This document shows positions 1-44,293 of a stretch of 44,293 bases of DNA, in pieces. A model generated the notes under the pieces. It searched no databases and had not been told where the DNA came from. It saw only the letters and a program-made list of their open reading frames with translations. Each line of letters opens with the position of its first letter. The stretch's first letter is position 1. The position numbers and the translations under genes were made by a program. Source of the DNA: an uncultured Methylococcales bacterium (lineage in GTDB: Bacteria; Pseudomonadota; Gammaproteobacteria; Methylococcales; Methylomonadaceae); contig CAIUVX010000121.1 of NCBI GenBank assembly GCA_903902705.1, positions 1 through 44,293 on the forward strand, read 5' to 3'.

Positions 1-247
1 CTTCTGTAACTTCATATTGACCGTATCGACAGGTGAACCTATCCCAATGGTGATAACAGGTATTGCATTCAATGAAGCGGCTGAAAAAATAGCCAAGCTG
101 AAAAAAGGTGATGCCTTGACGGTAACAGGCGCGTTAAAGCCAAGCACTTGGCAAGACAAAACGACAGGCGAAACTAAACACGGCTTGAATGTGACGGTAT
201 CCGATTGTTTAAGCGTGTATGACGTTAAAAAACGTAAAGCGGTTTAA
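1..247 (+). CDS. SSB-like OB-fold protein, 5' end cut by window edge
   Basis: The reading frame is open from base 2 with no stop before the first possible start (TTG at 17), so the gene very likely begins upstream of the window. The visible part reads FCNFILTVSTG, then GIAFNEAAEKIAKLKKGD, ALTVTGALKP and GLNVTVSDCLSVYDVKK. This matches the strand order of single-stranded-DNA-binding OB folds: a G-x-P-x-C-x-F segment, a helix with the AE..AKLKKGD motif, then 'V.G.L....W.d..G....L.V.V'. SSB-like proteins of this short type are common on integrative elements and phages, where they protect or process single-stranded DNA. The next gene is an Ogr/Delta-like zinc finger, which supports a mobile-element origin. 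The fold is fairly sure; the exact role and length are unknown. Confidence 0.7.
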   Translation, partial: FCNFILTVSTGEPIPMVITGIAFNEAAEKIAKLKKGDALTVTGALKPSTWQDKTTGETKHGLNVTVSDCLSVYDVKKRKAV

Positions 248-268
248 TTCTTTATTGTTGAGGTAAAA

Positions 269-475
269 ATGCGCATTAATTGTACAGATTGCGGGGAAGC
301 ATTAACCGCTCATGCCAGACCACCAAACATGAAATTTGAGGATAAGGATCATAAACAAATGGTGTTTACCTCCTATTTACACTGTAAGCAGTGCGGATGT
401 ACTGTGTCAGCCCGCGTGTTTTTGAAAATAGCGCGTAAACCGTTCCAAGTGCCAGATCAGGAGGTGCAACAGTAG
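269..475 (+). CDS. Ogr/Delta-like zinc-finger protein
   Basis: This 68-residue protein starts with MRINCTDCGEAL and has a second pair, CKQCGC, near residues 39-44, giving the Cys2...Cys2 spacing of the Ogr/Delta family. Family members begin MR..CP.CG and carry a second C...CG pair. In P2-like phages they are small zinc-binding activators of late transcription. A GAGGTAA ribosome-binding site sits about 8 bases before the ATG. The gene lies 21 bases after the SSB-like gene in the same orientation, so the two are probably co-transcribed within a mobile-element remnant. No late phage genes are visible, so a regulatory role is inferred from family alone. An unrelated small zinc ribbon is the alternative. 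Confidence 0.6.
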   Translation: MRINCTDCGEALTAHARPPNMKFEDKDHKQMVFTSYLHCKQCGCTVSARVFLKIARKPFQVPDQEVQQ

Positions 476-532
476 AATTAAAATTCCAGCGGTAAAAACA
501 AAACCAACCCTAAAATCATGAGAGAGAAACAA

Positions 533-793
533 ATGGACGCTACCGAAACAAAAAAAATCCAGAGCGGTATAAATGCTGCAAGAAACATTAGAAAATCAAT
601 GTTGACTGAAGCGGAAGACCTAAAAAAGAACCTTGATAAGACAAACGCATTCATTGCTGATTATGATGCGTTTATCCTGTCACTTGAAACGCTTCTTATC
701 AATGCCGATCCGCAACAAGCAGGAAACCAGCAAAAAGCACCACCGACTAAAAACCCGTTTAAAAACGAAGTAGAGAAGAAATATGACTACTGA
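533..793 (+). CDS. Hypothetical helical protein
   Basis: I do not recognise this protein. The frame can start at 518, but the ATG at 533 has an AGAGAGA sequence just upstream and is the better start, giving 86 residues. The first 60 residues are rich in Lys, Glu, Asp and Ala with regular Leu/Ile spacing (KKIQSGINAARNIRKSM, EDLKKNLDKTNAFIADYDAFI) and look like one or two long helices, possibly a coiled coil. The C-terminus is polar and disordered-looking (QQAGNQQKAPPTKNPFK). It overlaps the next small ORF by 11 bases, which suggests translational coupling. It is probably an accessory gene of the same mobile remnant as the SSB-like gene. Confidence 0.5.
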   Translation: MDATETKKIQSGINAARNIRKSMLTEAEDLKKNLDKTNAFIADYDAFILSLETLLINADPQQAGNQQKAPPTKNPFKNEVEKKYDY

Positions 794-956
794 AACTTTG
801 GACAGACCCACCAACGCTTTAGTCTTGAAATTTAATGCTTCAAAATTACTTATTGAAGAATTAAGTATCGAGCTAAAGTCTCTTAAAGACGCAAGCAATT
901 CATCCGTTTTAAGCCAGCAAAAACGTGTTCAATCGGTATTTCTAAGGACTGAATGA
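783..956 (+). CDS. Small hypothetical protein coupled to upstream ORF
   Basis: A 57-residue frame starts with ATG at 783, inside the last codons of the preceding gene, and ends at TGA 954-956. AGAGAAG lies about 5 bases before the ATG as a ribosome-binding site. The protein is predicted to be mostly helical (SKLLIEELSIELKSLKDA) and has no motif I recognise. The overlap, the good ribosome-binding site and the shared orientation are the only support. Its amphipathic helix resembles that of its neighbour, so the two could interact, but that is a guess. Confidence 0.4.
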   Translation: MTTETLDRPTNALVLKFNASKLLIEELSIELKSLKDASNSSVLSQQKRVQSVFLRTE

Positions 957-1328
957 CTTTGGGTTAGAGACTTAGTACGCGTAGTAGTTCTATTTGGCTT
1001 AAGTTCATAGTTATTTTCTTGTTATTCTCACGCGCCATGTACTGCCATTAAGTCAATGGTCCTATAATATTCACCCAGTATAGTCAATACGGTGCAAATA
1101 CACAGATGGCTTATGTTTGGCTAAATATTCATCAATTATAGCTCGCGCTCCTTTCCAGCACTCGAAGCCCCATTTTTTATCAGTTCTATAAAGAACCAAC
1201 TACAATGGTAATTTTGTTCACGTTTAATTCCACAAGCACTATTTTCTGAGGATAATATGCAAAAAGTTTCAGTTATCTTAACTTTTTGGAGCAAGAGAAT
1301 TTACATTTTTAGCTATTGAGAAACACCA
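957..1328. other. Gene-poor stretch with possible decayed ORFs
   Basis: No convincing intact gene is visible. On the minus strand at 1071-1199 there is a 42-codon frame starting with TTG and containing DKKWGFECWKGARAIIDEYL. Its composition (Trp, Cys and Tyr in a helix-like context) looks like real but truncated coding sequence; I cannot name the family. On the plus strand at 1258-1320 a 20-codon frame begins MQKVSVILTF, which resembles the first strand of a GT2 glycosyltransferase and then stops. Both are best read as remnants. Confidence 0.35.
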
Positions 1329-1529
1329 ATGAATAAAATTAATGCCAGCGTGGTGATTCCTAGTCATCGTTTTGATGCGTCCAGTATGCGTCGTTTAATC
1401 CTCACCATTGATTTATTTTTGAATCAGGGTGCTGCTGCGAGTGGTGATTATCTATTGTTTGCCACTGATGACGATACTTTTCTTCCTGTTGGTGTGCAGT
1501 CGTTAGCTAATGCAATAGCAGTCAAATAG
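1329..1529 (+). pseudogene. GT2-type glycosyltransferase remnant with internal deletion
   Basis: The 66-residue frame begins INASVVIPSHRFDASSMRRLI, the nucleotide-binding first strand and helix typical of family 2 glycosyltransferases. It soon reaches DYLLFATDDDTFLPVG, which resembles the DxD region that binds the metal and sugar nucleotide. In intact GT2 enzymes these blocks are separated by roughly 60-80 residues; here only about 25 lie between them, and the protein stops soon after. The simplest reading is an internal deletion plus loss of the C-terminal half. A SAM methyltransferase of the type often found in polysaccharide clusters follows, so this may once have been a surface-glycan locus. 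Confidence 0.55.
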
Positions 1530-1620
1530 CTAATCACCTTATAATGACAGGAAATTATAGGATACGTTATTTAATGAAGTTCATTAGATGTTAATTAAAC
1601 CTAATTTAGGGGAAAGCAAA

Positions 1621-2439
1621 ATGGAAAATCAGGCAGTCGATCAGCGTGAGCTTATTTATCAGGATTTACATGGTGGGCAACTGGAAGCTCAGGAAATACA
1701 AAATCGCCATTCAGCCGAAAAAATATTAGGCATTGTTTTCGATGTTATTAAGCCTGATTCTGTTTTGGATGTCGGTTGTGGTTTAGGCACTTGGCTGTCT
1801 GTGGCAAGGGAGTTGGGTGTTGCTGATACTAGGGGTGTGGATGGTTTGTGGACGGATAATGCCCGTCTGCGAATTCCTGCCGAGTTGGTATCAACGCAGG
1901 ATTTGGAAAAACCGTTGGAGCTTGGGCGAAAATTTGACATGGTGATGAGTCTGGAGGTTGCAGAACACCTGGATCAAAGTGCCTCTGTTAATTTTGTTGA
2001 TTCTTTGACTAATCACGCGGATGTTATTTTGTTTTCGGCGGCGATTCCTTATCAGGGTGGGCATCATCATGTGAATGAGCAGTTTCCTGATTATTGGTAT
2101 TCGCTTTTTCATGAGCGTGGTTTTGAAGTGCTTGATTTTATTCGCCCCAAGATTTGGAATGATGATTCGATTCTCTGGTGGCTAAAACAAAATATTCTTC
2201 TTTTTGTCCGTAAAGAATTGCTGGAGAGTAATCAGGCATTCGCGGATTTGTATCGAAATAATTTACCGATTTCAATTGTGCATCCCGAAGTTTATCTTTC
2301 CAGACTCAATTCAGCGAATTTTGTTGTGGAAGAGCATAACAAGCTGATTGGTATCATAGCGTCAGGCGGTATATTCTCGGTGAAACGGGAATCAGATGGT
2401 AATCTGACCATTAATAAAATTGGTAATCCGCTTGAATAA
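1621..2439 (+). CDS. Class I SAM-dependent methyltransferase
   Basis: The frame opens at 1588, but ATG 1621 is preceded by GGGGAAA at a good distance and is the likelier start (272 residues). Motif I, VLDVGCGLGTW, lies near residues 48-58 and binds S-adenosylmethionine. An acidic residue follows at the end of strand 2 (GVDG), and MVMSLEVAEHL is the post-motif II/III segment seen in Methyltransf_23/25 domains. The HHHVNEQF and DYWYSLFHERGFEVL segments resemble sugar or glycan methyltransferases encoded beside glycosyltransferases. It lies just after a broken glycosyltransferase, so its substrate may be a polysaccharide, but this is context only. There is no membrane segment or signal peptide, so the protein is probably cytoplasmic. 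Confidence 0.75.
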   Translation: MENQAVDQRELIYQDLHGGQLEAQEIQNRHSAEKILGIVFDVIKPDSVLDVGCGLGTWLSVARELGVADTRGVDGLWTDNARLRIPAELVSTQDLEKPLELGRKFDMVMSLEVAEHLDQSASVNFVDSLTNHADVILFSAAIPYQGGHHHVNEQFPDYWYSLFHERGFEVLDFIRPKIWNDDSILWWLKQNILLFVRKELLESNQAFADLYRNNLPISIVHPEVYLSRLNSANFVVEEHNKLIGIIASGGIFSVKRESDGNLTINKIGNPLE

Positions 2440-2458
2440 GCTCTGATGTTTGCTCGTC

Positions 2459-2480
2459 ATTCCAGCATGGACGCTGGAAT
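2459..2480. repeat. Short palindrome, part of a dispersed repeat
   Basis: ATTCCAGC and GCTGGAAT form a perfect 8-bp stem around a 6-base loop, 20 bases after the methyltransferase stop. It could act as a terminator between the convergent methyltransferase and phoR genes, but it lacks a T-run. The sequence style (TTCCAGC...GCTGGAA) is that of common intergenic repeats. At 2538-2554 there is a 17-base match, in reverse orientation, to the hairpin at 9047-9063. Confidence 0.5.
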
Positions 2481-2622
2481 CCAGTCACAGGGATGTATTT
2501 GAGTGTACACTATCCTTGCGAACCCTCGCTATACTCTCCCTGCCGCAATGACGTGGTTTTCCTTAACGGTGGCAGCGATGCAAAGCCTACACTCCAACAT
2601 TTTTACCCGTGTGTTTAACGAC

Positions 2623-3900
2623 TTAGCAAATCCGTTTGGCAGGAAAATGACAACTAAAACAACTACCTTTGCCCAATTCGCTAGTAATGTTTAATTGGGC
2701 ATCATGGCGCATAAGGACGTGCTTAACAATCGCTAAGCCTAAACCCGTGCCGCTGATTTTTTTGCTGCGTTTTACTTCGACACGGTAAAAGCGTTCGGTG
2801 ACGCGTCCCATATCGTTTGTAGACATACCTTCGCCTTGGTCTTCAACGGCTAGGATGGATTCATCTTGATTTACATACCAGCGTACTTTAACCACGGAAT
2901 CATCGGACGAATATTTAAGCGCGTTGCTCAGTAAATTGGTAAACGCACTGCGTAGTTCTTGTTCTTCGCCCATGATGTTGTTATTAGTTTCTAGGCTAAG
3001 TTCAATTTGTCTACCTGACAGCGTATCGCCTTCTTGACAAATATGGCTAAGTAATTCGGGAATATTGACACACACGGCTTTTTTCTGCTGCGATTCAAGA
3101 CGGGTTAATAGGAGTAAGTCATCAACTAGATGCTGCATCCGTTCAGTTTGCCCGTACATTTGTTGAAGAGAGCCAGTTAATACGGGAGAAAGCCCATCAT
3201 CAATATCTTGTAGGGTTTCCAGATAACCTTTCAATACCGTTAAGGGGGTACGCAGTTCGTGGGATACGTTGGCTACAAAGTCCCTACGCATTCGTTCCAT
3301 CATTTTTATTTGGGTCACATCTTGCGCTAATAGTAAACGCAATCCTGCCCCATAGGGAACAATGCGTACTGAGAGGCTAATATGATTATTAATGGGTGAC
3401 GGGATAATGACAGCTTCAGAATAGTTGCCTGAGTTGAGATAACGAATAAATTCTGGAAAGCGAATTAAATAAGGAATGCGCTGCCCTTTATCGGATTGTT
3501 GAAGTCCAAACACATCTCTTGCCGCTTTATTCGTCCAATCAATTTCGTCATTCTCACCTAACACCACCGCCGCGTCGGGTAGTGCTTCGGTGGATTGACG
3601 AAATTGATCTATCATTTTGCTGAGTTTCTTTTTACGTTTTTTGTTGTTTTTCCTAATGCGGTAAACGTGGAGATAAATTTCCTCCCATACCCCGAATGAT
3701 TTGGGATAATTGCCCCCCGACATTTTACTTAGCCATTTTTCAAAGCGGTTGATTTGAATCAGTTGATTAATCAGTAGACCTAAAACCAGCAACAAGGTTA
3801 AATGTAAAAACCAGCCACTAATCCCGCCTACGATGGAGACAAGGACAAATAGTAATAATGCTACTGTTATTTCTTTTTGCCAAACTACCATAATGCTCAT
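2623..3900 (-). CDS. phoR: Phosphate-regulon sensor histidine kinase PhoR
   Basis: This 425-residue membrane kinase senses phosphate status and phosphorylates PhoB. Two hydrophobic segments (about residues 12-30 and 33-47) with almost no periplasmic loop match the PhoR topology. A PAS-like domain (about 100-195) follows, then the H-box NVSHELRTPL with His214. The ATP-binding domain has the N-box around Asn326, the G1 box DQGEGM (354-359) and the G2 box GTGLGLAI (384-391). The start ATG overlaps the phoB stop in an ATGA, which shows tight coupling. No pst or phoU genes are in view. The assignment rests on the PhoR-specific topology and the phoB partner. Confidence 0.93.
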   Translation of the reverse strand: MSIMVVWQKEITVALLLFVLVSIVGGISGWFLHLTLLLVLGLLINQLIQINRFEKWLSKMSGGNYPKSFGVWEEIYLHVYRIRKNNKKRKKKLSKMIDQFRQSTEALPDAAVVLGENDEIDWTNKAARDVFGLQQSDKGQRIPYLIRFPEFIRYLNSGNYSEAVIIPSPINNHISLSVRIVPYGAGLRLLLAQDVTQIKMMERMRRDFVANVSHELRTPLTVLKGYLETLQDIDDGLSPVLTGSLQQMYGQTERMQHLVDDLLLLTRLESQQKKAVCVNIPELLSHICQEGDTLSGRQIELSLETNNNIMGEEQELRSAFTNLLSNALKYSSDDSVVKVRWYVNQDESILAVEDQGEGMSTNDMGRVTERFYRVEVKRSKKISGTGLGLAIVKHVLMRHDAQLNITSELGKGSCFSCHFPAKRIC

Positions 3901-4589
3901 TCTATTAAAGAAAACCGATAACCAAAACCGCGTACTGTCTGCACTAATTCTTCGCGGTTATATTCCGATAAAATTTTGCGTAAGCGGCGAATATGTACAT
4001 CAATAGTGCGCTCTTCGATATAGACACTGCGTCCCCACACTTGATCTAGTAATTGAGTACGACTATAGACTTTATCGGGATGAGTCATAAAAAACTGCAT
4101 TAAACGATATTCAGTAGGGCTGACTTCCAATTGTTGGTCGCCAATACTGAGTCGATGTTGTTCGGTATCTAAAGTTAAATCGCCTAACACGATGGTACTC
4201 GCGCCCTGCAATTTGCCGCTACGACGCAACACCGCACGAATACGCGCCACCAGTTCCTTAGGTGAAAAGGGTTTAGTCATATAATCATCCGCGCCAATTT
4301 CTAGTCCGCGTACTTTATCTTCTTCTTCGCCGCGTGCGGTCAATAAAATAATGGGAATATCTCGATACATCGGCTCTTTTTTTAACCGCCGAGCCCATTC
4401 AACACCGCTGATGCCAGGTAACATCCAATCCAACAGGATTAAATCAGGCAATGCCACATCCAAGGTTTTTTGCGCTTCTTGAGCATCAGCAACTGCAATA
4501 GGGGTAAAGTTAGCTTGTTCAAGTACCATGATTAACATAGCTCGAATAGCATCTTCATCTTCAACAACGAGAATATTACAATTGTGCAT
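3897..4589 (-). CDS. phoB: Response regulator PhoB (OmpR family)
   Basis: A 230-residue two-domain regulator. The receiver domain has the acidic pocket VVEDED (10-12), the phosphoacceptor Asp54 in ILLDWMLPG, Thr84 and Lys106 (YMTKPFSP). The C-terminal winged helix includes SPTEYRLMQFFMTHP and ERTIDVHIRRLRKIL, and ends VRGFGYRF. DWMLPGxSG and the near-invariant ERTIDVHIRRLRK are typical of PhoB. It is the first gene of phoBR and is transcribed away from fdxA. It should bind pho boxes when phosphorylated; I could not find a convincing pho box in its own upstream region. Confidence 0.94.
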   Translation of the reverse strand: MHNCNILVVEDEDAIRAMLIMVLEQANFTPIAVADAQEAQKTLDVALPDLILLDWMLPGISGVEWARRLKKEPMYRDIPIILLTARGEEEDKVRGLEIGADDYMTKPFSPKELVARIRAVLRRSGKLQGASTIVLGDLTLDTEQHRLSIGDQQLEVSPTEYRLMQFFMTHPDKVYSRTQLLDQVWGRSVYIEERTIDVHIRRLRKILSEYNREELVQTVRGFGYRFSLIE

Positions 4590-4679
4590 AGAAAGTATAA
4601 GGATAGGATAAAGCTTTGCATTCTAACAGGCTACATATTACCCTTTTATGACAAAAAAAATTGAGACGTTTCATTTACC

Positions 4680-4696
4680 CGCTTAAAAAATAAGCG
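4680..4696. other. Small hairpin in phoB-fdxA divergent region
   Basis: CGCTTA and TAAGCG flank AAAAA, giving a 6-bp stem in the 229-base divergent intergenic region between phoB and fdxA. It could be an operator or mRNA hairpin. The flanking run of A bases and the lack of known partners make any function a guess. Confidence 0.25.
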
Positions 4697-4818
4697 AATG
4701 ATAAATGGAGAACAATTATAATGGTAATCAGCGTTCATGCTGTTCTATCCTTCCAGCCTTTCTGCTAAGATAGTCGCTGGAATTATCACCCCTTTCACCC
4801 ACTTTCTGAGTAATAATT

Positions 4819-5142
4819 ATGACATTTGTAGTCACTGAAAACTGTATTAAATGTAAATTTACTGATTGCGTAGACGTATGCCCTGTTGATTGTTTTCATG
4901 AAGGGCCTAATTTTTTAGTTATTGATCCAGATGAATGTATTGACTGCACGCTATGTGAGCCAGAATGTCCAGCAGGTGCAATTTTCGCCGAAGATGAAGT
5001 GCCAGAAGATCAAGAACAATTCATTCAATTAAATGCCGAATTATCCAAACTATGGCCGTTGATTACCGAAGTACAAGCGGCTCTGCCAGACGCTGATGAA
5101 TGGAATGGCAAAGAAGATAAATTAGACCTATTAGAAAGATAA
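4819..5142 (+). CDS. fdxA: 7Fe ferredoxin FdxA ([3Fe-4S][4Fe-4S])
   Basis: A 107-residue ferredoxin of the Azotobacter FdI/FdxA type. The N-terminus reads [21 protein letters not shown], with Cys9, Cys12, Cys17 and Cys21, followed by [13 protein letters not shown] with Cys40, Cys43, Cys46 and Cys50. This is the mix of one 3Fe and one 4Fe site found in this family. The acidic C-terminal extension ([19 protein letters not shown]) is also diagnostic. It probably carries electrons at low potential in the cytoplasm; NifJ and the fused flavoprotein encoded in this window are plausible partners. It is monocistronic, with a strong hairpin 39 bases downstream. Confidence 0.93.
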
Positions 5143-5180
5143 CTAAGTAGTCAAAAGTAAATTTCAGGAAAATAAAAATG

Positions 5181-5210
5181 CTGGAGTGCAAGCAAAGCTT
5201 GCACCTCCAG
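5181..5210. terminator. Hairpin after fdxA (repeat-like)
   Basis: CTGGAGTGCAAGC and GCTTGCACCTCCAG pair around AAA with one bulge, 39 bases after the fdxA stop. No long T-run follows directly, so termination is plausible but not classical. The sequence AATGCTGGAGTGCA plus the downstream CTTTTATGTAACTACTTA recurs near 32563-32650 and, weakly, near 2580-2610, so the hairpin is also a dispersed repeat. Confidence 0.5.
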
Positions 5211-5246
5211 TATCGAAAAACTTTTATGTAACTACTTATCGACATT

Positions 5247-5264
5247 GAGCGAATCACATCGCTC
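5247..5264. promoter_or_regulatory. Inverted repeat upstream of zwf
   Basis: GAGCGA and TCGCTC flank ATCACA, giving a perfect 6-bp inverted repeat about 125 bases before zwf. It could be an operator or a leader hairpin of zwf-pgl. Nothing in the sequence names the regulator. Confidence 0.25.
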
Positions 5265-5388
5265 TCACACACTAGCATCACTGTTGTTAAGTTAAGCAAA
5301 AATCGATTCCTGTGTAGGCGCGAATTCATTGGTGTCGTTGAATGAATCCGCCCACACACCGCCTTTATAACTTCCATTTTTAAACATT

Positions 5389-6876
5389 ATGCACGCAGAA
5401 TCCTGTACTTACGTTATTTTTGGTGCGACTGGCAATCTCTCCCGAATTAAATTAATGCCAGCCCTGTATCATCTCGATATAGCCAATCGCTTGCCAAAAG
5501 GCACAAAAATTCTCGCCATTGGGCGCAGACCTTGGGATCAGCAACACTGGCTAACTGAAGTCAGAGCCATGATTCAAGCTAAAGCCAAAGAAGCCATTGA
5601 TGAAGCCGTGTTTCAGCGATTCTGTGATCGCTTGTATTATCACCAAGGTGATATAAAACAAGAGCAATGTTATAACGATCTGGCGACTGTTCTCAACGAC
5701 AAAGCCAATAAATTTCCCAAAAATATCGCCTTTTATTTATCCATTAGCCCTGCTGATTTTGGCAAAGTGCTGGAAATGGTTAGTGATCAGCATTTATTAG
5801 ACGAAGATTCAGGCTGGCGACGGGTAATTATTGAAAAGCCCTTCGGCTATGATTTAGACAGTGCGCAAGCCTTACAAAAGCGCATTAATCATTATCTGAC
5901 TGAAGAACAAATTTACCGTATCGATCACTATCTCGGTAAAGGCATGGTACAAAACGTGTTAGTGTTTCGTTTTGCCAATGTCATGTTAGAACCGTTATGG
6001 AATCGCAATTACATCGACCATATTCAAATTACTCATTCGGAAGAATTGGGCATAGACAGTCGCGGTGATTATTACAATGGTTCAGGGGCGATGCGTGATA
6101 TGTTGCAAAGTCATTTATTGCAATTATTAACGCTAGTGACAATGGAACCGCCTGTCTCAATGGAAGCGGAAGCCTTGCGTGACGAAAAAGTTAAAGTGTT
6201 AAAATCCATACGCCCCATTCCTAAAGAGGCGGTACACGCGCAAGCATTTCGTGGACAATATTCCAAAGGGCAAGTCAACGGCGAAAAGGTTAACGGCTAT
6301 TTGCAAGAAGAGCATATCCCTGCCAACAGCGTCACTGAAACTTATGCTTCGATGAAACTTTATATTGATAACTGGCGGTGGCGCGGTGTGCCTATGTATT
6401 TACGCACAGGTAAACGCATGGCAAAAGCGCAATCTACGATTTCTATCTGCTTTCGTCATCCACCGTTACAGTTTTTCCGCGATACCCACGTTCAGTGCAT
6501 GAATCCAAACTGGGTTATTCTAGGCATACAACCCGAAGAATGTATTCGCATTGAAATGACTGTAAAAGAACCAGGTTTAGAAATGCGTACTCGTCAAAGT
6601 AGCTTAGATGCTAGCTTCCGTAATCAAGACGAACAAGCCATCGATGCTTACGAAGATTTATTACTGGATGTACTCAAAGGCGACCGCTCGCTATTTTTAC
6701 GTTTTGATGAAGTTGAATATGCGTGGCGTATTGTTGATCCAATCCTACAAACATGGGCGACCGAACGCGATTATATTGCCACTTATCCCGCTGGTTCATG
6801 GGGACCTGAAGACAGTCGTTTATTCGATAAAGAAGCCCAATACTGGCGTACTAATCTAACTCCTGAGTGTAAATAA
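5389..6876 (+). CDS. zwf: Glucose-6-phosphate 1-dehydrogenase
   Basis: A 495-residue enzyme that oxidises glucose 6-phosphate to 6-phosphogluconolactone with NADP+ or NAD+. The N-terminal Rossmann motif is [17 protein letters not shown] (11-27). Lys150 lies in [11 protein letters not shown]. The active-site segment is [13 protein letters not shown] (177-189) with Asp179-His180, and [15 protein letters not shown] (233-247) carries the catalytic His. The family signature is normally DHYLGK followed by Glu, Gln or Lys; here it is Gly185, which is unusual. The overall length and C-terminal YPAGSWGP are normal. The stop codon directly abuts the pgl start, so zwf and pgl are translated as one unit. 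Confidence 0.95.
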
Positions 6877-7557
6877 ATGCAAACTTCTATCAACTGGCAT
6901 CGCTTTGATACCGCCGACTCGGTCGCAACCGCCGTTTATCAACATATTATAACCGCAGCACAACAGGCAATCGCTGAACGTGGCGCGTTTAAACTGGTGT
7001 TAGCAGGCGGTACAACTCCAGAAAAAGTTTATCGTTTACTCGCTGATACCCAAGCTGATTGGGCAAACTGGCATATTTATTACGGTGATGAACGCTGTTT
7101 GCCTGTTAATCATCCTAATAGAAATAGTTTAATGGCTGAACAGGCGTTTTTGAATAAAGTCGCCATTCCGCGTGAACAAATTTTTACCATTCCTGCGGAA
7201 CTGAATCCCGAAACAGCCGCTCAACAGTATCAACAAACAGTTGCCCCCGCATTGCCATTCGATATGGTATTGCTAGGCATGGGTGAAGATGGACATACCG
7301 CCAGCTTATTTCCCAACCATCATCATGATGAAAACGAATTAGCCCACGCGGTTTATAACTCCCCTAAACCACCACCTGAACGGGTTTCGTTAAGTGCCAA
7401 AGCCTTAAGCAACACCCAGCAATTATTGTTTTTGATTACAGGTGCGAACAAACAAGACGCTGTAAAAGCGTGGCGAGCGGGTGCGGATTTGCCTGTGGCG
7501 ACTATCGTGCCTGAAAATCCGATCGATGTTTATATTGATAGTGCGGCGGATAATTGA
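6877..7557 (+). CDS. pgl: 6-phosphogluconolactonase
   Basis: This 226-residue DevB-type enzyme hydrolyses the lactone made by Zwf. Family landmarks are LVLAGGTTPEKVYRLL near the start, WHIYYGDERCLPVNHPNRN (the 'GDER.Vp' motif), and LLGMGEDGHTASLFP with the catalytic His. The C-terminal ERVSLSAKALSNTQQLLFLITG is also typical. It starts at the base after the zwf stop codon, giving a zero-base junction. No further gene of the pathway (gnd or edd/eda) follows; a 278-base gap comes next. Confidence 0.94.
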   Translation: MQTSINWHRFDTADSVATAVYQHIITAAQQAIAERGAFKLVLAGGTTPEKVYRLLADTQADWANWHIYYGDERCLPVNHPNRNSLMAEQAFLNKVAIPREQIFTIPAELNPETAAQQYQQTVAPALPFDMVLLGMGEDGHTASLFPNHHHDENELAHAVYNSPKPPPERVSLSAKALSNTQQLLFLITGANKQDAVKAWRAGADLPVATIVPENPIDVYIDSAADN

Positions 7558-7835
7558 GTAGATTACGCATCACTGCCATTAAGTTAAGCCATTCAATGCA
7601 GTCGGTGGTGTTATGGATTATGTGATGAAAAAATGTAAATACTCTTTAGCACAAATACTTTGCTTTATTTAGCCAAAGTATTAGACTGCCGACAAGTTGA
7701 GTTCCGTAAACTTAACTCAATGAACTGGCTATTTCTATAGTAGCTAGCATAACACCACAGTCTATTTGGGTGCGATACGCGACACCCAATTTAGATGTTC
7801 AAATACATATCAAGCTTTTTTGAAGGAGTTTTTTT

Positions 7836-8963
7836 ATGTCCAAAAATATTATTTTTTGTGCTGACGGGACTTGGAATAATCCACGTCAGGACGAAAACAA
7901 CGATCACACTCCAGACCCCACTAATGTTTTCAAGTTATTTCTATCTCTTGATGGCTCTATCTCCCCAGATTCCATACGATTTGGTGATGAGCAAGAAAAA
8001 GAACTGACCACAAACGGTGTTCGACAAATAGCAAAATATATTCATGGCGTTGGTGATACTCGCAATCCAATCATTAAATTGATGGGTGGTGCTTTTGGTT
8101 CTGGTCTCATTTCACGAATTGTACGCGGCTATACGTTCATATCCAGAAACTATGAACAAGGCGATAACATATACATCGTTGGCTTTAGTCGAGGCGCGTA
8201 TACAGCCCGCGCATTAGCAGGTCTTATTACCTCACAAGGTCTGTTAAGCACGGAGATTACCAAAGATCAAGAATTAGCCTATCGACGTGGTGCTGAGGCA
8301 TGGTTTCGTTACCGCAGTAAATCAGCCCCCAGTCTACTAGCAAGAATCATCTCCGACCTGCCAGCATTTATCTCTCAAGACAACCTTGATGAAGCAAAAG
8401 ACTTGATTTCAGCACGCATTAAGGCTGTCGGAGTATGGGATACAGTTGCTGCAATAGGTGTTCCTGTCTTCGATTTAACAGGTGATCGCATAGATCCTTT
8501 TGAATTTGCTAGCACTGAGCTTAATGCTAAGGTTGAGTTTGGCTTTCACGCTGTGGCACTTGATGAACAACGTGATGACTTTACTCCTACACTTTGGCAA
8601 CCGCGTGAAAAAGTTATTCAGATGCTTTTTTCAGGGGCTCATGCCGATGTCGGAGGCGGGTATCCAACTACAGATCATGAAAGCGAATTATCTGACATTG
8701 CCTTGGTTTGGATGATAGAAAAACTAAAAGATGTGGGGGTAGTCTTTCATGCAGATTACGCTGCTTCGCTTCATCCTAAAGCAACTGGTGTTGCACATAA
8801 ACCATGGAGTCACTTACCTTTTAATCTAGCTCCTCATAATCCAAGAAGCTTTCCAAAGAATATGCGTTTACATGATTCAGTCAACGCAAGAAAAAACGCT
8901 GGAAATGTGATTGCTGAACCCAATACCCCAGCTGCACCCTACCAACCAACTAACATCCCTTAA
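7836..8963 (+). CDS. DUF2235 alpha/beta hydrolase, Tle1-like lipase candidate
   Basis: A 375-residue protein with the DUF2235 pattern. It starts KNIIFCADGTWNNP, continues with DPTNVFKLF and KYIHGVGD, then has the nucleophile elbow YIVGFSRGAYTARALAG with Ser118, and later FSGAHADVGGGYP (about 266-278) carrying the acid/base residues. DUF2235 includes the type VI secretion phospholipases of the Tle1 family. GAAGGAG sits 8 bases before the ATG. No signal peptide, vgrG or PAAR gene is visible, so secretion cannot be claimed. The only nearby candidate immunity gene is the lipoprotein encoded on the opposite strand at 9184-9507. Intracellular lipid or ester hydrolysis is the alternative. Confidence 0.8.
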   Translation: MSKNIIFCADGTWNNPRQDENNDHTPDPTNVFKLFLSLDGSISPDSIRFGDEQEKELTTNGVRQIAKYIHGVGDTRNPIIKLMGGAFGSGLISRIVRGYTFISRNYEQGDNIYIVGFSRGAYTARALAGLITSQGLLSTEITKDQELAYRRGAEAWFRYRSKSAPSLLARIISDLPAFISQDNLDEAKDLISARIKAVGVWDTVAAIGVPVFDLTGDRIDPFEFASTELNAKVEFGFHAVALDEQRDDFTPTLWQPREKVIQMLFSGAHADVGGGYPTTDHESELSDIALVWMIEKLKDVGVVFHADYAASLHPKATGVAHKPWSHLPFNLAPHNPRSFPKNMRLHDSVNARKNAGNVIAEPNTPAAPYQPTNIP

Positions 8964-8997
8964 AACCAATACACACTGGGTTGACTACTGCTTGTGT

Positions 8998-9018
8998 AAG
9001 TTACGCATTGAGTAACTT
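8998..9018. terminator. Hairpin after DUF2235 gene
   Basis: AAGTTAC and GTAACTT form a perfect 7-bp stem around GCATTGA, 35 bases past the stop codon. The following sequence is GAGTTC with no T-run, so it is at most a weak intrinsic terminator. Confidence 0.35.
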
Positions 9019-9046
9019 GAGTTCTATATAAGAAATCTAGTGTTTA

Positions 9047-9074
9047 CGTCATTGCGGCAGGGATTGCCGCAATG
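9047..9074. repeat. Palindromic repeat with perfect 10-bp arms
   Basis: CATTGCGGCA and TGCCGCAATG pair perfectly around GGGAT (9050-9074). The left half, ACGTCATTGCGGCAGGG, recurs in inverted form at 2538-2554, so this is a dispersed element and not only a terminator. Confidence 0.6.
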
Positions 9075-9183
9075 TCCACTCTCGCTCAACCCTTTCCTCC
9101 AGACATTTGAACCCCCGCATGATGCTTAGTACAAAGTAGATAATATGAAGTAGCGTAGATGCCAAAGCAAATCTTCAAAAAAA

Positions 9184-9507
9184 CTATTCAAGACTAAATT
9201 TACAATGTTTATCCCAGTCATCCTTGTTTTTCGCTTCAACACAGTTTAGTGCTTCTTTTTGAGTCAATATAGTTGTGCAACGGCGCACAATTTTTTCTTT
9301 TTCCCCTGTCGCACTTAAAATCAAATTAATGCCTGTAGATGATAGCGACCTCATTAAATCATTGGCTAGCGGATCACTTTTGGGGTCATTTTGATAGTTC
9401 AATGCAATAAGATGATCGTAAAGAGCCTCACATTGCGAGGGGGTTGCTGGTTCAAAATATTCGCAACCGACAAGCAATGGAATCATTAATAAAATGCGAA
9501 GAAACAT
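9184..9507 (-). CDS. Small putative lipoprotein
   Basis: A 107-residue protein starting MFLRILLMIPLLVGCEYFEP. The short hydrophobic stretch ends in the lipobox LVGC, so Cys15 should become the lipidated N-terminus. The mature part has three more cysteines (CEALYDH, RRCTTILT, NCVEAK, HCKF) which may form disulfides in the periplasm. I do not recognise the family. It is convergent with the DUF2235 hydrolase. Because immunity proteins of Tle1-type phospholipases are often lipoproteins, a protective role is possible, but the opposite orientation and the 220-base gap argue against a classical effector-immunity pair. Confidence 0.6.
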   Translation of the reverse strand: MFLRILLMIPLLVGCEYFEPATPSQCEALYDHLIALNYQNDPKSDPLANDLMRSLSSTGINLILSATGEKEKIVRRCTTILTQKEALNCVEAKNKDDWDKHCKFSLE

Positions 9508-9982
9508 AAAAATAACCTCTAAAAATTAACTCTGTTAATGACAAAAAATCACTGGGAACAAGCCATTTCAGGCTTGCCCGCTTTTCTTTTCGAGTCTTTA
9601 TATCGAAAAAATGGGCGGCTTAGGCACCTATTTCAATCGGCACAGGGATGGAAACTTTACACGGCATTGAGCAACCGACCACCCTTGGCAAGGGTCTACG
9701 AAGCGCGACGGGGGGATATTACTCCGTCGCAACGTTTTGATTGTGAGGTTGTAATGTGGTTCGATAAGCCATCAAGAAACAGCTTTTTTGTATTTAAAAA
9801 TCAATAGATTATGAGTGTTGAAAAATACAAAAAATTACGTCAAACAGCGGATGTTTCTTGGTAATACCTTGACCCGCACTTTGCTCACCACGAATAGCAT
9901 CATTTTATTGTGCTTTAGTTATAGAAAACAGTAGGGGCGGATTAATCCGCCCCTACTGTTCACCGCCTAAAAACGTCTGTAA
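9508..9982. other. Gene-poor stretch with hairpins and degenerate repeats
   Basis: A frame at 9538-9807 is open, but the DNA is dense in small palindromes (ACCCTTGGCAAGGGT at 9681-9695 and GCGACGG...CCGTCGC at 9705-9730), and TGTGGTTCGATAAGCC (about 9759) plus CTCACCACGAATAGCATC (about 9886) match pieces of the dispersed element at 32447-32545. I read it as decayed repeat DNA and not as a gene. Confidence 0.5.
9927..9960 (-). terminator. 34-bp perfect palindrome at 3' end of nifJ operon
   Basis: The 34 bases are fully self-complementary, with arms of 17 bases centred on ATTAAT and a core of GTAGGGGCGG / CCGCCCCTAC. Read on the minus strand it lies 22 bases after the DHOD-like stop and is followed by TTTTC, so it can terminate the nifJ operon. 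The GTAGGGGCG...CGCCCCTAC core is also a common mobile palindromic repeat, so it may be both. Confidence 0.6.
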
Positions 9983-10996
9983 TTACCGCAACACGCCTTT
10001 CGGACTGCTGTAACTATCTAACACCTGCACATAATTTGCCCGTTCATAGGCACTGGGATCAATGGCGTGTTGTTGGCTGACACTGCCTTTGAGTTGCTGT
10101 ATGGACTCGTATTCATGTTCAACCAGCCACTGTTCTAACTCATCGCGCATTTGCGTGAGTCGTCCAGTGCCTTCTTTTAATAACACACTGCATAAATGCA
10201 CCACATCCGCACCTGCTAACAAGGCTTTAATGACATCATCAGTTTGATGAAATCCGCCTGTGACTGCCAATGATAGATTAGCGCGTCCATATAATAACGC
10301 CGTCCAGCGCACGCGTAATAAAGCTTCTGACGCAGTAGATAGTTCCAGTTTGGGAATAACATCCAGCGTTTCCAAGTCTATATCAGGCTGATAAAAGCGG
10401 TTAAAAATCGCTACCCCATTCGCGCCAGCCGTTTCTAAGCGTTTAATAAAATGCACAGGCGAGCTAAATTGTGGCGACAATTTCATGGTAATCGGGATGC
10501 CGACGTGCTTTTTTATCGCCTGCAAAATTTCCACATAATTATTTTCGACAACTTCGCTACTATCGTTAACATTAGCAGCAAGATGGTAGATGTTTAATTC
10601 CAGTGCATCCGCTCCCGCTTGTTGTAAGTGAGTGCTGTAGTCTATCCAGCCACTTAATGATGAACCGTTTAAACTGGCAATCACAGGAATATCTAGGCTG
10701 GATTTAACAGCTCGTAGATTTTCTAAATACTGTTCTTGATAAGATTTAATGTTATGGGGGACAGGATGAAACGAATCGGCTTCACCTGTGCCTAGTGCTT
10801 GTTGAAAAAAGAATCTATCCATTTGTTGCGCTTCGGATTCGATTTTTTCTTCAAATAAAGAGTGCATGACAATGGCAGACGCGCCTGCATCTTCCAAACG
10901 TTTGGCACTATCGGCATCTTTACTAAACGGTGATGAGGACGGTACTAATGGATGCGCCAGTTTTAAACCGAGGTAAGTAGTCATTAAATCAACCAT
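9983..10996 (-). CDS. Dihydroorotate-dehydrogenase-like FMN protein
   Basis: A flavin TIM-barrel protein of 337 residues. The start at 10996 is chosen because AAGGAG lies 7 bases upstream; it overlaps the nifJ stop by 8 bases, so the two are translationally coupled. Visible blocks are YLGLKLAHPLVPSSSPFS, ASAIVMHSLFEEKIE, PVIASLNGSS, ALELNIYHLAAN, ITMKLSPQFSSP, GVAIFNRFYQPDID and GADVVHLCSVLL. This is the DHOD/PreA-type order, but the substrate loop differs from PyrD, so pyrimidine synthesis should not be assumed. There are no ferredoxin cysteines. Coupling to NifJ suggests a redox partner or a ferredoxin/flavodoxin-linked dehydrogenase; the substrate is unknown. Confidence 0.8.
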   Translation of the reverse strand: MVDLMTTYLGLKLAHPLVPSSSPFSKDADSAKRLEDAGASAIVMHSLFEEKIESEAQQMDRFFFQQALGTGEADSFHPVPHNIKSYQEQYLENLRAVKSSLDIPVIASLNGSSLSGWIDYSTHLQQAGADALELNIYHLAANVNDSSEVVENNYVEILQAIKKHVGIPITMKLSPQFSSPVHFIKRLETAGANGVAIFNRFYQPDIDLETLDVIPKLELSTASEALLRVRWTALLYGRANLSLAVTGGFHQTDDVIKALLAGADVVHLCSVLLKEGTGRLTQMRDELEQWLVEHEYESIQQLKGSVSQQHAIDPSAYERANYVQVLDSYSSPKGVLR

Positions 10997-13900
10997 TGTT
11001 TTGCTCCTTTGCACTGTCAGTTTTTAATTGGACTTTGATTGCCGAGACACTGGTGGTTTCATTCCAGTCCAGTTCGGACAGTTGTTTGTAATAGTGATAG
11101 CGATTTTTTACATCTTGTTGCGCTTGTGCTAAAAAGCGTTCCGCATCTTCGGGATGACTTTGCCAGAGCATACTGAAACGGGTTTCTGTTTTGACAAAAT
11201 CGCGGTACGGAATCGATGGTTCAGCGGAATCCAACTGCATTGGATTTTTACCCAGTTTGATTTTGTTAGGATTGAAACGGAACAACGGCCAATGCCCACT
11301 TTTTACCGCTAGATTTTGTTGGCGGTGGTTGTTGGACAAGTCCACACCGTGTGCAATACAAGGCGCGTAAGCAATAATAATCGATGGGCCATCATGGGCT
11401 TCGGCTTCGATAAACGCATTCAGAGTTTGTACATCTTTACCTGCATAGGCAATATGCGCCACATAGACATTAGCGTAATCCATTGCCAATAAGGCTAGGT
11501 CTTTTTTCGCAGTGGCTTTACCGCCAGCGGAGAATTTAGCGACTGCGCCTAAGGGTGTGGATTTTGAAGTTTGTCCGCCTGTGTTGGAATACACTTCGGT
11601 GTCTAGCACTAAAATATTGACATTGCGACCACTGGCAAGAACGTGGTCAACACCACCAAAACCGATGTCATACGCCCAACCATCCCCACCGATAATCCAG
11701 ACGCTTTTTTTGCATAGATTGTCGGCAAGCTGGGTTAGCATTTTGGCGGCTGGAGTTGTCGTGTTGCTGAGTGCTTGTTTGAGTTCTGCCACGCGTTCGC
11801 GTTGCTCATGAATGCCCACTTCATTGGATTGGTCAGCATTTAAAATCGCATCAACCAATTCACCATTCAGCGAGTCACTCAATGACGCTAATAATTCACT
11901 GGCTTGTTCTGCGTGCTTGTCAATAGACACCCGCATTCCTAAACCAAATTCGGCATTGTCTTCAAATAAGGAGTTATTCCATGCTGGGCCACGACCTTCG
12001 GCGTTTTTAGTCCAAGGCGTAGTCGGTAAATTACCGCCATAAATCGATGAACAGCCTGTGGCATTAGCAATCACCATACGATCACCAAATAATTGCGAAG
12101 CCAGTTTTAAATACGGGGTTTCACCGCAACCGACACACGCGCCAGAAAATTCAAATAACGGTTGCAGAACCATCACGCCTTTAATGGTGTTGGTTTTTAA
12201 CTTTGTTCTATCGTATTCGGGGATATTTAAAAAGAAATCCCAATTTTCGCGCTCAGCTTCCAGCAACGCAGGTTGTGGACTCATGTTTAAAGCTTTACGA
12301 CTAGCGTTGGATTTATCACGAATCGGGCAAATATCGACGCATAAGGTACAGCCTGTGCAATCTTCTGGCGCGACTTGATAAGTCATCGACAAACCCGCAG
12401 GAAAATCTTTGCCTAACATGGCCGCGTGTTTAAAGGTGGCAGGAGCATCCGCTAATAATTCAGTCGGATAAATTTTGCTACGAATCGCGGCATGAGGGCA
12501 AACCATCGCACACTTACCGCATTGGGTACATAAATCGGTTTCCAATACAGGAATTTCTAAAGCAAGATTACGTTTTTCAAACGCCGCTGTACCGACTGGG
12601 AATGTGCCATCAATTGGCATTGCACTGACGGGTAATAAATCCCCCCGCCCTGCGATAATTTCACCTGTGACTCGTTTAACAAACTCAGGTGCGGTGTCTT
12701 TAATCACAGAAACTATATCAAACGTGCTACTGACTTGAATAGGCAATGGCACAGAATTCAAGCTCGCCAGCGTTTCATCAATTGCCTGAAAATTCAATTC
12801 GACGATGCGTTGACCTTTTTTACCATAGGTTTTTTCTACTGCGTGTTTAATCGCGGCTATCGCTTGGTCTTGTGGTAACACGCCAGAAATTGCAAAGAAA
12901 CAGGTTTGCATGATGGTGTTAATACGCTTACCCATGCCCGTTTTTTCAGCGACTGCATAACCGTCAATCACATAAAAACGAATATTTTTCGCCAACATTT
13001 GTTGCTGCATTTTAGCGGGTAATGAATCCCAGACTTTATCCGCTGGTTCTGGAGAATTCAGCAAAAACACCGCATTGTCTGCCGCGTTATCGAGCATATT
13101 GTAACGCTGTAGAAAAATAGTTTGATGACAACCAATAAAATTGGCATCGTTTTCACCGATTAAATAGCTGGATTGAATCGGATTCTTACCAAAACGCAAA
13201 TGCGACACTGTGACCGCGCCTGATTTTTTTGAGTCATAAACAAAATAACCTTGAGCATTTAAATCGGTATCTTCACCGATAATTTTGATGGTGTTTTTAT
13301 TCGCGCCCACTGTGCCGTCACTACCCAAACCGTAAAACATGGCTTGAATAGTATCCGCATTAGCACCCGTGCGAAAATTAGTATCCCAGTCTAAACTGGT
13401 GTGAGTGACATCATCATAAATACCGATAGTGAAATCATTTTTAGGTTGGTCTTTTTTCAGTTCATCATAAACCGCTTTAATCATCGCAGGAGTGAACTCT
13501 TTAGATGACAAACCATAACGACCACCGACTATTTTTGGCAAGGTCGGAAACTTCGCGCCGCCGCTAATAAAATCTTGAGCAATCGCGCCCAATATATCTT
13601 TATAGAGCGGTTCGCCGTCTGCACCTGGTTCTTTAGTACGATCTAATACCGCAATTTTACGAACCGAGGCAGGTAGTGCAGCTAATAGTGTCTTAGCATC
13701 CAATGGACGATATAAACGGACAATCAACACGCCCACTGATTCACCGTGGGCATTCAGATAGTTCAGCGTTTCTTCCACGGCTGTCGCACCTGAACCCATG
13801 ATAACAATCACGCGCTCGGCGTTTTCTGCACCGATATAATCAAACAAACGATACTGCCGACCTGTGAGTTCAGCAAAACGGTTCATGGTAGCTTGAACAA

Positions 13901-14627
13901 TAGCAGGCAAGGCGTTATAAAACGCATTCACCGTTTCGCGTGCCTGAAAATACACGTCTGGATTTTGTGCTGTGCCGCGTAATACAGGATTATTAGGGGT
14001 TAACGCACGGCTACGATGTGCTGTTACCCAATCCTCATTAATCATGGCGCGTATCACGTCATCACTAATATCGACAATTTTTGCTACTTCATGCGAGGTT
14101 CTAAAACCATCAAAAAAGTGCATGAACGGTACACGACTTTCTAAGGTTGCCGCATGAGCAATCAGAGCAAAATCCATTGCTTCTTGCGGTGAGTTGGAAC
14201 ATAACATGGCAAAGCCTGTCATCCGTGCTGACATCACATCACTGTGATCGCCAAAAATAGACAAGCCCTGACACGCCAAAGAACGCGCCGCAATATGAAA
14301 TACCGCAGGTGATAATTCGCCCGCAATTTTGTACATATTGGGCAACATCAATAATAAACCTTGTGAGGCGGTGAAGGTGGTTGCTAAAGAACCCGCTTGT
14401 AACGCGCCATGTATTGCACCCGCTACCCCTGCTTCACTTTGCATTTCAATGACTTGCGGCACTGTCCCCCACAAATTAACCTGTCCTTTTGCTGACCACT
14501 CATCTGCCCATTCACCCATATTGGATGACGGCGTTATCGGATAAATGGCAATAACTTCATTGAGTTTGTGCGCGATACTCGCCGCCGCTTGGTTGCCATC
14601 AATGGTAAGTGTTTGCTGATTGTGCAT
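10989..14627 (-). CDS. nifJ: Pyruvate:flavodoxin/ferredoxin oxidoreductase
   Basis: A single-chain pyruvate oxidoreductase of 1212 residues, which turns pyruvate and CoA into acetyl-CoA, CO2 and reduced ferredoxin or flavodoxin. The frame extends to 14687, but the ATG at 14627 (MHNQQTLTIDGNQAA) has AGAGGT upstream and matches the family's start. Domain I has IAIYPITPSSNMGEWADEW. The ferredoxin domain has CTQCGKCAMVCP (from about 700) and CTGCTLCVDICP (from about 757). The TPP domain has CVGCGETPYLKL, GCSSIYGGNLPTTPW and GDGWAYDIGFGG. Length and domain order match NifJ/PFOR. FdxA from this window could be its acceptor. Confidence 0.96.
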   Translation of the reverse strand: MHNQQTLTIDGNQAAASIAHKLNEVIAIYPITPSSNMGEWADEWSAKGQVNLWGTVPQVIEMQSEAGVAGAIHGALQAGSLATTFTASQGLLLMLPNMYKIAGELSPAVFHIAARSLACQGLSIFGDHSDVMSARMTGFAMLCSNSPQEAMDFALIAHAATLESRVPFMHFFDGFRTSHEVAKIVDISDDVIRAMINEDWVTAHRSRALTPNNPVLRGTAQNPDVYFQARETVNAFYNALPAIVQATMNRFAELTGRQYRLFDYIGAENAERVIVIMGSGATAVEETLNYLNAHGESVGVLIVRLYRPLDAKTLLAALPASVRKIAVLDRTKEPGADGEPLYKDILGAIAQDFISGGAKFPTLPKIVGGRYGLSSKEFTPAMIKAVYDELKKDQPKNDFTIGIYDDVTHTSLDWDTNFRTGANADTIQAMFYGLGSDGTVGANKNTIKIIGEDTDLNAQGYFVYDSKKSGAVTVSHLRFGKNPIQSSYLIGENDANFIGCHQTIFLQRYNMLDNAADNAVFLLNSPEPADKVWDSLPAKMQQQMLAKNIRFYVIDGYAVAEKTGMGKRINTIMQTCFFAISGVLPQDQAIAAIKHAVEKTYGKKGQRIVELNFQAIDETLASLNSVPLPIQVSSTFDIVSVIKDTAPEFVKRVTGEIIAGRGDLLPVSAMPIDGTFPVGTAAFEKRNLALEIPVLETDLCTQCGKCAMVCPHAAIRSKIYPTELLADAPATFKHAAMLGKDFPAGLSMTYQVAPEDCTGCTLCVDICPIRDKSNASRKALNMSPQPALLEAERENWDFFLNIPEYDRTKLKTNTIKGVMVLQPLFEFSGACVGCGETPYLKLASQLFGDRMVIANATGCSSIYGGNLPTTPWTKNAEGRGPAWNNSLFEDNAEFGLGMRVSIDKHAEQASELLASLSDSLNGELVDAILNADQSNEVGIHEQRERVAELKQALSNTTTPAAKMLTQLADNLCKKSVWIIGGDGWAYDIGFGGVDHVLASGRNVNILVLDTEVYSNTGGQTSKSTPLGAVAKFSAGGKATAKKDLALLAMDYANVYVAHIAYAGKDVQTLNAFIEAEAHDGPSIIIAYAPCIAHGVDLSNNHRQQNLAVKSGHWPLFRFNPNKIKLGKNPMQLDSAEPSIPYRDFVKTETRFSMLWQSHPEDAERFLAQAQQDVKNRYHYYKQLSELDWNETTSVSAIKVQLKTDSAKEQNNG

Positions 14628-14739
14628 AAAACGACCTCTTAGATGAATGAAAAACTGAAAATATACCGCTAGTTTACCCCTAATCATTAAGGGGTAGCAG
14701 AGGAAAATTAGCTATGCGTACAATTTCATCACCAAGAAT

Positions 14740-15336
14740 TTATTTTTCTAAGCGTTTAATCGCTAGATCATGTAAGCGTGATAAACTGAATAGTGCCACT
14801 ATTGAACCCAATAAAGCGTAAGCCATATCCGATTGTGTATCCCAAATATAGCCTTGTGTGCCTAAAAAAGCGTCTGCATTTTGTCCGATTAATAACGCTA
14901 CCAACCATTCAATCAGCTCATAAAACGCGCTGATGGCGAGACAGACACAGACGACAAAAAAGTTTAGCCACTGCTGTCGATGTAGTACTTGGTTTCTGAT
15001 AACAATTTCTCTGGCAATCATGGCAGGGACAAAACCTTGGGCAAAATGCCCGACTTTATCGTAATTATTACGCGCAAAAATGCCATTGTCTTTTAGCCAA
15101 TCAAATAACGGTACTTCGGCATAAGTATAATGTCCGCCTATCATCAGAATAATGCAGTGAATCAGGATTAAGCTATACAGCAAACCTGTCAGTGGAAAGC
15201 ATTTTCGTGTCATTAGCAAAACGATAAAACCCATCATAGCGGGCAAGGTTTCCATCAACCATGTTAGATAGTCTTTAGGATTTATTGCCGACCACAGCAA
15301 CACCAAGAAAAATACACTCACGCCAATTTTAGTCAT
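14740..15336 (-). CDS. YjdF-like (DUF2238) inner membrane protein
   Basis: A 198-residue protein with about six hydrophobic segments. The diagnostic block is YDKVGHFAQGFVPAMIAREI (about 90-110), followed by ISAFYELIEWLVAL and GTQGYIWDTQSDMAYALLGSI. These His/Asp/Glu-rich membrane motifs define the DUF2238/YjdF family, whose function is not known. It is divergent from recC across about 75 bases and is followed downstream by nifJ on the same strand, 112 bases away, probably as a separate transcript. Confidence 0.8.
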   Translation of the reverse strand: MTKIGVSVFFLVLLWSAINPKDYLTWLMETLPAMMGFIVLLMTRKCFPLTGLLYSLILIHCIILMIGGHYTYAEVPLFDWLKDNGIFARNNYDKVGHFAQGFVPAMIAREIVIRNQVLHRQQWLNFFVVCVCLAISAFYELIEWLVALLIGQNADAFLGTQGYIWDTQSDMAYALLGSIVALFSLSRLHDLAIKRLEK

Positions 15337-15410
15337 TATTCATTCGCTTCTACGTCAAAGTCTGTTAGCAATTATAATGCGCTAACTCCCTTTATGCTGA
15401 ACCTTTGCTC

Positions 15411-18400
15411 ATGTTCATTCTGCACAGTTCCAACCGCACTGAAAATCTAGTCGCTCATTTAACAGCGGTGATTAGCAATGCGCCCTTGAGTTCGCCATTT
15501 AAAAAAGAGCTGTTTTTGATTCAAAGTCAGGGCATGGAGCGTTGGCTATCACAGCAATTAGCCAATGAATTTAAAGTGTGGGGCAATTATGAGTTTTTGT
15601 TCCCAGGAAAATTTTTCAGTTCCTTAGCTGAAAAAATTGATAGTCATTTGAATGATGCCGCGTTTGACAGGCATTTAATGTTGTGGCGGTTAGAAGCCTT
15701 ATTGCGGCAGTTGGATAACGAGGATTTATTGCCGTTAAAACACTATTTATCAGGCGATTCGATTGCCTTAAAACGCTATCAACTGGCGTTGCAAGTGGCA
15801 AAGGTATTTGACCAATATCAAATTATGCGTCCTGACATGATAGCCGCTTGGCAAGCGAATAAAACTCTGTATCACACGGCAACCGAACGCTGGCAAAAAG
15901 CTTTGTGGCGACAAGTGACTCAGCAAACAGGGAACAAACACCGTGGTTCATTGTGGCTACAAGTCATTGATAAATTGAATAAAGCCGAGGAAGGGGCATT
16001 TAGTGTGCAATTGCCTGAGAGGATTTGTATTTTTGGTGTCAACACCATGCCGCCGCTTTTTTTAAAGTATTTGGAAGGCTTATCTAAACATTGCCAGTTA
16101 CATTTATTTTTACTTAATCCATCCAATGATTTTTGGGCGGATATAGACACGAAACGACAACGTATCGTTAATGAAGAAAGCTTTATTGGGCATCCATTAT
16201 TATCAACCTTAGGGCAGCAAGGGCGAGAGTTTCAGGCAATTTTATTGGAAGATGAGATTAGTTTTAGCGTTGAGCTGGAAAGTTTTGAGGAAAATGAAGA
16301 GCCGCTAAATAATCTGCAACACTTACAAAACGATATTTTAAATAATGCCGTAGAGACACGCTTAACGCTACAAGCCGATAATTCCATTAGCATTCATTCC
16401 TGCCATTCGCGGATGCGTGAAGTGGAGGTGTTAAAAAATCAGTTATTACACGCGCTGGAACAAGATTCCAGCTTACAGTTGCGTGATATAGTCGTTATTG
16501 CGCCCGATATTCAGGACTATGAGTCATTTATCAGTGCGGTGTTTAGCGATATTCAACACGCGATTGCTGACCGTAGTTTACGGTTAAGCAATCACGCGCT
16601 GGATGCGTTTATTCGTTTTTTAAGCGTTAGTCAAAGCCGTTTTGGTTGGCAAACAGTGTTGGATTTATTAGAACAGGCGGTGGTTTATCCTAGCTTTGGC
16701 TTATCGGAAGCGGATGTAGAGTTAATCAAGCATTGGATAACGGTCACTCATGTACGCTGGGGAAAATCTGCACAGCATAAAAAAGCCTTGGGTTTACCAG
16801 AATTGACTGAAAACACTTGGCAAGCGATGTTGGATAGATTGCTAATGGGCTATGCAGTGGGCAGTGATGCGCAGTTTGTCGATGGTGTGTTGCCTTATAA
16901 AGAGATTGAAGGTGCGTCTGCATCCGCATTGGGGGGCTTATGCGATTTTATGAACCTGCTGTTTAAAGCCAGTGTGGAATTAAAACAACCTAAAACCCTG
17001 AAAAACTGGCACAACCAACTGAATTATTATGCCGACCAGTTGCTAGTGAACGTAGACCCGATTGAACGGCAACAACTTAAAGAATTATTGGCTGAATTAT
17101 CTGCCGATGTTGCCAGCGTGCATCATGACACGGTGGAATTACAAGTCATCGTCAGTTGGATGGAAGGCACGGTGTCTGAGCGTAAATCATCGAACGGTTT
17201 TTTGCGTGGACAACTGACTTTTTGTTCGATGCTACCGATGCGTTCTATTCCCTTTAAAGTCATCGCACTGTTAGGAATGAATGACGGCGAATTTCCTAAA
17301 ATAGACCGCAATCCCACCTTTGATTTATTAAGCCAACATTTTCGTAAAGGCGACCGCTCTCACCGTGCCGATGACCGCTATCAGTTTTTAGAAATTTTAT
17401 TATCGGCACGGCAACGCTTGATTATGACCTATATTGGGCAGTCGATTAGTCAAAATAATACCATTCCGCCGTCGGTGATTATCAGTGAATTGCTGGAAGT
17501 GTTACAAGACAGTTACACGCTACCCAATCCGACTATCAAAGAACCGTTACAAGCGTTTAGCACCCGCTATTTTGATGGTAGTTCAGACAAACTAATTAAT
17601 TATTCGCCTAGCGATTTAGCCACAGCACTGGCAATTACGAGTACTAAATCCGTGATTACTTTTTCGCCGTGTAAGCTGGAAACGGAAACTGAACAGGTGA
17701 TTGATCTCAATGATTTGTTTAATTTTTTTCGCCATCCACAAAAATATTTTATCAATCGCCAAGTTGGAGTGCGTTTTAACAGTTTGGAAGCCAAAGCCGA
17801 AGAGCGCGAACCGTTTGTCATCGATAAATTAGCGGGGTACAGCATTTATCAAGACTGGATAGAAACCGAATTAAGCGGAGGCAAAGTTTCTGTACAAAAA
17901 ATGCAGGCACAAGGACGTTGGTTGTCGGGTGTGGCAGGCGAGTTAGCGTTTAATCGTCAACAACAAGTAATTAATGAATTTGTCGAGCAAATCAGACTGA
18001 AAAATTTAGGTGAGCATTTGGATGATTTGCCGATTGATATAAAAATTGAATCGTATCGGTTGGTGGGCAAACTCAGTCATCGTTATGAAAACGGGCGGTT
18101 GTTGTATCGTTATGCGGATTTAAAAGGTAAAGATTTTATCGCCGCCTTATTGCATCACCTCATTAGCCATCATGTTGAGCCGCAAACCACACATTTATTG
18201 AGTGCCGATAAAGATTTAATATTGCCGACTGAGGTAGTCAATAGAAAGCACTTGCTAACATGGTTGAGTATTTATCAAAAAGGCTTGCAACAACACAATG
18301 CGTTTTTTGTCGAAGCGGCGTTTGCCTATATTCAACAAAGCCATATCTTAGCGCGTAGCACTCGTGCCAGTAAATCGCCCTTAGATGCTGCAAAAGATCG

Positions 18401-18551
18401 ATTAATTCATGCGATAACACAAGATTATGAACCTGAACTCAAACTACTGTATGGCAAGGTAGCCGATGTGGGCTTGATATTGAATGAGGATTTTGAACAG
18501 CAATGTCAGGATTTATTACAAACTGCGTGGAATGCGACCCAAGCAGAATAA
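15411..18551 (+). CDS. recC: RecC subunit of exonuclease V
   Basis: A 1046-residue homologue of RecC, the Chi-recognising subunit of RecBCD. The frame can open at TTG 15405, but ATG 15411 gives the standard RecC start, MFILHSSNRTENLVAHL. Typical blocks follow: FLIQSQGMERWLSQQLA, VWGNYEFLFPGKFFSSL, RICIFGVNTMPPLFLKYLEGL, SIHSCHSRMREVEVLKNQLL, and ALLGMNDGEFPKIDRNPTFDL with RKGDRSHRADDRYQFLEILL. These are the inactive helicase-like domains of RecC. It is slightly shorter than E. coli RecC (1122). Neither recB nor recD adjoins it, which is unusual; the next gene is convergent and unrelated. Confidence 0.93.
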   Translation: MFILHSSNRTENLVAHLTAVISNAPLSSPFKKELFLIQSQGMERWLSQQLANEFKVWGNYEFLFPGKFFSSLAEKIDSHLNDAAFDRHLMLWRLEALLRQLDNEDLLPLKHYLSGDSIALKRYQLALQVAKVFDQYQIMRPDMIAAWQANKTLYHTATERWQKALWRQVTQQTGNKHRGSLWLQVIDKLNKAEEGAFSVQLPERICIFGVNTMPPLFLKYLEGLSKHCQLHLFLLNPSNDFWADIDTKRQRIVNEESFIGHPLLSTLGQQGREFQAILLEDEISFSVELESFEENEEPLNNLQHLQNDILNNAVETRLTLQADNSISIHSCHSRMREVEVLKNQLLHALEQDSSLQLRDIVVIAPDIQDYESFISAVFSDIQHAIADRSLRLSNHALDAFIRFLSVSQSRFGWQTVLDLLEQAVVYPSFGLSEADVELIKHWITVTHVRWGKSAQHKKALGLPELTENTWQAMLDRLLMGYAVGSDAQFVDGVLPYKEIEGASASALGGLCDFMNLLFKASVELKQPKTLKNWHNQLNYYADQLLVNVDPIERQQLKELLAELSADVASVHHDTVELQVIVSWMEGTVSERKSSNGFLRGQLTFCSMLPMRSIPFKVIALLGMNDGEFPKIDRNPTFDLLSQHFRKGDRSHRADDRYQFLEILLSARQRLIMTYIGQSISQNNTIPPSVIISELLEVLQDSYTLPNPTIKEPLQAFSTRYFDGSSDKLINYSPSDLATALAITSTKSVITFSPCKLETETEQVIDLNDLFNFFRHPQKYFINRQVGVRFNSLEAKAEEREPFVIDKLAGYSIYQDWIETELSGGKVSVQKMQAQGRWLSGVAGELAFNRQQQVINEFVEQIRLKNLGEHLDDLPIDIKIESYRLVGKLSHRYENGRLLYRYADLKGKDFIAALLHHLISHHVEPQTTHLLSADKDLILPTEVVNRKHLLTWLSIYQKGLQQHNAFFVEAAFAYIQQSHILARSTRASKSPLDAAKDRLIHAITQDYEPELKLLYGKVADVGLILNEDFEQQCQDLLQTAWNATQAE

Positions 18552-18559
18552 ACACTTAT

Positions 18560-18955
18560 TTATCGATGCCAAGTTGCGACTATCTTTCGGCATTTTTCCA
18601 ACCATTGGCAGTCTACCATTTCTTTACAAGACTCGGAGTTTTCAGATTTAAAACAGGGGTAATGATGACTCGCTTCTTGAATAGCACGGATCAGCATAAG
18701 TTCAGAGTGCATTAGTTCTGGATGCTCCACCCCCACAGATTCAGCAATTTGCCGTAAACCCATTTTTGTTACCGTGCCATCTTCTTCAAGTACATGAAGT
18801 TGCAAATCGATTAGCATGGTTAAATAATCTGACTCTGCGGCTAGCCAGTCATCTAATTCGTGACGAGGATCAAAGCCTCTCGCCATCGCTCTATAATACG
18901 CCGCCTCACAAATCCATTGGTGGCGATTTATATTTTTTACAAAAGCACTTAACAT
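18560..18955 (-). CDS. DUF2934-like protein (paralogue 1)
   Basis: A 131-residue protein. ATG 18955 is preceded by GGAG at 6 bases, so it is preferred over the upstream TTG. Residues 8-42 (RHQWICEAAYYRAMARGF...ELDDWLAAESDYL) match the short DUF2934 pattern 'I...AY..a...G....h..DW..AE'. It then has GTVTKMGLRQIAES and a longer C-terminal half with several cysteines (YPCFKSENSESCKEM, CQWLEKC), which its neighbour lacks. The function of the family is unknown. It is convergent with recC, 8 bases from its stop. The protein at 19046-19267 is a tandem paralogue with the same upstream layout. Confidence 0.65.
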   Translation of the reverse strand: MLSAFVKNINRHQWICEAAYYRAMARGFDPRHELDDWLAAESDYLTMLIDLQLHVLEEDGTVTKMGLRQIAESVGVEHPELMHSELMLIRAIQEASHHYPCFKSENSESCKEMVDCQWLEKCRKIVATWHR

Positions 18956-19045
18956 AAACTGCTCCAGCAACCCAGTAAGGTGAATGTGCTAGTCTATGCC
19001 TAACGTCCCTGTTTGGCTAGTATTGACCATACTTTATTTGACTAA

Positions 19046-19267
19046 TTATTTAGCCAATCGTTTTGCTAATTGCCGTAGACCCATTTTTGTTACCGTACCA
19101 TTTTTTGGGGAATCATTAAGTTGCAGCATGGTTAAATAATCTTGCTCTGCTGCTAGCCAGTCACTTAATTCATAGTAAGGATCAAAGCCTCTGGATACAG
19201 CTTTATAATACGCTGCATCAGAAATCCATTGTTCCCGATTTAGATTTTTTACAAAAACACTCGACAT
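19046..19267 (-). CDS. DUF2934-like protein (paralogue 2, short)
   Basis: A 73-residue version of the neighbouring protein. The blocks VFVKNLNREQWISDAAYYKA, SRGFDPYYELSDWLAAEQDY and NGTVTKMGLRQLAK align closely with paralogue 1, and it ends right after this conserved core. GGAG lies 6 bases before ATG 19267, exactly as in the other copy, which shows that the duplication included the ribosome-binding site. Either this copy lost its C-terminal part or paralogue 1 gained one. The shared 'GTVTKMGLRQ' hints at a small helical, perhaps HTH-like, C-terminal element. Confidence 0.6.
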   Translation of the reverse strand: MSSVFVKNLNREQWISDAAYYKAVSRGFDPYYELSDWLAAEQDYLTMLQLNDSPKNGTVTKMGLRQLAKRLAK

Positions 19268-19359
19268 TAACGACTCCATAAACCAAAGTTACTGCGTATA
19301 AATACATTGCGCATAAGTTTATGCTGAACAGCATTTTTTAGCAATTGAGCTTTAGGGAG

Positions 19360-19389
19360 CAACGCCTTGATTTTGTTAGCAAGGCGTTG
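19360..19389. terminator. Strong hairpin between small genes
   Basis: CAACGCCTTG and CAAGGCGTTG form a perfect 10-bp stem around a 10-base loop. On the minus strand it lies 30 bases beyond the stop of the EexN-like gene, so it may terminate that transcript or separate it from the DUF2934 pair. There is no long T-run. Confidence 0.5.
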
Positions 19390-19418
19390 TGGGGAACTAG
19401 CTAGCTAGAGTGGGTAAA

Positions 19419-19652
19419 TTATTTTGATGGAAGACCAAAACTAATTTCCAAGGCGTGTTGCGCGTTTAAACAGTCGGGTGAAGATTTTATACTGGGATTA
19501 TCATAGCATTCTTTATTTTTGGCTTGAGCTACTTTTATATTCGCAGAATACCACGCAACCGTTTTGTTATCTTCAGCATTACTGATTTTGAAAACAGTGA
19601 CTAATAGTGTTAATACAGCCGCGACCAGCATAATTAAGTTACCTTTTTTCAT
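19419..19652 (-). CDS. EexN/TrbK-like small periplasmic protein
   Basis: A 77-residue protein. ATG 19652 follows GGAGATAAAA, a clear ribosome-binding site. It has an N-terminal hydrophobic stretch (NLIMLVAAVLTLLVTVFKI) ending SNAED, a likely signal peptide or anchor. The mature part, VAWYSAN...AKNKECYDNP...SSPDCLNAQHAL, resembles the EexN/TrbK entry-exclusion pattern 'V.WY..N....AK...C..NP....PdC.NA..A'. EexN-family proteins are normally lipoproteins of conjugative elements that block redundant DNA transfer. This copy has no lipobox cysteine and no conjugation genes nearby, so it may be a stray or repurposed member. Confidence 0.5.
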   Translation of the reverse strand: MKKGNLIMLVAAVLTLLVTVFKISNAEDNKTVAWYSANIKVAQAKNKECYDNPSIKSSPDCLNAQHALEISFGLPSK

Positions 19653-19976
19653 TTTTATCTCCAAGTTATCGATGTGTGGGTTATCTCATAAAAAGGGGGG
19701 CTTATGAGTTGTTTATAGTCTAGCGAATAATAGATATCGTGAAAATGTGGCAAATTACCGCGTGACAACGTGTCACAATGAGGATATTCGGGAGTTAATC
19801 GACGCAGAAAATAGCCACTTAAATCCTAAGAGAATGAGATAATACGAGCTTGCCCATTTAGAAGTAAAATTAACGTATTTTTCACCGTTAACCATCAATA
19901 CAAATTATCACCCGTTTTAAGACGCGAGTGCTAATAACGAATACAATAATCCTTTAACCTCAACTCACACAAATCT
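19653..19976. promoter_or_regulatory. Leader of the fused flavoprotein gene with two palindromes
   Basis: This 324-base gap holds CTCATAA...TTATGAG (19685-19708), a 7-bp stem around a G-rich loop, and GTGACAACGTGTCAC (19762-19776), a perfect 6-bp inverted repeat with a 3-base centre. The latter has the size and symmetry of an operator for a dimeric regulator and lies about 200 bases before the large gene. No clear -35/-10 pair could be chosen by eye. Confidence 0.35.
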
Positions 19977-22900
19977 ATGACACAAAACAATCTTACTCTT
20001 GGCATAGCTAATTTCAGTTACCCTGATTTATATGATGCCGATCGACTCAACGATTTATCAACGGTTTTTGATGAATCAATTCACTATCATGATGCAGATT
20101 TATATGCACGATTTGCCGCTTATCGACAAACCCAAGGCGTGGATTTAACCCCCGAAGCAACCTCACAATTATTGGTTGATGTCGCGCCATATCTTGGAAA
20201 ATTTGTCGCAAAATTATTTAATATTTCCGATGAACACCAAGCGCAAAGCCGCGCAATTAAAGACGAAATCGACACTATTTTTACTTATAAAAATGAAGTG
20301 ATCGAAAAATTGGGCGTGGTATTTAAAGGTGTGGATACCACTGAATGGAAAATTCCAGACATACTCAATCGTTTTGATTTACTGATTGCTGCGGGATTTC
20401 CAGAAGCCAATTTAGACGAAGATGCTGAACATCGCGTGGCACGAGTGGGCGCAGTTATTGGCGTTTTAGCGAGTCATTACAAATTGTTGGCGAAAGGCAA
20501 AGTCAGTGATTATGTCAATGCCGATGAACAAGTTGCCGCGTTACGCGCTAAATTAATTGCTGATGAAACCGCCGCCGAAGAATTCAAAGACGGATTAACA
20601 CTCGAAGACAGTGAATTTGTCGCCTATTTAATGGACATCGTCAATCGCTGGAGCTTTATTGCTCAACAAGATAACGATGTGGTTGCCGATTGGTTGAGTT
20701 TCAAATTGCCTGAAAAACGCGATTTCGCCGCTTTAGTTGCCCATGAAACTGTAGACCGTGGTGAATTCACCGCGTGGATGGGCAGTCTTGAACATCGCCG
20801 CCGTCGTGATGGCTTTAAATTGACTGATCCACGTTTTAACGGGCGACAATCTTTGTCCGAGATCAATCATTGTATCTATTGCCACGAACGTGATACCGAT
20901 TCTTGCTCAAAAGGCATGAAAAACAAAAAAACCAATACTTTCAAAATTGATTCCTTAGGCGTGACTACCATTGGCTGTCCGCTGGATGAAAAAATTTCTG
21001 AAATGAACCTCGTTAAACGCAACGGCGATAACATCGGCGCGTTAGCTATTATCATCATCGACAATCCGATGTGTCCTGGTACGGGGCATCGAATTTGTAA
21101 CGAATGTATGAAAGGCTGTATTTATCAAAAAACCGATCCTGTTGATATTCCCCAAATTGAAACCAACGTCTTAACTGACGTACTGTTCATGCCTTATGGT
21201 TTTGAAATTTACAGTTTATTGACGCGATGGAATCCGCTCAATGCCAAGCGTCCCGTGATGTTGCCTTATAATGGCAAAAACGCGCTAGTCGTTGGTTTAG
21301 GTCCAGCGGGTTACACCATGAGTCATTATTTGCTGAATGAAGGTTTTGCGGTTGCAGGGATTGATGGTTTAAAACTAGAACCCTTACCCATAGAACTGAC
21401 AGGCGATGCTAATAATCTACCCACGCCGATTGAAAATTTTAGTGATCTTTACGAAGAGCTAGATAAACGCATATTGGCAGGTTTTGGTGGTGTGGCTGAA
21501 TACGGTATTACCGTGCGTTGGGATAAAAACTTTTTGAAAGTGATTTATCTGACGCTACAACGCCGTGCCGCCTTCCGTGCTTACGGTGGTGTGCGTTTTG
21601 GTGGTACGTTGACCATTGATGACGCGTGGACTATGGGTTTTGACCATATTTGTATCGCCTCAGGAGCAGGTCAACCGACGGTTATTCCGCTGAAAAACAA
21701 TCTCATGCGTGGTATCCGCAAAGCCTCTGATTTTTTGATGGGCTTGCAATTAACTGGCGCGTCAAAAGCCTCATCATTGGCTAATTCACAAGTACGGCTA
21801 CCCGCTGGTGTCATCGGTGGCGGCTTAACAGCAATGGATACCTCGACCGAATTGATGGCGTATTATCCTGTGCAGGTCGAAAAAATTAAACATCGCTATG
21901 ATATTTTAGTGGCGACTTATGGTGAAGATAAAACCCGCGCTCGTTATGATAAAGAAGAAATTATCATCCTCGATGAGTTTTTAGCACACGGTAATGCGAT
22001 TGCTGCGGAACGCATCCGTGCCGAAGCAGAAGGTGAAGCACCTGATTTTCAACCCTTAGTTCAATCATGGGGTGGGGTCACTCTGTTTTATCGCAAAGGT
22101 ATCACCGACGCACCCGCCTACCGTCAAAATCATGAAGAAATTGTTAAAGCCCTAGAAGAAGGTATTTCTTTAGCCGAAGGCATGAGTCCACTCGGTGCAA
22201 ATGCTGATGAGTTTGGGCATTTAACGTCGGTTGATTTTGAAAAATTAGCACTTGAAGACGGTCGTTGGAAAAGCGTCGGTGAACCGATTAACGTACCGTT
22301 ACGCAATTTATACGTTGCGGCTGGCACATCCCCCAACACGATTTATCAAAACGAATACCCTGACACCTTCGTCATGGATAAATGGTTTTTCCAACGTCAT
22401 GAGCCTGAAATTAATAATGGCGTGGTTGAGTTAATTCCGATGCACGATGAAGCCTTTCCAAAATTAGGCAAACCCGCGCCACTGACTTCCTATTCAAAAG
22501 ACGGTAAATTTATCAGCTTTTATGGTGATAACCACCCTGTGTATGCAGGCAATGTGGTCAAAGCAATGGCGAGTGCGAAAAATGGCTATCCATACATTGT
22601 GAAGTTATTTGAGCAAGAATTAGCCACACTAAATCCAGCCCAACAAAGCGAACGCGATGCCGATTTGCAAGCGCATTTTGCGCGTTTGGATGCCTCCTTT
22701 AAAGCCACCATTGTTGCGATTAACCGCTTAACACCAACGATTATTGAAATTGTTGTTAAATCACCGTTAGCCGCTGAAAAATTCCACGCTGGACAATTTT
22801 ATCGCGTGCAAAACTATGAAGCCTACGCGCCAACAGTAGAAGGCACGACATTAATGGCGGAAGGCTTAGCTTTAACGGGCGCAGAAGTTGACAAAGAAAA

Positions 22901-23681
22901 AGGCACAATTTCGCTGATTGTCCTAGAAATGGGATCATCATCGCGTTTATGTGCGACGTGGAAAGTGGGCGATCCTTTAGTCATCATGGGGGTAACAGGT
23001 GCGCCGACCGATATTCCCACAGGTCAAACCGTGCTGTTATTAGGCGGTGGTTTAGGCAACGCGGTACTGTTCTCCATCGGCAAAGCCTTACGCGCTGCGG
23101 GTAATAAAGTGATTTATTTCGCAGGTTACAAATTCTCCCAAGACCGTTTTAAAGTCGAAGACGTAGAAGCCGCTGCGGATTTAATTATCTGGTCAGTTGA
23201 TAAAGGCGACGGCGTTGAAGCAATTGTCCCCACGCGTCCACAAGATAAAACCTTCGTCGGTAATATTTTGGAATGTATGGTGGCTTACGGTAGCGGCGAA
23301 TTAGGCGACCAACCCATCTCATTAGCTGATGTTGACCACCTCATCGTTATCGGTTCAGACCGCATGATGGCAGCAGTAAAATCAGCGCGTTATAATGTGT
23401 TGAAACCCTATCTCAACAAAGCTCATCATGCAGTGGGTTCAATCAACTCGCCCATGCAGTGCATGATGAAAGGCATCTGCGCCCAATGTATGTGCAAACA
23501 CGTTGATCCAGAAACAGGCAAAGAAACCTTCGTCTATTCCTGCTACAACCAAGACCAAGACCTCGATAAAGTGGACTTCCCGCACTTAAACGCACGTTTA
23601 AGACAAAACACCGTGCAGGAAAAACTATCGAACCTATGGTTAGATTATTTGTTGTTGAAACAGAAAGAGACGGCTGAATAA
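19977..23681 (+). CDS. Fused Nfn/Sud-like flavoprotein oxidoreductase
   Basis: A 1234-residue protein joining two electron-transfer modules. After an N-terminal region with no recognised motif, a cysteine-rich section (CIYCHERDTDSC near 299, GTGHRICNECMKGC near 367-380) is placed like the GltD-type Fe-S domain. A GltD-like FAD/NAD(P) region follows, with VVGLGPAGYTMSHYLL near 440 and GVIGGGLTAMDTSTEL near 612. The C-terminal third is a ferredoxin-reductase/PyrK-like module with AGQFYRVQNY near 937, LLLGGGLGNAVLFSIGKAL near 1021 and the cysteine set MQCMMKGICAQCMCK near 1160. The pair resembles NfnB plus NfnA (SudA/SudB) in one chain. NAD(P)H:ferredoxin transhydrogenation is likely but the reaction is not proven. 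Confidence 0.7.
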   Translation: MTQNNLTLGIANFSYPDLYDADRLNDLSTVFDESIHYHDADLYARFAAYRQTQGVDLTPEATSQLLVDVAPYLGKFVAKLFNISDEHQAQSRAIKDEIDTIFTYKNEVIEKLGVVFKGVDTTEWKIPDILNRFDLLIAAGFPEANLDEDAEHRVARVGAVIGVLASHYKLLAKGKVSDYVNADEQVAALRAKLIADETAAEEFKDGLTLEDSEFVAYLMDIVNRWSFIAQQDNDVVADWLSFKLPEKRDFAALVAHETVDRGEFTAWMGSLEHRRRRDGFKLTDPRFNGRQSLSEINHCIYCHERDTDSCSKGMKNKKTNTFKIDSLGVTTIGCPLDEKISEMNLVKRNGDNIGALAIIIIDNPMCPGTGHRICNECMKGCIYQKTDPVDIPQIETNVLTDVLFMPYGFEIYSLLTRWNPLNAKRPVMLPYNGKNALVVGLGPAGYTMSHYLLNEGFAVAGIDGLKLEPLPIELTGDANNLPTPIENFSDLYEELDKRILAGFGGVAEYGITVRWDKNFLKVIYLTLQRRAAFRAYGGVRFGGTLTIDDAWTMGFDHICIASGAGQPTVIPLKNNLMRGIRKASDFLMGLQLTGASKASSLANSQVRLPAGVIGGGLTAMDTSTELMAYYPVQVEKIKHRYDILVATYGEDKTRARYDKEEIIILDEFLAHGNAIAAERIRAEAEGEAPDFQPLVQSWGGVTLFYRKGITDAPAYRQNHEEIVKALEEGISLAEGMSPLGANADEFGHLTSVDFEKLALEDGRWKSVGEPINVPLRNLYVAAGTSPNTIYQNEYPDTFVMDKWFFQRHEPEINNGVVELIPMHDEAFPKLGKPAPLTSYSKDGKFISFYGDNHPVYAGNVVKAMASAKNGYPYIVKLFEQELATLNPAQQSERDADLQAHFARLDASFKATIVAINRLTPTIIEIVVKSPLAAEKFHAGQFYRVQNYEAYAPTVEGTTLMAEGLALTGAEVDKEKGTISLIVLEMGSSSRLCATWKVGDPLVIMGVTGAPTDIPTGQTVLLLGGGLGNAVLFSIGKALRAAGNKVIYFAGYKFSQDRFKVEDVEAAADLIIWSVDKGDGVEAIVPTRPQDKTFVGNILECMVAYGSGELGDQPISLADVDHLIVIGSDRMMAAVKSARYNVLKPYLNKAHHAVGSINSPMQCMMKGICAQCMCKHVDPETGKETFVYSCYNQDQDLDKVDFPHLNARLRQNTVQEKLSNLWLDYLLLKQKETAE

Positions 23682-23696
23682 GTCGCTACGCAAATA

Positions 23697-23723
23697 AGAC
23701 AGGCGGGATTTTCTCGCCTGTCT
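23697..23723. terminator. Hairpin after the fused flavoprotein gene
   Basis: AGACAGGCG and CGCCTGTCT form a perfect 9-bp stem, extended inward by GGGA/TCTC-type pairing, 15 bases after the stop. TATCAATGG follows with no T-run. It separates the metabolic gene from the HNH/ATPase/PIN cassette and sits just before the first possible cassette start at 23728. Confidence 0.6.
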
Positions 23724-23742
23724 ATCAATGGAAAAAACGACT

Positions 23743-24522
23743 ATGACAGCATTCCTTTACACATGGAATCCAGAAGATTGGCATTGGAGCGACCAACAAG
23801 ACGCAATTTATCGAGTCAATAATAACAAGGTCTATGATACAGAATGGAGCTGTGGTAACAGAAAACATATTGAAATAGGCGACCTATTTTTTCTAATGCG
23901 TGTGGGTGTTGAACCTAAGGGGATTATTGGTTGTGGCTATGCTTCTTCTCAGCCCTATTTGTTACCTCATTGGAAGAAAGAAAAAGCCGATGAAGGTAAA
24001 TTCGCCTTAAGAACAGACGTGCTTTTTAAAGCCCTATCTGACAAACCTATTTTTTCTCTGCCTTACCTTCAGAATAATCATCCGATTTCTTACGGCTGGA
24101 TACCAAGGTCGGGCGGTGTATTAATTCCAGAAGACATTGCCACTGAACTTTTTTCAAGCATACAGCAAAAATTTAACTTTATCCCTGCAACACAAGAAGA
24201 AATACGGCTTTACTCTGAGGGGAAAGTTAAAAAAGTAACGCTAAAAACATACGATAGAAGTACAGCGGCTCGCCAAGCGTGCATAGAACATCATGGTTAT
24301 AACTGCGCTGTTTGCGGCTTCAAATTTGAAACTGTTTATGGCTCACTTGGTAAAAACTACATTGAAGTTCATCATTTAAAACAACTTGCTAATATTGGCG
24401 AAGAACACCAAATTGACCCAATCAAGGACTTAAAACCAGTGTGTGCTAATTGTCATCGAATGTTACATAAAGAACGCCCACCTCTTTCAATTGAAGAGCT
24501 TCAAAAAAGAATACAAAATTAA
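23743..24522 (+). CDS. EVE-like/HNH endonuclease
   Basis: A nuclease of 259 residues, taking ATG 23743 as the start because the earlier ATG at 23728 directly abuts a hairpin. The N-terminal half (FLYTWNPEDWHW, WSCGNRKHIEIGDLFFLMRVG, GIIGCGYASSQPY) resembles EVE/PUA-type domains that recognise modified bases. The C-terminal half is an HNH domain: CAVC at 188-191, YIEVHHLKQL with His210-His211, and CANCH at 234-238, typical of McrA/5mC-targeting and Septu-like nucleases. This points to cleavage of modified or foreign DNA. It is 18 bases upstream of the ATPase gene in the same orientation, and the three genes form a likely operon. Confidence 0.8.
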   Translation: MTAFLYTWNPEDWHWSDQQDAIYRVNNNKVYDTEWSCGNRKHIEIGDLFFLMRVGVEPKGIIGCGYASSQPYLLPHWKKEKADEGKFALRTDVLFKALSDKPIFSLPYLQNNHPISYGWIPRSGGVLIPEDIATELFSSIQQKFNFIPATQEEIRLYSEGKVKKVTLKTYDRSTAARQACIEHHGYNCAVCGFKFETVYGSLGKNYIEVHHLKQLANIGEEHQIDPIKDLKPVCANCHRMLHKERPPLSIEELQKRIQN

Positions 24523-24540
24523 TCACAAGACGATATTATC

Positions 24541-25842
24541 ATGCACTATTTTTACGACTTTAAAGGGTTTAAAAAAACAAAAATTGATTTAATGCGTCCT
24601 ATGACTTTGTTAATTGGGCGTAATGGTTCAGGTAAGACAAATGTTATTGAGGGTGTGGAATTATTAGCACAATTGGCGAGTGGGCGACCTTTATATGAAA
24701 TTAGCGATATAGGGCGTGGTAGTGGAAGCACCTTTGAAATTCGTGGTGGATTACAAGGGTGCATGAGGAAAAATAGCAATCAACAAAACTCTTTTGGTCT
24801 AGGTTTTAATGCTATTTATGTTAAACATAATCAACCCATTAATTATAATATTAGCGTTTCTTTCACAGGGCAACTTAACATTTACTTTGAGCGATTAATA
24901 CTTGATGAAAGAGTTTATTTTGAAGCTAATCAATTAGAAGATGTTTTAAATGTTAGCTATGATAATTTCTCCAGAGGACGTAATAAACCTACTTTAAAAC
25001 TATCTACTGACCGTTCGATTTTGTCGCGCTACAATCCTACCGTTACCACGCAGCTTTACGATAAAAAAGTTAAAGATAATGCTATTCGTGAAGCAATAGA
25101 GCTTACCGATATAGTTAAATCGCACTTAATGTCTGCTTTTGTCTTTGACCTTCATCCTCATCTCATGCGTCAATACGAAAGAATAGGATCGAGTCAATTA
25201 AACAAAGACGGTTCAAACCTTTCCGCTGTATTATATGGTATTAAAATCAAGGATGAAACTATTGAAGAATCACAACGGTTATTACCAAAATTATTGAATA
25301 AATTAAAACAATTACCCGAAGAACCGTTTATTGATTTTGAATTTATTACTACCGTAGCCGATGACGTTTTATTGGGATTAAAACGCGAAGATGAGGCAAT
25401 TATTGATGCGCGGTTATTATCTGATGGTACGTTACGCGCTTTGGCGATATTAACGGCATTAGAAACTATATCAGAACATTCAAGAATGGTAATTGAAGAA
25501 TTAGATAATGGAGTACATCCATCACGGGTTAAATTGTTAGTTGATACTATTTGGGAATGCAGCCATAGACGTAATTTGAATGTTTTAGTTACGACTCATA
25601 ATCCAGCGACATTAAATGGTTTAACACCTGAGCAATTAGATTGTGTGGTAGTTTGTCATTATGACCCAATTGAAAAAGCCGATAAATTAACCGCATTACC
25701 CGATATTCCCTATTCAGACGTATTATTACAAAAAGGTTCATTAGGTGATTTAGTCACTCGCAATGTATTAGAAAGTTATTTAATGCCTAATTTTGAAGCC
25801 GAACAACAACGCAAAGCGCAAGAGTTATTGGATTTATTCTAA
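24541..25842 (+). CDS. OLD/AAA_21-type ATPase, candidate defence protein
   Basis: A 433-residue ABC-like ATPase. The P-loop GRNGSGKT is at 26-33. An ABC-like signature LLSDGTLRALAIL lies near 293-305, followed by the Walker B/D-loop segment VIEELDNGVHPSR near 317-329 and the switch VLVTTHNPATLNG. This is the AAA_15/AAA_21 architecture seen in OLD, RloA and PARIS AriA proteins, but there is no C-terminal TOPRIM domain. Such ATPases commonly sense phage and control a toxic partner. Its TAA overlaps the ATG of the PIN-like gene by one base, so the nuclease is its probable effector. An HNH gene precedes it. Confidence 0.8.
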   Translation: MHYFYDFKGFKKTKIDLMRPMTLLIGRNGSGKTNVIEGVELLAQLASGRPLYEISDIGRGSGSTFEIRGGLQGCMRKNSNQQNSFGLGFNAIYVKHNQPINYNISVSFTGQLNIYFERLILDERVYFEANQLEDVLNVSYDNFSRGRNKPTLKLSTDRSILSRYNPTVTTQLYDKKVKDNAIREAIELTDIVKSHLMSAFVFDLHPHLMRQYERIGSSQLNKDGSNLSAVLYGIKIKDETIEESQRLLPKLLNKLKQLPEEPFIDFEFITTVADDVLLGLKREDEAIIDARLLSDGTLRALAILTALETISEHSRMVIEELDNGVHPSRVKLLVDTIWECSHRRNLNVLVTTHNPATLNGLTPEQLDCVVVCHYDPIEKADKLTALPDIPYSDVLLQKGSLGDLVTRNVLESYLMPNFEAEQQRKAQELLDLF

Positions 25843-26357
25843 TGATTACTTATATTGTTGTTGATACGGGTTATTTAGTAGAGCTATTTAAAATTCCAAA
25901 GCACTTTACAGAAGAAGATTCAAAAGAAATTAAACGTAGGCTAGAAATAGCAATTAAAGAGAAATGCAGGTTATATATTCCTACGCCTGTCGTATTTGAA
26001 TTAGCTAATCATATTGCTCATGTTGATGATGGTAATATACGACGAGAGTTAGTTAATAAGTTTTCTACAATTATAAATAACTGCCTAGACGATAAAGTTA
26101 CGCTTTTTAATATAGTTCCATTTGATAACTCTGCGGTTGTTAAAGAATTAAGTAATAATTTAAAAGACTTTGTACAGAAATTCGCCGATGATTTTGCTAG
26201 GCAAGGTTTAGGTTTTACTGATTCAGCCGTTTTATTAGAAGCCAAAAGTCTAAAAAATAAAAATAACTGTGTTCATATTTGGACGACAGACGAACCACTA
26301 AAACCTTATGAACCAGATACTGAGCTAAATCCATTTATAGGTTCTCGGAAGAAATAA
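25842..26357 (+). CDS. PIN-like nuclease coupled to ATPase
   Basis: A 171-residue protein that I read as a PIN-fold RNase-like domain. The acidic residues are spaced as in PIN nucleases: Asp8 in IVVDTGYLVEL, Glu53 in PVVFELANHI, Asp127 in GFTDSAVLLEA and Asp150 in IWTTDEPL. The T-D-x-x-L after a strand is the usual last motif. The start overlaps the ATPase stop (TAATG), which implies fixed stoichiometry. In ATPase-effector systems the nuclease is usually held inactive until infection. The match is by motif only; a full fold assignment would need a profile search. The gene ends beside an integrase remnant on the other strand. Confidence 0.65.
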   Translation: MITYIVVDTGYLVELFKIPKHFTEEDSKEIKRRLEIAIKEKCRLYIPTPVVFELANHIAHVDDGNIRRELVNKFSTIINNCLDDKVTLFNIVPFDNSAVVKELSNNLKDFVQKFADDFARQGLGFTDSAVLLEAKSLKNKNNCVHIWTTDEPLKPYEPDTELNPFIGSRKK

Positions 26358-26626
26358 AAACATGATTCCCTCACTCTTTCATTCAGTTGCATAAATTTTT
26401 TAACGGGGTCGGAGGAAAATGGCTTACCGCTTTTGTTGGTTTTTTTAGCTAACGTGTCTCGACACTCTGCAAAAGTAGCAGTGGTTAAATCAGCCATTAC
26501 ACAAAAGCCGATTTCATTTTTCCACCATGCTAAAATAGATCTTGGGTTGCGCTGTTCTTTAGCCGTATAGCGAGTAGATAAAATGTCTTTGTTGTACTTG
26601 TCTTCGGTAATGACTAAGCTATTGAT
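26358..26626 (-). pseudogene. Tyrosine recombinase (phage integrase) fragment
   Basis: On the minus strand a frame open from 26626 reads KYNKDILSTRYTAKEQRN, then PRSILAWWKNEIGFCVMADL, TTATFAECRDTLAKK and KSGKPFSSDPVKKF. This matches the SAM-like core-binding domain of phage-type integrases ('L.WWK..iG...L.DiTpa.iaecRd.L......G...s..TvnRyl'). The N-terminal arm-binding part and the whole catalytic domain (R-H-R-Y) are missing, so it cannot be active. The similarity fades at about 26385-26360, right beside the stop of the PIN-like gene. That placement suggests the HNH/ATPase/PIN cassette arrived by, or interrupted, an integrase-borne element. Confidence 0.65.
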
Positions 26627-26674
26627 TTAATTGTTTTTGTGTGTTGTGGCTTGTTATGGGTTTTTGGTTGTTTC

Positions 26675-26697
26675 CCCCTAGCAATGGGGCTTTTTTT
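26675..26697 (+). terminator. Rho-independent terminator-like hairpin
   Basis: CCCC and GGGG pair around TAGCAAT and are followed by C and seven T bases. It lies about 320 bases after the PIN-like gene and 120 before sucA, so it may end read-through from the cassette or an element-borne transcript and insulate sucA. Confidence 0.5.
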
Positions 26698-26816
26698 AGC
26701 CTGAAACAAAGTTCTACTTCAAATACTACTAACAATTACCACGGTAGAACTTGGCAATAAACCACTTCGGACGTACTATAAAGAAAAACTCTCTCTGAAC
26801 AAGTTGGATAACTATA

Positions 26817-29648
26817 ATGAGTAAACTGATTAAACTTTTTCAAGATTCTTCATCTCTCTATGGCAGTAATGCCAATTTCATTGAAGATATGTATGAGCGT
26901 TTTTTAGAAGATCCTGAGTCGGTTGAATCCAGTTGGCAGGAACATTTTAAAACCATACATCAAGGCATTGATTATGAAACACCACACAGTCCAGTCGTTG
27001 AACGTTTTGCGCAGCTTGCGGTAAAATCGCCAAGTAGATTAGCAGCACTACAAGGTTTTACTCAAGAAAGTGTGCAAAAACAATCTGCTGTTGCGAGATT
27101 AATTAATCATTATCGTGTGCGTGGGCATCAAATTGCCAACAACAATCCCTTAGGAAAAACCACAACAATTCCAGCCGATCTTGACCCTAGCTATTACGGT
27201 CTCGCTGAGCCTGATATGGATACCCTATTCGACACGGGTGCGTTATATGGCATTGACAGATTACCGTTACGCGACATTATTGCCAGTTTAAAAGAAATCT
27301 ACTGCGGAAGTATTGGCTCTGAGTATATGCACATTGTTGATACCCAGATTCGCCGCTGGCTAATCAGTCGCTTAGAAAGTTCTAAAAATAATTTAGAGGT
27401 AGACGCTGAAAAAAAACGCTGGACACTCAAATTACTCACCGCAGCAGAAGGCATAGAAACCCATTTGCAAAATAAATTTGTCGGGCAAAAACGTTTTTCA
27501 CTGGAAGGTGGTGAGGCGTTAATTCCAATTCTCGATGAATTAATTGAATGTGCAGGAGCTAAAGGCGTTAAAGAATTGGTCATTGGTATGGCGCACCGAG
27601 GTCGTTTAAATGTACTGGTTAATATTTTGGGCAAAAGCCCTGCCAGTTTATTCGATGAATTTGCAGGTAAATCTAAACCTTCTCCAGGTGTGCGCTCAGG
27701 CGACGTTAAATATCACATGGGATTTTCCTCTGATATTGAAACATCAGTAGGTCCTTTGCATTTAACATTGGCATTCAATCCATCGCATTTAGAAATCATC
27801 AATCCTGTGGTCGAAGGCTCGGTCAAAGCCCGTCAAGATCGCGCTGGGGAAAATGGAAAAGATATCGTTATTCCAATCCTTATTCATGGTGATGCGGCTT
27901 TTTCAGGACAAGGCATCGTGATGGAAACGCTCAATATGTCACAAACCCGCGCCTTTTCTACAGGTGGAACGGTGCATATCGTTATCAACAATCAAATTGG
28001 CTTTACCACCAGTAACCCGCAGGATGCGCGTTCGACCTTATACTGCACTGATATTGCCAGCATGATTCACGCGCCTGTGTTTCACGTTAACGGCGATGAT
28101 CCAGAAGCGGTATTATTTGTGACTCGCCTCGCGCTTGATTTTCGTATGCTGTATCAAAAAGATGTGGTTATCGACCTTATTTGCTATCGTCGTTTGGGGC
28201 ATAACGAAGCGGATGAACCCGCCACCACACAGCCTTTGATGTACAAAAAAATTCGCAGCCATAAAACCACGCGCAAACTATACGCTGAAAAGCTGATAGC
28301 TGAAGGCGTTATTAGCTCGGAACAGTCACTGGCAATGGAGCAGGATTACCAAAATTTATTGGAAGCAGGGCAAGTGGTTTCAAGACCTGTGTTATCAGGG
28401 GATTACTATCCGTACAGCAAGCAATGGAATCAATTTCTTAACCAGAATTGGGATACACCCTGTACAACAGCGATTACCATGGAACATCTGCGTTTTTGTA
28501 ATGACAAAATGCAGCATTTACCCGTAGGTTTTGAATTACATCCGCGTGTTGCTAAAGTGATGGAAAATCGCCGTAAAATGGCAGCAGGTGCAATGCCCTT
28601 AGATTGGGGATTTGCTGAAAATTTAGCGTATGCCACGCTGGCTGTGGAAAAACACGCGATTCGTCTAATAGGTCAAGACGTAGGGCGTGGCACATTTGTC
28701 CATCGTCATGCGGTGTTGCATAATCAAGTCAATAATAAAACTTACATACCGATTAGACATCTCACTGAAGACCAAGGTAATGTACAGATTTATGATTCTC
28801 TGCTCTCTGAAGCAGGGGTATTAGGGTTTGAATACGGATACAGTACTACCACGCCTAGCACTTTAGTCATCTGGGAAGCCCAATTTGGCGATTTTGCTAA
28901 TGGTGCGCAAGTAGTTATCGATCAATTTATCAGTTCGGGTGAAACCAAATGGGGGCGTTTATGTGGCTTAGTCATGTTATTACCGCATGGTTTTGAAGGA
29001 CAAGGTCCAGAACATTCTTCAGCACGATTAGAACGCTATTTACAGCTTTGCGCTGAACATAATATGCAGGTGTGTAGCCCAACGACCCCCGCACAAATCT
29101 TTCATTTATTGCGGCGGCAAATGATTAGACTCTATCGAAAACCCCTGATAATAATGAGTCCAAAAAGTTTATTGCGCCATAAACTGGCAGTTTCCACACT
29201 GGAAGATTTGACCACAGGACAGTTTCAGTCAGTTATTGGCGAGCAGGATTATCACAATCCCAAAAAAATTACCCGTCTCGTATTTTGTTCGGGTAAAGTC
29301 TATTTCGACTTATTGGAAGCGCGGCGCGAAGACGCTAACAACCTTAAACACGTTGCAATTGCCCGTCTTGAACAAATATATCCTTTCCCTAGCGACTTAT
29401 TTAAAGCGGAAATAGCCAACTACACCCATCTTAAAGAATTTGTCTGGTGTCAGGAAGAACCTAAAAATCAAGGGGTTTGGTATAATTCCAACCATCATTT
29501 TATTGATCACTTAGACTCGCGTGTCAGTGTCACTTATACGGGTCGTGAACCTTCTGCCTCGCCTGCGGTGGGTAAATTTCACGTCCATATCGAACAACAA
29601 AAAGCCGTCGTTCACGACGCGTTATACGGCAAACTTTCAGGAAAATAA
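26817..29648 (+). CDS. sucA: 2-oxoglutarate dehydrogenase E1
   Basis: The 943-residue, TPP-dependent first component of the 2-oxoglutarate dehydrogenase complex, which decarboxylates 2-oxoglutarate. The N-terminus has [23 protein letters not shown], the E2-binding segment. Later blocks are [56 protein letters not shown] (about 357-374, TPP/Mg site), [11 protein letters not shown], and [20 protein letters not shown]. Length and motifs are those of a complete E1o. sucB follows after one base, then lpd after four, so the three are one operon. No sdh or sucCD genes are in view. Confidence 0.96.
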
Positions 29649-29649
29649 T

Positions 29650-30882
29650 ATGAGCATTGAAGTCTTAGTACCCGTTTTACCCGAATCTGTTGCCGATGCA
29701 ACGCTGATTACTTGGCACAAACAAGCAGGCGACACGGTCAATAAAAACGAAAGTCTTGTTGATTTGGAAACCGATAAAGTCACGCTCGAAGTGACCGCGC
29801 CAGAAACGGGCATTATCAGCCAAATTCTCAAAGACAGTGGCGCAATTGTCATGAGTGGTGAATTGCTTGCAATAATCGACACGCAAGGAACTCAGGCTTT
29901 GACTGATAGTCAGGCAAAGCCTGATCTTCAACCCACAGTGAATAAAGAGATCGATATTCCACTCAGCCCTTCCGTGCGCCGTCTGATTAATGAAAACGCC
30001 CTAGACCCTGCTGAAATTACAGGCACAGGAAAAAGCGGTCGTCTCACTAAAATTGATGTCATGGATCATCTTAACAAACAACCGCCCGAAAAAGCCGCGC
30101 CTGTCATCACAGCTGCCCCTGTTCCACAAGTGAAAGTAGAAACTATTGCAACTATAGAACCCGCAATATCAGCATCAAATCTACGTCCTGAACAGCGTGT
30201 TGCCATGACGCGCTTAAGAGCAAAAGTTGCTGAACGCTTATTACAAGCCCAACAAAATGCGGCAATGCTCACCACCTTTAATGAGGTGAATATGCAGGCG
30301 GTAATTGACCTTCGTAATCAGTACAAAACTCGATTTGAACAAAAACATGAAGTTAAATTAGGCTTTATGTCATTTTTCGTTAAAGCGTCCATCGAAGCGT
30401 TAAAAAAGTTTCCTGCGATTAACGCCTCTATTGATGAAACCGATATTATTTATCATGGTTACTATGATTTAGGTATCGCAGTCAGCACACCAAAAGGCTT
30501 AATTGTGCCAGTGTTGCGTGATGCGGATCAGCTGGATTTTGCGGGCATCGAAAAAAGTATTGCCAATTTTGGCGAAAAAGCTCGCAATAACACACTTAGC
30601 TATGATGACTTAAAAGGCGGTACATTTACCATTACTAATGGCGGCGTGTTTGGTTCAATGCTATCGACTCCGATACTCAACCCTCCGCAATGTGCTATCT
30701 TAGGAATGCACGCGATTAAGGAACGTGCCGTAGTCGAAAATGGTCAAATTGTGATTCGCCCCATTATGTATCTTGCTCTTTCTTATGATCATCGCTTAGT
30801 CGATGGTCGCGAAGCCGTACAGTTTCTAGTGACTATTAAAGAATGCCTAGAATCCCCTGCTCACCTACTGCTGAACATTTAA
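29650..30882 (+). CDS. sucB: Dihydrolipoyl succinyltransferase E2
   Basis: A 410-residue protein starting at ATG 29650 ([18 protein letters not shown]); the frame stays open further upstream inside sucA, but this ATG has AGGAAA before it and gives the family start. The lipoyl domain has the lipoylated Lys43 in [11 protein letters not shown]. The subunit-binding domain is near 103-140 ([25 protein letters not shown]). The catalytic domain ends with [16 protein letters not shown], whose His and Asp catalyse succinyl transfer to CoA. The linker is Pro/Ala-rich. All expected parts are present. It depends on an E3 to re-oxidise its lipoyl group; the adjacent lpd product looks defective in this role. 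Confidence 0.95.
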
Positions 30883-30886
30883 GACT

Positions 30887-32335
30887 ATGACACACACACA
30901 AACACATTACGACGTTATCGTTATCGGTGCAGGACCAGCGGGTTACACAGCAGCTCTGCGTTGTGCGCAACTTGGTTTAAAAACTGCCTGCATTGACAAT
31001 TGGCTAGATAAAAATGGCAAAAGTGGTTTAGGTGGATTTTTTCTTAATGCGGGCTGTCTTGCCTCCATCGCCTTGCTAGAATCCGCCAAACTGTACCACG
31101 CGCTCGTTCATGATGCTAAAAAACACGGTATTTCTGTGCAAGCAATTAGCTTAGATATGCCGCAAATGATACAACGTAAAGACGATATTATTGAGACACT
31201 CAGACTACAGCTTGCCGAAGCGTTTGATTACCATAAAATTGATCGCTATCCTGCAAGAGGTAAACTACTCAATAACCGTCAAGTAGAAGCCACGCCTGTC
31301 GATGATTCGAAACTTCCAATTATATTGGATGCCGATAATATTATTCTAGCGACCAGTTCAACACCTGTTAAATTAGCCTGCGCCCCCATAGACAACGAGT
31401 TTATTATTGATTCTGTTGCTGCTTTACACCTAAACATCATTCCTAAAAAACTGGCAATTATTGGTGCTGGCGTGGTTGGACTTGAACTAGCCAGTATTTG
31501 GAGTCGGCTCGGTGCAGAAACCATTTTACTGGATGCCCAAGAAAGCTTTTTGTCGCTACTTGATGAACAACTAGCCGCAGAAGCCTATCAAATCTACCGT
31601 ACTCAAGGCTTGGATATACGCATGGGATCACGCGTAACCTCGGCTAAAAAAGATCATAAAAAAGTCACCATAAACTATCAAGACCGCGAAGGTACTCACA
31701 CCTTACGAGTTGATAAACTGATTGTTGCCTCAGGTCGCACGCCTAATACTGGCAACTTAGCCGCGCCTGAAGCCGATTTACTGCTGGATGAAAATGGCTA
31801 CGTCCATGTCAACGAAAACTGCCGTACCAATCTACCAGGCGTTTATGCCATCGGTGATTTATCCTTACTAGGTCCTATGTTAGCCCATAAAGGTATTGAA
31901 GAAGGCGTATTTGTTGCTGAACAAATCGCAGGCATACACAATCCTATTGATTACGATGTTTTACCCAGCGTTATTTACACCGATCCTGAAATTGCGTGGG
32001 TTGGACAAACAGAACAAGCGTTACGCGCAATGGGGGAATCGATTAAAGTCAGTTCTTTTTCGTTAAAAACTAACGCTCGCGCTCAAGCGATAGGCAAAAA
32101 CGAAGGGTTGGTTAAGATTATTGCTCATGCCGATACCGATACCTTACTGGGTGTACACATTATCGGCACACACGCGTCAGAGCTGGTTGCCGAAGCCGTA
32201 TTGGCAATGGAGTTTTCCGCTAGCAGTGAAGACCTAGCCAGAACCATACACGCCCACCCTACCCTATCCGAAGCCTTACATGAAGCCGCATTGGGACTGA
32301 AAAATAGATCGTTGTATTCTTTATTCAGTCAATAA
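30887..32335 (+). CDS. lpd: Lpd-like E3 with altered redox disulfide site
   Basis: A 482-residue flavoprotein with the fold of dihydrolipoamide dehydrogenase: FAD site VIVIGAGPAGYTAALR, NAD site KLAIIGAGVVGLELASIW, second FAD motif NLPGVYAIGDL, and the C-terminal HAHPTLSEALHEAAL with the catalytic His-Glu pair. The hallmark G-G-T-C-L-N-V-G-C-I-P-S-K is instead GGFFLNAGCLASI (49-61). Phe52 replaces the first redox cysteine, while Cys57 remains; the following Pro and Lys are also changed. Without a disulfide this protein should not re-oxidise lipoamide in the usual way. Several codons differ, so a single sequencing error cannot explain it. It may be structural, regulatory or altered in chemistry. 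Confidence 0.85.
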   Translation: MTHTQTHYDVIVIGAGPAGYTAALRCAQLGLKTACIDNWLDKNGKSGLGGFFLNAGCLASIALLESAKLYHALVHDAKKHGISVQAISLDMPQMIQRKDDIIETLRLQLAEAFDYHKIDRYPARGKLLNNRQVEATPVDDSKLPIILDADNIILATSSTPVKLACAPIDNEFIIDSVAALHLNIIPKKLAIIGAGVVGLELASIWSRLGAETILLDAQESFLSLLDEQLAAEAYQIYRTQGLDIRMGSRVTSAKKDHKKVTINYQDREGTHTLRVDKLIVASGRTPNTGNLAAPEADLLLDENGYVHVNENCRTNLPGVYAIGDLSLLGPMLAHKGIEEGVFVAEQIAGIHNPIDYDVLPSVIYTDPEIAWVGQTEQALRAMGESIKVSSFSLKTNARAQAIGKNEGLVKIIAHADTDTLLGVHIIGTHASELVAEAVLAMEFSASSEDLARTIHAHPTLSEALHEAALGLKNRSLYSLFSQ

Positions 32336-32343
32336 ACAAAACA

Positions 32344-32370
32344 GGAGTTCAACATGGTTTTGGACTCCAT
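32344..32370 (+). terminator. Hairpin after sucAB-lpd
   Basis: GGAGTTCAA and TTGGACTCC pair with one G-U around CATGGTTT, 8 bases after the lpd stop. The position suits a terminator for the operon, although the T-rich tail is poor. Confidence 0.4.
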
Positions 32371-32446
32371 CTATTAGCTACTCATACCGTGTTTATTTTA
32401 TGGATAGTGAGCAGTTATAGCTAACTCCAATAAAATGATTAAAAAA

Positions 32447-32517
32447 CCGTTCACGCTGAGCCTGTCGAAGCGTGAATGTGGTTCGACTGTTCGACAAGCC
32501 ACAGCTCACCACGAACG
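32447..32517. repeat. Dispersed TTCGACAAGC repeat, copy 1
   Basis: This is an inverted-repeat element bounded by CCGTTC and ACGAACG, containing CTGAGCCTGTCGAAGCGTGAA and GGTTCGACTGTTCGACAAGCC. It matches the element at 38655-38724 over most of its length, and TATCATTTTGTTGTGCGTTAG just after it matches 9890-9913. It lies between lpd and the Crp/Fnr gene and could form a long hairpin in RNA. Confidence 0.7.
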
Positions 32518-32709
32518 TTATCATTTTGTTGTGCGTTAGCTTTACACAAAAAGTTTTGCTATTCGGGAGTGCATACTTTGCTTGAAAATGCTGACAGAGT
32601 CTGCACTCCAGCATTTTTTATTTACCAGAAAACTTTTTATAACTACTTGTCATCAGAATTGTGTACTATTAACCACTAATTTGTGACCTATTCCAAAAGA
32701 AGAACCGAT

Positions 32710-33360
32710 ATGAATATGATTGATGAATTACCCTTATTTGCCGAACTTACCTCAGAGCAAAAAGCCTTGATTGCCGAGGGGATACGCGTACAACAATTTC
32801 CACGTTCAGCGGTATTAATTACCCAAGGTGATTTATCTGATAGCCTATTTGTAGTGCTATCAGGTCGCTTGAAGGTCTATATTCTCGGTGTTAATGGACG
32901 AGAAATTCTGCTGGATTTTTTAGATCCACCGTCCGCATTTGGTGAATTGTCGCTCCTTGATGGACAGCCGCGCTCGGCTTCAGTCATGACCGTAGAACCG
33001 TGTCGATTGGCTATTTTACCTAGACAACATTTTCTGGACTGCTTGGAAAAACATCCTGAGATTGCTATCGTTTTGTTAAAAACCCTAGTGCAAAGAAGCC
33101 GTGGCTTAGTGGAGCGTATAGGAGATTTGGCACTCTTAGATGTCTATGGTCGCATATCGAATATTCTACTTGCCCGCGCCAGTAAAGAGACAGAGGCTGA
33201 CTACCCAACCCTGACAATAACCCACCAAGAACTTGCTAATCTGGTGGGAGCATCGCGTGAAATGATTACTCGCATTCTCAACGATCTCAAAAAAGGTGGC
33301 TTCATCTCTATCGAAAATCGAAAAATCACTGTACTTAACGCGCTTCCCAAACGCTGGTAA
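32710..33360 (+). CDS. Crp/Fnr-family transcription regulator
   Basis: A 216-residue regulator; ATG 32710 has AAGAAGA upstream and is preferred to GTG 32683. The N-terminal cyclic-nucleotide-binding-like jelly roll includes FAELTSEQKALIAEGI, ITQGDLSDSLFVVLSGRLKVY and FGELSLLDGQPRSASV. The C-terminal HTH has ITHQELANLVGASREMITRIL followed by LKKGGFISIENRKITVL. There is no FNR-type N-terminal Cys cluster, so oxygen sensing through Fe-S is unlikely. The FGELSLLDG.PR motif is like cAMP-type Crp proteins, but the ligand cannot be assigned. It is monocistronic and convergent with cobU. Confidence 0.88.
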   Translation: MNMIDELPLFAELTSEQKALIAEGIRVQQFPRSAVLITQGDLSDSLFVVLSGRLKVYILGVNGREILLDFLDPPSAFGELSLLDGQPRSASVMTVEPCRLAILPRQHFLDCLEKHPEIAIVLLKTLVQRSRGLVERIGDLALLDVYGRISNILLARASKETEADYPTLTITHQELANLVGASREMITRILNDLKKGGFISIENRKITVLNALPKRW

Positions 33361-33368
33361 TCGCTAAT

Positions 33369-33878
33369 TCATGATTTCAACGTCAACATCAATCCCGCGC
33401 TACAAAAAAACACTTTATCACAATGCTTCCCCATCAATTGCGCGGCTTTACCCGATAAATCAACAAACTGTCTAGCCAAGTCATTATCAGGAATAACCCC
33501 TAAACCCACTTCATTATGTATCAGCACTAAATCTTCAGGTAATAACAATACCGCTTCCAATTCTTGCAAAATACGGGCTTCAGTAAATTGATGGTGCAAC
33601 ATATTATTTAGCCACATAGAGACACTCGCCACCAGCACGGTGGTGTTGTGACATTTTTTCAAACTAGCCATTAACTTTAAAGGTTCTTCTAGGGTAATAA
33701 AACGATCTTCGCGACGTTGTTGACTAAGGACTACCCGCTGTTTCATTTCTTCGTCAAGAAGTTCGCTGGTAGCTAGGTAATAAGGTTTGTCGGCATAGCG
33801 TGGTAAAGTTTGCAGCACAAACGTTTCTGCCAAACGCGATTTACCACTTTTTACACTACCAATAAATAAAGTTTTCAT
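33369..33878 (-). CDS. cobU: Adenosylcobinamide kinase/guanylyltransferase CobU
   Basis: A 169-residue enzyme of the cobalamin nucleotide-loop pathway, which phosphorylates adenosylcobinamide and then adds GMP. ATG 33878 follows GGAGAGAG and starts MKTLFIGSVKSGKSRLAE, the P-loop (usual form G-G-x-R-S-G-K-S; here the Arg is Lys). RREDRFITLEEPLKL is the guanylylation segment, although the usual His of RR..H is not obvious. The block HNEVGLGVIPDNDLARQFVDLSG is the family's 'NEVGxGxVP.N...R.frD..G'. It follows cobQ on the same strand by 66 bases, and gcvP-cobQ-cobU probably form one operon. Confidence 0.82.
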   Translation of the reverse strand: MKTLFIGSVKSGKSRLAETFVLQTLPRYADKPYYLATSELLDEEMKQRVVLSQQRREDRFITLEEPLKLMASLKKCHNTTVLVASVSMWLNNMLHHQFTEARILQELEAVLLLPEDLVLIHNEVGLGVIPDNDLARQFVDLSGKAAQLMGKHCDKVFFCSAGLMLTLKS

Positions 33879-33921
33879 AACACTCTCTCCAATGTTCACA
33901 GTTAAAAATTCGACTGGAATA

Positions 33922-33935
33922 CAAACCTAGGTTTG
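33922..33935. other. Palindrome between cobQ and cobU
   Basis: CAAACCTAGGTTTG is a perfect 14-base palindrome in the 66-base gap between cobQ and cobU, 10 bases from the cobQ stop. It may be an mRNA-processing hairpin or an operator; it lacks a loop, so a long stem is unlikely. Confidence 0.25.
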
Positions 33936-33944
33936 CACACCTAT

Positions 33945-35339
33945 TTAATCAGACAACGCCCGCATAATCGCATCCATATCGACATTATCTGCAACCATGT
34001 CCGCAAAACCTTGAATTTGTGCATCACGGTAAGTGGCATAATCATAACCCTGATAAGCATAATTTATGGCTTTAAAATAGTCAGTGCGAAAGCGATCATT
34101 ATCAAACACACCATGAACGTGTGTCCCCGCAATACGTCCTTGTTGATAATACAAAGGATACTTCGCCACGCGTCCGCAATGGATTTCATAACCTTTGATG
34201 GGGTATGAAAATAAAGTATAAAGCCCACGGTAGAGAATTTTTGGCTGTTGATAAACCACATCATCAGCAATCAAACCTAGCCCTGTTTCCGCAGTAGGCG
34301 TGTCATGCTCTAAAGCGTTGGGATCGTGTAATGTTTGGCATAACATTTGATAACCGCCACACACACCAAACACAGCACCTTTAAATTGTTGAACTTCCGT
34401 GTACAAACCGTTTTCTTTTAACCAGCGTAAATCTCGAATCACGGTTTTACTGCCGATTAATAACACCATATCAAACCCCGCTAACGGGCGATAACCGTGA
34501 ATAAGTTCCACATAACAACAGGGGTCTGCCATTAACACATCCAAATCGTTATAATTACTCAAGCCGTGATACGCCAGCACAGCAATGCGAATTTTAATAT
34601 CTCCTAATCGTTGCTGATAATTTTGTAGCGATTGTGAATCTTCCATATCGATATTCAGCGGCTGAAACGGTAACACGCCCAACACAGGTACACCAAAACG
34701 CTCGGCAATAATACGTTCACCTTCATCAAAAAACCGTCTGTCACCGCGAAATTTATTAATAATCACACCGATGAGATTATCACGCAGAGTTTTATCCATC
34801 AATTCCAGCGTACCGTAAATAGACGCAAACACCCCGCCGCGTTCAATATCAGCGACTAAAATATTTTTAGTGTGAAAGGTTTTAGCGACAAAGGTATTGG
34901 ATAGGTCTTTATGCAGCAGATTTAATTCCACGGGCGACCCCGCGCCTTCAGCAATCACCAACTCATAGTCTTGTTGACAGCGTTCAAAGGCGTGCTGAAC
35001 TTGGGATTCTAAAAACGCCATTTCATCGTAATAATCAGCGACACCTTGATTTTTATACACCAAGCCATTGATGATCACTTGTACCGAACTATTACCGTAG
35101 GATTTTAACAACACAGGATTAAACCAATAACTGGGTTCAATTCGTGCGGCTTCAGCTTGCAAACATTGCGCTCTGGAAATTTCCCGTCCTTCTTTAGTGA
35201 CGGCAGAATTATTGGATACGTTCTGCGCTTTAAACGGAGCAACATTAATTCCTCGGTCAGCAAAAAGTCGGCACAACGCCATTACTATGGTGGTTTTACC
35301 TGCATCGGAGCTAGTTCCGAAAATGGCGAGTGGTTTCAT
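33945..35339 (-). CDS. cobQ: Cobyric acid synthase CobQ
   Basis: A 464-residue glutamine amidotransferase that amidates four side chains of adenosylcobyrinic acid a,c-diamide. The N-terminal ATPase domain has GTSSDAGKTTIVMALCRLF, FKAQNVSNNSAVTKEG, RAQCLQAEAARIEPS and VIAEGAGSPVELNLL. The C-terminal class I amidotransferase domain has the nucleophile Cys in FGVCGGYQMLCQTL and the His in THVHGVFDNDRFR. It starts 2 bases after gcvP ends, an unusual coupling to glycine cleavage. Length is a little under the common 480-500. Confidence 0.94.
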   Translation of the reverse strand: MKPLAIFGTSSDAGKTTIVMALCRLFADRGINVAPFKAQNVSNNSAVTKEGREISRAQCLQAEAARIEPSYWFNPVLLKSYGNSSVQVIINGLVYKNQGVADYYDEMAFLESQVQHAFERCQQDYELVIAEGAGSPVELNLLHKDLSNTFVAKTFHTKNILVADIERGGVFASIYGTLELMDKTLRDNLIGVIINKFRGDRRFFDEGERIIAERFGVPVLGVLPFQPLNIDMEDSQSLQNYQQRLGDIKIRIAVLAYHGLSNYNDLDVLMADPCCYVELIHGYRPLAGFDMVLLIGSKTVIRDLRWLKENGLYTEVQQFKGAVFGVCGGYQMLCQTLHDPNALEHDTPTAETGLGLIADDVVYQQPKILYRGLYTLFSYPIKGYEIHCGRVAKYPLYYQQGRIAGTHVHGVFDNDRFRTDYFKAINYAYQGYDYATYRDAQIQGFADMVADNVDMDAIMRALSD

Positions 35340-35341
35340 CG

Positions 35342-38248
35342 TTAATCTCCATTGCTCATTAAGTCAGATATTGGCGGACAAGTGCAAACCAGATGTCTAT
35401 CACCATAGACGTTATCAATACGTCCGACGGGAGGCCAATATTTATCCTCGTGTTGGTTGTTATCAGGAAAGAAGGCTTGTTGTCTGGAATAGGGCAATGT
35501 CCATTCATCTAATAATAACTGGTGAGTATGGGGGGCATTGTGCAGCAAATTATTTTTAGCGGCAGCTTCATCTGTTGCAATCGCTTTGATTTCCTGACGA
35601 ATAGCAATGAGTGCGTCACAAAAACGGTCAATTTCAGTTTTGCTCTCACTTTCGGTGGGTTCTATCATCAATGTGTCGGCAACGGGGAATGACACAGTGG
35701 GCGCGTGAAAACCATAGTCAATCAGCCGTTTGGCAATATCTTCTACCGTGATATTGCAGGTTTTTTTAAAGTCATGACAATCGATAATACATTCATGCGC
35801 GACCCAGCCATTTTTGCCTGTGTATAAAATTGGGTAATACGGCGTGAGGCGTTTGGCGATGTAGTTGGCATTTAAAATAGCGGTGAGCGTGGCGCGTTTT
35901 AAACCTGCCGCACCCATCATGGCAATGTATGCCCACGAAATGCTGTATAAACTGGCTGAACCCCACGGTGCGGCGGCGATTGTGCCTATCGTGCCGTGTT
36001 CACTTTTAGCGGGATTCACGCCTTCAACCACAGGATGTTCAGGTAAAAAAGCCGCAAGATGTGCGCCCACACCAATAGGGCCAACACCTGGCCCGCCGCC
36101 ACCGTGTGGAATACAGAAGGTTTTATGCAGATTAAGATGTGCAACATCCGCGCCGATGTTGCCAACGCGACTGAGTCCAACCAGCGCGTTAAAATTCGCG
36201 CCATCCAAATAAACCTGCCCGCCGTGTTGGTGTATCAAGTCACAAATTTCACAAAAACCTTCTTCATAAACACCATGTGTGGAAGGATAAGTAATCATGA
36301 GCGCGGCTAGCGTATCGTGATATTCACTGACTTTGGCGCGTAAATCATCCAAGCTAATATTGCCATTGTCATCACAGGCAACCACCACCACTTTAAGCCC
36401 TGCCAAGCTGGCACTGGCGGGATTAGTACCGTGCGCGGAGGCTGGGATTAAACAAATATCGCGTTGCTCCTGTCCGTTAACCTCATGATATTTACGAATA
36501 ACTAACAGCCCTGTGTATTCGCCTTGTGAGCCTGCATTGGGCTGTAACGAAAACGCATCAAAGCCCGTCAAATCGCAGAGCATATCTTCTAATTCAGTGA
36601 ATAGCTGTTGATAACCTAGCGTTTGATACAGTGGAGCGAAAGGGTGTAAGCCGTTAAATTCATGATAGGACATCGCCTGCATTTCAGTTGCGGCGTTGAG
36701 TTTCATGGTGCATGAACCTAAGGGAATCATGGCGCGGTCAAGGGCTATATCGCGGCGGGCGAGTCTGCACATATAACGCATCATTTCAGTTTCTGAATGA
36801 TAACGCTCAAATACAGGATGTTGCAGGATAGCATCATCACGCAATAAAGCATCAGGAATGCACTCAACTAGACTGGCATTCAGTGTGTTAATATCGGGGG
36901 AATTCGCCGCCACCGCTGCGAATACTTGCCAGACGGCGCGTAACTGCGAGCGCGTAGTGGTTTCATCTAAGGAAAGTCCGATGTGATTAGCGTCAATAAT
37001 GCGCAGATTAATAGCCGCTTCATTCGCTCGTGCGGCAATGCGTTTGGCACGGTTCGGGGTATGAATCACCAGCGTATCAAAATAACACTGGCTAACCACG
37101 CAATGCCCTAACTGGGTTAGACCTGCGGCGAGAATTTGTGTGTATCTATGCACCCGCCCTGCAATTAAACGCAAACCTTCTGCACCGTGATACACCGCAT
37201 AAAAGCCCGCGATAATTGCAAGCAGAACTTGCGCCGTGCAGATATTGCTGGTGGCTTTATCGCGGCGTATATGTTGTTCGCGGGTTTGTAATGCCATACG
37301 CAAGGCGATTTGTCCGTGCTTATCTTTAGAAACGCCAATAATACGACCAGGAACAGAGCGTTTGTATTCATCCTTAGTGGCGAAAAATGCCGCATGAGGG
37401 CCACCATAACCCATAGGCACACCAAACCGCTGGGAGTTTCCCACCACAATATCCACACCAAACGCAGCAGGGGGTTTCAATAAAACTAAGCTTAATAAAT
37501 CAGCGGCAACGGTGACTAAGGCTGATTTACTGTGGGCAATCGTGGTAATGTCGCTAAGGTCTTTTATTTCACCTTTAGAATTTGGATACTGCACTAATAA
37601 GGCAAAAAAATCCTGTGCGTCCAAGTTCTGATAAACATCGGTAACAATAACTTCATAACCCAAGGAATGAGCGCGGGTTTTAACCACCGCGATAGTTTGC
37701 GGGTGACACTCACTGTCCACCACAATGCAATTGCTGGTGCTGGTGGATAAACGCCGCGACATGGTCATGGCTTCTGCTGCCGCTGTCGCTTCATCCAGCA
37801 AAGACGCATTCGCCAATTCCATGCCTGTTAAATCAATCACCATTTGCTGAAAATTTAACAACGCTTCCAGCCGCCCTTGACTGACTTCGGCTTGATAAGG
37901 CGTGTAAGCCGTGTACCACGCGGGATTTTCCAACACATTACGTTTAACCACTGCGGGCATAAAAGTATCGTAATAACCCATGCCTATCATGGAAGTAAAA
38001 ACTTTATTACGGCTACGCATTTTGCGCAGGAGTTTAATTACCGCCTGTTCACTCATGGTTTCCGTGAGTTTTAACGGTTCGTGATTCAAAATGTTAGCAG
38101 GAATGGCTTGCTCGATAATATCTTCTAATTCAGTCAAGCCCAATTCGGCTAACATCTCCTTAATTTGTTGGGCATTAGAGCCAATATGACGGTCGATAAA
38201 ATTACCGCGCATTTCCAATTGAGTCAAACTAGGGTGAGAAGTTGGCAT
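35342..38248 (-). CDS. gcvP: Glycine dehydrogenase (decarboxylating), P protein
   Basis: The single-chain P protein of the glycine cleavage system, 968 residues. ATG 38248 ([17 protein letters not shown]) has AGAGGT upstream and is chosen over the longer frame to 38296. [17 protein letters not shown] opens the family domain. The PLP-binding Lys709 lies in [33 protein letters not shown] and [15 protein letters not shown] are strongly conserved. gcvT and gcvH are not in view. Its upstream leader is partly repeated at the right edge of the window next to a broken gcvP start. cobQ follows after 2 bases, so gcvP and the cobalamin genes share a transcript. Confidence 0.95.
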
Positions 38249-38296
38249 GGTGATTACCTCTGATAACGATGGGGGAATAAAGGGCAAGCGCGTCAC
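38210..38296 (-). repeat. gcvP leader and start, copy 1 of a diverged duplication
   Basis: This stretch spans the first 13 codons of gcvP, its ribosome-binding site and about 48 upstream bases. By hand alignment it is about 80% identical, with one single-base gap, to 44198-44283 in the same orientation. The upstream block GCCCTTTATTCCCC (minus strand) is fully kept in both, which suggests a conserved regulatory or attachment sequence. Confidence 0.7.
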
Positions 38297-38522
38297 GGTG
38301 ACGACACAATTTGTTCGCGAACGGCGGCGTATAACCTGTTGCCGATGTTTGCCGAATCACTATTAAGCAGTCATCCAAAAATTGTTCAACCTTTTTCAAG
38401 AATTGTGATGACATAAGTTTTGCCAATATTGGATAGAATATCAAATAGATTATGCTTTAAAGATTGAAAAGAGGGTTAGTTGAATCCACACTTTTTTTAA
38501 AAAAACTTTTGAGCGATTACGT

Positions 38523-38598
38523 TAGGGTGTGCTGAGATACAAACGCACTCGTTCGAGTTGCTGCAAATGATGCGCCTCCTATCGTCGGCACATCCTAT
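38523..38598. repeat. ATAGGATGTGC-type palindromic repeat, copy 1
   Basis: TAGGGTGTGCTGAG at the left and GCACATCCTA at the right are near-inverted ends, with AATGATGCGCCTCCTATCGT inside. The same element, better preserved, is at 44108-44188. Its size (about 76-81 bases), inverted ends and intergenic site fit a miniature palindromic element. Confidence 0.7.
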
Positions 38599-38654
38599 AG
38601 TTCTGTTTCTATGTTAAAGTTTTGGCTAGTCCTGTAATGCGAGTGATGAAAATA

Positions 38655-38724
38655 CCGTTCGCCCTGAGCTTGTCGAAGGGTGAACGTCAATCCGCTCATG
38701 GTTCGACAAGCTCACCACGAACGG
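38655..38724. repeat. Dispersed TTCGACAAGC repeat, copy 2
   Basis: It is bounded by CCGTTCG and CGAACGG and contains CTGAGCTTGTCGAAGGGTGAA and GGTTCGACAAGCTCACCACG. It can fold into a long hairpin. The copy at 32447-32517 shares the same order of parts, and 9745-9920 holds degenerate pieces. Confidence 0.7.
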
Positions 38725-38790
38725 TTTGACTTAGCCAATAAGGACTACCAAGTTTTGTTCCCCAATTTATAGACAGAAACAAGGAAAACT

Positions 38791-39756
38791 ATGTGTTATG
38801 ACATCATCGGTGATATTCACGGACAAGCGGACAAACTTGTCAATTTATTGGAAAAAATGGGTTATACCTTACACGGTAAAGTCTGGACGCATTCTTCACG
38901 GCAAGTTATTTTTGTAGGTGATTTCATTGATAGAGGACTCCAGCAGTTAGCCACAGTAGAGATTGCGCGTAGCATGGTGGAAGCGGGAACTGCGTTAGCG
39001 ATATTAGGTAATCACGAGCTGAATGCGATTGCATGGTTTATGCCACATCCTGAACAAGTAGGCGAGTATTTACGCCCACATCCACCCTATAAAAATGGTG
39101 ATAAAAATCACCACCAGCATGAGGTGTTTTTGAATGAAGTCGAACACTTGCCAGAGACACATAAAGACATCATTGATTGGTTTTTAACCTTACCACTTTG
39201 GCTTGATCTGCCTGATATTCGCGTGGTACACGCCTGTTGGCATTCGCAATTTATAGACTTTCTAAAACCCTCTCTGAATGCCGATAACTCTATTCCACCA
39301 TCATTAATGCGGAAAGCCACCCGTGAGCCAGACAATTTGGCAGAAAAAGACACTGCGAATCCGTCGATATTCAAAGCAGTAGAGGCAATTTGTAAAGGTA
39401 TCGAAATACCCTTACCACAAGGACATTCGTTTACTGACAAGGACGGCACTAAAAGGCATAGAGTGCGTGTACGTTGGTGGGATACATCAGCAACCACCTA
39501 CCGTCAGGCAGCCATGCTTTCCGAAAGAGAACGAGAGCATCTTCCCGATTTACCGATTCCAGAACACGCACGTCTAAATTACCCACTCGATAAACCGTTA
39601 TTTTTTGGTCATTACTGGATGACGGGGACACCGACTGTGCTTTCCGATAAAGTGGCTTGTGTCGATTACAGCGCGGGTAATGGTGGTTCATTAGTTGCCT
39701 ATCGTTGGGATGGCGAAACCACACTTGATAATGCCAAGTTTATTTGCTCAACGTAA
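38791..39756 (+). CDS. PPP-family metallophosphoesterase
   Basis: A 321-residue calcineurin-like phosphoesterase. The metal motifs are GDIHG at 7-11, GDFIDRG near 48-54 and GNHE near 78-81, with later His residues in VVHACWHSQF and LFFGHYWM. The GDIHG / GDxxDRG / GNHE set defines the PPP family (bacterial protein phosphatases, ApaH/PrpE-like diadenosine tetraphosphatases). The substrate is not identifiable. Nothing upstream or downstream links it to an operon: it lies between repeats and hicB. The protein has no signal peptide. Confidence 0.85.
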   Translation: MCYDIIGDIHGQADKLVNLLEKMGYTLHGKVWTHSSRQVIFVGDFIDRGLQQLATVEIARSMVEAGTALAILGNHELNAIAWFMPHPEQVGEYLRPHPPYKNGDKNHHQHEVFLNEVEHLPETHKDIIDWFLTLPLWLDLPDIRVVHACWHSQFIDFLKPSLNADNSIPPSLMRKATREPDNLAEKDTANPSIFKAVEAICKGIEIPLPQGHSFTDKDGTKRHRVRVRWWDTSATTYRQAAMLSEREREHLPDLPIPEHARLNYPLDKPLFFGHYWMTGTPTVLSDKVACVDYSAGNGGSLVAYRWDGETTLDNAKFICST

Positions 39757-39821
39757 TGCTGAATTTTTTCTGGTGTCATACTGACGCGGGTGATTTGGAT
39801 ATTTGATAGAAGGTAAAAAAT

Positions 39822-40025
39822 ATGAAATTAAAAGTTATTATTCATCCTGCTGAAGAAGGCGAGTTTTGGGCAGAAGTCCCTGCTATTCAAGGGTGTGCAA
39901 CGCAAGGCGAGACTATTGAAGAGCTTTTAACCAACCTCTATGAAGCGGTTGAAGCCTGTCTTTCTGTGGACTTGGAAGACATTGAACTGGCGCAAAATGA
40001 CAGGGTTTTGGAGATTGCGGTGTGA
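39822..40025 (+). CDS. hicB: HicB-like antitoxin
   Basis: A 67-residue protein starting MKLKVIIHPAEEGEFWAEVP, then GCATQGETIEELLTNLYEAVEA. This is the HicB beta-sheet/helix pattern that binds and blocks HicA toxins (the 'y.a.vPelpGc.tqGdt.eEal.n..eai' motif). There is no separate DNA-binding domain, as in short HicB forms. AAGGTAAAAAAT precedes the ATG. Its TGA overlaps the GTG start of hicA (GTGA). The order hicB before hicA is less common than the reverse. Confidence 0.85.
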   Translation: MKLKVIIHPAEEGEFWAEVPAIQGCATQGETIEELLTNLYEAVEACLSVDLEDIELAQNDRVLEIAV

Positions 40026-40226
40026 AATCTGTTTCAGGAAAACACGTTGCCCGAATTCTGGAAAGTCACGGCTGGGTTTTAGTGCGGGTCAATGGCAGTC
40101 ACCACGTCTATACGCAGTCTGGAAATCCTGCCCGTATTTCCCTGCCTATCCATAAAAATGAAGATTTGATGTGGCTTGCTTAAGCATTTTATGAAAGTGG
40201 CAGGCATTACTGAAACTGAACTGTAA
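40022..40226 (+). pseudogene. hicA: HicA-like toxin, frameshifted
   Basis: From GTG 40022 the frame reads KSVSGKHVARILESHGWVLV, then NGSHHVYTQ with the catalytic His, and ARISLPIHKNEDL, a clear HicA mRNA interferase. It then hits TAA at 40181 after 53 residues. In another frame the family's C-terminus continues (GLLKHFMKVAGITETEL) to TAA 40224-40226, so about two bases are missing, or one extra is present, near 40168-40172. The conserved His and fold core precede the break, so weak activity cannot be excluded, but the last helix is lost. hicB overlaps it by 4 bases. Confidence 0.75.
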
Positions 40227-40252
40227 GATAACAGTTTGCCGAAAATAGTTTC

Positions 40253-40341
40253 GTAGCAGCCCGCATGGAGCTTTGCGGAATGCGGGAATAACAACGTAAT
40301 TCACAAATACCCCGTATTCCGTTGCACTCCATACGCGCTAC
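40253..40341. repeat. Dispersed GTAGC...GCTAC palindromic element
   Basis: The left part GTAGCAGCCCGCATGGAG...GCGGAATGCGGG and the right part CCCCGTATTCCGTTGCACTCC...GCGCTAC are imperfect inverted copies, able to form a long hairpin. It lies 27 bases after the hicA remnant and looks like a known style of intergenic repeat. No copy elsewhere in this window was found. Confidence 0.55.
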
Positions 40342-40367
40342 TTGCTGACTTTTAACCAATTCATTAT

Positions 40368-40507
40368 CGTTCCAACGCTCCGCGTTGGAATGTGTCTGAG
40401 GACGCTCCAGCGTCCTCGTTTCAGTCTATGTTTTATTGATAGTTACGATTTAACAATGAAGACGCTGGAGCGTCAACCGAAGTATTCCAACGCAGAGCGT
40501 TGGAACG
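40368..40507. repeat. Nested palindrome block upstream of ABC-3C operon
   Basis: Four perfect palindromes occur within 140 bases: TTCCAACGC/GCGTTGGAA around TCC, GAGGACGCT/AGCGTCCTC around CC, GACGCT/AGCGTC around GG, and TTCCAACGC/GCGTTGGAA around AGA. The outer pairs CGTTCCAACGC and GCGTTGGAACG are also inverted with respect to each other, so the block can fold on two levels. It has the look of a miniature palindromic transposable element and sits about 150 bases before the ABC-3C operon. Confidence 0.65.
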
Positions 40508-40654
40508 ATTAAAATAAGCGTACCCTACGCGGCTTACAAAGTTTGCGTAACAGTCAGTCACGCAGTGCGTGTCATCGTTGCGTGATAACATATAGCATAA
40601 TAACAATTAGCCAAGCTCAATTAAATTGGTTACGCTTTTTATGGGAAAACTGGA

Positions 40655-41590
40655 ATGATTAAAACTAAATATGGCAACTTTGATGGTAATAAATGGGAAG
40701 CAGTTTGCCAAGTTTGTTTTAAGCATAAATATGAAGAGGATAGTTATCAAGAAATAAAAGCCTCGCCTGGCGATTATGGAATTGAAGGATTTACTCGAAA
40801 AGGTGATGCTTTTCAGTGTTACTGTCCAGATAAAGAATATACACAAGATGAATTGCACAATAAGATTCGAGATAAAATAACAAAGGATTTAAAAAAACTT
40901 GTAACGTATCAAAAGGAACTTGAATTGAAGCTCAATGGTACAAAAATAAAACGTTGGATATTCGTAACTCCACGTTATGAGCATAATAAGATAATTGACC
41001 ATTGTGCAACAAAATCTCAGGAATATAGAAAGTTAGGATTAGATATACTCGATAGTCGATTTGATGTATTAATTTATGATGTCGATTTTTACTCTGAATA
41101 TCTGCATATCGCGTTAAATTCAATTGGTGAAAAATTATATATCGAAGCGGATGTAAAAACAGATAATGATGATATTGAAGATTTCAAAAATTTAGGATCT
41201 TATCAAGCTACCAATATCATTAATAAATCGATTTCAATTATTGAAAATTCAGCATCTGGCTCTAGTTCAGCAAAATCAGATATGTTAGCTAAAAATTATT
41301 TAAGACAATATTTAAATGGATACTCTGTCGTTAGAACATTAGAAAAAAGTTATGGAAAATCTTACGAAAGATATTTAAGGAATATTGATGAAATGGCAGA
41401 AGAACTAGAACAGAAAAAGATTTTTCATGACTCTTCAAATAAAGAGTTTGTGGAAAAAATAACTTTGGAGGTTACTCAAAGAATAAATAATGAATTTAGT
41501 GAATTAGAGCAAACAACAAAAAACCGCCTATCTTATTATGCGGTTGCATTATGGTTAGCAGATTGTCCGTTAAGGTTTGATGATTTATGA
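40655..41590 (+). CDS. ABC-3C system: restriction-nuclease-like effector component
   Basis: A 311-residue protein, first gene of an AT-rich operon. Its N-terminus reads WEAVCQVCF, ASPGDYGIEGFTRKG and AFQCYCPD, placed like the E / D-G-I-D-G / Q-x-K blocks of Mrr-like PD-(D/E)xK nucleases. However, the final Lys of the last block is Tyr56 (Q-C-Y), so the nuclease site may be altered or inactive. The rest is helical with an RTLEKSYGKSYERYLRN segment and no named domain. Its TGA overlaps the next gene's ATG (ATGA). The nuclease-like first gene plus middle component plus RecN-like ATPase order is that of ABC-three-component systems predicted in phage conflict. Confidence 0.6.
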   Translation: MIKTKYGNFDGNKWEAVCQVCFKHKYEEDSYQEIKASPGDYGIEGFTRKGDAFQCYCPDKEYTQDELHNKIRDKITKDLKKLVTYQKELELKLNGTKIKRWIFVTPRYEHNKIIDHCATKSQEYRKLGLDILDSRFDVLIYDVDFYSEYLHIALNSIGEKLYIEADVKTDNDDIEDFKNLGSYQATNIINKSISIIENSASGSSSAKSDMLAKNYLRQYLNGYSVVRTLEKSYGKSYERYLRNIDEMAEELEQKKIFHDSSNKEFVEKITLEVTQRINNEFSELEQTTKNRLSYYAVALWLADCPLRFDDL

Positions 41591-42033
41591 AATTTATTAA
41601 AAAACCTATTGCTTTACCTTCTAATTACCGATTTTTCTACCAAATATCAATTTTATTGTTAATCCTAAATCTGTGTAGTACAAAAAATACAGGAGCATCG
41701 ACTCTTAAACTTCAACTTTTAGCTTGGGCATTACGAGATGATGAAGGTTGTGAATCTTTAATGAAGATTACAAAACTAAAAGATGCAAAACATAATTTTA
41801 ATTTTTGGGCTTTAGACCCAGCTTTGAATAGAGCAATTGAGTTTGCTTTAGCTGATGGTTTTTTAAAACTAAAAAAAGAAAAGCTTATCTCTACACCAAA
41901 GGGGGATATTTTTCTTAGTTACATATTGGAAACAAATGATATATTCACTCATGAAAAAGAAATACTTAGAAACTTTGAAAAATCGGTTACAGAAACTTTT
42001 GTAAATACAGTGCTGAAAAATGAAAATGCTTAA
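41587..42033 (+). CDS. ABC-3C system: middle component
   Basis: A 148-residue protein between the nuclease-like gene and the ATPase. It overlaps both neighbours (4 and 14 bases). The pattern KLQLLAWALRDDEG, FWALDPALNRAIEFALADGFL and KKEKLISTPKGDIFLSYIL is like a winged-helix adaptor: a helix-turn-helix followed by a short 'K...l..T.kG..fl' wing, as in the middle components of ABC-3C operons. It probably bridges the ATPase and the effector. No catalytic motif is visible. Identification depends on the neighbours and on overlap-coupled translation. Confidence 0.6.
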   Translation: MKFIKKPIALPSNYRFFYQISILLLILNLCSTKNTGASTLKLQLLAWALRDDEGCESLMKITKLKDAKHNFNFWALDPALNRAIEFALADGFLKLKKEKLISTPKGDIFLSYILETNDIFTHEKEILRNFEKSVTETFVNTVLKNENA

Positions 42034-44062
42034 TATCACTGCAATTCGTATCACAACTTATACTGCACAAGAACCTTTTGTGTTTGAAGCAACTTTTAAA
42101 GAAAAGTTAAATATCATTAGAGGTGATAATGCAAAAGGAAAAAGTACATTAGTACAATCTGTTTTTTATGTTCTTGGACAAGAAGAATTGCTCGGTGGTA
42201 AAAATTCTAAGGTAATACAAAGCTGTTTAAAAACACATATTAGAGATGATAATGATAATGGAATAACTGCATTAGGTTCCTCAATAGAGTTGCAAATTTT
42301 TAATGGCATTAATGAAGTTACATTAAAAAGATGTGCTAATTTGAAAGGAGTAGACGATAGACTAATTGAAATCACATTTGGGGCAGAACTCTCCAACAAA
42401 GGTTCTTCTTTCAAAAAGGAATCAATGTATATTCACGATGCTGGTGGAGCAACGAATTCATATCATGGTTTTCATAAATGGCTTGAAGAATATCTTGGAT
42501 GGGAGCTACCCTTAGTATCATCAGCAAGCGATAAAGAAATAAAACTGTATAGCCAGCTAGTATTCCCTGCGTTTCTTATAGAGCAGAAAGCGGGGTGGTC
42601 AAATTATCTAGCAACTAGCCCTTATTTTGGTGTAAAAGAATCAAAAAAAAGGGCGATAGAATTTTTATTAAATCTTGATGTTTCTCAAAATGAAAAAGCT
42701 AAAAGACAGAGTGAGGCAAAATTAGATACATACAAAAGGGAATGGCAGGCTAAGTATGAAGAAATGGAGAGGTTAATATCATCTGACTTTGTTGTTATTA
42801 CTGGAGTTAAACGTTATCCTCATGTCGATTTCGACTCAAATAATAGTAATTTAGTATTTGAAAAAGGTACTAATTACTGTAATTTAATGGATTATATTAA
42901 TATACTTGAACAAGATTTAAAAAATAAATCAGCAATTAAAATTCCAACTAATAATGAAGTAAATGCAGAATTAAGTAGGAAATTGGAAGAATTGATGTTT
43001 GAGATTCAAAATATGACTGATGAAGAAGATAAGCTAAGAAATTTTTTATCTATAGAACACGCCCAAAGAAAGGAAGTTAATGAGAGTCTAAAAGAAATAG
43101 ATAAAGAAATTGATAAAAACTATGGTGCATTAAAAGTTAAAAAATTTGGTGCATCTCATGATTCTATATTAGCATCAGATAATTGTCCAACGTGCCATCA
43201 AGAAATAAAAGATGCTTTGCTTCCTGTTGATATTAATGCAATGCCAATGAGTATTGAAGATAATGTTAAATATTTAAATGGACAACAGAAAATATTTAAA
43301 TCATATAGTATGAGTTGTTTTAAAACAATTATGAATATAAGTAGTGATTTAACCCGCAATAAAATATTACAAGAGTCAATAAGAGAAAGTATTAAGGCTA
43401 TTAGGATTCAACTAATAGCCGACCCTAGACTACCTTCTATTATTGATGTAAGAGAACAGATTAAAATTGAAGATGATGTAAAAAGATTTAGAGGGTTTAT
43501 AAAATTCTTCAATAAATCGATAGATGAATTTTCTGCTATAAATAATAATTATAAACTAGCACTTGAAGAAAAGAAAAATTTACCACAAAATGGTCTGTCT
43601 CAAAATGACAAGGGAAAACTTACTGAATTTACAGAGATATTTAAGGACTTGTTACGAAAATTTAAGTTCCAAAGTTGCAATATAAATTTTATAAAGATTT
43701 CCGAGGAAACCTATTTTCCAATTATTGATTCAAGTGAATTATTGAATGAAACTCTTCGCAATGATTCATCTGGAAGTGATTTTACCCGCGTAATGTGGGC
43801 ATATACTTTAGGATTATATTTAGTAAGCAATAAACATAAAGCTAACCACCCTTCATTTTTATTTTTAGATGAACCATCACAGCATTCAATATCAAATGAA
43901 AGTTCTTGGCAATTATTTGATTCTCTCAGTAAAGAGTCCTGTCAAACTATTATCGCGGATTCATTTAACAATAGTAACCAAGTTTTTGAAGAATCAACTA
44001 AGAATATAGATTTTCATTTGATTAAATTTGAAGGGCGATTGCTAAAAAGAAAAGCGGTGTAA
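42020..44062 (+). CDS. ABC-3C system: RecN/Rad50-like ABC ATPase with zinc hook
   Basis: A 680-residue ATPase. The P-loop GDNAKGKST is at 35-43. A long coiled-coil middle holds a Rad50-type zinc-hook Cys-x-x-Cys (CPTCH, Cys389 and Cys392). The C-terminal ATPase half has a degenerate ABC signature (SSGSDFTRVMWAYTLGL, near 580-596), the Walker B/D-loop FLFLDEPSQHSI near 613-624 and TIIADSFNN. It resembles DUF3732-type ATPases of ABC-3C operons. Such proteins probably bind DNA ends or unusual DNA and gate the effector. The start overlaps the middle component. Base composition is clearly more A+T-rich than nearby core genes, which suggests horizontal transfer. Confidence 0.75.
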   Translation: MKMLNITAIRITTYTAQEPFVFEATFKEKLNIIRGDNAKGKSTLVQSVFYVLGQEELLGGKNSKVIQSCLKTHIRDDNDNGITALGSSIELQIFNGINEVTLKRCANLKGVDDRLIEITFGAELSNKGSSFKKESMYIHDAGGATNSYHGFHKWLEEYLGWELPLVSSASDKEIKLYSQLVFPAFLIEQKAGWSNYLATSPYFGVKESKKRAIEFLLNLDVSQNEKAKRQSEAKLDTYKREWQAKYEEMERLISSDFVVITGVKRYPHVDFDSNNSNLVFEKGTNYCNLMDYINILEQDLKNKSAIKIPTNNEVNAELSRKLEELMFEIQNMTDEEDKLRNFLSIEHAQRKEVNESLKEIDKEIDKNYGALKVKKFGASHDSILASDNCPTCHQEIKDALLPVDINAMPMSIEDNVKYLNGQQKIFKSYSMSCFKTIMNISSDLTRNKILQESIRESIKAIRIQLIADPRLPSIIDVREQIKIEDDVKRFRGFIKFFNKSIDEFSAINNNYKLALEEKKNLPQNGLSQNDKGKLTEFTEIFKDLLRKFKFQSCNINFIKISEETYFPIIDSSELLNETLRNDSSGSDFTRVMWAYTLGLYLVSNKHKANHPSFLFLDEPSQHSISNESSWQLFDSLSKESCQTIIADSFNNSNQVFEESTKNIDFHLIKFEGRLLKRKAV

Positions 44063-44102
44063 CGCGATAAGGTGCGCCATCGGGTAACGCGATAAGGTGC
44101 GC
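44060..44102 (+). repeat. 18-bp direct repeat after the ABC-3C operon
   Basis: TAACGCGATAAGGTGCGC occurs at 44060-44077 and again at 44085-44102, a 25-base period. The first copy overlaps the ATPase stop codon. Two copies are too few for a CRISPR array. It may be a junction of the inserted operon with repeat DNA. Confidence 0.7.
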
Positions 44103-44107
44103 TAACC

Positions 44108-44188
44108 ATAGGATGTGCTGAGGTACGAAGCGCGTCGTTCGAGAAAATCCACGCGAATGATGCGCCTCCTATCGTCGGCACATCCTAT
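44108..44188. repeat. ATAGGATGTGC-type palindromic repeat, copy 2
   Basis: ATAGGATGTGC and GCACATCCTAT are perfect 11-bp inverted ends of an 81-base element. The inside (CTGAGGTACGAAGCGCGTCG, AATGATGCGCCTCC) matches 38523-38598. It ends 10 bases from the broken gcvP start and may have inserted into that gene copy. Confidence 0.75.
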
Positions 44189-44197
44189 GACACTGCA

Positions 44198-44293
44198 CAT
44201 TTCCAGTTGATTCAAGCTAGGGCTAGTGTTTGACATGATGTCTACCTTTGGTAGCGATGGGGAATAAAGGGCAATCGCGTCACAAGTAACGGC
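44198..44293 (-). pseudogene. gcvP 5'-end remnant with leader (diverged second copy)
   Basis: On the minus strand ATG 44236 opens SNTSPSLNQLEM, which aligns with the real gcvP start ([12 protein letters not shown]). About 47 bases upstream (GCCCTTTATTCCCC, TGACGCG) are also shared, through 44283. The similarity stops after the 13th codon, next to the ATAGGATGTGC repeat, so no P protein can be made. The divergence (about 20%) shows it is not a recent copy. The sequence continues past the window edge. Confidence 0.6.

What the first reader, a model, noticed from the sequence alone, without database searches (positions are those of the whole stretch)
40655..44062. A three-gene ABC-3C-type conflict operon in an AT-rich island
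Seen: three genes overlap by 4 and 14 bases. The last encodes a P-loop ATPase with a Rad50-type Cys-x-x-Cys hook, the middle a wHTH-like small protein, and the first has restriction-nuclease-like blocks. Known: ABC-three-component systems, predicted by comparative genomics, pair exactly these parts. Inferred: this is a defence operon. Its base composition differs from the core genes and it is flanked by palindromic elements and a displaced gcvP start.
Basis: partly seen in the sequence, partly recalled or inferred. Interest (0 to 1): 0.8.

Follow-up and report, generated by a model that had tools for sequence, protein, structure and literature searches.

The report
Lamassu anti-phage operon with variant effector
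Three overlapping genes form a Lamassu-type bacterial immune system, a DNA-sensing ATPase thought to switch on a DNA-cutting partner, and it belongs to a branch whose cutter and ATPase both differ from the usual type at their active sites.

Summary
The three ORFs are real, with overlaps of 4 and 14 nt. They form a complete Lamassu (LmuA-LmuC-LmuB) operon: PADLOC LmuA 1.7e-28, LmuC 4.8e-18, LmuB 5.5e-92. Of 46 related loci examined, 42 hold all three genes in the same order on one strand; one is cut by its contig end and three hold only the nuclease domain, in other systems. The operon belongs to a distinct branch. All 34 LmuAs aligned have Q-x-Y where 12 of 12 canonical LmuAs have Q-x-K. All 30 LmuBs aligned keep the Walker B catalytic Glu, which is Ser/Thr in the 12 canonical partners. 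The 'displaced gcvP start' is real: about 6 kb of cargo splits gcvT from gcvP between two partial copies of their junction. Three of seven same-genus relatives have no insert, one has other cargo and three were unresolved. The palindromes are genome-wide repeats. It is a known kind of system; the paired active-site differences deserve a test.

The parts
40655..41590 (+). LmuA effector, predicted PD-(D/E)XK-like nuclease of a Q-x-Y type (E15, D40, E44, Q54, Y56; K74, D78, K81 in the next helix) with a helical C-terminal domain
   Evidence: PADLOC PDLC03852 1.7e-28; residue counts in 34 sequences; AlphaFold2 model pLDDT 91.6
41587..42033 (+). LmuC middle component, winged-helix-like small protein
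   Evidence: PADLOC PDLC03871 4.8e-18; model pLDDT 87.6; best Foldseek neighbours are wHTH regulators, not significant
42020..44062 (+). LmuB Rad50/SMC-like ATPase sensor with zinc hook C389-P-T-C392 and complete Walker B D617-E618
   Evidence: PADLOC PDLC03863 5.5e-92, profile positions 3-603 of 610; residues invariant in 30 of 30 aligned LmuBs
39822..40183 (+). HicB-like / HicA-like toxin-antitoxin pair upstream of the operon (39822-40025 and 40022-40183)
   Evidence: Pfam UPF0150 7.2e-7 and HicA_toxin 2.4e-11
38791..39756 (+). calcineurin-like phosphoesterase, passenger of the same cargo region
   Evidence: Pfam PF00149 8.7e-11; a 92% copy in sister genome G403 at a place without gcvP in the 10 kb fetched
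40366..40509 (.). 144-nt imperfect palindrome, member of a genome-wide repeat family
   Evidence: I1; 53 match rows in the own genome, both strands
44063..44200 (.). REP-like repeat at the right edge of the cargo; a related copy lies at 38513-38598 at the left edge
   Evidence: 70 match rows in the own genome, both strands; D1/D2
38204..38369 (-). gcvP 5' end plus a remnant of the gcvT 3' end: left partial copy of the gcvT-gcvP junction
   Evidence: 81% match to contig C93:40-205; junction alignment; gcvP TIGR00461
44192..44293 (-). remnant of the gcvP 5' end plus the gcvT 3' end: right partial copy of the junction, continued on contig C93, which holds the rest of gcvT
   Evidence: exact 141-nt overlap of the window end with C93; gcvT ORF at C93:90-1154, TIGR00528 and Pfam GCV_T

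Best explanation
This is a complete Lamassu (ABC-3C / DdmABC-type) immune operon. Inferred mechanism: two LmuB chains pair through the CPTC zinc hook and scan DNA, with LmuC bridging and LmuA held inactive in the complex. Abnormal DNA made by an invader (ends or hairpins) is bound with ATP, LmuA is released, assembles and cuts DNA, and the cell dies or the invader is lost. Shown here: family membership of all three proteins, operon conservation and conserved active-site residues. Inferred from work on relatives: sensing, release and abortive outcome. Specific to this branch, and inferred from residues only: LmuB keeps the catalytic Glu, so it can probably hydrolyse ATP and reset, and LmuA uses Q-x-Y, probably with a lysine supplied from the following helix (K81, or K74).
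For: PADLOC matches for all three proteins, full length for LmuB. Order A-C-B on one strand in 42 of 46 related loci: 15 of 18 from 13 of 22 matching plasmid records plus genomes of the phylum, and 27 of 28 viral-contig loci; the misses are one locus cut by its contig end and three with the nuclease domain in other systems. P-loop, hook and Walker B residues invariant in 30 of 30 aligned LmuBs; Q54, Y56, D78 and K81 in 34 of 34 aligned LmuAs; the rows left out of those alignments agree where read (27 of 27 viral LmuAs Q-x-Y, DEPxQ in all 28 viral LmuB loci). Patchy spread: at E <= 1e-20 ORF3 matches 1 of 41 genomes, only the own one. In L061 the trio lies between a P2-like replication nickase and a portal gene. 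Defence genes lie near it in some relatives: BrxL, type I restriction, AbiE. Behaviour of relatives: PMC10586767 section 8, and passages of PMC12409362 and PMC12904381.
Against: I saw no activity test of this operon or this branch in the listings. The LmuA model has no significant structural match: best E 0.24, and unrelated proteins rank among the nuclease entries; which domain of those entries is matched was not checked. The profile comparison with canonical LmuA is weak (P 0.0044, probability 8, 46 columns). Pfam and NCBIfam give nothing above their cut-offs for any of the three. The review says LmuB generally carries a Walker B Glu-to-Gln change, which this branch does not. In the closest relative (Priestia), D40 and K74 are both replaced. 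In 6 of 43 loci LmuB is split over two or more frames.
Confidence: 0.87

Rival explanations
1. ORF3 is an ordinary chromosomal RecN/SMC/Rad50 repair ATPase, and the two small genes are unrelated neighbours.
For: Weak SMC_N (2.8e-4), Rad50 (2.5e-6) and RecF (4.5e-4) matches; the ORF3 profile matches solved Rad50 chains weakly (best 1.6e-5).
Against: Full-length LmuB match at 5.5e-92; the same two neighbours in the same order in 42 of 43 loci with such an LmuB; no match at E <= 1e-20 in the 40 relatives searched, unlike a repair gene.
Confidence: 0.02
2. The operon is a Lamassu, but its effector does not cut double-stranded DNA: the Q-x-Y site makes LmuA a nickase, an RNase or another phosphodiesterase.
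For: Q-x-Y in 34 of 34 aligned branch members against Q-x-K in 12 of 12 canonical ones; no significant fold match to a nuclease.
Against: The other motif positions line up with the canonical nuclease core, though weakly; invariant K81, and K74 in 33 of 34, follow at once and could replace the missing lysine; the first Foldseek ranks, none significant, include DUF4297-HerA, Cap4, Avs4 and EcoO109I entries.
Confidence: 0.2
3. The operon is a silent or decayed passenger of a genomic cargo site and no longer defends.
For: Very low GC (0.296) and a variable cargo site; LmuB is split in 6 of 43 related loci.
Against: All three frames are open and overlap, and the conserved active-site residues are intact here.
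Confidence: 0.1

Closest known systems
Lamassu type II / DdmABC
   Same: Three genes in the order effector, small middle protein, hooked Rad50-like ATPase; PADLOC LmuA, LmuC and LmuB profiles match.
   Different: LmuB keeps the Walker B Glu (30 of 30 aligned) that is described as generally Gln; the effector is of Q-x-Y type.
Canonical LmuA/LmuB pairs of the same PADLOC LmuA profile (12 loci, L039-L050)
   Same: Same LmuA profile PDLC03852 and a hooked LmuB.
   Different: LmuB tree splits 12 against 30 with 100/100 support, with a long-branch warning; Q-x-K effector in 12 of 12; Ser/Thr at the Glu position in 12 of 12.
ABC-3C systems (comparative-genomics prediction, cited through PMC10586767)
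   Same: Effector, middle component and ABC ATPase in one operon; counted in the same superfamily.
   Different: Nothing found here separates them; the original ABC-3C paper was not held.
Priestia megaterium plasmid operon (L023, NZ_CP085436.1)
   Same: Best-scoring plasmid relative: LmuA 37%, LmuB 35% identity, same order; sister in the tree, 97/92; its LmuB also matches PDLC03863 best.
   Different: Lacks D40 and K74 in LmuA.
PDC-M68 and iHD-CE / Hsp90-associated proteins
   Same: Use the same Q-x-Y nuclease domain (L038, L051, L052).
   Different: Different sensor parts: another SMC-like ATPase, or a long protein with iHD-CE and wHTH-HSP90_Na-assoc domains.

Membership tests
Lamassu superfamily | LmuB: small Rad50/SMC-like ATPase | tested here: met
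   PDLC03863 5.5e-92, profile positions 3-603 of 610; 680 aa
Lamassu superfamily | LmuA effector gene in the same operon | tested here: met
   PDLC03852 1.7e-28; first gene in 42 of 43 loci with such an LmuB, the other cut by its contig end
Lamassu superfamily | LmuC middle component (three-gene type) | tested here: met
   PDLC03871 4.8e-18
Lamassu superfamily | Zinc hook CPxC (many but not all members) | tested here: met
   C389, P390, C392 in 30 of 30 aligned; metal binding not tested
Lamassu superfamily | Walker B Glu-to-Gln change (described as general, not defining) | tested here: not met
   D617-E618 in 30 of 30 aligned; canonical partners here have Ser/Thr in 12 of 12
Lamassu superfamily | Anti-phage or anti-plasmid activity | not testable with these tools
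   needs a challenge assay
Cap4-type (Q-x-K) nuclease | Q-x-K catalytic lysine (motif as recalled and as seen in the 12 canonical LmuAs) | tested here: not met
   Q54-x-Y56 in 34 of 34 aligned; so it is called Cap4-like, not Cap4
Cap4-type (Q-x-K) nuclease | PD-(D/E)XK fold | tested here: inconclusive
   The model is confident, but the best Foldseek E is 0.24, with DUF4297-HerA and Cap4 entries ranked first and unrelated proteins among them
Chromosomal RecN/SMC/Rad50 | Best and full-length match to repair ATPase models | tested here: not met
   Only weak partial matches
DUF3732 (Pfam PF12532) | Score at or above the gathering cut-off | tested here: not met
   18.2 bits against 25

The most novel reading that the evidence does not exclude
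This operon represents a mechanistically separate Lamassu branch in which two active sites differ together. The ATPase hydrolyses ATP, so sensing is reversible and can be proof-read instead of locking once. The effector is a Q-x-Y nuclease whose catalytic lysine has moved to the next helix. That effector domain is shared with at least two other conflict systems (PDC-M68 and iHD-CE/Hsp90-associated proteins), so it would be an interchangeable effector class of its own.
Probability: 0.35. Interest if true: 0.55.

Novelty: new member of a known kind. Interest (0 to 1): 0.33.

Why it matters
The LmuB of Vibrio Lamassu is suggested to hydrolyse ATP poorly or not at all, so that activation would be one-way (PMC10586767). 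A branch that kept the catalytic Glu in all 30 LmuBs aligned, with a differently built nuclease, is a natural comparison for asking whether ATP hydrolysis resets the sensor and protects the host. It also suggests that the Lamassu effector core tolerates, or has re-invented, a different active site. The gcvT-gcvP junction is a small example of a cargo site that carries different genes in sister genomes.

Tried and rejected
Rejected: an ordinary repair ATPase; palindromes as parts of the operon, since they are genome-wide repeats; filing the effector as a true Cap4 nuclease, since Q-x-K is not met.

Led nowhere: the genome-contig search with ORF3 alone found no relative; ORF3 against the phage records found none at E <= 1e-5. 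Solved-structure searches by sequence gave no match for ORF3 alone, one chance match (Kap123, E 0.73) for ORF1 alone, weak Rad50 and Lamassu LmuB hits for the ORF3 profile (9ux7, E 0.0039) and nothing convincing for the ORF1 profile. Foldseek gave no significant match for LmuA or LmuC.

Rows dropped before the residue counts: 9 of 27 viral LmuAs (L057, L062, L063, L064, L067, L071 and L080 are identical to kept rows; L074 and L077 are 84% and 89% identical to kept rows); for LmuB, 12 of 28 viral loci (copies and near relatives of kept rows, and L053, L077, L079, L080 with split genes) and 2 of 15 other loci (L024 and L034, split). All 27 viral LmuAs read Q-x-Y and all 28 viral LmuB loci hold a DEPxQ.

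Literature: searches. I saw no paper in those listings on the Q-x-Y effector or on a Glu-retaining LmuB, but the ABC-3C paper and one primary Lamassu structure paper that I asked for are not held, so this is no claim that they do not report it. Papers seen: PMC10586767 (passages and section 8), PMC12409362 (passages), PMC12904381 (passages); all others by search listing only.
Full report
What is there. Three ORFs at 40655-41590, 41587-42033 and 42020-44062 (+) overlap by 4 and 14 nt. Their GC is 0.296 against 0.424 for the rest of the window; in a scan in 100-nt steps this is the lowest 3.4-kb stretch. Pfam and NCBIfam give no match above their cut-offs. PADLOC identifies all three as one system: LmuA PDLC03852 1.7e-28, LmuC PDLC03871 4.8e-18, LmuB PDLC03863 5.5e-92.

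Is the trio real as a unit? ORF1 found 22 plasmid records by tblastn; 13 were fetched. A search of 398 genomes of the phylum with the LmuA profile gave 18 matches at E <= 1e-8: the own genome, 12 canonical, 2 with this kind of operon, 2 long fused proteins and 1 beside another ATPase. A profile search of viral contigs with the LmuB alignment gave 28 loci. Of the 18 loci with an ORF1-family match outside the viral set, 15 hold all three genes and 3 (L038, L051, L052) hold only the nuclease domain. Of the 28 viral loci, 27 hold all three; L068 holds C and B and is cut by its contig end. In all 42 complete loci the order is A-C-B on one strand. LmuB is split into pieces in 6 of the 43 loci that hold it: L024, L034, L053, L077, L079 and L080. 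ORF3 has no match at E <= 1e-20 in the 40 relatives searched, which fits horizontal spread. In L061 the trio sits between a P2-like replication nickase and the portal gene; that P2-like phages carry defence genes at such a place is recalled, not from a call.

What distinguishes the branch. Aligned LmuAs (34 distinct) have W14, G39, G42, Q54, Y56, D78, K81, K191, W300 and C304 in all; K74 and D40 in 33, the exception for both being the Priestia protein; E15 in 29; E or D at 44 in all. The 12 canonical LmuAs with the same PADLOC profile all read Q-x-K (10, L011 and L015). Aligned LmuBs of the branch (30) keep G40 K41 S42, C389 P390 C392, S586 D587 R590 and D617 E618 P619 Q621 in all, while the 12 canonical LmuBs have Ser or Thr at the Glu position. 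The rows left out of these alignments were read as well: 27 of 27 viral LmuAs are Q-x-Y and all 28 viral LmuB loci hold a DEPxQ. The LmuB tree separates 12 canonical from 30 branch members with 100/100 support, and puts ORF3 beside the Priestia plasmid protein (97/92); the program warns of long branches between the two groups. The review says a Glu-to-Gln change is general in LmuB, so retention of Glu departs from the usual description, although not from a defining feature. The branch is already covered by PADLOC profile PDLC03863, the best match of ORF3 and of the three relatives scanned, so the branch is catalogued; I did not find its residue differences described.

Structures. The LmuA model is confident (pLDDT 91.6, pTM 0.79): helix 11-25, strand 51-55 carrying Q-x-Y, then helix 64-84 carrying K74, D78 and K81. 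Foldseek finds nothing significant (best E 0.24); the first ranks include DUF4297-HerA, Cap4, Avs4 and EcoO109I entries, with unrelated proteins among them, and the matched domains were not checked. A profile comparison aligned W14-E15, G39-D40, G42/E44 and Q54 with the canonical core over 46 columns at P 0.0044 and low probability. LmuC models as a winged-helix-like protein (pLDDT 87.6) with DtxR/MarR-type regulators as best but non-significant neighbours.

How it probably works. From work on relatives: LmuB is thought to sense DNA ends or hairpins; LmuA is then released, assembles into a tetramer and cuts DNA, with abortive infection (passages of PMC12409362 and PMC12904381). I infer the same here, with an ATPase that can probably hydrolyse ATP and a nuclease whose lysine is supplied from the next helix. 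None of these steps was tested.

Surroundings. Upstream lie a HicB/HicA-like pair and a calcineurin-like phosphoesterase. The phosphoesterase region has a 92% copy in G403 and a partial 91% copy in G399, each at a place without gcvP in the stretch fetched. The window's right end overlaps contig C93 exactly over 141 nt, and C93 holds gcvT; gcvP at 35342-38296 is intact in length (TIGR00461). In G398, G399 and G400 gcvT and gcvP are adjacent; in G000 and G404 they are split between two partial copies of the junction. In G404 the cargo is a hybrid histidine kinase and a response regulator with a GGDEF domain. The other three same-genus genomes searched (G401, G402, G403) were not resolved. The palindromic repeats at 40366-40509 and 44063-44200 are members of genome-wide families.

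A second AT-rich locus in the window, 23728-26357, matches the PADLOC candidate PDC-M07 (A 6.6e-97, B 1.4e-44) beside an HNH gene. The Q-x-Y nuclease domain also occurs at the N-terminus of two proteins of 1260 and 1128 residues with iHD-CE and wHTH-HSP90_Na-assoc domains (L051, L052) and in a protein that matches PDC-M68A (L038).

Verdict. Ordinary in kind, a Lamassu operon, correctly spotted. The coupled active-site differences of its branch are the part that deserves an experiment.

Noticed in passing
window 23728-26357: Second low-GC (0.35) gene group: HNH endonuclease (PF01844), AAA ATPase matching PDC-M07A (6.6e-97) and PIN-like protein matching PDC-M07B (1.4e-44), a candidate defence system.
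   Followed up: partly
window 38204-44293 and L101, L102, L104, L105, L106: The gcvT-gcvP junction is a variable cargo site: no insert in G398, G399 and G400, a histidine kinase and a GGDEF response regulator in G404, Lamassu plus HicAB plus phosphoesterase here, between two roughly 165-nt partial copies of the junction.
   Followed up: yes
L051 1498-5280, L052 3332-6718: The same Q-x-Y nuclease domain heads two very long proteins with iHD-CE and wHTH-HSP90_Na-assoc domains.
   Followed up: partly
L038 2448-5424: A Q-C-Y nuclease beside a different SMC-like ATPase, PADLOC candidate PDC-M68.
   Followed up: partly
L061 2169-9362: The trio lies between a P2-like replication nickase and a portal gene; in L055 tail and tape-measure genes lie near it.
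   Followed up: partly
L023 4992-5927: The best-scoring plasmid LmuA (Priestia) lacks both D40 and K74, while its LmuC and LmuB frames are open; TIR-domain genes lie beside it.
   Followed up: no
window 40366-40509: A 144-nt palindrome of a genome-wide family ends 145 nt upstream of a system whose relatives are reported to react to palindromic DNA; how the host genome avoids setting it off is open.
   Followed up: no
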